From Methanobacteriota archaeon (GTDB lineage Archaea; Halobacteriota; Methanosarcinia; Methanosarcinales; Methanosarcinaceae): DNA of 44,620 nt. This document shows, piece by piece, positions 1 to 44,620 of the stretch. Within the stretch, counting starts at the first letter, position 1. Each line of letters starts with the position of its first letter. The notes under the pieces were generated by a model that saw only the letters and a list, made by a program, of their open reading frames with translations, did not search any database and had not been told where the DNA came from. Where the stretch lies: positions 65,532-110,151 of the forward strand of contig JASGVX010000003.1 in assembly GCA_030054735.1 (NCBI GenBank), written 5' to 3'. A program made the position numbers and the translations under genes.

Positions 1-1457
1 GCAAGGTATTCTGTCAGTTCTTCTGCAAGCTTTTTGGTAAGGGTGGTAACAAGGGCGCGGTCTCCCCTTTCAGTGATTTTCCGTATCTCCTGCATAACAT
101 CCCTGACCTGGCCCTCAAGGGGACGGACCTCTATCTCAGGGTCAACAAGGCCGGTCGGGCGGATGATCTGTTCCACGACACGGGAGGAGCGTTCCCTCTC
201 ATAATCTGCAGGAGTTGCCGAGACAAAGACCACATTTTTCATATACTTTTCAAATTCCTCAAACTTAAGCGGCCTGTTGTCAAATGCACTTGGAAGCCTG
301 AATCCGTAATCTATAAGGTTCTTTTTTCGTGAACGGTCTCCATTATACATCCCGTGGAGCTGGGGAATGGTCTGGTGGCTTTCATCAATAACCAGGAGGA
401 AATCATCAGGAAAATAGTCAAGCAGGCAGAAGGGCTGCTCTCCTGGGCGCCTGTGGTCAAAATGTCTCGAATAGTTCTCTATGCCCTTGCAGCTGCCGGT
501 CTCCTGAATCATCTCCATATCATATAGAGTACGCTGCTTTAACCTGTGAGACTCAAGCAAACCCAGTTCTGGCAGGCGCTCTTCAAGCTCTTCAAGTATA
601 GACTGAATTGCACTGTTCTGCTCCTCTTCAGGGATAACATAGTGCCTGGCAGGATAAACAAAGAAATAGTCCATATTTTCTTTCCTCTGCCCTGTCTGCT
701 TATCCACTTCAGAAATCCGGTCTACCTCGTCCCCGAAAAGTTCAACCCGTATAATGTCATCGAAATAACCAGGAATGATATCAATAGTATCCCCTTTTAC
801 CCGGAACCGCCCTGGCATCAGTTCAAGGTCATTCCTTTCGAACTGGATATCTATGAGCTTTTCAAGGATTTCTTTTCTCTGGACCCTCTCTCCAACCTTA
901 AGTTCGAACCCCATCTTCTGGAAGTTCTCAGGGTTCCCCAGGCCATAAATGCAGGATACAGAAGCCACCACAATCACGTCCTTTCTGGACATCAGGGAAG
1001 CTGTGGCTGCAAGGCGCATCTGTTCGATCTTTGGGTTTATCTGGGCATCTTTTTCAATGTACTGGTCTTTGGCAGGGAGATAGGACTCCGGCTGGTAATA
1101 GTCATAGTATGAGACAAAGTATTCAACCCGGTTTTCAGGAAAGAATTCCCTGAACTCATTATACAGCTGGGCAGCCAGGGTCTTATTATGTGCAATAACA
1201 AGAGTAGGCTTTTGGACCTGATTTATGACATTTGCAACAGTATAGGTTTTTCCTGACCCTGTTACCCCCAGCAGAGTCTGGAATTGCTCCTTTTTGCTCA
1301 AGCCTTCCACAAGTTTTTCTATCGCCTGCGGCTGGGAACCTTTAGGCCCAAACTCTGAAACCAGTTTAAATTGAGGGCTGTCCCAGTACCTTGCATCACG
1401 TATTGATTCGAATTTTTCATTGGATGACTCCCCGGTCGTCTTGCTGGAAGCTTTCAT
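1..1457 (-). CDS. uvrB: UvrABC excision nuclease subunit B, 3' part cut by window edge
   Basis: UvrB is the damage-verifying helicase-like subunit of nucleotide excision repair. It is loaded on DNA by UvrA and then recruits UvrC. About 485 N-terminal residues are present; bacterial homologues are roughly 660-680 aa, so the C-terminal UVR domain lies outside the window. The minus-strand reading starts [17 protein letters not shown]. It has the Walker A GVTGSGKT near 1243-1272 and the DESH box (VIDESHQT) near 373-390. Reading continues in frame to base 1 ([10 protein letters not shown]). The ATG at 1457 follows AAGGTC. It is the third gene of a uvrA-uvrC-uvrB run, 61 bases after uvrC, probably co-transcribed. 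The UvrABC system is bacterial in origin and is thought to have reached methanogens by transfer (family knowledge). Confidence 0.96.
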
Positions 1458-1518
1458 AAATCAAGACCTTCTTAAGGATCTAGAGTGATTACTGTCTTAT
1501 TTCCTTCTTATTCCTGTC

Positions 1519-3072
1519 TTATTTCTGTATCAGCGATTTTTGTCTTAGCAGGCGGTTGTAGTTGATTGCAAACCTGTGAGCTTCGTCCCTGATTTCCTGG
1601 ACAAAAAGAGAGGCTTTTTCATCTTTCTTGATAGGGAGAGGAGACTTAAGGCCGGGAAGGTAAATTTCCTCTTCACGTTTGGCTATGGAGATAATGGGAA
1701 CCCTGAGCCTGAGCTTCCGGAGTTCCTGGAAAGCTGAAGAAAGCTGTCCTTTTCCCCCATCAATAATTATCAGGTCAGGCATCTCATGTTTGTCCTCAAG
1801 CAGGCGGGAATAGCGCCTTCTCACAAGCTCGGCAATGGATGCGAAATCATCAATCCCTTCCACACTTTCTATTTTGAAGCGGCGGTAGTTATGTTTATCA
1901 GGCCTGCCTCCTCTGAACTGCACCATTGAACCAACTGTTGCTGTCCCTGAGAGGTGGGAGATATCAAAGCATTCAATAACGTTCGGGAGTTTGGGGAGAG
2001 AGAGTTTGCTCTGCAGGGCTTCAAGCTTTTTTCTGTCCCCGAAAAATCCTATTTCAACATTTTTCAGGACAAGCTCAAGAAGCTCTTTTTTTTCTCCCTG
2101 CTTCGGGACCGTTGCCCTCACTTTCTTTCCTTTTACATGCGACAGGAATTCAACAAGAGGCTCTTCAAGCGCTTCTGGGACGATCAGTTCTTCAGGAGGC
2201 TCATTTTCTGAATAATACTGAACGAGAAACTCTTCCAGGAACTCTTCCCCAAAGGCAAAGACAAAATCCTGCTTATCTACCAGAGTACCCCTGTAGACCT
2301 TGAAAAGCATGAGATAGACTGTATTGTCCCTCACAATATAATTCAATATATCCTCGTCGTATTTCTTCTGCCTCTCCATGTTTTGCTTTTCCTGGAGGTA
2401 TTCGAGGGCTGCAATCTCGTCCCTGAGTTCCATTGCCTGCTCAAACATCTGTTTTGCAGCCATCTCTTTCATCTCTGTTTCCATGGACTCAATCAGTTCA
2501 TTGATATTACCTTTCAGGACAGAAATGGCTTTCTTTACCTTCTCTCCGTATTCCTCAATGGAAATAGCTCCGACACATGGCCCGCTGCATGCTCCAATAT
2601 GATAGCGGAGGCAGGCACGTGAAGGCATTTTCTTGCAGGTCCTGAGCTGGAAGGTCTTTCTTACGACCTCAAAGACATAGTCCCTTTCTCTGGCAGAAAC
2701 AAAAGGCCCGAAGAACTCCCCCTCTCCTGTCTTCTTCCTGGCAATCCCGATCCTGGGAAAATTTTCTCCTGTAAGGTGGATGGAAGCATAACGCTTTGAG
2801 TCCTTGAGCATGATATTGTATCTGGGCCAGTGCTTTTTGATAAGCGTATTTTCAAGTAGAAAAGCTTCTACCTCGCTATTCGTAACAATGAAATCAAGGC
2901 CCCGTACAGCCTGCATAAGGCTTGCTGTTTTAGGGTCATGCTCCCTTTTCTGGAAATAACTGCCCACCCTTTTTTTAAGGTCTTTTGCCTTCCCCACATA
3001 GAGCACAGTCCCTTCCTCGTCCTTGAAAAGGTAACATCCGGGTAGGTGCGGAAGGGATTCCAGGTCAATCAT
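1519..3072 (-). CDS. uvrC: UvrABC excision nuclease subunit C, lacking the C-terminal HhH domain
   Basis: UvrC makes the two incisions flanking the lesion held by UvrB. The 517-aa product has an N-terminal GIY-YIG nuclease (residues 8-90; YVGKAK motif, likely catalytic Glu74). Four cysteines at 146, 154, 162 and 166 match the Fe-S ligands of bacterial UvrC. A UVR helix for contacting UvrB lies near 205-240. The RNase H-like nuclease follows, with ECFDISH, IIIDGGKGQL and DEAHRFAI. Bacterial proteins are about 600 aa and add a tandem helix-hairpin-helix after this point. Here the protein stops about 18 residues beyond DEAHRFAI. The gene starts 29 bases downstream of uvrA and precedes uvrB. Confidence 0.96.
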   Translation of the reverse strand: MIDLESLPHLPGCYLFKDEEGTVLYVGKAKDLKKRVGSYFQKREHDPKTASLMQAVRGLDFIVTNSEVEAFLLENTLIKKHWPRYNIMLKDSKRYASIHLTGENFPRIGIARKKTGEGEFFGPFVSARERDYVFEVVRKTFQLRTCKKMPSRACLRYHIGACSGPCVGAISIEEYGEKVKKAISVLKGNINELIESMETEMKEMAAKQMFEQAMELRDEIAALEYLQEKQNMERQKKYDEDILNYIVRDNTVYLMLFKVYRGTLVDKQDFVFAFGEEFLEEFLVQYYSENEPPEELIVPEALEEPLVEFLSHVKGKKVRATVPKQGEKKELLELVLKNVEIGFFGDRKKLEALQSKLSLPKLPNVIECFDISHLSGTATVGSMVQFRGGRPDKHNYRRFKIESVEGIDDFASIAELVRRRYSRLLEDKHEMPDLIIIDGGKGQLSSAFQELRKLRLRVPIISIAKREEEIYLPGLKSPLPIKKDEKASLFVQEIRDEAHRFAINYNRLLRQKSLIQK

Positions 3073-3101
3073 TTTTGGGCCACATCCCGTTCAAATTGAT
3101 T

Positions 3102-6100
3102 TCATTGGTTTTTATTTTTCACGAGAGCCTTTTGAACTGCCTGCCCCTCAAACACTTCGTCTATGCCATCTTCAAATTCTTCTGGCTCTTCGAAACCTTC
3201 ATCCTGGTACTCTTCCATATCACCAAAATCTCTTTCAAACTCTTCCTCGTCTTCAAAAACTGCATCTACGAACTGTGGTCCCGGCTCTGTATATAGGTTT
3301 GCCTTTGCCGAAAGCCTTGGAGCAAGGAAGCGCCCTGTATAGCTTTCAGGAACGAGAGCAACCTCTTCTGGACTACCTGTTGCAATAATCTCCCCGCCTG
3401 CATGTCCACCTTCGGGGCCAAGGTCGATTATATAGTCTGCTGACTTGATAACGTCCAGGTTGTGTTCGATTACAACAACAGTGTTTCCTTTTGAAACAAG
3501 CCCGTTAAGGACCGAAATCAATTTTTTAACGTCATGGAAATGAAGGCCTGTTGTGGGTTCATCAAGGAGATATATTGTCTTTCCTGTACCTATTTTAGAG
3601 AGTTCCCTTGTAAGCTTGATCCTCTGGGCTTCCCCTCCGGAAAGGGTTGTTGAACTCTGTCCAAGCTTGATATACCCTAACCCTACACGTATAAGAGTAT
3701 CGAGTTTACCTTTAATTGAAGAGATGTTTTCAAAGTGTTCTGCAGCCTCTTCCACGGTCATATTCAGGACTTCGGCAATGGACTTGCCTCTGTACTTTAC
3801 CTCAAGGGTTTCCCGGTTATAGCGCGTCCCCTTGCATTCCTCACATTCAATATAAACATCAGGAAGGAAATTCATCTCTATTTTGATCAGGCCGTCTCCC
3901 TGGCAGGCTTCACAGCGCCCTCCTTTTACGTTGAAAGAGAAACGTCCGCTTTTATATCCGCGGATTTTGGCTTCCTTAGCTTCGGCAAAGGTCTGCCTGA
4001 TAGCATCAAAGACCTTTATATAGGTTGCAGGGTTTGAGCGAGGGGTTCTGCCTATTGGGCTCTGGTCTATAACTATTACCTTATCAATCTCGGAGTCAAA
4101 TAAAAGCTCGTCATAATCTCCGGGCGTTACATTTGATTTGTTGATCTTTTTCATCAGGGCTTTGTAAAGAGTATCGTAGATAAGAGTAGACTTGCCTGAG
4201 CCCGAAACTCCTGTAACGACTGTGAACAGCCCTATGGGGATATTTACATCCACATCCTTCAGGTTATTTGCGCGGCAGCCCTTCATCCGGATAAATGAAT
4301 TGCCCTGTCGGCGGATAGCAGGGAGCTTTATCTGCTTTTCTCCTGAAAGGTACTTGCCTGTAAGAGACTCAGGATTTCTCTCTATTTCTGCTGGAGTCCC
4401 TTTGGCCACCACATATCCTCCGTGTATCCCTGCTCCTGGACCGATATCAAGCACATAATCCGCAGCCCGGATGGTATCCTCATCGTGCTCCACTACAATG
4501 AGAGTGTTTCCAAGGTCTCGCAGGGTCTGTAGAGTCTGGATGAGCAGCGAGTTGTCCCTCTGGTGCAGCCCTATTGAAGGCTCGTCAAGCACATATAGAA
4601 CACCCATAAGGTTTGAGCCAATCTGGGTTGCCAGCCTGATCCTCTGGGCTTCTCCACCTGAAAGGGTCCCTGCACTGCGGGAAAGGGTCAGGTACCCAAG
4701 CCCCACATGCTCAAGGAAGCAAAACCGGGAATGGATTTCCTTCAGTACCTGTTTTGCAATCTCCTGCTCTTTTTCGGAAAGTTTCAGGTTTTCAAAAAAC
4801 TGGATGGACTGGGTAATCGAAAGGTTTGTCATATCCACTATTGACTTACCAGCTATTTTGACTGCCAGGACCTTTTCTTTCAGGCGTTTTCCCTCACATT
4901 TAGGACAGGGGCAGACCTGCATGAATTTCTCAAGTTCTTTTTTCCGGTACTCAGACTTTGTCTGGTTGTAGAGCCTTTCGGACTGTGGGAGAAGCCCTTC
5001 CCATCTGCCTTTATGGGACCAATATGCGTCCCCGTTTTTCATGCTCATGTTAAAGCGGATTTCTTCATCCGAACCGTACATTAAAGCATTGTACTGACTT
5101 TCAGATAGGGCTTCAATAGGGGTAAAGATATCAAAACCAAAGTGCTTGGCAACAGCCGCAAGGTGCTGGTTCCGGTAGCTGTCAAAGTAGTTTCTGTAAA
5201 TGGCAACAGCTCCGTCAGCAATGCACAGGCTTTTGTTAGGGATTATAAGGTCAGTATCAAATTCCATCTTAAATCCGAGCCCGTTACAGGCTTCACATGC
5301 CCCGAAGGGGCTGTTGAAAGAGAACATCCTGGGCTGGAGTTCCTCAAAAGCCATTCCACATACAGGGCATGCCATGTTCGAGGAATACAGGTGGTCTTTT
5401 CCTTCCGCATCTGCGGCAATCAGGAGCCCTTCGGCTTTTTGAAGGGCATTTTCACAGGCTTCAACAAGCCTTGAACGGTCTTCGGCAGGGTCCAGGCGGT
5501 CAATTACCACTTCGATATCATGTTTTTTATAGCGGTCAAGAGTGATTTCGTCATCTGTTCTGTATATCTCCCCGTTTACTCTTACCCTGCTAAACCCTTC
5601 ACTGTTCAGGTCCCTGAAAAGCTGCTGGTAAGTCCCTTTCTTCTGGCGGACTATGGGCGCGAGGATTGTAAGCAATCCCTCACATTCCCTGCTGAGGCTG
5701 TCCGCAATCCTTTCCGGAGACTGGGATTCTATTTTTATGTCATGGATAGGGCAGTAAGGAGTCCCTACCCTTGCAAAGAGCAGCCTGAGATAGTCATAGA
5801 TTTCAGTGACAGTCCCCACCGTACTCCGGGGGTTTTTGGAAGTGGTTTTCTGCTCTATGGAAATTGCCGGAGACAGCCCTTCAATGCTGTCCACGTCCGG
5901 CTTGTTCATAAGCCCGAGGAACTGACGCGCATAGGCAGAGAGCGACTCCACGTATCTGCGCTGCCCTTCGGCATAGATGGTGTCAAAAGCAAGGGTTGAT
6001 TTTCCCGAACCTGAGACTCCAGTAATTACAATTAACCTGTCCCGCGGAAGTTCTACGCTGATGTCTTTCAGGTTGTGTTCCCGTGCCCCTTTAATTATGA

Positions 6101-6110
6101 TATTTTTCAT
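3102..6110 (-). CDS. uvrA: UvrABC system subunit A with acidic C-terminal tail
   Basis: UvrA is the ABC-type ATPase dimer that scans DNA for damage and loads UvrB. The 1002-aa product has Walker [10 protein letters not shown] at 31-39 and a second copy near 640. Two LSGGEAQRI signatures are present. One zinc finger starts [10 protein letters not shown] and the other starts CEACQGDG and contains ECEECKG. Usual length is about 940 aa. The excess is a final segment of about 55 residues dominated by Glu and Asp (for example [17 protein letters not shown]), not part of the ABC fold. The ATG is preceded by GAGAAGGA. It leads the uvrA-uvrC-uvrB operon; the long upstream gap suggests the promoter is there. 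Confidence 0.97.
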
Positions 6111-6695
6111 TTTCCTTCTCTCAGGTTTTTTTCTTTGTAATCGGAGATAAGTTGGAACTTAAAAATTTTGAGCTAAGAGTTTTGAGCTTAAGACCATATC
6201 CGAAATCAGATACGTGTTTAAAGAAATATGTCCTGTGCCAAGCAGCACAGTTAATCAACGCTGATAGTAAATCAATGCTGATAGTTAAACGGACGGCTGA
6301 TATTCAACGATTATAGTTTGTGATTCGCTTGTTGTAATTAGTTGCCCCGATATTTAACAAACATAGCAACACGCAGACTTTTTATTAATAAAGTTTTATA
6401 GCGGGGTGAAAGTATTAAACAATGATTTGTCGGGAAAAGTCATAAGGACTGAGCTTCTCATTATCGAATCCCTCGTCCTTTTACCTTCTGCTTTTTAACC
6501 GGATCTCTCGAATACTTTCATTCCTTATCAAAATTTCTTTGAATTCAAATATGCTGTGGGAAATAGGTTTAAAAAAATAGCTTTGCAGTCGGAGCCTATC
6601 CAGCCGTGATATAAAGGACTGCAAAAGGACTGCAGCGAAAACAGAAAAAAAGGCGAAAGCGAAAAAATAGAAGCAAATATGATAGTAAACAGGTC
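6111..6695. other. Intergenic, uvrA upstream region
   Basis: AT-rich spacer between the 5' end of uvrA and the 3' end of the cyclodeaminase-family gene. No credible ORF or structured RNA was seen. It should carry the uvrA promoter; the T/A-rich stretch near 6150-6160 is the nearest TATA-like candidate on the minus strand, but it is weak. Around 6254-6315 there are three loose repeats containing CTGATA, spaced about 20-30 bases, of unknown meaning. Confidence 0.5.
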
Positions 6696-7676
6696 TCAGA
6701 ACATGTGTACCTTTTTGCCAAGCCCTTTATGCACAGCTCTTTCATAAACAAGGTGTGCAGTTGCTACATCCTGAATTGCAAGCCCTGTAGAATCGAAGAT
6801 TGTAATTTCACTTTCACTTGTCCTGCCGGGTTTGAGACCTACCATAACTTCTCCAAGCTGGGCATGGATATCGTTTTCTGAGATGTAGTGTTTGTAGAGG
6901 GGGACGTTTACCTCCCCGGAATGGAGCGCCTGGACCATGTCGTCTACAATAACTTTAGAACGGAGGAGGATTTCGGGATCAAGTTCTTCTTTTCCTACAG
7001 CATCTGCTCCTATGGCGTTTATGTGAGTACCTTCTTTAATCCAGCTGGCTTTCACAATTGGTTTTCTGCTGGGAGTTGTGGTAACAAGTATATCGCAGTC
7101 GCAGACCTTTTCAATACTTTCTTCGTAACGGATTTCACACGGTGCGATGTCTGCCATATCCCGAATAAACTTTTCACAATTTTCTTTTGTCCTGGAATTG
7201 ATCTTGACAAATTCTGGCTCAAAAACCTCGCAGAGAGCTTCAAGCTGGGTCCTTGCCTTGTTTCCTGAGCCTACGAGCCCGATTACTTTTGAATCTTTCC
7301 TTGCAAGGTATTTTGCAGCAATTCCACCGGCTGCACCTGTTCGGATGTCGGTCAGGTAAGTCCCGTCCATAATTGCGACAGGGGCCCCGGTCTCAGGAGA
7401 AATAAGGATGATCAGCGCCATTACTGTAGGAAGGTTGTGCATGGGATTTCCCGGGTGGACATTTACAATCTTTACGCCTGTAATATTCTCTTCTTCAAGG
7501 TATGCAGGCATTGTCCGCAGGTCGCCATTGTAAGCAGTGTAGTATAGATATGATTTAGGGGGCATCTGTACCTTGCCAAGCCCATGCTGCCTGAAAGCTC
7601 TTTCCACTACCGCCATATCAGAATGCATATCCAAAACACTTTTTACCTCTTCCTGAGCAAGCCATAATACTTCCAT
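6696..7676 (-). CDS. Ornithine cyclodeaminase / alanine dehydrogenase family protein
   Basis: NAD(P)-dependent enzyme of the ornithine cyclodeaminase/mu-crystallin family. Archaeal members include an alanine dehydrogenase (Archaeoglobus Ala), so reversible alanine oxidation to pyruvate plus ammonia is one option. The Rossmann motif GLVGSGNKARTQ is clear. Other conserved blocks are KIVNVHPGNP, DGTYLTDIRTGAAGG, INAIGADAVGKEELD and FDSTGLAIQD. I start it at the ATG at 7676 (MEVLWLAQEE, 326 aa) because GGAGG lies 8 bases upstream. An ATG at 7700 would add eight residues and bury that site. It is divergent from the DUF434 gene. Substrate cannot be decided from sequence. Confidence 0.85.
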   Translation of the reverse strand: MEVLWLAQEEVKSVLDMHSDMAVVERAFRQHGLGKVQMPPKSYLYYTAYNGDLRTMPAYLEEENITGVKIVNVHPGNPMHNLPTVMALIILISPETGAPVAIMDGTYLTDIRTGAAGGIAAKYLARKDSKVIGLVGSGNKARTQLEALCEVFEPEFVKINSRTKENCEKFIRDMADIAPCEIRYEESIEKVCDCDILVTTTPSRKPIVKASWIKEGTHINAIGADAVGKEELDPEILLRSKVIVDDMVQALHSGEVNVPLYKHYISENDIHAQLGEVMVGLKPGRTSESEITIFDSTGLAIQDVATAHLVYERAVHKGLGKKVHMF

Positions 7677-7841
7677 AACACAACCCTCCATCGAAGCCAT
7701 AGCCCTTCATCACATCCTGACAATAAGCTGGCTTCCGGTCGAAAATCAGGATTAATTTTTATGAATCGGAATAATAACCTGCAGACAAAGAGGCAAAACG
7801 ACTGCCTGATAGCATAGATTGCCATTTTTATCCGCGTGAAT

Positions 7842-7856
7842 ATGTATATATAACAT
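7842..7856 (+). promoter_or_regulatory. TATA-box candidate for the DUF434 gene
   Basis: The tract TGTATATATAAC lies about 45-55 bases before the ATG at 7900. That fits an archaeal TATA box about 25-30 bases ahead of the start of a short leader. The sequence is nearly symmetric, so it could also serve the divergent gene at 7676, although that would give a leader of over 100 bases. Confidence 0.45.
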
Positions 7857-7899
7857 ATCTTCACTCATTTAAAGAACTTCCTTTTTGAAATGAGACATT

Positions 7900-8601
7900 A
7901 TGCCAGAGAGTTCTGATGTTTTTTCCGGACCAGATCCGAAAGAAAGATTATTGAAGCCTGCCAGAGATATCCGGAGCATTCTGCGCTGGGGCTACCCTAA
8001 ACTCGCAACAATCCGTTTTGTAGCTGAACATTCCCAGCTCAGCGCAGGAGAGCGGCATATCCTTACAAGGGTGGTTGTGCCCCCTGAAAAAGTTGTTTCC
8101 AGAATCAAGAAAAAAACAGCCTGCGATAGCATAAGTAATAGAGATCTTCTCCTTGACGGATACAATGTCCTGCTAAGTGTGGACAGCCTCCTGAAGAACG
8201 AACCCATGTGGTTCTGCGATGACGGGTATATCCGGGACACCCGCTATTATTTCAGCAAAGCGAGTAAGGCTGAAGATATCGAGAAAGCCCTTGATTCAGT
8301 CCTTGAATTTCTCTCCGGAGCCGCCCCGAAGTCAGTAACCTTCCTTCTCGATTCCCAGATTAGCCGGAGCGCCGAACTTGCCGGCTTCATCCGTCGCAAA
8401 CTTGAAGAACGAGAGATTCAGGGAGGAGCACGTACCTCAAAGACTGTGGATTTTGACCTGAAAACAGAAGGTGGAGACCCCGAAAAAAAACTGATCATCG
8501 TAACCTCGGATGGAATTATAATCGACTCGGTCCTGCAGGCACTCGATATCCCTGCCTGCCTTATGGAAAAAATGGGAATTGAGCCTGTTAGGCTTTATTG
8601 A
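7900..8601 (+). CDS. DUF434 domain protein with PIN-like C-terminal half
   Basis: A 233-aa archaeal protein of unknown function. Residues about 20-80 resemble the DUF434 region (LRWGYPKLATIRFVAEHSQL, then LSAGERHILTRVVV). The rest looks like a PIN/NYN-type nucleotide-cutting fold: RDLLLDGYNVLLSV near 80, VTFLLDSQISRSAELAGFI near 145, and LIIVTSDGIIIDSVLQ near 195. Acidic residues sit at strand ends as expected for metal binding, so an RNA-directed role is a reasonable inference, but none is shown. It stands alone, divergent from the cyclodeaminase-family gene. A 15-bp tandem repeat begins within its last codons. Confidence 0.75.
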   Translation: MPESSDVFSGPDPKERLLKPARDIRSILRWGYPKLATIRFVAEHSQLSAGERHILTRVVVPPEKVVSRIKKKTACDSISNRDLLLDGYNVLLSVDSLLKNEPMWFCDDGYIRDTRYYFSKASKAEDIEKALDSVLEFLSGAAPKSVTFLLDSQISRSAELAGFIRRKLEEREIQGGARTSKTVDFDLKTEGGDPEKKLIIVTSDGIIIDSVLQALDIPACLMEKMGIEPVRLY

Positions 8602-8657
8602 ATAAGGTTTTATTGAATAAGGTTTTATTAAATAAGGTTTTATTGAATAAGGTTTTT
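8597..8657. repeat. 15-bp tandem repeat, four copies, over a stop codon
   Basis: AATAAGG recurs at 8601, 8616, 8631 and 8646 within a repeated unit TTGAATAAGGTTTTA, an exact 15-base period. The first unit overlaps the stop of the DUF434 gene. The T-runs could act as a transcription terminator on the plus strand, since archaeal terminators are largely T-tracts. One unit has an A for G change. Confidence 0.85.
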
Positions 8658-8769
8658 AGTGGCCAGGAGCCAACAAGCAAGGCTCATTAACTTATTATCA
8701 TGCATCCTGTATAAAACATTCTGCCTGCCTGTAAATCCTTTCAGCTTCTGCATACCGCCCTTTTTATTT

Positions 8770-8785
8770 TAGGACTTACGCAGTT
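8770..8785 (+). repeat. Solo terminal end of MITE family A
   Basis: TA followed by GGACTTACGCAGTT matches the end of the complete copy at 8894. No matching inverted end follows before that copy, so this is a relic end or part of a nested insertion. Confidence 0.6.
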
Positions 8786-8893
8786 AGTTTTTTGCATATC
8801 CTTTTTGTTACAGTTTTAAGTGTACAAATTAATTTAATGTGTATAGAGGGTTACTTAAATATTCGGTCACGGCCACTCTTCTAATTTTTATTA

Positions 8894-9006
8894 GGACTTA
8901 CGCAGTTGAATTGAAAACCACAAGCGGAAGTGACTTAACTGTATAAACTCAAATAATGTTGATGAGCCCGCATGTATCTGATTTTACATTTCAACTGCGT
9001 AAGTCC
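8894..9006 (+). mobile_element. MITE family A, complete copy (113 bp)
   Basis: Terminal inverted repeats GGACTTACGCAGTTGAA and TTCAACTGCGTAAGTCC bound a 113-bp non-coding element. It is flanked on both sides by TA, as expected for insertion by an IS630/Tc1-mariner type transposase. A second copy in the opposite orientation lies at 24248-24361 and matches over most of its length. Confidence 0.85.
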
Positions 9007-9053
9007 TATGGAAAAAAAACTAAAAAATCCAATTTTTGAAAAAGCTCATTTTT

Positions 9054-9101
9054 TGAGGGAAGTCTGTTCCTGAATAAGTTTCAGTCCCGTGGGACTTCCT
9101 C
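9054..9101. terminator. Nested hairpin beyond the ppx stop
   Basis: Outer arms TTGAGGGAAGTC and GACTTCCTCAA pair with one bulge. Inside is the perfect inverted repeat AGTCCCGTGGGACT at 9083-9096. It sits 34 bases past the ppx stop on its downstream side. A role in 3'-end formation or RNA stability is inferred only from position. Confidence 0.4.
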
Positions 9102-9134
9102 AACTTCAACGCTACCCTCAAAAACTAATTGGGC

Positions 9135-10712
9135 TCACAGCGCCTGTTCTATAATTACTTTGAACTGGAAAGAATACCCAAAAGTTTTCTTAAAGAATTT
9201 CTTATGTTTCTCTACTTCCCAGATTTCGAGCTGACACTCCCGCTGTGCGTGTATTTCAAGCACAAGACTTTCGGTGGAAGCGATATAGAAACGGACATGG
9301 GACACACTACCGGTATGAGTGCGGTCAAGCCCTTCGGCAATACGGAGAAGGGAACTAAGAGCCCCTATACTTTTTGCAGATTCTTTACTTAGACCAGCAA
9401 GGTTGGGATGTTTCTTTTTAGGGGTGCTTTTCCTGTGGAAATAGGCAAGATTTGCGATGATCTCTATTTCTTCAGGCTGAAAGCCTGGGAGGTTGCTTTC
9501 TTTAATGAGGTGATAGGCGTGTGCCTGATGTGTGTCATATGAGAGGAATTTCCCTATGTCGTGCAGAGTCGCACCGTATTCAAGAAGCTCTCTCTCGCTC
9601 TCCTTAAACTCATAGACCCCAAGAGCCTGAATGCTGTCAAAAAGTTCAAGGGCAAGCCTTGTAACGAGATGGGCGTGTTCCTCGTCAAAATTGCAGGAAA
9701 GACCAAGCTGCATAATGCTGCGCTTTCTTACCGACATCTGCGTGAGCATGTAGGAAAACTCACTCTTTGAAATATAGTCCACTAGCAGACCTTCCCTGAG
9801 CCCTCGTTTGCTGACCGTGATCTCCGGGAGTTTGAGTTCCTCCATAAGAGTCTCTATAATTGCAGCTCCGGCAAGGATTATATCTGCCCTCTGGGAGTTT
9901 ATCCCTGGGAATTTGCGCCTCTCTTCAAGCGGCAGGGCACACATTGCCCTGACAATTTCCTTAAGGTCTTCGTACTCAAGTTTCTCAAAACTTTCACTGG
10001 CTGTCTTACGCAGGTAAACAAAAGCTATTTTTGCAAGGTTTTCGATAGTCCCCGAGCTTCCGACTGCGCAGCCTATCGTGTAACTGGAAAGCTCTTTAAT
10101 TAAATTCGCACTCTTGCGCCTGATGTGTGCCTTGATCTGATCATAGCGTTCCTTGGAGACAGGGCCTGTTTCATCCGGAAGGAACATATTTGTCAGGCGG
10201 ATTGACCCGAGGTTAAGGGAGTGAAGGGAATAACAGTGGTTCTGGTCTCCTACCGACACTTCAGTGCTTCCACCCCCTATATCAATGAAGATAGCCTTTG
10301 TGTCACCGAGTCTGAGTCCGCTTGAGACTCCCAGATAAATTAAACGGGCTTCTTCTGAACCTGAAATCGTGCAGACCTCAATATTTGCCTCCTTTTTAAT
10401 CATTTCAAGGAGCTGGACTTTATTGCTCGCATCCCGTGTTGCGGAGGTGGCCACAGCTATGATCTCTTCTGTCCTGTAAGCTCTTGCAAGCTCCATAAAC
10501 TTCTTACATACAAAAGTTGCCCGCTCCATGGCTTGTGGCTGCAGGATCCTGTCTATAAACACCTGGTCTCCAAGCCGTACTGTTTCCTTCTGCTTGGTCA
10601 GGGGCTGGTAAGACCCGTTGGGACTGACCCTGACAAGAAGGAGCCTGACTGAGTTAGTCCCGATATCAATAAACGCAACAACCCTGCCTTCGGAAATTTT
10701 CTCGGGTTCCAT
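9135..10712 (-). CDS. ppx: Exopolyphosphatase, Ppx/GppA family with HD domain
   Basis: Releases phosphate from the ends of polyphosphate chains, or acts on pppGpp in some relatives. The 525-aa protein has the actin-like ATPase fold: FIDIGTNSVRLLLV at 14-27, FIDIGGGSTEVSV near 140-152 and GCAVGSSGTIENLAKI near 215. The C-terminal third carries an HD phosphohydrolase-like motif, LHDIGKF, followed by AHAYHLI, as in long bacterial Ppx. It lies 326 bases downstream of ppk1 on the same strand. That pairing is typical of polyphosphate metabolism and supports the exopolyphosphatase call over a GppA role. The start ATG follows AGGTGGT. Confidence 0.92.
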   Translation of the reverse strand: MEPEKISEGRVVAFIDIGTNSVRLLLVRVSPNGSYQPLTKQKETVRLGDQVFIDRILQPQAMERATFVCKKFMELARAYRTEEIIAVATSATRDASNKVQLLEMIKKEANIEVCTISGSEEARLIYLGVSSGLRLGDTKAIFIDIGGGSTEVSVGDQNHCYSLHSLNLGSIRLTNMFLPDETGPVSKERYDQIKAHIRRKSANLIKELSSYTIGCAVGSSGTIENLAKIAFVYLRKTASESFEKLEYEDLKEIVRAMCALPLEERRKFPGINSQRADIILAGAAIIETLMEELKLPEITVSKRGLREGLLVDYISKSEFSYMLTQMSVRKRSIMQLGLSCNFDEEHAHLVTRLALELFDSIQALGVYEFKESERELLEYGATLHDIGKFLSYDTHQAHAYHLIKESNLPGFQPEEIEIIANLAYFHRKSTPKKKHPNLAGLSKESAKSIGALSSLLRIAEGLDRTHTGSVSHVRFYIASTESLVLEIHAQRECQLEIWEVEKHKKFFKKTFGYSFQFKVIIEQAL

Positions 10713-11038
10713 TCACGACCACCTGAAAGCCCTGCCTTTCATTTTTCTCGAAGGATTCGAGAGCTCCATTAGCTTCACAGTATTTGTTCACATTTTTATT
10801 CTATTTGAGATTTGTTTTAGTCTTTTATTTTGTTTGATCTGTATCTTTCTATATATGTAAAATTTTAAGTTAAAAAACCCTGCCCATGAGAAACTTTGAA
10901 TTTAGACATAGACTTTAGGCAGAAAATGAGACACTAAACGCTAAGTAATGAAAGAAGAAAAGAAAATGAGGGAAATAAAAAGAGAGGATAGATACTAAAA
11001 AATGAAGGAAAAGAAAAGAAAAAATTTAAATTTTCCCT
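10713..11038. other. Spacer between ppk1 and ppx
   Basis: A 326-base AT-rich gap. It has many A/G-rich runs near 10935-11020 and a T-rich stretch near 10795-10860. No ORF or clear RNA structure was seen. It is long enough to hold a separate ppx promoter. Confidence 0.4.
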
Positions 11039-13237
11039 TCAGCTTTCTTTGGTCTTAATGTCCCATATGCTTCTGTTTTCAAGCATCCAGAGCTGGGAAT
11101 CCAGTTCTTCTTCTTCGGGCTGCGGGTAAATCCTTTCAGTCCTGCCATTGGGAAGTAGGAGACGGGCTTTTATGTTATCTTTCAGCTGGGTTCCGAGGAT
11201 GATATCGCGCACAACAGGAATATAATCCTGAGACACCGGAAAGAGGACTTCGACCCTGGTGTCGAGGTTGCGGGGCATAAGATCAGCGCTTCCCATAAAG
11301 ATCTCCTCTTTTCCGCCGTTCCTGAAGTAATATATTCTTGGGTGCTCAAGAAAACGCCCGACTATTGAAATTACTCTGATGTTTTCACTCAACCCGTAAA
11401 TACCAGGCCTGAGGCAGCAGATGCCTCTAACAATGAGGTCTATCTTTACCCCGGACTGTGAAGCCCTGTAAAGCTCACGGATGCACTGGTAGTCCACAAG
11501 GGAATTCATCTTGAAGATCAGATGCCCGTTTCCAAATTTCTCGTGCAGGTCAATCTCGCGCCTTATGCGTTCAAGGATCTGGTGCCTCATTGTCTGTGGA
11601 GCTACCAGGAGTTTGGTGTAGTGGTCTTTCCTTGAATAGCCGGTAAGGGCATTAAAAAGGTCAGAGACGTCTTTACCTATAAAAGGGTCACTTGACAGAT
11701 AGCCGCAGTCAGTATAGATCCTTCCTGTAACAGCATTGTAGTTTCCAGTGCCCATATGCACATAGTGCCTGATACCACCTTCTTTTTCAGCTCTTATTAT
11801 CAGGCACATCTTGGCATGGATCTTAAGCCCTGGAAAGCCGTAAACTACGTGGACTCCTTTGCGCTCAAGTTCTTTTGCCCAGCCGATATTGTTCTCTTCG
11901 TCAAAACGGGCTTTGAGCTCAACAATGACTGCAACCTGCTTGTTCCGGTCTGCTGCTTTCATGAGAGCCTGGACAATCCTGGAGTTGTCATCCACTCTGT
12001 ATAGCGCCATTTTGATGGCCAGGACCTCCGGGTCGTCAGCGGCTTCTTCCACCAGATCGGTTACCGATTCGAAGCTGTCATAAGGATGATAGAGAAGGAT
12101 ATCCTTCTTTTTCAAGGCTGCAAAAATATTTTCTTTATCAGCCATACGTGGATGTTTTTTCTGCTTGAAAGGTTCGTATTTGAGTTCAGGCCGGTTAATT
12201 TGAGTGAGTTTCATAAGGCTTGAGAGGCCCAGAGGTGCGGCTGACCTGAACATCAGAGGTGGTGTTAGCTCCAGGTTCCTAAGGAGAATATCAGAAACCC
12301 TTTCGGGCATAGTATAATCAGTTTCAAGCCTGATAGCTGATCCGAAGTAATTTCTACCTATTCTCTGCTTAACAGCAGTCAGGAGGTCTTTGTCCCCATC
12401 TTCATCAAAGCCGAGGTCTGCATCCCGTGTTATCCTGAAAGGATAAACTCCCAGAATGCGCTGTCCGGGAAAGAGCAGATCGAGGTTTGCAGCAATCAGC
12501 TGTTCAAGCCACACAAAACTTCCTGTTTTTATGTCTTCAAAACTGGAAGATATTTCTTCCTGGCCTTCTTCAGGCACAAAGACCAGCCTTGGGAACATGG
12601 GAGGGATCTTGACCCTGGCAAAACGTTCGCCATAGTCGGGGTCATCGATAAGTACTCCAAGGTTGAGACTGAGGTTTGAAATGTGCGGGAAAGGACGTCC
12701 GGAGTCGAAACCAAGAGGCGTGAGTAGCGGAAAAATATTTCTTTCAAAATAATCCCTGAGTTTTTCTCTATCCTCTCCGGAAAGTTCAAAGTAATTAAAG
12801 ATTTTAATTCCATTTTCCCTGAGAGCAGGTTCGAGCACTTCATTCCAGCAGCTATCAGAAGTAGGAAGCTGCCTTAGAAGTTCTTTCCGGATGACCTGAA
12901 GCTGTTCCTGAGCCAGTTCATCTATGCGGTCTTCCTTTTCCCCCTCTGAAATACGTTTCTGAACCCCGGAGACTCTGACCATAAAAAATTCATCAAGATT
13001 GCTCCCGAAGATAGAAAGAAATTTGACTCTCTCAAGCAAAGGATTGCGTTCATCCAGAGCTTCTTCAAGAACTCTATCATTGAACTGGAGCCAGCTGTAT
13101 TCCCGGTCCACATAAAATAAAGGGTCATTCAGATCAGGAATGTCTGATAATCCAATCCGGGTTCCATTAACACAGTCCGTAACCAATCTATCAAAATCTG
13201 CATACTGACCTGGGAATTTCTGCTCCATTCCTATCAC
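11039..13237 (-). CDS. ppk: Polyphosphate kinase 1
   Basis: Reversibly makes long-chain polyphosphate from ATP. The 732-aa product matches the family's usual 690-740 aa. The N-terminal domain has YVDREYSWLQFNDRVLEEA and IFGSNLDEFFMVRV. Catalytic phospholipase D-like blocks include VELKARFDEENNI, LKIHAKMCLIIR (autophosphorylated His region), HMGTGNYNAVTGRIYTDCG and VRGICCLRPG (second His-loop region). The listed start is a GTG. An ATG three codons inside (13228) is equally possible; neither has an ideal ribosome site. PPK1 is mainly bacterial, so its presence with ppx in a methanogen suggests old transfer (inference). Confidence 0.95.
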   Translation of the reverse strand: MIGMEQKFPGQYADFDRLVTDCVNGTRIGLSDIPDLNDPLFYVDREYSWLQFNDRVLEEALDERNPLLERVKFLSIFGSNLDEFFMVRVSGVQKRISEGEKEDRIDELAQEQLQVIRKELLRQLPTSDSCWNEVLEPALRENGIKIFNYFELSGEDREKLRDYFERNIFPLLTPLGFDSGRPFPHISNLSLNLGVLIDDPDYGERFARVKIPPMFPRLVFVPEEGQEEISSSFEDIKTGSFVWLEQLIAANLDLLFPGQRILGVYPFRITRDADLGFDEDGDKDLLTAVKQRIGRNYFGSAIRLETDYTMPERVSDILLRNLELTPPLMFRSAAPLGLSSLMKLTQINRPELKYEPFKQKKHPRMADKENIFAALKKKDILLYHPYDSFESVTDLVEEAADDPEVLAIKMALYRVDDNSRIVQALMKAADRNKQVAVIVELKARFDEENNIGWAKELERKGVHVVYGFPGLKIHAKMCLIIRAEKEGGIRHYVHMGTGNYNAVTGRIYTDCGYLSSDPFIGKDVSDLFNALTGYSRKDHYTKLLVAPQTMRHQILERIRREIDLHEKFGNGHLIFKMNSLVDYQCIRELYRASQSGVKIDLIVRGICCLRPGIYGLSENIRVISIVGRFLEHPRIYYFRNGGKEEIFMGSADLMPRNLDTRVEVLFPVSQDYIPVVRDIILGTQLKDNIKARLLLPNGRTERIYPQPEEEELDSQLWMLENRSIWDIKTKES

Positions 13238-13966
13238 GCGTGACCTGTGGTTTGTATATTTTCAGTCTGCACCCAAGAATATCAGAAGATTTAGATATAA
13301 GATTTTTGCCTGTTTTACTATTTGACATAATTACCGTATGTTTTTTCAGTATATAGCAGGGTTGAAAAGAAGATATCTTCAATCCATTCAACAGTCAAAC
13401 TATTCAACTTTCAGAAAGATATTCCCCTAATCGCATATCAACCCTTTCAATAACCATTTAGCAAGCTGAGGTTTTTAGTCCAAGATGAAGCATATCTTCT
13501 TATAAACTGATCGGGCATGTATTGACACTAAGGCGTATATAGACTTTTGGATTAATAGAAACGCGAAAAACTTCAAAACCCTAGCAAACTCATTACTATT
13601 TATCATATATAGTACTAAAGATTTATAACATTATCCTTAGCTTATAAAAAATAAACAAAAGAGAAACGCTTGAGGTTTGCAAAAAACGCGTATGAAATTT
13701 TCAAATAGCAGGCACAAAAAATGAAAGTGTTGGAAAGCGCTTTCATGCCAAAGCACTTTAAAGCACTTTAATGCAAAAGAAAATAACGGGATATCATTGA
13801 GTGAAACTGTCAAAAAAGCCAGAAAAATATAGCATGTATGTAAAATTAAGATATATTAAAATATTTTAAAAGAAATTAAGAAATTACCAGGAGAGTAAGC
13901 TTTTGAACTTATACTCACTCGAACCTGGGATTATACTTTAAATCGGGATTATACTTTAAATCGGGA
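13238..13966. other. Long AT-rich intergenic region between mutS-like gene and ppk1
   Basis: 729 bases with no credible coding sequence. It includes the palindrome GAAAGCGCTTTC at 13733-13744, followed by repeated AAAGCACTTT near 13750-13770, and an 18-bp tandem repeat at its far end. The ppk1 promoter is expected in the left part. A similar AAAGCACTTT repeat occurs upstream of the PKD gene near 24155-24185. Confidence 0.5.
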
Positions 13967-13978
13967 TTATACTTTATT
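13924..13978. repeat. 18-bp tandem repeat, three copies, at a gene 3' end
   Basis: GGGATTATACTTTAAATC repeats with an exact 18-base period starting at 13927, 13945 and 13963. The last copy overlaps the stop codon of the MutS-like gene on the minus strand. The placement is like that of the 15-bp array at 8597. Confidence 0.85.
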
Positions 13979-16096
13979 TTTAAATTTATCCTTTAAATGA
14001 GCATAAAACTCCTGCTCTTTTCCCGTGGTCTTTCTCAGCAACCTTTCCACGATCAGTTCAGGAGTGCTTCTTGCAACGCGATTGTATACCGGGTTTCGGT
14101 TTACTATCAGTTCCAGGCTGGAGTCCAGCCCTCCCGCTTCTATTCCGTCAACTCTTATTTCTGTGCCTGTGTTTTTAAGGATAAGTTCCGAAAGATGGGA
14201 AACAAAAACTCCAAGGCTCTCTTCGTTCCGGGTAAGATATTCAAGAATCCCTGCTATAATACGAGCTGAGGCTCCGGGTTCAGTAATTGATTCCAGCTCA
14301 TCGGCAAGCACAAGTTTTGCGGAAGGTTCGGAAAGCACGGAGAACTGTTTAAGGGTGGTTTCAAAAGCTCCTGCATCAAGAGTTCCTTTTGATTTTCCGA
14401 AATAATAGAGTTCTTCTACAGGCCCGAGTTCAAGTTTTCTTGCAGGTACAGGAAAGCCCATATGTCCGAGAACCACACACTGGGCAAGCAGTTCAAGTAA
14501 AGAGGTTTTGCCCCCGGAATTTACTCCGCTCAAAAGCACAACTCTGTTTTCCATACCTTCAGGAGAGAAACTCGTTTTTCCAACTGAATAACTTACAGGA
14601 TCAACTTTTCCGTGTCTGGCTTTCAGGAAGAAATTCTCTCCATCTTCAAAACCAATACCGGCTTCAGAAATACTTAGCGGCATACTCAGCCGAAAATGTG
14701 CGGCAAAACAGGCTATAGAAAAGCCCAGATCAAAATCAAGGACCTCCCTGACAAGCCTTTCTACAGGCTGATGAAAAATTGATAAATTTTTTGCGAGTTC
14801 TCTTTTGCGGGAAAGTCTTGTTTTCTCAAGGGACGTATTCAGTTTTTGCCTTAGAAGCTGAAGTTGAGCCTGTTCTGCGCGTAGAGGATAGGAAATTTCA
14901 TCTGGAAATAAAGAGTCGAGCATCAGCTTTTCCTGTTTCTGGAAGTTGAGTTTTTCTGAGAGCTCTTCTTTTACTGTTTCGATCTCGCTTACATAGACTC
15001 TCTGTAATTCTTTTGCAAGCAAGTCTTTGATCTCTATTCCCCCGCTCACGATCCTGATCAGTTCCTGCCCGCTCAGAGTAAGGGAACTTGCTTCAAGTGT
15101 GCGGTTCATGCGCTGGTTTGCTTCATTCAGGGTAGAGGTCAGGATGATATCAAGATTTTTCAGCGCAATTTCAAGCCTGTCAATTTCCGGGTCAAGTCCT
15201 TCAACAGGTTTTCCATCCTCTCCTACTTTCAGGAGAGATGTTTTAAGGCCTTCAAGCTCCTCGTTTGAAAGTTCTTCAAAGAAATCGAAACCGGAAGTCC
15301 TCAGAGTTAATGCTATGTTAATGCAAGCAAGGATACAGTCAATATTTTTCGCAAAAAATGCCAGCTCTACTTCAGGCAGAATCTGCCAGAGCTCGGCTTT
15401 TGACGGGTCCTGGAAAAGTTCAGGCTCCAGCCCTTCAGGAAGGTCAAAACTAAGATAGGTGTCATCAAAAACAATAACACTCGAGTAACCTCTTGCAAGG
15501 TCTACAAATTCGGAAATGTCTTCTACAGCCTGTACAGTTAAAAATGCCTGAAACCTTTCCCTGGCCGCATCCAGAACTTTCCGGTCACCCGAGATAATTA
15601 TCCGGTCTCTAATTCTCAAGTTTCCGGGTACAGGCTTTAGTTTCTTCACTTTTGAAAGAAGATTAATAAACTCTGTATCTTCAGAAAGGACGTCTGCAAG
15701 TCCCAGGTACTCCGCTACAAAAGCCCGTCTTTTTTCAATAAGGTCCATGCGGGACGCAGGGAAGGGATAAAAGAGGGCCAGCTTATCCCTTGCATGCGAA
15801 GTGTGAGCAAATGTTTTTATTAGCTCAAGCAGGCGAGAGTACAGGTCAAGGGCTTCCTTTGTTTTCAAAAAATCAGAAATTGCACATCCATCAGCTCGGG
15901 CTCTTAGATCTCTAACAAGGGAAAGAGCAAACGTATGGCTTATCCCGTTTACCTCGGAAAGCGACGCTATATCCCCTTCAAGAATTGCCTGAAGAGCAGA
16001 GTCCTCACTTCCAAAATGCTCGACAAGCCTGCCAGCTACTCGCTCACCTATTCCATGAACTTCCCTTAAACCTGAGATATTTTGCCCTGACATCAT
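13967..16096 (-). CDS. MutS-like ATPase with N-terminal helix-hairpin-helix
   Basis: A 709-aa archaeal MutS-family protein. Residues 8-65 form tandem helix-hairpin-helix DNA-binding motifs (EVHGIGERVAGRLVEHFG, then LSEVNGISHTFALSLV). The middle is helical, with a coiled-coil-like part around 350-450. The C-terminal MutS ATPase has Walker A SGVNSGGKTSLLELL near 520 and Walker B LVLADELESITEPG near 595, then VFVSHLSEL. The mismatch-binding N-terminal domain of MutS1 is absent, and no Smr nuclease domain is seen at the end, unlike MutS2. Role is unproven; branched-DNA recognition is a fair guess. The ATG has no clear Shine-Dalgarno. A/T-rich TATA-like sequence at about 16112-16130 suggests a short leader. 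Confidence 0.85.
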   Translation of the reverse strand: MMSGQNISGLREVHGIGERVAGRLVEHFGSEDSALQAILEGDIASLSEVNGISHTFALSLVRDLRARADGCAISDFLKTKEALDLYSRLLELIKTFAHTSHARDKLALFYPFPASRMDLIEKRRAFVAEYLGLADVLSEDTEFINLLSKVKKLKPVPGNLRIRDRIIISGDRKVLDAARERFQAFLTVQAVEDISEFVDLARGYSSVIVFDDTYLSFDLPEGLEPELFQDPSKAELWQILPEVELAFFAKNIDCILACINIALTLRTSGFDFFEELSNEELEGLKTSLLKVGEDGKPVEGLDPEIDRLEIALKNLDIILTSTLNEANQRMNRTLEASSLTLSGQELIRIVSGGIEIKDLLAKELQRVYVSEIETVKEELSEKLNFQKQEKLMLDSLFPDEISYPLRAEQAQLQLLRQKLNTSLEKTRLSRKRELAKNLSIFHQPVERLVREVLDFDLGFSIACFAAHFRLSMPLSISEAGIGFEDGENFFLKARHGKVDPVSYSVGKTSFSPEGMENRVVLLSGVNSGGKTSLLELLAQCVVLGHMGFPVPARKLELGPVEELYYFGKSKGTLDAGAFETTLKQFSVLSEPSAKLVLADELESITEPGASARIIAGILEYLTRNEESLGVFVSHLSELILKNTGTEIRVDGIEAGGLDSSLELIVNRNPVYNRVARSTPELIVERLLRKTTGKEQEFYAHLKDKFKNKV

Positions 16097-16247
16097 TTGA
16101 ATAACAATTTGGAATTATTTAAATAATATAGCTAAGAGACTTAAAATAAAGATTTAAATATAAAAGCTATGCAAACAAATTGAGTTAGCATAACTTACTA
16201 TCTCACCGTATGTTTACTAAGAATACCATTATGGCTTTTTTATATTC

Positions 16248-19196
16248 TCATGGTGATAAGTCTTCAGATTTAGAAACTTTTTGAACAATATCAGCCACAA
16301 TTTCCCTTTCTTCGACCTGCAATTTATAATATTTCTGAATATCCTTTGTCTCTACAATTTCAACTGCATTTAGCAGAGGTTTAAGAAGCTCTGGAAACTT
16401 TCCCCCTTTAATTTTCATAATCTCATCAACAGTTATTTTGAGAACTTCGAATTCTCCAGAATCAACCACCGTTTTGAAAAAGCCCATCATTGAAGCTTCA
16501 AATGTTTCTTTTTTGAGTTGAAGTTCGAGATCAAAAATTGTTCTTATGAGTTTTCTGCCATTTCCAAGATTTCCAATTTTCAATTCTTCAAAAACTATTT
16601 TCCAAACAGCTTCAATAAATTTTTTAATTAAGCGAGGCGTTTGATTAGATATTTTGCTCTTAATTAATTCGATTTCAGTGTTTGCCTTTGCAACTTGATT
16701 AAGGGAAAGATAAACTCCAATCAAGCTAAGTATAATTTCAATTTTAAACGATTCATTACTTGCTATGTTTTTAACTTTGACAAATATCTCAATGGCTTCT
16801 TCGTACCGTTCTAATAAAATTAAAACATATCCTTTTACTGATAATGCATACTCATTATCAGGATTTAGCTCAAGAGCTTTATTGGAAACTTCAAGAGCTT
16901 TATTGGAAACTTCAAGAGCTTCTTCGTACCGTTCTAATAAAGCTAAAGCAGATCCTTTTCTTGATAATGCATACTCATTATCAGGATTTAGCTCAAGAGC
17001 TTTATTGGAAACTTCAAGAGCTTCTTCGTACCGTCCTAATGAACCTAAAGCAGACCCTTTTCTTGATAGTGCATACTCATTATCAGGGTTTAGAACTAGA
17101 ACCTTATTGAAAACTTCAATAGCTTCTTCGTACCGTCCTAATAAATATAAAATATCTCCTTTTCTTGATAGTGCATACTCATCATCAGGATTTAGGATCA
17201 AAATCTTGTTGAAAACTTCAAGAGCTTCTTCGTGCCGTCCTAATGAAACTAAAGCAGACCCTTTTCTTGATAGTGCATCCTCATCATCAGGATTTAGGAT
17301 CAAAATCTTGTTGAAAACTTCAAGAGCTTCTTCGTACCGTCCTAATAAATATAAAATATTTCCTTTTCTTGATAATGCATACTCTTCATCAGGATTTAGT
17401 ACCAAAACCTTGTTGAAAACTTCAAGAGCTTCTTCGTATCTTTTCAATAAAGCTAAAGCATACCCTTTTCTTGATAGTGCATACTCATTATCAGGATTTA
17501 GGACCAAAATTTTGTTGAAAACTTCAAGAGCTTCTTCGTATCTTTTCAATAAAACTAAAACATGTCCTTTTTTTAATAGTGCGTACTCATCTTTAGGATT
17601 AAGTTTCAAAACTTTATCAAGTACATTAAGCAATTCCCTGCATACTGTGGTATAATCAGAATCCAAAAGATAAGAATAATCTTTTGTATCGTATTTTAGA
17701 CCTTTTTTAAACGTTTCAAGAGCTACTTTATCAGATTTATAATGGAGAGGAATTTCAAAGATCAGATATTTTGCTTTCAGATCTATATCCTTACTTTTAT
17801 TTGCGATTTCCTTTAATTTTTGAATATCATGATCAGCTTCTTCCCATTCCTCAAACTCTATAATTTTTGGAGTTAGTTTTAAAAGAGCTTCTGTTTTATG
17901 TTTACCAGATAAAGCTTCAACACGATAACGGAGATCTATTAGAATATTTTTATTTCCGGACTCAAGAAGATGGAGCTTTCTCTCGAAATGTTCTTTTAGT
18001 TCTTCAGAAGAGTACCATAGCTTCAAGAAGTTTACAAGTATGGAGATTCTCTTCCTTCCCAGGGGCTGTCTTAACTCTCTCCAAAGACGGAAAAGTCTCT
18101 CACGCACTTCATAGTAAGTTTCTCTTCCCGCTGGCCTTGAAAGAACATAGCCGTCCTTTTCCAATCTTCGAAGTTGTGTTGTGACAACTGAAGCATCAAT
18201 TCTCGACTTTTCAGCGATTTGCTTTGGAGTCATAGGAGATTCAGAAGAGATGACCGTATCAAATATTAGTCTCTTTTGACCTGTTAGAAGCTGAAATATC
18301 TCTTGATAATAAGGGGTATGTTCGTCTAATATTTTGAAAAATACTTTTTCTATATCCTCAAAATTGTCTCTGCTAATTAGTTCATAGAAAAATATTACAA
18401 GCCTTGGAGTGCCGCCGGTAAGATGTGTCATGCCCTCCATTCTGGTTTCATATTTCTCAAAATTCTCCAGAAACTCTTTGTTACACTCTATTTCAGCGAT
18501 TTTTTTGAGTAGAATCTTTATTTCACTTGATGAAAGTTCTCTTAGATGCTGGATTCGGAAAAAGTTGTAAAAAGGTTCTTCATGACTAGTTATTTCAGCA
18601 AATATTATAGGAGAAGATGCTACAACTGAAAAAAAATCATGTTTCTGGAATATGGATCTTAATTTTTGAATTTCCTTCCGCTCTAACTGCTGGAACACTT
18701 CATGTAAATTCTCAACAAAAATTAGGTATATTTTGTTTTCTTTTTTGACAATTTCCTTAAGCTTGCCAAGAGATGCATCAAGAATTTCATCTTCATTGTT
18801 AAGAGACAAGATATCTGAAATGTTTTCATTTGTCTCTTGTAGAATTCTTAAGAAGAAATCAGAAGCTCGATAAACTGAATATTCTTCTTCTGCAAACTTA
18901 ACCGGAATATAAAGGGAACTTAGTTCTTGTTTTATTTTATAGTACAACATAATTAAAAAATGTGATTTCCCTATTCCTCGAGAACCTACAAGCAAATAAA
19001 ACCTTGGAGTTTTATTTTTTCCAGCTGTTTCAAGCTCTTTAAATGTATTTTCAAAAAGACCATCTCTTCCAACAAAGATGCTCTTCAATACTTCGTAATC
19101 TATGTTCTCTGGAGAATATCTGTATAAAGTGACTTTAGGGCTAGTAGAAGAATTACAATTGATTCGGTCAGATATACTATCCTTAGATCGTTCCAT
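16248..19196 (-). CDS. AAA/STAND-like ATPase with winged helix and TPR array
   Basis: About 982 aa from the ATG at 19196. I chose this start because GGAGG lies 7 bases upstream; the frame is open further up, giving 1010 aa. Order: FVGRDGLFE entry motif near 41; Walker A GSRGIGKS at 71-78; hydrophobic Walker B-like IYLIFVEN near 156-163, with Glu but without the usual Asp; GGTPRL sensor-like motif near 261; winged helix at about 308-365 (TPKQIAEKSRIDASVVTTQL); helical linker; eight TPR units at about 535-805; helical C-terminus. This layout resembles signal-transducing STAND ATPases, where repeats sense a ligand. No effector nuclease or protease domain is visible. It overlaps the upstream ATPase gene by 14 bases, so the two are likely translationally coupled. 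Function unknown. Confidence 0.85.
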   Translation of the reverse strand: MERSKDSISDRINCNSSTSPKVTLYRYSPENIDYEVLKSIFVGRDGLFENTFKELETAGKNKTPRFYLLVGSRGIGKSHFLIMLYYKIKQELSSLYIPVKFAEEEYSVYRASDFFLRILQETNENISDILSLNNEDEILDASLGKLKEIVKKENKIYLIFVENLHEVFQQLERKEIQKLRSIFQKHDFFSVVASSPIIFAEITSHEEPFYNFFRIQHLRELSSSEIKILLKKIAEIECNKEFLENFEKYETRMEGMTHLTGGTPRLVIFFYELISRDNFEDIEKVFFKILDEHTPYYQEIFQLLTGQKRLIFDTVISSESPMTPKQIAEKSRIDASVVTTQLRRLEKDGYVLSRPAGRETYYEVRERLFRLWRELRQPLGRKRISILVNFLKLWYSSEELKEHFERKLHLLESGNKNILIDLRYRVEALSGKHKTEALLKLTPKIIEFEEWEEADHDIQKLKEIANKSKDIDLKAKYLIFEIPLHYKSDKVALETFKKGLKYDTKDYSYLLDSDYTTVCRELLNVLDKVLKLNPKDEYALLKKGHVLVLLKRYEEALEVFNKILVLNPDNEYALSRKGYALALLKRYEEALEVFNKVLVLNPDEEYALSRKGNILYLLGRYEEALEVFNKILILNPDDEDALSRKGSALVSLGRHEEALEVFNKILILNPDDEYALSRKGDILYLLGRYEEAIEVFNKVLVLNPDNEYALSRKGSALGSLGRYEEALEVSNKALELNPDNEYALSRKGSALALLERYEEALEVSNKALEVSNKALELNPDNEYALSVKGYVLILLERYEEAIEIFVKVKNIASNESFKIEIILSLIGVYLSLNQVAKANTEIELIKSKISNQTPRLIKKFIEAVWKIVFEELKIGNLGNGRKLIRTIFDLELQLKKETFEASMMGFFKTVVDSGEFEVLKITVDEIMKIKGGKFPELLKPLLNAVEIVETKDIQKYYKLQVEEREIVADIVQKVSKSEDLSP
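16790..17615 (-). repeat. Eight-unit 102-bp repeat array encoding TPRs
   Basis: Each unit encodes a 34-aa TPR such as EYALSRKGSALALLERYEEA followed by LEVFNKxLxLNPDN. The TCGTACC-type anchor recurs at 16801, 16924, 17026, 17128, 17230, 17332, 17434 and 17536. The spacing is exactly 102, except for one gap of 123. The extra 21 bases are a direct duplication (AAGAGCTTTATTGGAAACTTC at 16872 and 16893) that repeats EVSNKAL in the protein. Near-identity at the DNA level points to recent expansion or gene conversion. Confidence 0.92.
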
Positions 19197-20364
19197 GGTA
19201 AATCCTCCACCAATCTTTAAGCATCTTAGAGTAAAAATTAAGCTTTCCATCATTGATTTCCAGGTAAAAATCGTTTTCAAGATCAGAAATCAAATCTAAA
19301 AAATGTTCATAATCGTTAGATCCTGTTTCTTGCTGGAAAGCATTATAAGCGAGTTCAAGAGGATAATTATCTGTAGTTGAAGTTCTTCCTAAAATTGCTT
19401 TTGCAGCTTTTACATCCATTTCATGATAATAAACTTTGAGTCTCTTATAATAAGGATCAAAATAGTGCTTACATCCACTCCCAAGTAGACGACTATTGTA
19501 AACATTGTCAATTAAATTCTCATCTACCGCCTTACCAGTATTAATTTTTTCTTCTATTATAGCACTGAGCATAATGCTAACAAAATAAGGAATATACGGT
19601 TCTCCAATGCAATCAACTATTTTATTTACTAAAAAGGGTGTGTACTCCCAGCCTTCATCCTCAAAAACGTTTTCAACAATATGAAGCGCAACATCCCTTT
19701 CAAAGCCATTTACTCTAATTACCTTAAAATCATTGATAACATTAGTACCCCCAACATTTCTCAAGACCCGTTCAATACTTACAGAACCTCCAACAATAAA
19801 ACGCAAATTAGTACAGGTCTGCCGCAACTTTCGGAACCAAGACAAAAACTTTTCTGCATCTGATGGCTGCATGTTTTTGATAGCGATGGGGAATTCATCA
19901 AAAATAAAATAAATTCTTTCATTAGTTGAGTTAATTATTTTAAATAATGAATCAGATTTCTCTATCCAATTCTCCTCCAATCCTTCTTCAACAATATTCC
20001 TGAACTTAGCCTTGAATACAGCAGGAACCTCTATTTCCTCAAAATTGGATTGAACATTTTTAACTAAATTTCTTATATTTCGGAAACCAGATTTTTCGCT
20101 GAATTCTTCATATTCGTTCAATTCCATGATAGTTTCAGTTAGGAATCTTTGCGGTGAATATACACTTTCAACATCAAGGAAAATAACAACATTTCCGTTT
20201 CCAGACAGCTCTCTTTCTAACTTTCGCATAATTGAAGTTTTTCCAAATCTTCTAGGTGCGGAAAGAAGAATATTGTCCTTGTCTAATGATTTCAGAATTT
20301 GTTTGATCTCCTGTTCACGATCAATAAAGTCTTCTCCAATTGCAGGGCTTCCTACAGGCATCAT
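19183..20364 (-). CDS. Archaeal AAA-type ATPase (COG1672-like)
   Basis: A 393-aa predicted ATPase of the archaeal AAA group. It opens with EDFIDREQEIKQILKSL, then Walker A APRRFGKTS (36-44), Walker B RIYFIFDEFPIAI (150-162) and a sensor-like FIVGGSVSIERVL. The C-terminal part (VDVKAAKAILG-type helices after about 310) resembles the winged-helix region these proteins use after the ATPase. Members are common in archaeal genomes, often near mobile or defence-type genes, and remain mostly uncharacterised. It is the first gene of a two-gene operon and its end overlaps the TPR-ATPase start. Start ATG follows GAGTGAT. Palindromes with ATAAC half-sites lie 45-110 bases upstream. Confidence 0.85.
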   Translation of the reverse strand: MMPVGSPAIGEDFIDREQEIKQILKSLDKDNILLSAPRRFGKTSIMRKLERELSGNGNVVIFLDVESVYSPQRFLTETIMELNEYEEFSEKSGFRNIRNLVKNVQSNFEEIEVPAVFKAKFRNIVEEGLEENWIEKSDSLFKIINSTNERIYFIFDEFPIAIKNMQPSDAEKFLSWFRKLRQTCTNLRFIVGGSVSIERVLRNVGGTNVINDFKVIRVNGFERDVALHIVENVFEDEGWEYTPFLVNKIVDCIGEPYIPYFVSIMLSAIIEEKINTGKAVDENLIDNVYNSRLLGSGCKHYFDPYYKRLKVYYHEMDVKAAKAILGRTSTTDNYPLELAYNAFQQETGSNDYEHFLDLISDLENDFYLEINDGKLNFYSKMLKDWWRIYHGTI

Positions 20365-20408
20365 AATATATCACTCAAATATATCATTTAAAGCTCAGTA
20401 TATGTTGC

Positions 20409-20472
20409 ATAACAAATTTGTTATATGACTTTTTTGTTATATAACTTTTTTGTTACCTTATATAACGTTATA
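20409..20472 (-). promoter_or_regulatory. Cluster of three ATAAC/GTTAT palindromes, possible operator
   Basis: Three perfect inverted repeats occur in 64 bases: ATAACAAATTTGTTAT (20409-20424), GTTATATAAC (20436-20445) and TATAACGTTATA (20461-20472). All use the same ATAAC half-site; a further GTTA lies at 20452. The cluster begins 45 bases upstream of the ATPase operon start and overlaps where TATA elements would sit. A repressor-binding site is inferred. Chance palindromes in AT-rich DNA cannot be excluded. Confidence 0.45.
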
Positions 20473-20618
20473 CAGTACAATTGTAAAAAATACAATCGTC
20501 AGGTTGACATTAAAAATCAGAACATTTTTTTCGATGTCTTTTATGGATCATCTAGCTAGAAATGAGATTGAAGTTGGTTAATATATAGCTCAACTATCAT
20601 CACATATACAAACACTGC

Positions 20619-20776
20619 AGGTTGCCTCAAAACTAAAGTTAATTCTACAATTGTGTCAATTTTTTCTACTATAAGGTTAATTCATATCTAAATTTCTCTG
20701 TTTTAAGTAGTCATGTTTTTAAAGATAACGGTTTTCATGACCCAATTGTAGAAATAGTTTGAGTTTTGAGACAGCC
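20619..20776 (-). mobile_element. MITE family B, copy 1 (158 bp)
   Basis: Non-coding element with inverted ends AGGTTGCCTCAAAACT and AGTTTTGAGACAGCC. The inner sequence (ACAATTG, AAGGTTAATTCATATCTAAA) matches copies at 24561, 29148 and 44495 on the opposite strand. Ends of the GGCTGTCTCAAAA type are common on Methanosarcina insertion sequences (family knowledge). Confidence 0.8.
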
Positions 20777-21062
20777 GGACTGGATCATTTTTTTATAAAA
20801 GCTTAGTATGAGATTTTATTAATAGATCATATGTAAACCTAAAAGTTACGTACAAATACTATGTATTATTTCAAAATTGGTATCAACAAAAACTATGAAA
20901 TATTAAATGTCAACCTGCCGAAAGAAGGTTAACAGGAAATAAGTATTAAATAATGGAACAATAATCAAAAAACAAGAGGAAAAGGGTATAGAGAATTTTA
21001 CAGAAAATTAGACACACTGCCTCTATACCTGAAAATCATTTTTCCAGACCTTTCCATTTAGC

Positions 21063-21095
21063 ATGAAAGTGCTTCTAGGTACTTTCATTTTTTGT
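21063..21095 (+). terminator. Inverted repeat with T-run near the PKD gene end
   Basis: ATGAAAGT and ACTTTCAT pair around a 10-base loop and are followed by a run of T on the plus strand. The T-run favours termination of plus-strand transcripts, while the nearest gene end is the minus-strand PKD gene, 31 bases away. Function is therefore uncertain. Confidence 0.3.
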
Positions 21096-21125
21096 TCCTG
21101 TTATTCGAAGAATTTCATATGCGTT

Positions 21126-23993
21126 TTATCGATTTTTTCTCTCCGTTAAAGCAATACCTATCAGAAGTATTACCATAAATGCGACAAGGATCTTGATGGC
21201 TGTGGAAACATTTGACCAGTCTTTATATTCAGCCGCTGGCACTGGCCGTGACTCAGGCACTTCAACCTGCATGTTATCCGACTCAAGCGGAAGTACCGTG
21301 GTTTCAGTATTATTTTCGTTATATTCAATAGCAATAGCTTTCTTGCCAGTTATAATTGCAAACGTAGAGAAACCCGGGGTTCTGGATTCAAAATACATGT
21401 ACTTGCCGTCTTCTCCAATTTTACGCGTAGGGAGAGCTTTCCATTTTCCATTAGAATACCTGTACATGAAAACTGATGGCCCCTCAGTCTCGTTTTCAGA
21501 AATTTCAGAGCTTTTGACCCTGAACCCTATACTGGCATTGGCAATGTTCTCTGGAGTTGCAACCCCTTCATTTCCCACCCAGATATTCAGGTACTTATAG
21601 ACCTTTCCGGAAGGTTCTTTTGGGGTCAGGAAGGACCTGTTTTTAAGCTCTTCAACAATGGATGTGGTCTTCCCGAAGTTCCTTTTTGAATCGAACTTCA
21701 CATACATAATAGCAGTGGCATTTTTAGTGAACTCGAACTTTATCCGGTCTCCTGTTGTGATGAAATCCTGGGCAATTTCTTTAACTTCAACATTACTTGC
21801 AGGCTCAGGAGAACCCCCACCTCCAGCAGATGATGCCCCAAAAGAGCCACCTGACCCTCTACGGCTTGATTCCTCCTCACCGACTTTAATATAGTCAGTC
21901 CATGTAACAGTACTATGTTTGTAGTCATTGCTGACATTAAGGGTTACGGAATAACTTCCAGATTTGGAATACTCATGGGTCGGGTTCTGAGAGGTAGATG
22001 TGCTGTTGTCTCCAAAGTCCCAGAACCATCTGGTAACGTTTCCTGTAGAAGTATCTTTAAACTGTACGGTCAGAGGTGCACTCCCTTTATTTGTAGAAGC
22101 GGTAAAAGAAGCATGAAGCTCGTCTCCTACCATAATATAGTTAGACCTGGTTATATTACCCCACGCAGCAGTACCCTTACCTGCCCTCAAAGTAACCGTA
22201 TAGAGCCCGTTTGTTGTAAACTTATGAACAGGGTTATTTTCAGTTGAATCTATGATCCCGTCCGAGTTAAAGTCCCATTCCCAGGCAGTTGGATCTCCGG
22301 CAGAAAGATCTTGAAACTGAACGAAAAGCGGAGCGGGTCCTGAAGTCACGTTTGATGTAAAATCAGGAATCGGTGCATTAAGCGAGAGCACATTTACAGA
22401 AGAAGGGACCACGGTGGCGTTTGACCCAAAGGCATTTGTTACTGTCAATCCCACAGTATAATTCCCGGCGTCGAAATATGTATGAGATGGGCTCTGAGAT
22501 GTTGACTCATTTCCGTCCCCAAAGTCCCATAGCCAGGAAGTTGCATTTCCCGACGAAGCATCGTTAAACTGAACAGTAAGTGGAGCATTCCCCTCCCGTG
22601 GGTATACGGTGAAAGCAGCTAGAGGTAAATCCCCGACTATGATAGGTATTGTTTTACTGCCAGCGGCAGTGCCGTTGATTGCTTTAAGGGTAATAGAATA
22701 AGTTCCCTGAGATTCATATACATAAGTAGGGTTTTGTTCAGTTGAATCAATTATCCCGTCCGAGTTAAAGTCCCATTCCCAGGAAATCGGAGCTCCGGTA
22801 GAAAGGTCCTGAAATTGGACGGAAAGCGGGGCTGGACCTGAAACGGGATTGAATGAAAAATTGGCTACAGGCGCAGTGATTGAGTATGCACGTATATAAG
22901 AAGCAGCCTCAAATGTATATGACCCGTATGAATTTGTTACAGTTAATTTTACGGTATATGTCCCTTCTCCAGAATATGTATGGGAAGGATTTTTGTCATT
23001 TGATTTGTTGCCGTCTCCGAAGTCCCATTCCCATTTTGTTGGGTCTCCGGTTGAAGTGTCAGTAAAACTTACTGTTAGAGGAGCTATTCCTGATAGCGGG
23101 GAAGCGATAAAGCTAGCTGTTGGCCCATTTCCAACAGTAATGTAATTTGATTTTGTAATTTCATCGCTGGCAGCGCTGTTGGTTACTGTAAGGGTTACGG
23201 AATATGTTCCGGCAGTCGAATAGGTGAAAACCGGGTTCTTTTCAGTTGAATCTATGGTCCCGTCTGAGTTAAAGTCCCATGCCCACTTTGTAGGGTTTCC
23301 GGTTGAGCTGTCAGTAAAACTTACTGTTAGTGGAGCTGTTCCTGATAGAGGGGACGCGGAAAAGTCAGCAGTTGGCCCTTTTTCAACAGTAATGTAATTT
23401 GATTTTGTAATTTTATCGCTGACAGTGCTGTTGGTTACTGTAAGGGTTACGGAATATGTTCCGGCAGTCGAATAGGTGTAAACCGGGTTCTTTTCAGTTG
23501 AATCTATGGTCCCGTCCGAGTTAAAGTCCCATTCCCATTTTGTAGGGTTTCCGGTTGAGCTGTCAGTAAACCTTACTGTTAACGGAGCTATTCCTGATAG
23601 TGGGGACGCGGAAAAATCAGCAGTTGGCCCTTTTTCAACAGTAATGTAATTTGATTTTGTAATTTCATCACTGACAGTGCTGTTAGTTGCTGTAAGGGTT
23701 GCGGAATATATTCCGGGAGTCGAATAGGTGTAAATCGGGTTCTTTTCAGTTGAATCTATGATCCCGTCCGAGTTAAAGTCCCATTCCCAATTTGTCGGGC
23801 TTCCGTTTGAGCTGTCAGTAAATTTTACTGTTAGCGGAGCTATTCCTGATAGCGGAGAAGCTGAAAATTCCGCAAAAAATGATTCATTAGCGACATATGC
23901 GGCAGAGCCTAAATCCGAGTCAGCAACTATCACCAATGGTGAATATATTAGAAATAGAAGCATAAATGCCGTTATTCGTTTCAATTCACGCAC
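21126..23993 (-). CDS. Secreted PKD-repeat surface protein with PGF-pre-PGF-like domain
   Basis: A 955-aa cell-surface protein. It has a signal peptide (MRELKRITAFMLLFLIYSPL, cleavage near 25-35) and eight PKD domains (about 38-715; typical WDFGDGN and APLTVxFxDxS). A Ser/Gly-rich linker (RRGSGGSFGASSAGGGGSPE) follows, then a domain like the archaeal PGF-pre-PGF region (FKFEFTKNAT-type start, ending SRTPGFSTFAIITG) and a C-terminal membrane helix (IKILVAFMVILLIGIAL) before ERKNR. Several PKD units carry DFNSDGxIDS, a DxNxDG calcium-loop-like insert. The start is GTG after a GGAAGAGG site. PKD proteins act in adhesion and the cell envelope; the partner here is unknown. It stands alone among mobile repeats. 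Confidence 0.9.
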   Translation of the reverse strand: MRELKRITAFMLLFLIYSPLVIVADSDLGSAAYVANESFFAEFSASPLSGIAPLTVKFTDSSNGSPTNWEWDFNSDGIIDSTEKNPIYTYSTPGIYSATLTATNSTVSDEITKSNYITVEKGPTADFSASPLSGIAPLTVRFTDSSTGNPTKWEWDFNSDGTIDSTEKNPVYTYSTAGTYSVTLTVTNSTVSDKITKSNYITVEKGPTADFSASPLSGTAPLTVSFTDSSTGNPTKWAWDFNSDGTIDSTEKNPVFTYSTAGTYSVTLTVTNSAASDEITKSNYITVGNGPTASFIASPLSGIAPLTVSFTDTSTGDPTKWEWDFGDGNKSNDKNPSHTYSGEGTYTVKLTVTNSYGSYTFEAASYIRAYSITAPVANFSFNPVSGPAPLSVQFQDLSTGAPISWEWDFNSDGIIDSTEQNPTYVYESQGTYSITLKAINGTAAGSKTIPIIVGDLPLAAFTVYPREGNAPLTVQFNDASSGNATSWLWDFGDGNESTSQSPSHTYFDAGNYTVGLTVTNAFGSNATVVPSSVNVLSLNAPIPDFTSNVTSGPAPLFVQFQDLSAGDPTAWEWDFNSDGIIDSTENNPVHKFTTNGLYTVTLRAGKGTAAWGNITRSNYIMVGDELHASFTASTNKGSAPLTVQFKDTSTGNVTRWFWDFGDNSTSTSQNPTHEYSKSGSYSVTLNVSNDYKHSTVTWTDYIKVGEEESSRRGSGGSFGASSAGGGGSPEPASNVEVKEIAQDFITTGDRIKFEFTKNATAIMYVKFDSKRNFGKTTSIVEELKNRSFLTPKEPSGKVYKYLNIWVGNEGVATPENIANASIGFRVKSSEISENETEGPSVFMYRYSNGKWKALPTRKIGEDGKYMYFESRTPGFSTFAIITGKKAIAIEYNENNTETTVLPLESDNMQVEVPESRPVPAAEYKDWSNVSTAIKILVAFMVILLIGIALTERKNR
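23070..23905 (-). repeat. Near-identical DNA repeats encoding the first three PKD domains
   Basis: Three consecutive units of about 250-260 bases are almost identical at DNA level (for example TCAGTTGAATCTATGGTCCC recurs at 23240 and 23495, with a variant near 23750). Later PKD units have diverged. This points to recent tandem duplication at the N-terminal side. Confidence 0.8.
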
Positions 23994-24247
23994 CCTCTTC
24001 CTTTTTGTATTTTAAGCCACACAATCATAAAATTAAAGTAGTTTTTCTTTGTTTTTTTGAAGCTTATTACCTTCCGTCTCCTTCTGGAAAAGCAAATTTT
24101 GTAAACCTTAAGCTGGTCATAAGTCCAAAAAGCTCCAGGGGTCGGTGAGAGGAATAAAGCACTTTCTTTTAAAGCACTTTCTTTTACGATATATTATCAA
24201 GTTGTTCCGCATATAAATAAACTAACATTTTAAATGTAAATTGATTA

Positions 24248-24361
24248 GGACTATACGCACTTGAAATGTAAAATCAGATACATGCGGGCTCGTCTACATT
24301 ATTTGAGTTTATACAACTAAGTCACTTCCCCTCATGGTTTTCAATTCAACTGCGTAAGTCT
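24248..24361 (-). mobile_element. MITE family A, second copy (114 bp)
   Basis: Inverted relative to the copy at 8894. Ends are GGACTATACGCACTTGAA and TTCAACTGCGTAAGTCT, and TA flanks both sides. Its reverse complement matches the first copy across the interior (for example GAGCCCGCATGTATCTGATT). A few changes in the ends suggest it is no longer mobile. Confidence 0.82.
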
Positions 24362-24560
24362 TATTGACATCCAGAATATTAAACTTTTTGATTTAAGGGT
24401 ATCCAGTAAGCTTATTTTCTCTAGCATATCAAGATTTGTTTTAATAAAAATTATTTTATATAAAAAATGTAGTCATTTAGCGTAATTCTTCAAAAGATTA
24501 GCACGCAAAGTACCAGCACATTCAGAACTGGAAAAAAGAAAAACTGGAATTTATCCTGGC

Positions 24561-24724
24561 AGGTTGTCTCAAAACTAAAAGCAATTCTACAATTGGATAA
24601 TGAGATACGTTAACTTTAAAAAGTCCAGCTTAAAATAGAGAAATTTAGATATAAATTTACCTTATAGTTTATAGTGGAAAAAATTGACACTATTCTAAAA
24701 TTAACTTTATTTTTGAGACAGCCT
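24561..24724 (+). mobile_element. MITE family B, copy 2 (164 bp)
   Basis: Ends AGGTTGTCTCAAAACT and TTTTTGAGACAGCCT; the interior begins CTACAATTGGATAATGAGAT. It matches copies 3 and 4 in the same orientation and copy 1 inverted. Confidence 0.82.
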
Positions 24725-24777
24725 GTAAAGTATTGTACAGGTTCAGAAAAAACTACCTGAAAATATATGATTCGTGA

Positions 24778-24949
24778 CTAGTGTCGCGTCAGCAGCAAAA
24801 TGTCGTATAAATTCAATTGTAACTATTCAGAATCATTAAATATTTGAAGATTGACGCAACACTAGTGTCGCGTCAGCATTAAGATATTGCATATAATCTA
24901 TTACAACGATTCAAAATCGTATAATCCTTGATGACTGACACGACACTAG
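24778..24949. mobile_element. Two abutting MITE family C copies sharing a CTAG
   Basis: Copy one (24778-24865) runs from CTAGTGTCGCGTCAGC to TTGACGCAACACTAG. Copy two (24862-24949) runs from the same CTAGTGTCGCGTCAGC to TGACACGACACTAG. They share the CTAG at 24862-24865. This fits insertion at a CTAG target with its duplication. Related ends occur at 30551 and 38572. Confidence 0.8.
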
Positions 24950-24965
24950 ATCGCAATCTGAAAGG

Positions 24966-25256
24966 TTAGAACCTTACAGCATTAAGGACAGTCAGCTTTT
25001 TCTTCCAGTAGTCAAGCCCTTTTTTTGCGGCGTACCACTCATAGAACCTGTCATCATCGATATATTCTCCAGTTTCGAATTTTTCTATGAGCTCCGTAGA
25101 AATCAGGTCGTACTTGTCTTCAAATTCATCGCAGATCATGGAATAGCGGTGTACCTTGTATTTTGCAAGATGCTTCTCATGTTCTAAAGCCGAGCGAACA
25201 ACCTCGCTTGCTTCCTGTATCGAGTAATTGATGTCAATCTCCAATGTAAGGTCCAT
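24966..25256 (-). CDS. Small hypothetical protein (96 aa)
   Basis: Not recognised. The product is acidic at its centre (CDEFEDKYDLISTELIEKFE) and has a basic, aromatic end (WYAAKKGLDYWKKKLTVLNAVRF). Predicted mainly helical, with no membrane segment or cysteine pair. It starts at an ATG preceded by GGGATAAAC, with an A/T-rich TATA-like tract further up. It lies directly against two MITE C copies. Size and setting would fit a small regulator or an antitoxin-like protein, but no partner gene is adjacent and no family match is claimed. Confidence 0.6.
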   Translation of the reverse strand: MDLTLEIDINYSIQEASEVVRSALEHEKHLAKYKVHRYSMICDEFEDKYDLISTELIEKFETGEYIDDDRFYEWYAAKKGLDYWKKKLTVLNAVRF

Positions 25257-25704
25257 GTTTATCCCATATAAAATTATAGCTTGATACTAAAGTTTGATCC
25301 TATATCTTTTTTTCTATTTATTAATGAGTTATATTTATTTGTATACAGAAAAGTAAGAAGCATTAGACCAAGGTAAAAAATTTAAGTATTTTAATTACAG
25401 CAACACATTTGAAAAATTATGAGAAAATTTCTTATCCTGGGACCCGCAATCCTCAGAATAGTTTTCCTTTTATTTTTATTATTTTTTCTATTTTGTCTTT
25501 CTTATCTATTTATCGTTAGTTTTCCCCTTTAATATAATATTAATTAGATTCATAGTTCCCAAACATTAATATACTGAGTGGTGGATTACTATATGATTTC
25601 AACTCTTTTATATTAATGATCATGTGAAAAAAACATATATAGTATTACTTACATTAAGCTTATGTATTCTCATTTGAATGAATAATAAATTACTCGGTGA
25701 TACA
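25257..25704. other. Divergent upstream region of the 96-aa gene and nikR
   Basis: 448 bases, very AT-rich. TATA-like ACATATATAGTA at about 25630-25641 lies some 65 bases ahead of nikR. I found no inverted repeat matching the E. coli NikR operator. No ORF or RNA structure was seen in the rest. Confidence 0.5.
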
Positions 25705-26127
25705 ATGGGAACAGAACTTATGAGGATAGGAGTCTCCCTACCCAATACACTTCTTGATAAATTTGATGAGATTATTGAAAAAAGAGGTTACTCCTCCCGT
25801 TCAGAAGGAATAAGGGACTCCATCAGGAGTTATATCTCTTATTATGAGTGGATGGGCGACATTAAAGGCCATCGTGTTGGGACAGTTGCCGTTATTTACG
25901 ACCACACGAAGCGCGGGCTTTCAAATGCACTTGCAGATATACAGCACAACTACTCTCACCTGATTAAATCTTCCGTGCACATCCACCTCGACCATGACAA
26001 TTGTTTTGAGGTAATTGTTCTCGATGGAGATGGTGAGGAAATTAAAGAGCTTGCCGAATCCATTATGGCTCTCAAAGGGGTAAAATTCTCAAAACTTACT
26101 ACTGTAGCCTCAAACGAAAAGATTTGA
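25705..26127 (+). CDS. nikR: Nickel-responsive regulator NikR
   Basis: Ribbon-helix-helix repressor with a nickel-binding ACT-like domain. Methanogens need nickel for F430, hydrogenases and CO dehydrogenase. From the ATG at 25705 the protein is 140 aa. RHH domain at 1-50 ([36 protein letters not shown]). Nickel ligands are all present: His81 (ADIQHNY), His92 and His94 (VHIH), Cys100 (HDNC), equivalent to E. coli His76, His87, His89 and Cys95. An ATG at 25678 would add nine residues; I prefer 25705 because GGTGA lies just upstream and the protein then has family length. No nickel transporter gene is adjacent, so it acts on distant targets. Confidence 0.93.
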
Positions 26128-26227
26128 TTTTTATCTTTCCGGATACGAAGCTCCAATAGTAAGTTTACTCAGGAATGCTGAGGGGCGTTAAACTTATTTA
26201 ATGGGTCAAAGTCCCTCAACTCCTCAC

Positions 26228-26590
26228 TTAATATTTCTGAAGGTATCTTTCAATTTGTTTCAGAAGCAAGTTTCTGAATTCCATAAGGTCATAGATCTGG
26301 AAACGACGCTCTCTCCTTGAACCCACGAGCCATGCTCCCTTTAAGAGCTTCAGGTGATAAGAAAGTGCAGAATGCTTCAGGTCTGTAGCTTCAATAAGGA
26401 CACAGACGCAAAGGCTCTGGACTTCAATAGCTTGCAGTATCTTCGCGGATTGGGCCTGTAAGGACTTTGAACAGACTGACTATTCTTCAAAATTTTCATT
26501 CAGGGCTGTATGAACAGCTTCGAGCACCTCTTCTGAAAGTGCATAAGCGTCCTGATCTATTATTTTCCACTCAGACCTTTTTTTCCACTC
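26228..26590 (-). pseudogene. Broken ArsR-family regulator
   Basis: Minus-strand translation gives pieces of an ArsR winged-helix protein in different frames. The first is EEVLEAVHTALNENFEE, ending at a TAG. Then VSLFKVLTGPIR in a shifted frame. Then, back in the first frame, AKILQAIEVQSLCVCVLIEA, HSALSYHLKLLKGAW and RRFQIYDL, to a TAA at 26228-26230. SLCVCVLIE matches the metal-binding helix motif (ELCVCDL) of ArsR/SmtB proteins. Two compensating indels are needed to rebuild the gene, and the 5' end runs into an 18-bp repeat array, so no start codon is left. It follows the glycosyltransferase gene on the same strand. Confidence 0.75.
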
Positions 26591-26640
26591 AGACCTTTTT
26601 TTTCCACTCAGACCTTTTTTTCCACTCAGACCTTTTTTCA
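26563..26640. repeat. 17-20 bp tandem repeat, four copies
   Basis: TTTTCCACTCAGACCTTT recurs four times with variable T-run length (units near 26563, 26581, 26600 and 26619). It fills the space between the AglD-like stop (26646) and the arsR pseudogene body. The unequal T-runs are typical of replication slippage. Confidence 0.88.
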
Positions 26641-26645
26641 GGCTA

Positions 26646-28397
26646 TCACATTCCTTTTAGAGTTTCGGTATTAGTTGAGAGAACCTCTCTCCATCTGAAC
26701 CCCAGTTCCGATAAGGCTAGCCCTCCTCCGAGCAATGTGATTGAATTCTTTATTATGTGGTCCAGCACAGCGACAGTAAACCCAAGTTCAGGCCTGATGC
26801 CTCCAAGTCCGAATACTGCAGTAAGAGCAAGTTCATATGTCCCTATAGCTCCAGGAGTAATGGGAAAAGTTTTTGCGATATTTCCTATAGCGACAGCCAG
26901 AAATACCAGGGATAAGGTGAATGTTGAAGACATATTCACACCTGATGCCGGAAATGCTTTCAGGACCAAAAAGCAGGTAAAAATATCCATTCCCCATATA
27001 AGAAGGGAGGATGAAACTACCTTCAGAAAAGACCCGGGCCGGACTGCAACAATGCTCACCTGGTGGACAAAAGTGGAAGCGAATTCTTTTATTTTTTTCA
27101 GAGGCTCTCCCGAAGAATTAATAGAAGCCTTTTCTTTAACGCTCTTTTCACTGCGGCTTTCCCTGAAAGATAACGTAAACAGGGCTGCAAAGAAAAGGAG
27201 AACTGCAAACCCTGAGAACTGAATGAGGGACTCCATCCAGGAAGCAAGCTCGAAGCTGGCAGCTACGCCTGAAGATGCGAGCGCGGCAATGAAAGTAATT
27301 GCAATTATGTCAAAAACTCTTTCTACGGTCAGAGAGGAAAGGCTCGTTGTAAATGCAAGGTCTTTACTTTTTTTCAGGATGTACATCCTGCTAAAATCTC
27401 CTATTCTTGCGGGGAGGATAACATTTGCAGATTGGCTGATGAAAATGCTCCCGGTAAGAAATCCAAGCCCAAAATGCTTTCCAAGCCCGTTAAGGATCTG
27501 CTGGAAACGTAGTCCTCTGAGCGGCCAGGAGGCGCAGTAAACAAGAGTTGCAAGAGCCATAGTGCCTGGAGAGACCTGTTTGATATTTTCTATAACTTCT
27601 GCTGCTCCAAGAAAGGTTGTAGCAAGTGCGAGAATCAGAACTGCAAGAAAAGCTGTCAGGAATATTTTTCCTTTCCCTGAAAATAAGCCTGAAAAAAAGA
27701 GTTCCCACCAGAGGCGGAAGACCTCTGAGCCCATTCCAAGAATATCCTTTGTGAAGTTGACCTTACTTGATCCCCCATGCCTCCAGTAAACAGGGAACTC
27801 AAGAACCCTGTATCCCTCGTGCTGGGCTCTTACAAGCAATTCGGTATCCCAGAACCAGTGCTGGTTCTCAATTCCATCGAGCAATTCTAAGAGAGGCTCT
27901 CTCCTGAAAGCCTTGAAGCCGCACTGGTGGTCATAGAGTTTTGAATGCAAAAAAAGCCGAACAAGGGAGTTATATCTTCTGCTTGCAAATTCGCGCTTAA
28001 AAGGCCTTTTTGCATCGCTTTCAGACATTATTCTCGAGCCGGTGGCAAAGTCATAAGCATCCGTACTTACAGCTCTGATCAGCTTTTCCATGTAGCTCAT
28101 ATCCGTTGCAAGATCTACATCAATATAGCAGAGCACCTCTCCTGAGGCTGCCTTAAAAGCCCTGTTCAGAGCCCTGCCCCTTCCCTGGCGCTCATCGGAA
28201 TGCAGGTGTTTGACATAGGTGTACTGTTCCGAAAGCCTTGAGGCTATCCGGTCTGTACCGTCCGTGCTTCCGTCCTCTGCTATTATGATCTCAAAAGAAT
28301 TAGTTATCTTTGAAAGAGTATCTGCTGTTATCGAAACCGCATTTTCTATTCTGGCTGCTTCGTTGTAAGCTGGCAGAACTACCGAGACGCTGGTTAT
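26646..28397 (-). CDS. AglD-like glycosyltransferase 2 fused to UPF0104 membrane domain; start codon unclear
   Basis: N-terminal GT-A glycosyltransferase of the dolichol-phosphate hexose synthase type (VVLPAYNEAARIENAV, IIIAEDGSTDGTDR, ERQGRGRALN, YIDVDLATD). It is fused to a multi-helix UPF0104/lysylphosphatidylglycerol synthase-like membrane domain (about residues 260-570). Haloferax AglD, which charges dolichol phosphate with mannose for S-layer glycosylation, has the same layout. The frame is open from an in-frame stop just upstream, yet no ATG, GTG or TTG precedes the GT motifs. The first candidate is a GTG at 28136, which would remove the nucleotide-sugar fold. GAGG sits 8 bases before an ATA codon at 28397, giving 583 aa, and I place the start there tentatively. 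Confidence 0.75.
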   Translation of the reverse strand: MTSVSVVLPAYNEAARIENAVSITADTLSKITNSFEIIIAEDGSTDGTDRIASRLSEQYTYVKHLHSDERQGRGRALNRAFKAASGEVLCYIDVDLATDMSYMEKLIRAVSTDAYDFATGSRIMSESDAKRPFKREFASRRYNSLVRLFLHSKLYDHQCGFKAFRREPLLELLDGIENQHWFWDTELLVRAQHEGYRVLEFPVYWRHGGSSKVNFTKDILGMGSEVFRLWWELFFSGLFSGKGKIFLTAFLAVLILALATTFLGAAEVIENIKQVSPGTMALATLVYCASWPLRGLRFQQILNGLGKHFGLGFLTGSIFISQSANVILPARIGDFSRMYILKKSKDLAFTTSLSSLTVERVFDIIAITFIAALASSGVAASFELASWMESLIQFSGFAVLLFFAALFTLSFRESRSEKSVKEKASINSSGEPLKKIKEFASTFVHQVSIVAVRPGSFLKVVSSSLLIWGMDIFTCFLVLKAFPASGVNMSSTFTLSLVFLAVAIGNIAKTFPITPGAIGTYELALTAVFGLGGIRPELGFTVAVLDHIIKNSITLLGGGLALSELGFRWREVLSTNTETLKGM

Positions 28398-28892
28398 AAG
28401 AACAACCTCTTGATGTTTATTATAATATAAATTGAACTTTTATGCCATCTGCAATTTCATATAAAACTCTCTTTAATTCGAATAATCTCATATTTATAAG
28501 ACTTATTTGTGAAATCTGTTTTGATGCGTATTTATTAAAAGTATTTATGAAAAGTATTTATGAAACAATGTTTAGATACTAAAATAAATGATATATTTTA
28601 CTAAAATATGATTTATTTTACTAAAATATGATTTTTTGCCCGAGTCAGGTCTTTCTCTGAAAGTGGATAATTATAATGTCCCTTTTTACGTGACTTTCTT
28701 AAATTTATATATTGTGACTGGACCTTCATAAGCCAGTTCAAAATACGTTTTGTTCTCGAATTTATCTTGTTTTACATGATATATTTGCCGCTCAAGCTGT
28801 CCTAATATTACATATACAGTAGTTCACTAATTATTTAATTTTCATTAAACGATGTTTTCCGAAACCTATATATATTATGAAAACGCCGCCGT
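28398..28892. other. AT-rich intergenic region with short direct repeats
   Basis: 495 bases. It includes the 15-bp direct repeat AGTATTTATGAAA near 28540-28565 and the 23-bp repeat TTTTACTAAAATATGATT near 28596-28635. A TATA-like CTATATATATTA lies near 28867. No coding sequence was seen. Confidence 0.5.
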
Positions 28893-29141
28893 ATGTCTCT
28901 TTTTCCCTCTAAGTCTGGCTATGGTCCAAAAATCGAATTAAGGTCAAAAGAATGTACTGTTGCTGTGTTACAACCTCTCAAAGGTCATGTAACTATCAAG
29001 ATCAATGGCTCCTTTACAAATGAAAACATCTTTTCTATGGTTGTGAATATGGCAGTCAACAACTATTCTGTCCACTTAGTCTCTAAACAGTATCAAACTG
29101 TTGCTTGCGAAACATCCCTACTCTGCCATCTTAAAAACTAA
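28893..29141 (+). pseudogene. Truncated ISH3-like transposase, N-terminal fragment
   Basis: The 82-aa ORF (STVAVLQPLKGHVTIKING-like core: CTVAVLQPLKGHVTIKINGS, then SMVVNMAVNNYSVHLVSKQY and CETSLLCHLK) resembles the N-terminal part of Methanosarcina ISH3-type transposases, recalled from family knowledge. Those are roughly 350-400 aa with a DDE core, which is missing here. MITE B copy 3 starts within about 10 bases of its stop, so the rest was lost or displaced at that junction. Confidence 0.6.
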
Positions 29142-29147
29142 ATATAG

Positions 29148-29307
29148 TAGATTGTTTCAAAAATCAAACCATTTCTTCAATTGGATAATGAAATACCTTA
29201 ACTTTAAAAATAAATCCACTTAAAATAGAGAAAATTAGATATAAATTAACCTTATAGTGGAAATAATTGGCAGTTTTGTAGAATTAACTTTATTTTTGAG
29301 ACAGCCT
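29148..29307 (+). mobile_element. MITE family B, copy 3 (about 160 bp)
   Basis: The interior (TTCAATTGGATAATGAAAT, ATAAATTAACCTTATAGTGG) and right end (TTTTTGAGACAGCCT) match copy 2. The left end (ATTGTTTCAAAAATC) has drifted. It abuts the transposase fragment. Confidence 0.75.
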
Positions 29308-29398
29308 TTTTTGGACAAAATCAAAAATGATTAGGAATAGTCGTTCGGAACTACAGCAAATCAGAACTACTGGGAAAAACAGAAAGCTTCTGTAAGAT

Positions 29399-29450
29399 GG
29401 GTTTTTCCTGTTTTCGGGCACTAAAAAGTAAGCAAAAACAGGAAAAGCCC
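29399..29450 (-). terminator. Long hairpin downstream of thi4
   Basis: Arms GGGTTTTTCCTGTTTT (29399-29414) and AAAACAGGAAAAGCCC (29435-29450) pair over 16 bases with one mismatch, around a 20-base loop. It lies 26 bases past the thi4 stop on the minus strand. A 3'-end or transcript-stability role is inferred from position. Confidence 0.5.
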
Positions 29451-29475
29451 CGGTTATGGGCAGAATAAAAGCAAA

Positions 29476-30258
29476 TCAGAGCCCATTGAGCCTGTCAAGA
29501 GCAAGTTTTGCAGCTTTTTCTCCAGAAAGGAGCATCCCGCCAAAAACAGGGCCCATTCTTGGTGCACGGGTTGCGGCATTTGCAGCCATGCCTGCGACAA
29601 TCAGTCCTGGATAGATTTCCTGGGTTGCATCCACAGCCATGCGCTCACCGACCTCAGACCACATTGGCTTTTCCCCAAGCATGCCAAGTTCCCCGATCTT
29701 TGCATTTGGGATTTTACGGAGAATTGTGTTGCAGACAACTGCATCGTGCCCTGTCCCGTCGATTACGAGTTTTGTGCGGATCATGAGGGGGTCTACATGC
29801 AGGCGCTGTGCTGTAACAGGTCCCCAGTTGATGACTATGCCGGTAACCCTGTCATTCTCGCGGATCATAACGTCTTCAAAGCTCACAAGGTTAAAGACCT
29901 CAGCTCCCGCCGAAGTAGCCCCTGCAATCAGCTTCCCTACAGATTCCACGGAGTTTGCCACGTAATATCCAGACTCATATTCCTTATACCTGATCCCAAA
30001 GTCGTCCAGGACGCGGCATGCCTCTTCCTGCACAACTATACGCGGGAACATCATGCCTCCGGCCCACATGCCGCCCCCAGGTGACAGCTTCTGCTCGTAA
30101 ATGGCAACCTTTGCCCCTGCTTCAGCCAGGTACTTTGCAGCCACAAGGTTTGCAGGTCCCCCTCCTACAAGTGCTACATCGATGTCCGTGTAGTCAAGGA
30201 AAGTTTTAGAATACTCATCAAAAATTGCCCGTGTGATAATGACTTCATCGAGTTCCAT
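29476..30258 (-). CDS. thi4: Thiamine thiazole synthase, archaeal His-type Thi4
   Basis: Makes the thiazole precursor of thiamine from NAD and glycine. The 260-aa flavoprotein-like fold has the dinucleotide motif VGGGPANLVAAKYLAE (31-46), SPGGGMWAGGMMF and the closing VAGMAANAATRAPRMGPVFG. In yeast a cysteine supplies the sulfur in a suicide reaction. Here the equivalent loop reads QRLHVDPLMI with His154. Archaeal His-type enzymes use free sulfide with Fe(II) and turn over many times (family knowledge). Start ATG follows GAGAG. No thiamine riboswitch was seen upstream and no other thiamine gene is adjacent. Confidence 0.94.
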   Translation of the reverse strand: MELDEVIITRAIFDEYSKTFLDYTDIDVALVGGGPANLVAAKYLAEAGAKVAIYEQKLSPGGGMWAGGMMFPRIVVQEEACRVLDDFGIRYKEYESGYYVANSVESVGKLIAGATSAGAEVFNLVSFEDVMIRENDRVTGIVINWGPVTAQRLHVDPLMIRTKLVIDGTGHDAVVCNTILRKIPNAKIGELGMLGEKPMWSEVGERMAVDATQEIYPGLIVAGMAANAATRAPRMGPVFGGMLLSGEKAAKLALDRLNGL

Positions 30259-31180
30259 TTTAATCTCTCATAAAACTTATAAGATCGAAATTCCAGAGAA
30301 AACAACCCGGTTTTTTCAGAACTAAATCATGAATTGTTAACCCTGATCCATAAGCATTGAAATTTACATTTTGATACAGGGCATTGCTATTAAAGTTGTT
30401 GGAACCTGAAGGATAGATGGGGGAAGAAAAGTAATAGTCCTGAAGCGGCTTTAAGGACGGCAATATCAGAGCTTCAAATAAATTTTACCATCTACGAAAT
30501 TTCAATTTTGTGAGTACTTTTAGGGCGTGCGAAGATTTCGCTTTGCGCGGCTAGTGTTGCGCCATCCGTAAAATGTCTTAATAATTATATTGTATCGTAT
30601 TCATAAAGAATTCTAGGGATTCTTATGAATAGGTTAATTGGCAATTTACAACAGAAGATGCAAGGATTAAATTGGCACGACTTTATCCAACAATTCAGGA
30701 GTGACGAGACAGTAGAATAATAATGAAATTATGCCATGACATTGAATTGATTGGAGATTTAGAATTGCCTGTTTCCAGATTTGGGGTCAAAATCAATCTG
30801 GTTTGCTGATATATGCTTTAATCTCTATTGTCAGAGATTTCCAATATGATATTCAAAAAACAGAGTATCAACCTGAGAACTTCGAGAAGACATGAGCTTC
30901 TGGTATCTGATCAAAGCCTAAGCTTCTCTTGAGTAAGCCTTTTAAGTCCATAACTCTTGTTATGCGTCAACATGTACTTGAAATAAACATGTACCCATTA
31001 TTTGCTCCTGAGCCATTATGATAATATTCTTGTGTTTGGACAACGTCTTAGATTTGAATAATATTCCCTGATCCACATTGAGATCTTGAGATATTCAGAG
31101 CAGCCTCTTATAATCTGCCTTATTATTCAGGGATTTTATTCACAAATATTATACTGGATAAAATAGAGAGTAATTTTAAT
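30259..31180. other. Long non-coding region with degenerate MITE C and possible transposase debris
   Basis: 922 bases without a supportable gene. A family C left end lies at 30551 (below). Minus-strand reading between about 30770 and 30960 gives broken segments such as LLKRSLGFDQIPEAHVFSKF and, in another frame, VDTLFFEYHIGNL. These could be decayed transposase, but I cannot name a family. The region also holds the promoter of the rhomboid gene. Confidence 0.45.
30551..30715. mobile_element. Degenerate MITE family C
   Basis: The left end CTAGTGTTGCGCCATC resembles CTAGTGTCGCGTCAGC. A possible right end, GTGACGAGACAGTAG, lies near 30701-30715. The interior differs from the 24778 pair, and the length (165 bp) is about twice as great. 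The right boundary is uncertain. Confidence 0.4.
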
Positions 31181-31849
31181 ATGTTTAATCGCGACACACC
31201 ATATGGGTCCCGAGGCGGAACGATGGATAGAATCAAAACTTTTATCTCTGCAAGTCCCTCGATGACAATTATTTTCCTGTGTATAATTTCGTTTCTTCTG
31301 GAAATCGTTCCAGGCATAGGGTCTCTCTATATAAACGCTTTTCAGTTTGACCCTGGTTCTCTTATAACGAGACCCTGGACGCTTATAACATACATTTTCC
31401 TGCATTCTGGATTAATGCACCTTTTTTTTAATATGCTTGTCCTGTACTTTTTCGGGACTGCACTTGAGCGAAGGATTGGGAATAATCAGCTCCTTGTAAT
31501 CTTCTTTACTGCAGGAATTCTATCCGCAATAGGGTACACTTTCTTGAGCAGGCCCATTTTTGGTATTTACCCCGCTCCTATGATTGGTGCAAGCGGAGCT
31601 ATTTACGGGGTCTTTGCAGCTCTTGCCGTACTTGAACCGAATCTCAGGGTATATGTTTATTTTATCCCTATGCGCTTAAAGCATGCTCTATTGCTCTTTG
31701 CCATTTTTGATTTTCTTATGATCAATGCATCAGACATGATAGCCCATACCGCCCACCTGAGCGGGCTCTTTGTCGGAATTTATATGGGTTTTCGTATGAA
31801 GAAAATAGAAGAAAAATACATGAGAACGAGGTACTTCGGAAGGTGGTGA
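31181..31849 (+). CDS. Rhomboid-family intramembrane serine protease
   Basis: Cleaves membrane proteins within the bilayer. The 222-aa protein has about six membrane helices. Key motifs are HLFFNMLVLYFFG (His80 and Asn84 of the conserved HxxxN), GASGAIYG with nucleophile Ser138, and AHLSGLFVG with catalytic His192. The Ser-His dyad is intact. An ATG at 31223 (after GAGGCGG) would shorten the cytoplasmic start by 14 residues and is a real alternative. Its stop overlaps the next gene by seven bases. Substrates cannot be inferred. Confidence 0.9.
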   Translation: MFNRDTPYGSRGGTMDRIKTFISASPSMTIIFLCIISFLLEIVPGIGSLYINAFQFDPGSLITRPWTLITYIFLHSGLMHLFFNMLVLYFFGTALERRIGNNQLLVIFFTAGILSAIGYTFLSRPIFGIYPAPMIGASGAIYGVFAALAVLEPNLRVYVYFIPMRLKHALLLFAIFDFLMINASDMIAHTAHLSGLFVGIYMGFRMKKIEEKYMRTRYFGRW

Positions 31850-32274
31850 GGCTGGAGGAAGAGACTATTTCTCGGGACAGGCACTATCATCCGAGACCTG
31901 GTCACGGGGATAAAGTTCCAATCCAGATCTTAAACTTCAGGCGGGTTTTTGCAGCCTGGTCCCCAGAGCTGAAGCGTACTCTTTTTTTTGAAAAAACCCC
32001 TGAAGAGCCTGAAGAAGAAGGGCTTAAAAGGCTAAGAGAAGTTGTCCTACTTTATGTCTATGACTGGCTTGCAGGAAGGGAAGGAATAATAGAACTTAAT
32101 AATGCGGAATTTGGACTGTTTATGGAGGTTTACGAAGCTTTCCTTCAGAAATCAGGAGAAATTCAGTATAGCAGGCAGAAGAATGGACGAAAAACTGAAA
32201 ATATTTTTGAACTCCGGGAGTCTCCTTTTATTATCCGGGAAGTTAAAAAAGGACCTTTTTCCGATAAATTATAA
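31843..32274 (+). CDS. Hypothetical protein coupled to the rhomboid gene (143 aa)
   Basis: Not recognised. GTG start at 31843 (or GTG at 31846), overlapping the rhomboid stop, with GGAAG just upstream, so translation is probably coupled. The protein is charged and soluble: a basic N-terminal part (RDRHYHPRPGHGDKVPIQIL), an acidic middle (EKTPEEPEEEGLKRL) and a helical section (YVYDWLAGREGIIELNNAEF). No signal peptide or membrane segment. The overlap suggests a shared role with the rhomboid protease, but no function is claimed. Confidence 0.65.
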   Translation: MVRLEEETISRDRHYHPRPGHGDKVPIQILNFRRVFAAWSPELKRTLFFEKTPEEPEEEGLKRLREVVLLYVYDWLAGREGIIELNNAEFGLFMEVYEAFLQKSGEIQYSRQKNGRKTENIFELRESPFIIREVKKGPFSDKL

Positions 32275-32702
32275 TTCTATAAAATATATCTCATGTTCTA
32301 TAGCTAAAAACGTTTAATCTGGATGGCTTACTTATATCACAGAACCTACCTTTCCCTGAGCAGGCCAGAACTTTCAGTCAAGGCTCCCAGACAAGGTACA
32401 TTTAATACATTTTATTGTCAAAGTATGCAAATGTTTTACTACTGAAAAGCAAATATTTAGATATAATCAGATTATTACCCGAACTGCCGTGTATAAGGGT
32501 TTAAACTTGAAAAACCGCAGCTGTAAATTTATGTGTATGATGAACTACGACTTTCTTATGTTAAATACAAATAAGCCATTCAAGTGATGTGGGCAGGCTG
32601 TTGTAAACTCTATCGCCCTCAATGGTTAATTTCCATTTAATCGCTGGGTGATTAAAAGATGCGGGTTGAGTAAAACTGTAAGGATCACAGAGGACATTGA
32701 TA
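32275..32702. other. Intergenic region upstream of the NYN gene
   Basis: 428 bases. AT-rich, with no ORF, no tRNA-like fold and no MITE end that I could match. GAGG at 32690-32693 serves the next gene. Confidence 0.45.
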
Positions 32703-33281
32703 ATGAAGCCTGTAAAAAGCGGACTTGATTCCATTTCTAAATACCTCCGCACTAAAAAAGAAGTCGGCAGGAGGAAAATAGGACTTCTGGTAGACGGACC
32801 GAATATACTCCGAAAAGAGTTTGATGTAAATCTTGAGGAAATACGGGACGTTTTGAAGGACTACGGGAATATCAAGATCGGACGTGTTTTCCTGAACCAG
32901 TATGCCTCTGACAAGCTTGTTGAGGCTATTGAAAATCATGGACTTGAACCCATAATCTGTTCCAGTGACGTGGACGTGCGTCTTGCAGTTGAGGGCATGG
33001 AACTGGTCTACAATCCCAATATAGACACTCTTGCAATCGTAACCCGCGACGCGGATTTCAAACCGTTACTGAACAAAGCAAATGAGAATGGGAAAGAGAC
33101 CATTATCTTCGGGGTTGAGCCCGGATTTTCCACGGCACTTAAGAACTCTGCAGATTATGTCATTATCATGGACAAAAACCATATGAGCGGTTATGATGAA
33201 GATGAAGAAGGGGAACTTGATTCCTCAGAACATGAAGAATGCCCCGAAGACGAGTCTGAAGAATCTATTGAAAAGACCTGA
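32703..33281 (+). CDS. NYN-domain (LabA/DUF88-like) protein with acidic tail
   Basis: PIN-like metal-dependent nuclease fold, probably acting on RNA. From the ATG at 32703 (192 aa) it shows IGLLVDGPNILRKEF with Asp31, SSDVDVRLAVEGMELV and LAIVTRDADFKPLLNKA, which supply the usual acidic residues. It then shows KETIIFGVEPGFSTALKNSADYVI. The last 35 residues are mostly Glu, Asp and Ser. A TTG at 32697 is in frame, but ATG with GAGG 9 bases upstream is better. It resembles the archaeal TIGR00288 family. Target unknown; convergent with the marker 12 gene. Confidence 0.85.
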   Translation: MKPVKSGLDSISKYLRTKKEVGRRKIGLLVDGPNILRKEFDVNLEEIRDVLKDYGNIKIGRVFLNQYASDKLVEAIENHGLEPIICSSDVDVRLAVEGMELVYNPNIDTLAIVTRDADFKPLLNKANENGKETIIFGVEPGFSTALKNSADYVIIMDKNHMSGYDEDEEGELDSSEHEECPEDESEESIEKT

Positions 33282-33321
33282 TTTGCTATCTGATTCTTCT
33301 CTTTAAGGATACTCTCTCATA

Positions 33322-34299
33322 TCAGGAATAATCCACGTCTACCCCAAGAATACTTTTTTTCCCAGCAGATACGTCCCTTGCTATCTCGGCACAGCCTATC
33401 GCAGCATGCCATTTTCCAAGGCTTGGGCAGTCCTGACTAAGGTGTCTGCGGATTTTTTTCTGTATATATTCCACTTCTCCTACTGACCCTGCAAGAAAGA
33501 CGGCTCCGATAACTCCATACTCTTTCAGGAGAAGTTGCATTGAAACGATCTCCATGGCTGCAAAAAGGGCTATGGTATCAAGGGCGAGCAGGGCAGCTTC
33601 TTCCCCATTTTCGGCTGCATTAAGCAGTTCCTTCCTGTCTTTATAGAGGGACGTCTTCAGGACTCCTGCTTCCATGAATGCCTGATTCGCTGTCTGGAGC
33701 CCGTCATCAACATTCCTTATAGCCTGCAGGTCAAGAGGTCCGTGGTGAACTCCCGGAGCAAAAATGCAGGCATCGATTGCACCAACTACTTTTCCCAAAG
33801 CAACTGCAAGGGTTACAGTATTGGAGCTGATGTCTGAAACAACAAAGTCTTCGTAGCCCAAACACCGGATGTGGTATGCAATCCCCAGTTTTTCAGGGCT
33901 TGTGATATGGGAAAATACCTTCATTCTTGGGTCTACTTTACTTCTAGCGTGAAGACCAGGAATTGCTACTGCAGGAATTCCGGAGTTTCTAATGGCATCA
34001 AAGACTCTTGTGCCTCCTCCTGTCTTTTTTCCTGCTCCTTCCGTGCTCTGAAGCCCTCTTCCTTCAAGCTTCCTTATGTCTTTTATTTCGGAAAAACCAT
34101 CCCCCATTGAGTAGGTCAGGGCAATCAAATCAATATCTTCAACTTTGATTCCAAACTCTTTTTCAATGGATTCCAGGATTTCTTTTTCTGACATTGCAGC
34201 AGCTTCGGCCCTATCAAGTTCAAATGTCTGAACCTTTTCACCTTCGATAAGTGCAAAACGCATTGCTGTTGTTCCGTGGTCAATTCCTATGAATGCCAA
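33322..34299 (-). CDS. Methanogenesis marker protein 12 (UPF0285)
   Basis: A member of a family found essentially only in methanogens, with an actin-like ATPase (ASKHA) fold. MAFIGIDHGTTAMRFALIEG is the phosphate-binding opening. LIALTYSMGDGFSEI, TGGGTRVFDAIRNSGIPAV and GAVFLAGSVGEVEYIQ follow. Role unknown; an enzyme-activation or methanogenesis-linked task is assumed from distribution. I start it at a TTG (34299, 325 aa) preceded by AGGAGAG, which leaves 13 bases after the DUF2103-like gene. The ATG at 34326 would add nine residues, overlap the upstream gene by 14 bases and have no ribosome site. Confidence 0.88.
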   Translation of the reverse strand: MAFIGIDHGTTAMRFALIEGEKVQTFELDRAEAAAMSEKEILESIEKEFGIKVEDIDLIALTYSMGDGFSEIKDIRKLEGRGLQSTEGAGKKTGGGTRVFDAIRNSGIPAVAIPGLHARSKVDPRMKVFSHITSPEKLGIAYHIRCLGYEDFVVSDISSNTVTLAVALGKVVGAIDACIFAPGVHHGPLDLQAIRNVDDGLQTANQAFMEAGVLKTSLYKDRKELLNAAENGEEAALLALDTIALFAAMEIVSMQLLLKEYGVIGAVFLAGSVGEVEYIQKKIRRHLSQDCPSLGKWHAAIGCAEIARDVSAGKKSILGVDVDYS

Positions 34300-34312
34300 G
34301 TAATCTCTCCTA

Positions 34313-34669
34313 TTACGCAAGGGCATTTTTTATGATTTCATTTAATTCATTCATGATTCTATCCCCCTCCTCAGCGGTACCGACTGTTGTCACCAGCCTA
34401 ACTTCCTGAAAACTTCTGCCTTCTGAAAGCAATAGTCTCGGATTACCCCTGAAGTCAGCCCGCAGTACTTTTCCAGAAAGCTTTCCCCCTGCAACGCCTT
34501 TTACGGAAATTATGGATGGAATTACTTTTTTAATTTCAGGATGCTGGCTTACAAGCTTTATTAGTTTTTTTCCAGCTCTCCCTCCAATAATTGTAGTATG
34601 AGCCCCACCAAGTTTATTCTTTGAAGGGTTTTGAGCGTTTTCCTGTAAGCTGTCTTTATTCTCTGTCAT
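34313..34669 (-). CDS. DUF2103-like conserved archaeal protein (118 aa)
   Basis: Small archaeal protein that I assign tentatively to DUF2103, a predicted metal-binding family. Visible features are KLGGAHTTIIGGRAGKKLI near 20-38, VIPSIISVKGVAGGKLSGKV with many glycines, and LLLSEGRSFQEVRLVTTVGT. It is mixed alpha/beta with no membrane segment. It is followed closely by marker 12 and probably shares its transcript. The TATA-like tracts at 34765-34800 could be its promoter. Confidence 0.65.
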   Translation of the reverse strand: MTENKDSLQENAQNPSKNKLGGAHTTIIGGRAGKKLIKLVSQHPEIKKVIPSIISVKGVAGGKLSGKVLRADFRGNPRLLLSEGRSFQEVRLVTTVGTAEEGDRIMNELNEIIKNALA

Positions 34670-34988
34670 TTAGTCAAACCGGCTGACTTTACTTTTTTGT
34701 CGGTGCAATCCATTTTTGCTTTGTATTCACTGCTTTTTATTCATTCTCAGAAAAGTTCTTCTCTATATATTCTTTTTATATTTATAATGTATATCTATTT
34801 ACGAATTTGATGCGTAAAAATAATTCCTGGTAAAATACTTCAGGATTGATATGTGTCTCCTGCTTGCAAAAAAAGAGAATTCCAGATTCTCGGGCACAAT
34901 TATAAAATGTATCACATAATGCGCCGTTTCTGGACTAATTCCCGGTATTTTAAAGCTGCTTTTCCGTAAACCCGGCGTTCAATCAAAA
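34670..34988. other. Intergenic, promoter region of the DUF2103-like gene
   Basis: 319 bases, AT-rich. TATA-like runs (TTTTATATTTATAATG) lie at about 34780-34797, some 110 bases before the gene start on the minus strand. No ORF or repeat was seen. Confidence 0.4.
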
Positions 34989-35426
34989 TCAGATTTTTTC
35001 AAGTTCTTTCATGTTGATTAGCTTTATATTGTTCTCTTCCAGCGTTTTTACGGCTTTCTGGATATCGCTTACCCGGACAATAAGAAGGGCTTTCTGGTTT
35101 CTGGTAACAAAAGCATAGGCATAGTCAAGGTTAATATTAGCTTCTCCGAAAACCTCGGCAATCCGGGACATACTGCCAGGGACGTCTTCCATTTCGATTC
35201 CCAGAACGCTGGTTTCCGAAACCGTGAACCCACCATCATGGAGTATGCGGTGGGCATAATCCGACCTGTCCACAACCATGCGAATGATTCCGAAATCTCC
35301 TGATTCGGCAATGGTAAATGCCCTTATGTTTATGCCGGCATTCTTCAATTTATTTGCCACACTTGCAAGTCTGCCAGGTTTGTTTTCCGCAAAAAGGGAA
35401 ATTTGTTTTATCACTTTGTCTTCCAT
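34989..35426 (-). CDS. Tandem ACT-domain protein
   Basis: Two ACT domains in about 145 aa. The first begins KQISLFAENKPGRLASVANK with INIRAFTIAESGDFGIIRMVV. The second begins VLGIEMEDVPGSMSRIAEVF with INLDYAYAFVTRNQKALLIV. ACT pairs bind amino acids and regulate enzymes of amino-acid or aromatic-acid metabolism. It follows the acyl-CoA ligase gene on the same strand. That pairing is common in archaea, where the partners are linked to indolepyruvate/aryl-acid metabolism (family knowledge). I use the ATG at 35426; an ATG at 35438 adds four residues. Confidence 0.85.
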   Translation of the reverse strand: MEDKVIKQISLFAENKPGRLASVANKLKNAGINIRAFTIAESGDFGIIRMVVDRSDYAHRILHDGGFTVSETSVLGIEMEDVPGSMSRIAEVFGEANINLDYAYAFVTRNQKALLIVRVSDIQKAVKTLEENNIKLINMKELEKI

Positions 35427-35794
35427 TCCAGCACCCATGTCCTTTTATCCCATATTTCCTTTAGATTTATTCTTTTCTATCGAATTTATAAAACTTTAAT
35501 TCTCTTCCTTTTCTTGCTTTTTCCGTTAATTCTTTTTCCGTTAATTCTTTTTCCTCTTACTTCTGTTCTCAATATTTTTCTCAGAATGAATATAAGTTTC
35601 TATCTTTATTTTAAGCTTACAGGTGTATTATTTTTACGATATCAAACTCTACCGGATTTTTAATAAAAGCTTAAAAAAGGGACTGAAAAAAGGAATACCG
35701 GAATTAGCAGTATTTTTAGATCTTATTACGGTATTCCTTTTTTCTTTCCGGAATATAAATTTCCTGGCTTTTTTAGATCTTCAAATTAAAGCTT
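35427..35794. other. Spacer between the acyl-CoA ligase and ACT genes
   Basis: About 370 bases with short T-rich direct repeats (TTAATTCTTTTTCCG at about 35525-35545). An inverted repeat, GGAATACCG and CGGTATTCC, lies at 35693-35737, beyond the ligase stop, and may be a 3'-end hairpin. No ORF with credible composition was seen. Confidence 0.5.
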
Positions 35795-37099
35795 TCAGAT
35801 CTTCCTCTTATCTATGACTTTCTTTGATTTGCCTTCCGAACGCGGCAGAGTGCCGTGTTCAACAAGTTCCACTTCGACTGCAAGGTTAAGCACGCTCTTT
35901 AAAGCGCTTCCAATCTTCTTTTTAAGGGCCATCATATCCGACATCCTATCACTGAAGGCAGACTCATGCATCTCAATCTGTACCTTCATTGAGTCAAGTG
36001 GTCCTATTCTGTCCACAATTATCATGAAATGGTTCCCAACTTCGGGAATATTCATCAAAACCGACTCGACCTGACCAGGGAAGACATTTATACCGCGCAC
36101 GATAATCATATCGTCCGAACGCCCGCTGATGCGTGTGATCCTTGGATGTGTCCTGCCGCATTTGCAGGGTTCAGAATGTTTTCTGGTTAGATCCCTTATT
36201 TTGTAGCGGATAAGGGGATTTGCTTCTTTTATAAGGGTGGTGATTACAAGTTCCCCAGTCTCTCCATCAGGGACAGGCTCTTCTGTATCGGGATCCAGTA
36301 CTTCCACCAGGAACATGTCTGCCCATATATGGATGCCGCACTGTTCATTACATTCTGTAAAGAGGGGGCCGCTGAGTTCTGAAGTCCCGTAGATATCGTA
36401 GGCTTTAATGCCTGACTCATCTTCTATCCTTTTTTTGAGTTCCTCAGACCAGGGTTCGGCCCCGAAAAATCCCTTCTTTAATTTTGTGTCCTTCTGTATG
36501 CTGATGCCTTCTTTCCTGGCAGTTTCAATTATATGTAAGAAATAAGAAGGGGTGCAGGCTATAGCTGTCGAACCGAGGTCTTTCATAAGTTCAAGCTGGC
36601 GCTCTGTGTTTCCCGAACTTGTAGGGAGGACGGTTGCTCCAAGTTTTTCACTTCCATAATGGGTACCGAACCCGCCTGTAAAAAGTCCATACCCATAACT
36701 TACCTGAAGTATATCGTCTTTTCCCATACCAGCGGACCTGAAAGCTCTGGCAAGAGACTCTGCCCAGTTCTCAATGTCTTTGTGAGTGTACCCAACTACT
36801 GTCGGTTTTCCTGTAGTACCAGAGGACGCGTGGAATCGGGCAAGCTTTGAGTTCGGAACACAAAACATTCCGGTAGGGTAAGTATCTCTGAGATCCTGCT
36901 TATATGTAAAAGGTAATTTCCTGATATCTTTGAGAGTCTGGATATCTTCCGGGCGAACCCCATGTTCGTCAAATCTTTTCCTGTAAAAGGGAGAGTTCTC
37001 ATACACATAATGTACAAGTTTTTTCAATTTTTCTTCCTGCAGCTTTCTCAAGTTATCCGCAGGCATTGTCTCTATTTCAGGATCCCAGTATTCTGGCAT
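35795..37099 (-). CDS. Phenylacetate-CoA ligase family (PaaK-like) acyl-CoA synthetase
   Basis: Activates an aryl or related carboxylic acid to its CoA thioester with ATP. The 434-aa length is the usual PaaK size. The phosphate-binding loop ASSGTTGKPTVVGYT is at 91-105, followed by YGYGLFTGGFG. The adenylation motif YDIYGTSELSGP lies near 235, TGELVITTL near 280, and RSDDMIIVRGINVFPGQVES begins the C-terminal PaaK domain. In methanogens the likely role is with arylpyruvate:ferredoxin oxidoreductases in aromatic amino-acid metabolism (inference). It precedes the ACT gene. Confidence 0.92.
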   Translation of the reverse strand: MPEYWDPEIETMPADNLRKLQEEKLKKLVHYVYENSPFYRKRFDEHGVRPEDIQTLKDIRKLPFTYKQDLRDTYPTGMFCVPNSKLARFHASSGTTGKPTVVGYTHKDIENWAESLARAFRSAGMGKDDILQVSYGYGLFTGGFGTHYGSEKLGATVLPTSSGNTERQLELMKDLGSTAIACTPSYFLHIIETARKEGISIQKDTKLKKGFFGAEPWSEELKKRIEDESGIKAYDIYGTSELSGPLFTECNEQCGIHIWADMFLVEVLDPDTEEPVPDGETGELVITTLIKEANPLIRYKIRDLTRKHSEPCKCGRTHPRITRISGRSDDMIIVRGINVFPGQVESVLMNIPEVGNHFMIIVDRIGPLDSMKVQIEMHESAFSDRMSDMMALKKKIGSALKSVLNLAVEVELVEHGTLPRSEGKSKKVIDKRKI

Positions 37100-37487
37100 T
37101 TTTTCACGCTCTTTGTTTTTATTTTGAGCTCTTTTTGTTTCAGGCCGCAGCTCTCTCAGCCTTTTTTATGTATGTTTTTCATTTCATGCCACTTAAGGTC
37201 ATGCTTAAGATGCTATTTTTTTCGTTCCGGCTTTTCGTTCCAGAAAGTTGAGACACTTTCGAGCGGATACAAACTTCCGGTAGATATGTTAATGGATAAA
37301 GGAAGATTAAGTTGAATTCTCATATAAATAATAGTTGTTGCCACTGGATAGAAAAATGATCTTCTTCAAATTTAATTAAAATAGACTGAAATATAGCCTA
37401 ATAAAAAAATAGTAACTTTTGACAAGAAGAAAAGTTAAATTTATTTTTCCATCTTTTTCTATTTATTTGTTCATTATGATTTATTTA
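37100..37487. other. Intergenic, upstream of the acyl-CoA ligase gene
   Basis: 388 bases, AT-rich; open frames here are low-complexity. It must carry the ligase promoter. No repeat or structured element was seen. Confidence 0.4.
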
Positions 37488-38492
37488 TCAATCATCTTCA
37501 TTGACTTCAATATCATCCTCGGAAATCTCTTTTGAACTTGTTCCGAGGGAAGCCTCAAGGATATTTTTTGTCATTTCCCTGCATTTATGGAGCACATCTT
37601 CCATATTGGCAATTATATCTATTCCTGCAGCTCCTGAATGCCCGCCTCCGGTGCCGTTATATTCGTTACTTATGTCTTCCATCAACTGGCCAAGGTTGAC
37701 TCCTGCATTCACAGCGTCGCGTTTTGCCCTTGCACTTACTCTTACACTTTCTCCTTTTGTAGTACCAACGAAAGCCACATCAGCCCCTATGTTTGTCAGC
37801 ATGGAAGAGGCAGAGCCTCCAAAAGAACTCACATGAGAAGAAGCTATAAGCATATCTCCTACCCTGTCGAGTTTAACTCTGCTCGCTGCCTTCAGTATAG
37901 CTATGCGCATTGAGATATCCTGAGGGGTGGAAGCCATCAGGTCAAGTACTTCTCCATACTCAACTCCGCTGGCCTCAATTATTTTTGCCACTGTCCGGAA
38001 AGTATCGACCGTTGCGTGCTTGAAGTGCCCAGTATCAGTCACAATCCCTGTAAGCATTCCAATTCCCATCCTGCGGTTAATCGGCGCTTCCATGACTTTC
38101 AGGATATCGTAAACTATCTCTACAGTCGAAGTCGTGTTCCTGTGCAGGTAAAATTCTGCATCTTCGGTAAGGGCAGTAGTGGTATGGTGGTCAATTACAC
38201 AGTAACTTGTCAGCTCTATGTCGTTTAGCTGTGCTTTTGTAGAGGTATCAACAACGACTACAAAACCGTAATTTGCAGGATCTGGCTTATCCACTACTTC
38301 AATTCCGAGCCTGTCGATCAGAAGGGATGCTACACGGTTACATCCATCTACGAGTCCAATGCTTCCCCCTAAAGCTTCAGAAAGAGCAAAAGCACTGCTA
38401 ACGGCATCCGGATCTGCATTCCTATGACACAAATACAGAATGTTTCGATAGTCACGGAGCCGGTTAAAAAACTCCACTTCATCAACTTGCAT
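37488..38492 (-). CDS. DHH/DHHA1 family phosphoesterase
   Basis: Metal-dependent phosphoesterase of the RecJ/NrnA group, acting on short oligonucleotides or nucleotide-type substrates. The 334-aa protein shows HRNADPDAVSSAF (23-35), VVVDTSTKAQ near 78, IDHHTTTAL near 101, GIVTDTGHFKH near 145, and the DHHA1 substrate loop GTGGGHSGAAG near 280. It ends in an acidic tail (EDDIEVNEDD). It is in line with prefoldin beta upstream, a frequent archaeal neighbour, but a MITE C copy now separates them. Substrate unproven. Confidence 0.9.
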   Translation of the reverse strand: MQVDEVEFFNRLRDYRNILYLCHRNADPDAVSSAFALSEALGGSIGLVDGCNRVASLLIDRLGIEVVDKPDPANYGFVVVVDTSTKAQLNDIELTSYCVIDHHTTTALTEDAEFYLHRNTTSTVEIVYDILKVMEAPINRRMGIGMLTGIVTDTGHFKHATVDTFRTVAKIIEASGVEYGEVLDLMASTPQDISMRIAILKAASRVKLDRVGDMLIASSHVSSFGGSASSMLTNIGADVAFVGTTKGESVRVSARAKRDAVNAGVNLGQLMEDISNEYNGTGGGHSGAAGIDIIANMEDVLHKCREMTKNILEASLGTSSKEISEDDIEVNEDD

Positions 38493-38571
38493 TGTCCACT
38501 CTGGTTACCGTTTTTTATAAATTTCGAAAATCCCGAAACTCCAGGATTTCGGCACATTCTCCGTTACAACT

Positions 38572-38682
38572 CTAGTGTCATGGCAATTTTAATTTTTGCA
38601 TATTGTTTTCGGTATTATACCTTCAAAGCATAAGGGTTCAGAGCTTAATAGGTGATCAATAATTAAACGTTCTTGACACTAG
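38572..38682. mobile_element. MITE family C-like copy between pfdB and the DHH gene
   Basis: Perfect short inverted ends CTAGTGTCA and TGACACTAG bound 111 bases of AT-rich non-coding DNA. The ends agree with the outer part of the 24778 pair; the interior differs. Insertion at CTAG is again suggested. It lengthens the gap within what is normally a close gene pair. Confidence 0.7.
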
Positions 38683-38719
38683 TTCTTTGCTGTATCCGAT
38701 TTACGTAAAAATTAAAAAG

Positions 38720-39073
38720 TTATTGCGCTCTGGGTCCGAGAGCCTGCTGGATCTGCTCCTGAAGCTGTTTGAAGCGGGTAGTGAGTCTTTCTTCCTGCCT
38801 GGAAATAGACTGATGCCTGAGAGAAAGAGTTTCTTCTCTATCTTTAAGTTTCGAAACCGCCTCCTCTTTACTTGTTTTTATGACCAGTTCTCCGACGTTG
38901 CGGTAAATCACTGCGTCGTCAGCCAGTCTATCCAATTCATCAAGAGCCATTTTTGACTCCTTTTGCATAGCTTCAATCTGAGATTTTTGCATGGCCAGAG
39001 CCTGAACCTGCTGCTGTACCTGCTGAAGCTGTGCTATCTGGTTCTGGATTTGAGGAGGTAATTCTGAAGTCAT
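38720..39073 (-). CDS. pfdB: Prefoldin subunit beta
   Basis: Subunit of the hexameric archaeal prefoldin chaperone, which carries unfolded proteins to the thermosome. The 117 aa form two long coiled-coil helices (PPQIQNQIAQLQQVQQQVQA and EETLSLRHQSISRQEERLTT) around the short hairpin segment with DDAVIYRNVGELVIKTSKEE, the family's typical length and layout. ATG follows GGTGAAAAT. The ribosomal or RNA polymerase genes that often precede pfdB in archaea are not present; a repeat-bearing gap and the divergent M42 gene are there instead. Confidence 0.94.
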   Translation of the reverse strand: MTSELPPQIQNQIAQLQQVQQQVQALAMQKSQIEAMQKESKMALDELDRLADDAVIYRNVGELVIKTSKEEAVSKLKDREETLSLRHQSISRQEERLTTRFKQLQEQIQQALGPRAQ

Positions 39074-39544
39074 ATAATTTTCACCTGAGTCTCAATAAAC
39101 CTGAAGGGATTTTAATGTTTCTGTCCTTACAGCTTCCGAAAATTCCCCTCTATCACAGAAAGAGATTAATAGCGCCTGCCAAAAACTCAAACAACAAGTT
39201 TAACTTAAAAATTGACATTCAAACAATTCAATTAATATAAAAGACCTGATGTAAAAAAATGTATTCACAACATTGACTATTTCCAGAAGATTTGCGTTTA
39301 AACCTGTTATTCGTGTTTAAACCTGTTATTCGTGTTTAAACCTGTTTATATCCATAATAAATCTTTTAGCAAAGGATATTCATAAATGAGTATTTAAAAT
39401 AACTGGACATTTATTATATATTATATTAAACAGATTAATTAGCGAATAGGTTCAGAAAGCCAAACTAAAATAGCATCCACGGGATTAGCCTGTGGTCTTC
39501 AGATTGACATTAGAGATTAAAACAAGATTCAGGGGATTTCTTAT
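39074..39544. other. Divergent promoter region of pfdB and the M42 gene
   Basis: 471 bases, AT-rich. It contains the 19-bp repeat array at 39294-39346 and T/A-rich TATA-like tracts near 39412-39426. No ORF or RNA gene was seen. Confidence 0.5.
39294..39346. repeat. 19-bp tandem repeat, three copies
   Basis: GTTTAAACCTGTTATTCGT repeats with an exact 19-base period (GTTTAAAC at 39296, 39315 and 39334). Each unit holds the palindrome GTTTAAAC. It lies about 200 bases upstream of both divergent genes. Confidence 0.88.
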
Positions 39545-40630
39545 ATGGAAAAAAATACTGAAAATGGCGGAAAGCTTGAAGAAATAAAATGTCTTCTCGA
39601 AAAATTCACAAATGCACATGGAATTTCCGGTTTTGAAGGTGAGGTACGGGAGCTGCTTGAAAAAGAGCTTGAGCCCTATGTTGACAGTATGAAAAAGGAC
39701 ACTATGGGGAACCTTATTGCTGTTAAAGAGGGAAAAGGGCCTTCTGTAATGCTGGCTGCCCATATGGACGAAATAGGGTTAATGGTCAGGTATATTGATG
39801 AAAATGGGTTCCTGCGCTTTGTCGGGATTGGGGGATGGTTTGACCAGACTCTTCTGAACCAGAGAGTTATAGTACACGGAAAAAAGGGCCCTATTTACGG
39901 AGTTATAGGTTCCAAGCCTCCTCATGTGATGAAAGATGAGGACAGAAAAAAACCCTTGAAACTTGAGGATATGTTTATTGATATCGGAGCAAAGGACCGG
40001 GAGGACGCCGAAAACCTTGGTATCGAAATAGGAACCCCGGTTTCAACTGACCAGGAATTCATGCCCCTGGCAAATGCTAAGGTTACCTCCAAGGCTTTTG
40101 ATAACCGCGCAGGAGTTGTAATCCTCCTTGAGGTCATGAAACGGCTCCATGAACGTAAAGTCGAAGCAAATGTCTATGCTGTGGGTACGGTTCAGGAAGA
40201 AGTGGGGCTTAAAGGGGCAAAAACCTGTGCTTTTGGGATCTATCCGGATGCCGCCCTTGCACTTGATACTACTATCTCTGGAGATCATCCAGGAATCAAC
40301 AAGACTGATTCAACCCTGGAACTGGGAAAAGGTCCCGTAATAACTGTAGTAGACGCATCAGGAAGGGGGCTCATAGCCCATCCCCAGATTCTCAAATGGC
40401 TCAGGGAAACAGCTGATAAAAATGAGATCCCTTATCAGTTGGGTGTAGGTTCTGGCGGTACCACGGATGCTACATCAATCCACCTAACAAAGGAAGGAAT
40501 TCCTACAGGTACGGTTAGCATAGCTACACGTTATATTCACTCTCCTGTAGAAGTTCTGGATATGGCAGATGTAGAAGCTTGCATTTCCCTCATTGTAAGT
40601 GCAATAGAAAATGTAAAAGAGTACTTCTAA
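39545..40630 (+). CDS. M42-family aminopeptidase
   Basis: Dizinc aminopeptidase of the TET/deblocking or glutamyl-aminopeptidase type, forming large cytoplasmic assemblies that clear peptides. The 361-aa protein has the expected metal and catalytic blocks: AAHMDEIGLMV (His ligand), SKAFDNRAGVVILLEV (bridging Asp), GTVQEEVGLKGAKT (Glu base and ligand), ALDTTISGDHPG (Asp ligand) and TRYIHSPVEVLDMADVE (His ligand). GVGSGGTTDATSIH is also family-typical. ATG with AGGGG upstream. Specificity cannot be read from sequence. Confidence 0.93.
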   Translation: MEKNTENGGKLEEIKCLLEKFTNAHGISGFEGEVRELLEKELEPYVDSMKKDTMGNLIAVKEGKGPSVMLAAHMDEIGLMVRYIDENGFLRFVGIGGWFDQTLLNQRVIVHGKKGPIYGVIGSKPPHVMKDEDRKKPLKLEDMFIDIGAKDREDAENLGIEIGTPVSTDQEFMPLANAKVTSKAFDNRAGVVILLEVMKRLHERKVEANVYAVGTVQEEVGLKGAKTCAFGIYPDAALALDTTISGDHPGINKTDSTLELGKGPVITVVDASGRGLIAHPQILKWLRETADKNEIPYQLGVGSGGTTDATSIHLTKEGIPTGTVSIATRYIHSPVEVLDMADVEACISLIVSAIENVKEYF

Positions 40631-40944
40631 GGCTCTTGCAGCACCCGAATTGCGATTCGGGAGCCCGCCGTCCTTTTCGCTGCGCTCAAGAGGACTAATT
40701 TATGGTTAAAAAATGAGCTGAGCTCAAAAGGGAAAATTTTAGGTTTCTCACCTTTGAGTATAAAGCCATATTTTTTGTCAAGTCTACCAAGGTAAACTGA
40801 CACTTTACGACCCTTCTTGATTTTTTTGTCATATCTACTCGTAGAGCGATAAACATAATGACAGTCGCCTCGAACTTTAATTTCAAGACATTTTTCTCCA
40901 GCTTTACGCTGATCTTCAAGCCAGTCTTTTGCCCAGGTTTCCAT
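40627..40944 (-). pseudogene. N-terminal fragment of an IS1634-like transposase
   Basis: 105 aa: METWAKDWLEDQRKAGEKCL, then CHYVYRSTSRYDKKIKKGRK and SVYLGRLDKKYGFILKG. This looks like the N-terminal domain of large Methanosarcina IS1634/IS4-type transposases (recalled from family features). The catalytic DDE part is missing and the end runs into GC-rich sequence overlapping the M42 stop by four bases. It is on the strand opposite to the C-terminal fragment at 41135, so they are not one simple deletion. Confidence 0.55.
40644..40661 (+). terminator. Hairpin just after the M42 gene
   Basis: CCCGAAT and ATTCGGG pair around a TGCG loop, starting 14 bases after the M42 stop. No T-run follows. It lies in the GC-rich piece that may be an insertion-sequence edge, so the terminator call is weak. 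Confidence 0.35.
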
Positions 40945-41134
40945 ATTCTATATTGTATAGGGAATATAGTATAAGTAAATTTCTATTTGAAATGATTCGA
41001 TTGAAGTTTAAAAAAAGAAAAAATAAACAAATTCTAGGATATAGTCCCTATAATTAAGTGGAGTTAAGGGTGCAAATATCTCTCAGTAGTTTTGAGTGAA
41101 TTTATGATGAATTGAGTAAAATTTATATCTGAAG

Positions 41135-41437
41135 GTGGGGAATTTTAAACCGGCCAAAATGGGGAAAATTAAACCGGCGTTGACACCGTTGAGAGTGTGG
41201 TCGGAAGATAGCATTTATGGAGCTATTATCCTTGGATTTATCGCTCAATTATTCATATCGCTGATGCGATATGAATTTGAAGAGCTAAAACACGTATCTA
41301 CAAAATTCATTAAAAAAAGCTTGAAGAAATTGACACTTACAATCAAGTTCAAGATAAATGGAGTAAACAAGTATATTTTTGCGAATTTTGAAAGGACCAA
41401 CAGCTTGATTGTAGCAAATTTATATGAAATTATATAG
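41135..41437 (+). pseudogene. C-terminal fragment of an IS1634-like transposase
   Basis: Only the end of the protein is present. PLRVWSEDSIYGAIILGFIA and QLFISLMRYEFEELKHVSTK match the closing region of these transposases, where RV, SED and GFIAQL follow the last catalytic Glu. The Glu-containing core upstream is absent; the first 17 or so residues of the open frame are read from a foreign terminal-repeat sequence (41137-41179). Non-functional. Confidence 0.65.
41137..41179 (+). repeat. Two 19-bp direct repeats, insertion-sequence end remnant
   Basis: GGGGAATTTTAAACCGGCC (41137) and GGGGAAAATTAAACCGGCG (41161) are direct repeats 24 bases apart. Multiple short repeats of this kind at one end are typical of IS21-type elements, so this may be such an end joined to the transposase fragment. 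The family assignment is tentative. Confidence 0.5.
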
Positions 41438-41554
41438 CATATGTAACAAATTTTTATAAATTTTAAAGATTTGTCAAGTCCAGTTGGGACAAAAAAGAAG
41501 GAAAATATCAGTACCAATTAGTGGGTACTGTCAAACTTAGGTTAAATGAAAAAT

Positions 41555-42184
41555 TTAAAGCCCGAGCACTTCATAAATCAATTTCATAGCTTTCTTTTCA
41601 CCCTCGCCCCCGCATCTGGAAGCAAGGCTCTCGTAATGAATTATCCATTCGAGGTATTTTTTGTCTCCTGTAAGCTGATAGCGGGTTGCATGGACTGCAG
41701 CCTCGAGCACGGCATTGAAACCTCGATTGGGGGCTGGAATCGCCCTCCTGTTCGCCTCACAAAAGCCCGCCCCAAGAGGAATGAGGTCGGATACTACAGT
41801 CTCTTCCATATTCTTGATGTCGGTGCACCTGAAAGCCACCCAGGAAATGGCCGATTTCAAGACAGGAAACTTTTTCCCACCAATGTCCACAAAATTGAAT
41901 TCGGTAGATTCGATATCAAAGAAGGTGGAACGTACAAGGAGCAGGGGGTCGTATACCACGTTTGCTACAAGGAACCCCTCCCTGACCAGGTTTTCCCCGG
42001 TATGGCTGCCTTTGAAAATACGGACAAAGGTCTTCTGGTTTTTCCTGATAATTCCGATAGGGGCCGCATTGGGGGCATCAAGCCCGGTACTTACGATTGT
42101 CTCAGAAATACCTTCCAGAATCCCGTATTCTGAGAGGTCGATATCTGGTTTACAGCTATCTCCGGATTCATCAATTTTCTTCAA
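41555..42184 (-). CDS. DUF447 family protein
   Basis: A 209-aa protein of the archaeal DUF447 family, whose fold is related to flavin-binding split barrels. Visible: ISETIVSTGLDAPNAAPIGI at 27-46, TFVRIFKGSHTGENLV, GFLVANVVYDPLLLVRSTFF, and a helical C-terminal part (NRGFNAVLEAAVHATRYQLT). It starts at TTG (42184), overlapping the stop of the CitG-like gene by four bases, with GGAGG 9 bases upstream, so coupling is clear. DUF447 and CitG-like genes also occur together in the tetrahydromethanopterin gene clusters of methylotrophs, as I recall, which hints at C1-cofactor synthesis. Confidence 0.85.
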   Translation of the reverse strand: MKKIDESGDSCKPDIDLSEYGILEGISETIVSTGLDAPNAAPIGIIRKNQKTFVRIFKGSHTGENLVREGFLVANVVYDPLLLVRSTFFDIESTEFNFVDIGGKKFPVLKSAISWVAFRCTDIKNMEETVVSDLIPLGAGFCEANRRAIPAPNRGFNAVLEAAVHATRYQLTGDKKYLEWIIHYESLASRCGGEGEKKAMKLIYEVLGL

Positions 42185-43212
42185 AAACGTAGTCCTCCAA
42201 GAAGGGCAATAAAAAGCCCTGCAATAATGATATCAGCCGTAGAGCCCGGATTGATCCTTTTTTCCAGAAGCTCGGAATCAAATTCCTGTATTTCAGGCAG
42301 GATGAAAACAAAATCATTTGCGGTCTTCCCTGAAGTTTCCCAGTCTGAAAGAATCTTGCCTGCTCTGGAAGAGACATAATCAGCAGTTTCTGCATCAAAC
42401 TTGGTCTGGATAAAAGTATCCCTATGCATTGAAAGCAGTTTCAGAAAAGTGTATACTACAGCCTCATTGATTCCTGTGCCCGAGCAGATTGAACCTGTCA
42501 AAGCTTCTGCACCGTAGTTTCGTGCATGCATGAACCCAAGAATGCTTTTTGCGCACTCAAGGCAGAGCCTGAAACCTGAGACCCACTCATTTGCGATCAG
42601 GTCATAGTCCCTGGCAATATCCATAAGGGTGTAAAGAGTAATATTCTGTTTTCTTAGATCTGCAGTTGATCCGGGGTCTTTAAGGTCAAACTCGTCCACG
42701 CTGTTTACCCTGACTCCTGCATGGCCAAAAGCCCTGTAAAAATCAACAGCATCTTCACAGTCCGTTGAGCGGACAAAAGAATGGGCACGGGAAGCAAGTT
42801 CCTCATATTCTCCGATTTCAAGCCTGAAACCTTCTTTTCCGCTGCTGGACTGTTCCCTTGAAAGTTCGCCTGCAGCCATTGACAGAGGGATCAGGAGTAA
42901 AAAAGCCCCAAAATGTGTGTTTCCTCCCTGCTGCCAGGCAGAGCTTTCGTAAACTGCACTCCTGAGAAGCGCACCTATCCTTTCTCTGTTCTTTGCAGCA
43001 AGCTCAAGGACAGGGTAGACGGCAACCGAAGAGGCAAGAAAATGCTCAAAACAGGTATCAGGATAATTATGTTCTCTATCAACATTTCCTGGTTTAGGAG
43101 AAGCTGAGACCTCAAGCAGCATAGCAAGCTGTGCACAGCGCGCGATCAGGCTTGGGGTAAGAGATTCCCCTACATGTGTATGACAGGAAAAGACAGTGTT
43201 ATTGGGATTCAT
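42181..43212 (-). CDS. Triphosphoribosyl-dephospho-CoA synthase (CitG) family protein
   Basis: A 343-aa member of the CitG/MdcB family, which in bacteria joins ATP's ribose to dephospho-CoA to make the citrate-lyase prosthetic group. Motifs are LLEVSASPKPGNVDREH, HFLASSVAVYPVLELA, GGNTHFGAFLLLIPL and GSICSGTGINEAVVYTF. No citrate or malonate lyase genes are near, so the bacterial role is unlikely. With DUF447 next door, a related phosphoribosyl transfer in methanopterin-type cofactor synthesis is more plausible (inference). The ATG has AGGA 9 bases upstream and overlaps the marker 9 gene by 14 bases. Confidence 0.87.
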   Translation of the reverse strand: MNPNNTVFSCHTHVGESLTPSLIARCAQLAMLLEVSASPKPGNVDREHNYPDTCFEHFLASSVAVYPVLELAAKNRERIGALLRSAVYESSAWQQGGNTHFGAFLLLIPLSMAAGELSREQSSSGKEGFRLEIGEYEELASRAHSFVRSTDCEDAVDFYRAFGHAGVRVNSVDEFDLKDPGSTADLRKQNITLYTLMDIARDYDLIANEWVSGFRLCLECAKSILGFMHARNYGAEALTGSICSGTGINEAVVYTFLKLLSMHRDTFIQTKFDAETADYVSSRAGKILSDWETSGKTANDFVFILPEIQEFDSELLEKRINPGSTADIIIAGLFIALLGGLRF

Positions 43213-44338
43213 TTACAGGAATCCTGGCGTGGTCAAGGACATGTTTTGCCAGCTTTTCTTTAAGCTTCATGTACTCTGAGTCAGAGAGACCTATCGAGTG
43301 CAGTACACCGTCCCTGATCCAGCAGGGCTTTGTAATCTTACAGCACCAGACAAGGCTGCCAAAACATGTATCCTCTCCATACTCAAGCATGGTGCCTCTG
43401 GCAAACTCCATTTTTGTCCGGGTGAACTCTTCTGCAGTATATCCCAGCTTTTTATATTTCCCATGTACAGGGCAGTGTTTTACCGGTAGGCAGCAGAAAG
43501 CCAGAGCTCTGAAGTCCCCCTCACTGCAAACATGTTTGGGAGCATTATACCAGCCTATTGACCCCTGATACATAGTGGCACATTCTACGAGTTCCTTTAT
43601 GAGATTGGGGTTTTCCATAGCCCCTCTTGCAACAGAGACCATGTCAGCTCCCCTGGAAAACATATCCTTTGCAGCGTCAAAATCAGTAACCGAGTTGTTG
43701 CCTATAATAAAGAGCCTTGTAGCGTCCCTGTAATTTGAAATTGCATCAAGGTCCGCTCCAAACCCCTCAAGCATGGCATCCACATGGATAATATCAGCTC
43801 CGGCTTTATCAATAAGCCTGGCAAGTTCGACATCATTTACTACATTTGCCCGTACCTTTACAGAAAGCACGACCCCGGTTTTTTTTATTGCCGTTATCCA
43901 GGCAGAGAGCCTTGGAAAGTCACGCAGAAGGGCTTCTCCTAGACCCGTTTTAAGCATTTCAGGTTGCTTGCAGTGAGCGTTTAATTCAAGAATTGCCCCT
44001 TCTTCCTTTACAAGCTTTGCAGCTTCAATCAGGGGTTCAAGGGTGGTGCTTCTGACGTTTACAGCAACCGCAGTTCCAGAGTTTACCGCCCGAATTTCCC
44101 TTTTTATAAGCTCCAGAGGTTCATCGGAAATGAACTCTTTCCTGCCCCTAGATGCAAGGTCTGATGCAACTTCCATAGATCCTTTATCAAGGTTGAAGGC
44201 TCCAAGTACTACGAGCCCAGCATCAACTGCATACTGGTTGGCAAAAGCGCTGTCAACAATTCCGGCCATTGGCGCCAGTGCAATAGGGTTTCTAAATCGG
44301 ACATAACCTGCATGCAAATCAAATAGACAATCACTCAT
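43199..44338 (-). CDS. Methanogenesis marker 9 protein: Dus-like TIM barrel plus Cys-rich domain
   Basis: A 379-aa protein. The N-terminal 270 residues resemble dihydrouridine-synthase/FMN TIM barrels: NPIALAPMAGIVDSAFANQY, ILELNAHCKQPEML, VLSVKVRANVVNDVELARLI, GADIIHVDAM and GNNSVTDFDAAKDMFSRGAD. The C-terminal domain (about 270-340) has cysteine clusters CCLPVKHCPVHGKY and CFGSLVWCCKITKPC, the methanogenesis marker 9 region, likely binding a metal or Fe-S centre. Role unknown; restricted largely to methanogens. It leads a three-gene overlapping operon with the CitG-like and DUF447 genes. ATG after GAGGT. Confidence 0.88.
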   Translation of the reverse strand: MSDCLFDLHAGYVRFRNPIALAPMAGIVDSAFANQYAVDAGLVVLGAFNLDKGSMEVASDLASRGRKEFISDEPLELIKREIRAVNSGTAVAVNVRSTTLEPLIEAAKLVKEEGAILELNAHCKQPEMLKTGLGEALLRDFPRLSAWITAIKKTGVVLSVKVRANVVNDVELARLIDKAGADIIHVDAMLEGFGADLDAISNYRDATRLFIIGNNSVTDFDAAKDMFSRGADMVSVARGAMENPNLIKELVECATMYQGSIGWYNAPKHVCSEGDFRALAFCCLPVKHCPVHGKYKKLGYTAEEFTRTKMEFARGTMLEYGEDTCFGSLVWCCKITKPCWIRDGVLHSIGLSDSEYMKLKEKLAKHVLDHARIPVNESQ

Positions 44339-44620
44339 GTTTTACCTCTTAAAAATAAGCATGGAAACTGAACACAAAGTGATAGTAATAGTTAGATATT
44401 AAACTAACGAATCTTTTCAAGCTTACGATACTTTTGCAAAGAATTTACGGGAATGGAAAGTCCAGATTGATTTTGTAATAAAAATGCATATATCAGGCTG
44501 TCTTAAAACTCAAAGCATTTCTACAATTGGATAATGAGATACATTAACTTTAAAAATAAGCCCACTTAAAATAGAGAAATTCAGGCATAAATTAACCTTA
44601 TAGTAGAAAAAATTGACACA
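44339..44620. other. Upstream region of the marker 9 operon with MITE B at the window edge
   Basis: 282 bases. The first 150 should hold the operon promoter and show no ORF. The rest is MITE B copy 4. Confidence 0.5.
44495..44620 (+). mobile_element. MITE family B, copy 4, cut by the window end
   Basis: Starts AGGCTGTCTTAAAACTC and continues with ACAATTGGATAATGAGATAC and TTAACCTTATAGTAG, close to copies 2 and 3. The right end lies beyond the window. Confidence 0.8.

Follow-up and report, generated by a model that had tools for sequence, protein, structure and literature searches.

The current work shows that a gene for an AglD-like glycosyltransferase in Methanosarcina very likely begins at AUA or AUU instead of the usual AUG, that most of the relatives read across the order have the same or a similar non-canonical codon at this place, and that at least two other genes in the genus appear to share this arrangement. 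The analysis started from a window of 44,620 nucleotides (GCA_030054735.1, contig JASGVX010000003.1) in a 2.88 Mb draft genome of 149 contigs. A sequence-only reading of this window had noted that the frame encoding VVLPAYNE and DGSTDGT contains no ATG, GTG or TTG before these motifs, that the first GTG would delete the sugar-nucleotide fold, and that a GAGG site precedes an ATA where a start is expected. This observation proved correct. Its interpretation, that either ATA is used as a start or an ATG was recently mutated and the gene is poorly translated, is only partly supported: the first alternative is supported, a recent mutation is refuted because the state is shared by the genus and by other families of the order, and poor translation remains possible.

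The frame at 28397..26646 of the minus strand comprises 583 codons plus TGA (26648-26646) and encodes ITSVSVVLPAYNE and, further on, DGSTDGT. The nearest in-frame stop upstream is a TAA at 28442-28440, and the 14 codons between it and the ATA at 28397-28395 contain no ATG, GTG or TTG. The first canonical in-frame codon is the GTG at 28136-28134, codon 88, where an open reading frame listing with standard start codons begins the gene; starting there removes 87 residues, including VVLPAYNE and DGSTDGT. Eight bases lie between GAGG (28409-28406) and ATA, and the Shine-Dalgarno (SD) site AGAGGT (28410-28405) has a duplex energy of about -7.0 kcal/mol with an assumed anti-SD sequence.

The product consists of a glycosyltransferase family 2 (GT2, GT-A) domain (PF00535, residues 5-171, 28385-27885) followed by a flippase-like membrane domain (PF03706, LPG_synthase_TM, residues 250-557, 27650-26727), both above the curated cut-off. 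Of eleven positions named for Haloferax volcanii AglD (PMC2877612), ten carry the same residue at a constant offset of 17, judged by position rather than by alignment of the AglD sequence itself: D110, D112, D133, R139, R152, D173, G177, the catalytic D201, and W198 and E203, which flank it. The eleventh, D195, is Asn here. The DXD motif (DVD, residues 93-95, 28121-28113) lies at the place of AglD D110-D112. The term AglD-like is therefore fair, although an activity equivalent to that of AglD, which adds the final hexose of the S-layer N-glycan, can only be inferred from sequence. The best-matching solved structure, the dolichol monophosphate mannose synthase 5mlz, aligns from residue 3, so little can be missing at the N-terminus.

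Comparison with close relatives, which had been proposed beforehand as a check, gave a consistent result. Of 30 Methanosarcina genomes searched, 29 rows hold the codon, and all 29 have ATA (15) or ATT (14) behind a G-rich SD; the remaining genome (G016, 73% complete) gave only a weak match. These rows include genome G002, whose copy (L048) carries in-frame stops and matches in several pieces, and G025, read from a second contig. Among 18 loci from named records, 17 labelled Methanosarcina and one Methanosarcinaceae archaeon, 17 have ATA or ATT and one (L014) lacks the N-terminus; these loci (L002-L019) and the window's own (L001) were left out of the counts because most repeat genomes already included.

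At strict thresholds, a match was found in 32 of 111 genomes of the family, 102 of 185 of the order, and 67 of 170 of the class at 85% completeness or more. A total of 102 rows were read, 101 of the order and one of the class, including 6 Methanosarcina paralogs and one genome with two copies; the codon is ATA in 40, ATT in 32, ACG in 4, ATG in 19, GTG in 4, and unclear in 3, so that 76 are non-canonical and 23 canonical. By numbered family (f) and genus (g), Methanosarcina (f1g1) has 15 ATA and 14 ATT; its paralogs 4 ATT, 1 ATG and 1 unclear; f1g2 2 ATA; f1g14 1 GTG; f2 3 ATG and 1 GTG; f3 14 ATT; f4 10 ATG and 4 ACG; f5 23 ATA, 5 ATG, 2 GTG and 1 unclear, including the genome with two copies; and f7, of the class, 1 unclear. 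In f3 the start is one codon further upstream, and in five canonical rows it lies 1-3 codons away. Eleven rows were assigned by hand, and the table leaves out L047 (no N-terminus), L049, the distant L079, L093 and L094, and two f5 genomes with close matches (G151 and G160). A quick tree of 100 rows, in which 41 of 97 inner branches have support under 80, requires at least 16 state changes (unclear counted as a state), at least 8 of them between canonical and non-canonical. Exchange of ATA/ATT with ATG, GTG or ACG at or next to one place is what an initiation codon does and what an internal Ile codon would not do. The domain arrangement also varies: GT2 and flippase-like domains are fused in the main f1 orthologs and in f3, but lie in separate, often neighbouring frames in f4, and in f5 the close match covers the GT2 part only.

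Of the 76 non-canonical rows, 74 show an in-frame stop upstream, and 63 have no ATG, GTG or TTG after it. The other 13 do not exclude a canonical start: 12 have an in-frame canonical codon 3-37 codons upstream, such as the ATG 8 codons up in G015 and G017, and one (L071) is cut by its contig end. The first canonical codon downstream is a median 61 codons away, and 20 or more in 55 of 76. In ten of the eleven genomes of one group, clade A (L028 left out), pN/pS is 1.17 in the 14 codons upstream of ATA, 0.03 in codons 2-12, 0.07 in codons 2-88, and 0.16 in codons 89-583; the upstream comparison was made without gaps, so small shifts inflate it. Purifying selection, and with it the protein, thus begins at or next to this codon.

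Strong SD sites go with non-AUG starts. With the assumed anti-SD, the 75 measurable non-canonical rows (L071 left out) have a median duplex energy of -7.1 kcal/mol, none weaker than -5.9, with a corrected spacing of 2-6 nt (3-4 nt in 63). The 23 canonical rows have a median of -4.3 and range from -10.1 to 2.6, so some of them also have a strong SD (Mann-Whitney p 4.6e-10, not corrected for relatedness). Nineteen window genes picked from the open reading frame list have a median of -3.7. Within f4, the four ACG rows (-8.8) contrast with the ten ATG rows (median -4.3).

Other genes were sought by reciprocal comparison of 0.84 Mb of the window's genome (G000, window included) with 1.06 Mb of a second genome, G028, which gave 184 non-overlapping ortholog pairs. 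Of these, 148 have identity of at least 60% and length of at least 80, and 136 of the 148 share a canonical codon in a lenient zone around the start. The 12 without are the target, an ATPase, two pairs with ACG or CTG in one species opposite ATG, and eight whose alignment begins inside the protein or whose frame is doubtful. Besides the target, two genes have SD plus ATA in both genomes, that is 2 of 147; the second of them counts among the 136 because of a poorly placed canonical codon. The sample is small and detection incomplete, so about 1 per cent of genes is a rough figure.

The first is a MinD/ParA-type ATPase (PF01656; locus L188, 4148-4915), with ATA in 28 of 28 rows of the genus. In 24 of 24 rows read from two other genera, ATG is found at or one codon before that place, so this state probably arose on the Methanosarcina lineage. 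An initial guess that this gene lies in the carbon monoxide dehydrogenase operon was not borne out, as the nearest long frame upstream looks like an asparagine synthase. The second is a phosphoribosyltransferase (PF00156; locus L182, 6099-6779 and the ATA three codons before it), with ATA in 24 and ATC in 1 of 25 rows, the partial L273 being left out. Here the window's genome has an in-frame ATG further up, and L271 has a TTG directly before ATA. Both genes lie behind GGAGG/GGGGGA-type sites, and one row of each (L221, L258) has an in-frame TGA directly before ATA. These two genes weaken an explanation by a peculiarity of glycosyltransferases.

Between the two genomes, single-species cases are an ACG opposite ATG, a CTG opposite ATG, and an ATT opposite ATG. 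The ACG is in an argF-like gene of the window's genome (locus L181, from about 2155), with a strong SD in both genomes; a match to this gene was found in 30 of 30 genomes. FeoB (locus L298, 10015-11982) may be a fourth case, although its frame has a GTG inside or next to the SD, with ATT at the aligned place. Several other hits of SD plus ATN lie inside proteins or beside a usable canonical codon and were taken as chance.

The best explanation, with a probability of roughly 0.8, is that the gene is intact and that AUA is its natural start codon. In this view, a strong SD site places AUA in the ribosomal P site, and initiator Met-tRNA (CAU anticodon) pairs with its first two bases, so that the protein most likely begins with Met although the codon reads Ile. 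Selection would tolerate or keep AUA/AUU because it caps the output of a membrane enzyme needed in small amounts, with the strong SD compensating. Comparison establishes the position of the start, its non-AUG state across the genus and in most rows read from the order, the strong SD, and the same arrangement in at least two other Methanosarcina genes, whereas Met as the first residue, reduced output and a selective reason are inferred. Archaeal start selection uses aIF1, aIF1A and aIF2, and aIF1 disfavours non-AUG complexes (PMC6237735). The state is not indispensable, since f4 mostly (10 of 14), f2 wholly (4 of 4) and f5 partly (7 of 31) use ATG or GTG, as do G107 and one paralog.

The main rival, possible though less likely, is that the start is real but has no regulatory purpose, and that a ribosome tolerant of near-cognate codons after a strong SD lets start codons drift. 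The canonical rows of f4 and f5, the repeated changes on the tree, and the single-species cases above are in its favor. However, no ATG, GTG or TTG occurs at the codon in 29 of 29 Methanosarcina rows, although ATA to ATG is one transition and an ATA/ATT exchange did happen there, and published data show purifying selection for AUG in general (PMC5622118).

The remaining alternatives are improbable. Translation could begin upstream and enter the frame by readthrough of the TAA or by a frameshift: ATG AAA TTG CAG ATG GCA TAA precedes the frame in the window, similar short ATG...TAA frames occur in L003 and L022, and in a second group, clade B, an out-of-frame ATG lies 23 nt upstream and ATGAAAAT recurs. 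In L003 and L022, however, that ATG is not in the frame of the gene, the other eight clade-A rows lack it, ATGAAAAT is absent from clade A, the upstream pN/pS is 1.17, and the SD lies downstream of both. A shorter protein starting downstream is suggested by 13 of 76 non-canonical rows with a canonical codon 5 codons downstream, such as GTG for the first V of VVLPAYN, but is disfavoured by the 55 rows in which the first lies 20 or more codons away and by the stronger constraint on codons 2-88 than on the rest. RNA editing, such as A-to-I in AUA or C-to-U in ACG, is very unlikely; repair of ACG occurs in chloroplasts (PMC9845219), but no single editing reaction is known to turn ATA, ATT and ACG all into AUG. 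A recent mutation, assembly error or decaying gene in this one draft genome is refuted by the relatives, including single-contig genomes such as G007 and G028, and by the intact, constrained frame.

Further signals were sought around the start. An RNA hairpin hiding the SD was rejected, because the window fold is modest (z -1.53, 11 of 200 shuffles as good) and RNAalifold on 16 sequences found no kept two-sided change in any of 11 predicted pairs. Rfam gave no match at E 0.1 or better in 24500-31500. The first codons of clade A looked synonymously frozen, but windows of equal or greater codon invariance occur elsewhere in the gene, and a second signal was dropped. In a search for a special tRNA reading AUA as initiator, ARAGORN, run on stretches of G028 and G000 rather than whole genomes, listed 30 tRNAs, of which the only ones with CAU were two Met tRNAs in L182.

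Natural non-AUG starts have been described before. In Escherichia coli, infC (IF3) and pcnB start at AUU, which for infC is described as lowering its own initiation (PMC9410913); the present gene likewise has a conserved non-canonical codon with an SD, but with AUA as well as AUU, in an archaeon, conserved over a genus and in most rows read from an order. Its product is a glycosyltransferase and not an initiation factor that represses its own start, the other genes likewise have no known link to initiation factors, and archaea use aIF1, not IF3. AUC, AUU and AUA have been named as rare start codons in bacteria (PMC9094748, citing others), without a conserved set of genes. Start codon switches to AUU in prokaryotes were counted as 1 of 61,358 ancestral AUG and 1 of 5,080 ancestral GUG starts (PMC5622118); those are isolated switches in close genomes, whereas this is a long-standing state in several genes. 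A Ribo-seq annotation of Methanosarcina mazei, of the same genus, reports misannotated starts and names ATG, GTG, TTG and CTG as start codons, and AUU occurs 0 times in it (PMC11456600). Chloroplast genes keep non-AUG starts, mainly GUG and UUG, over long evolution, with lower output in reporter tests under one promoter (PMC9845219). Limited literature searches on start codons and on AglD, with PMC8211752 and PMC6412873 also consulted, found no paper recognised as describing AUA or AUU starts in archaea; this does not prove absence, as most subscription-journal papers and preprints fell outside their reach.

Archaeal start codons are taken to be AUG, GUG and UUG (PMC7531240). Gene callers and N-terminal peptide searches generally follow this rule, and gene-finding programs of this kind would cut the real start off such proteins. 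It is about as likely as not that Methanosarcina, and probably much of its order, has a standing class of genes that start at AUA/AUU/AUC after a strong, precisely spaced SD. These would be a per cent or so of genes, missed or N-terminally shortened by gene callers, and open to joint control by start-codon proofreading through aIF1. A genus-wide set of AUA/AUU starts would mean truncated proteins in databases, a source of natural weak start codons in genetically tractable methanogens, and a direct way to test how archaeal aIF1 proofreads start codons in living cells.

The surroundings of the gene show some additional features. An 18/37-bp tandem repeat (TTTTCCACTCAGACCTTT) lies directly behind its stop codon, at 26563-26638. 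Next to the gene, at about 26170-26560 of the minus strand, an ArsR-like regulator frame appears interrupted in this genome, while G028 has a longer matching frame. Long tandem repeats of 102 and 252 bp are located inside reading frames at 16891-17615 and 23020-23874, the second in a protein with 8 matched PKD-domain stretches.
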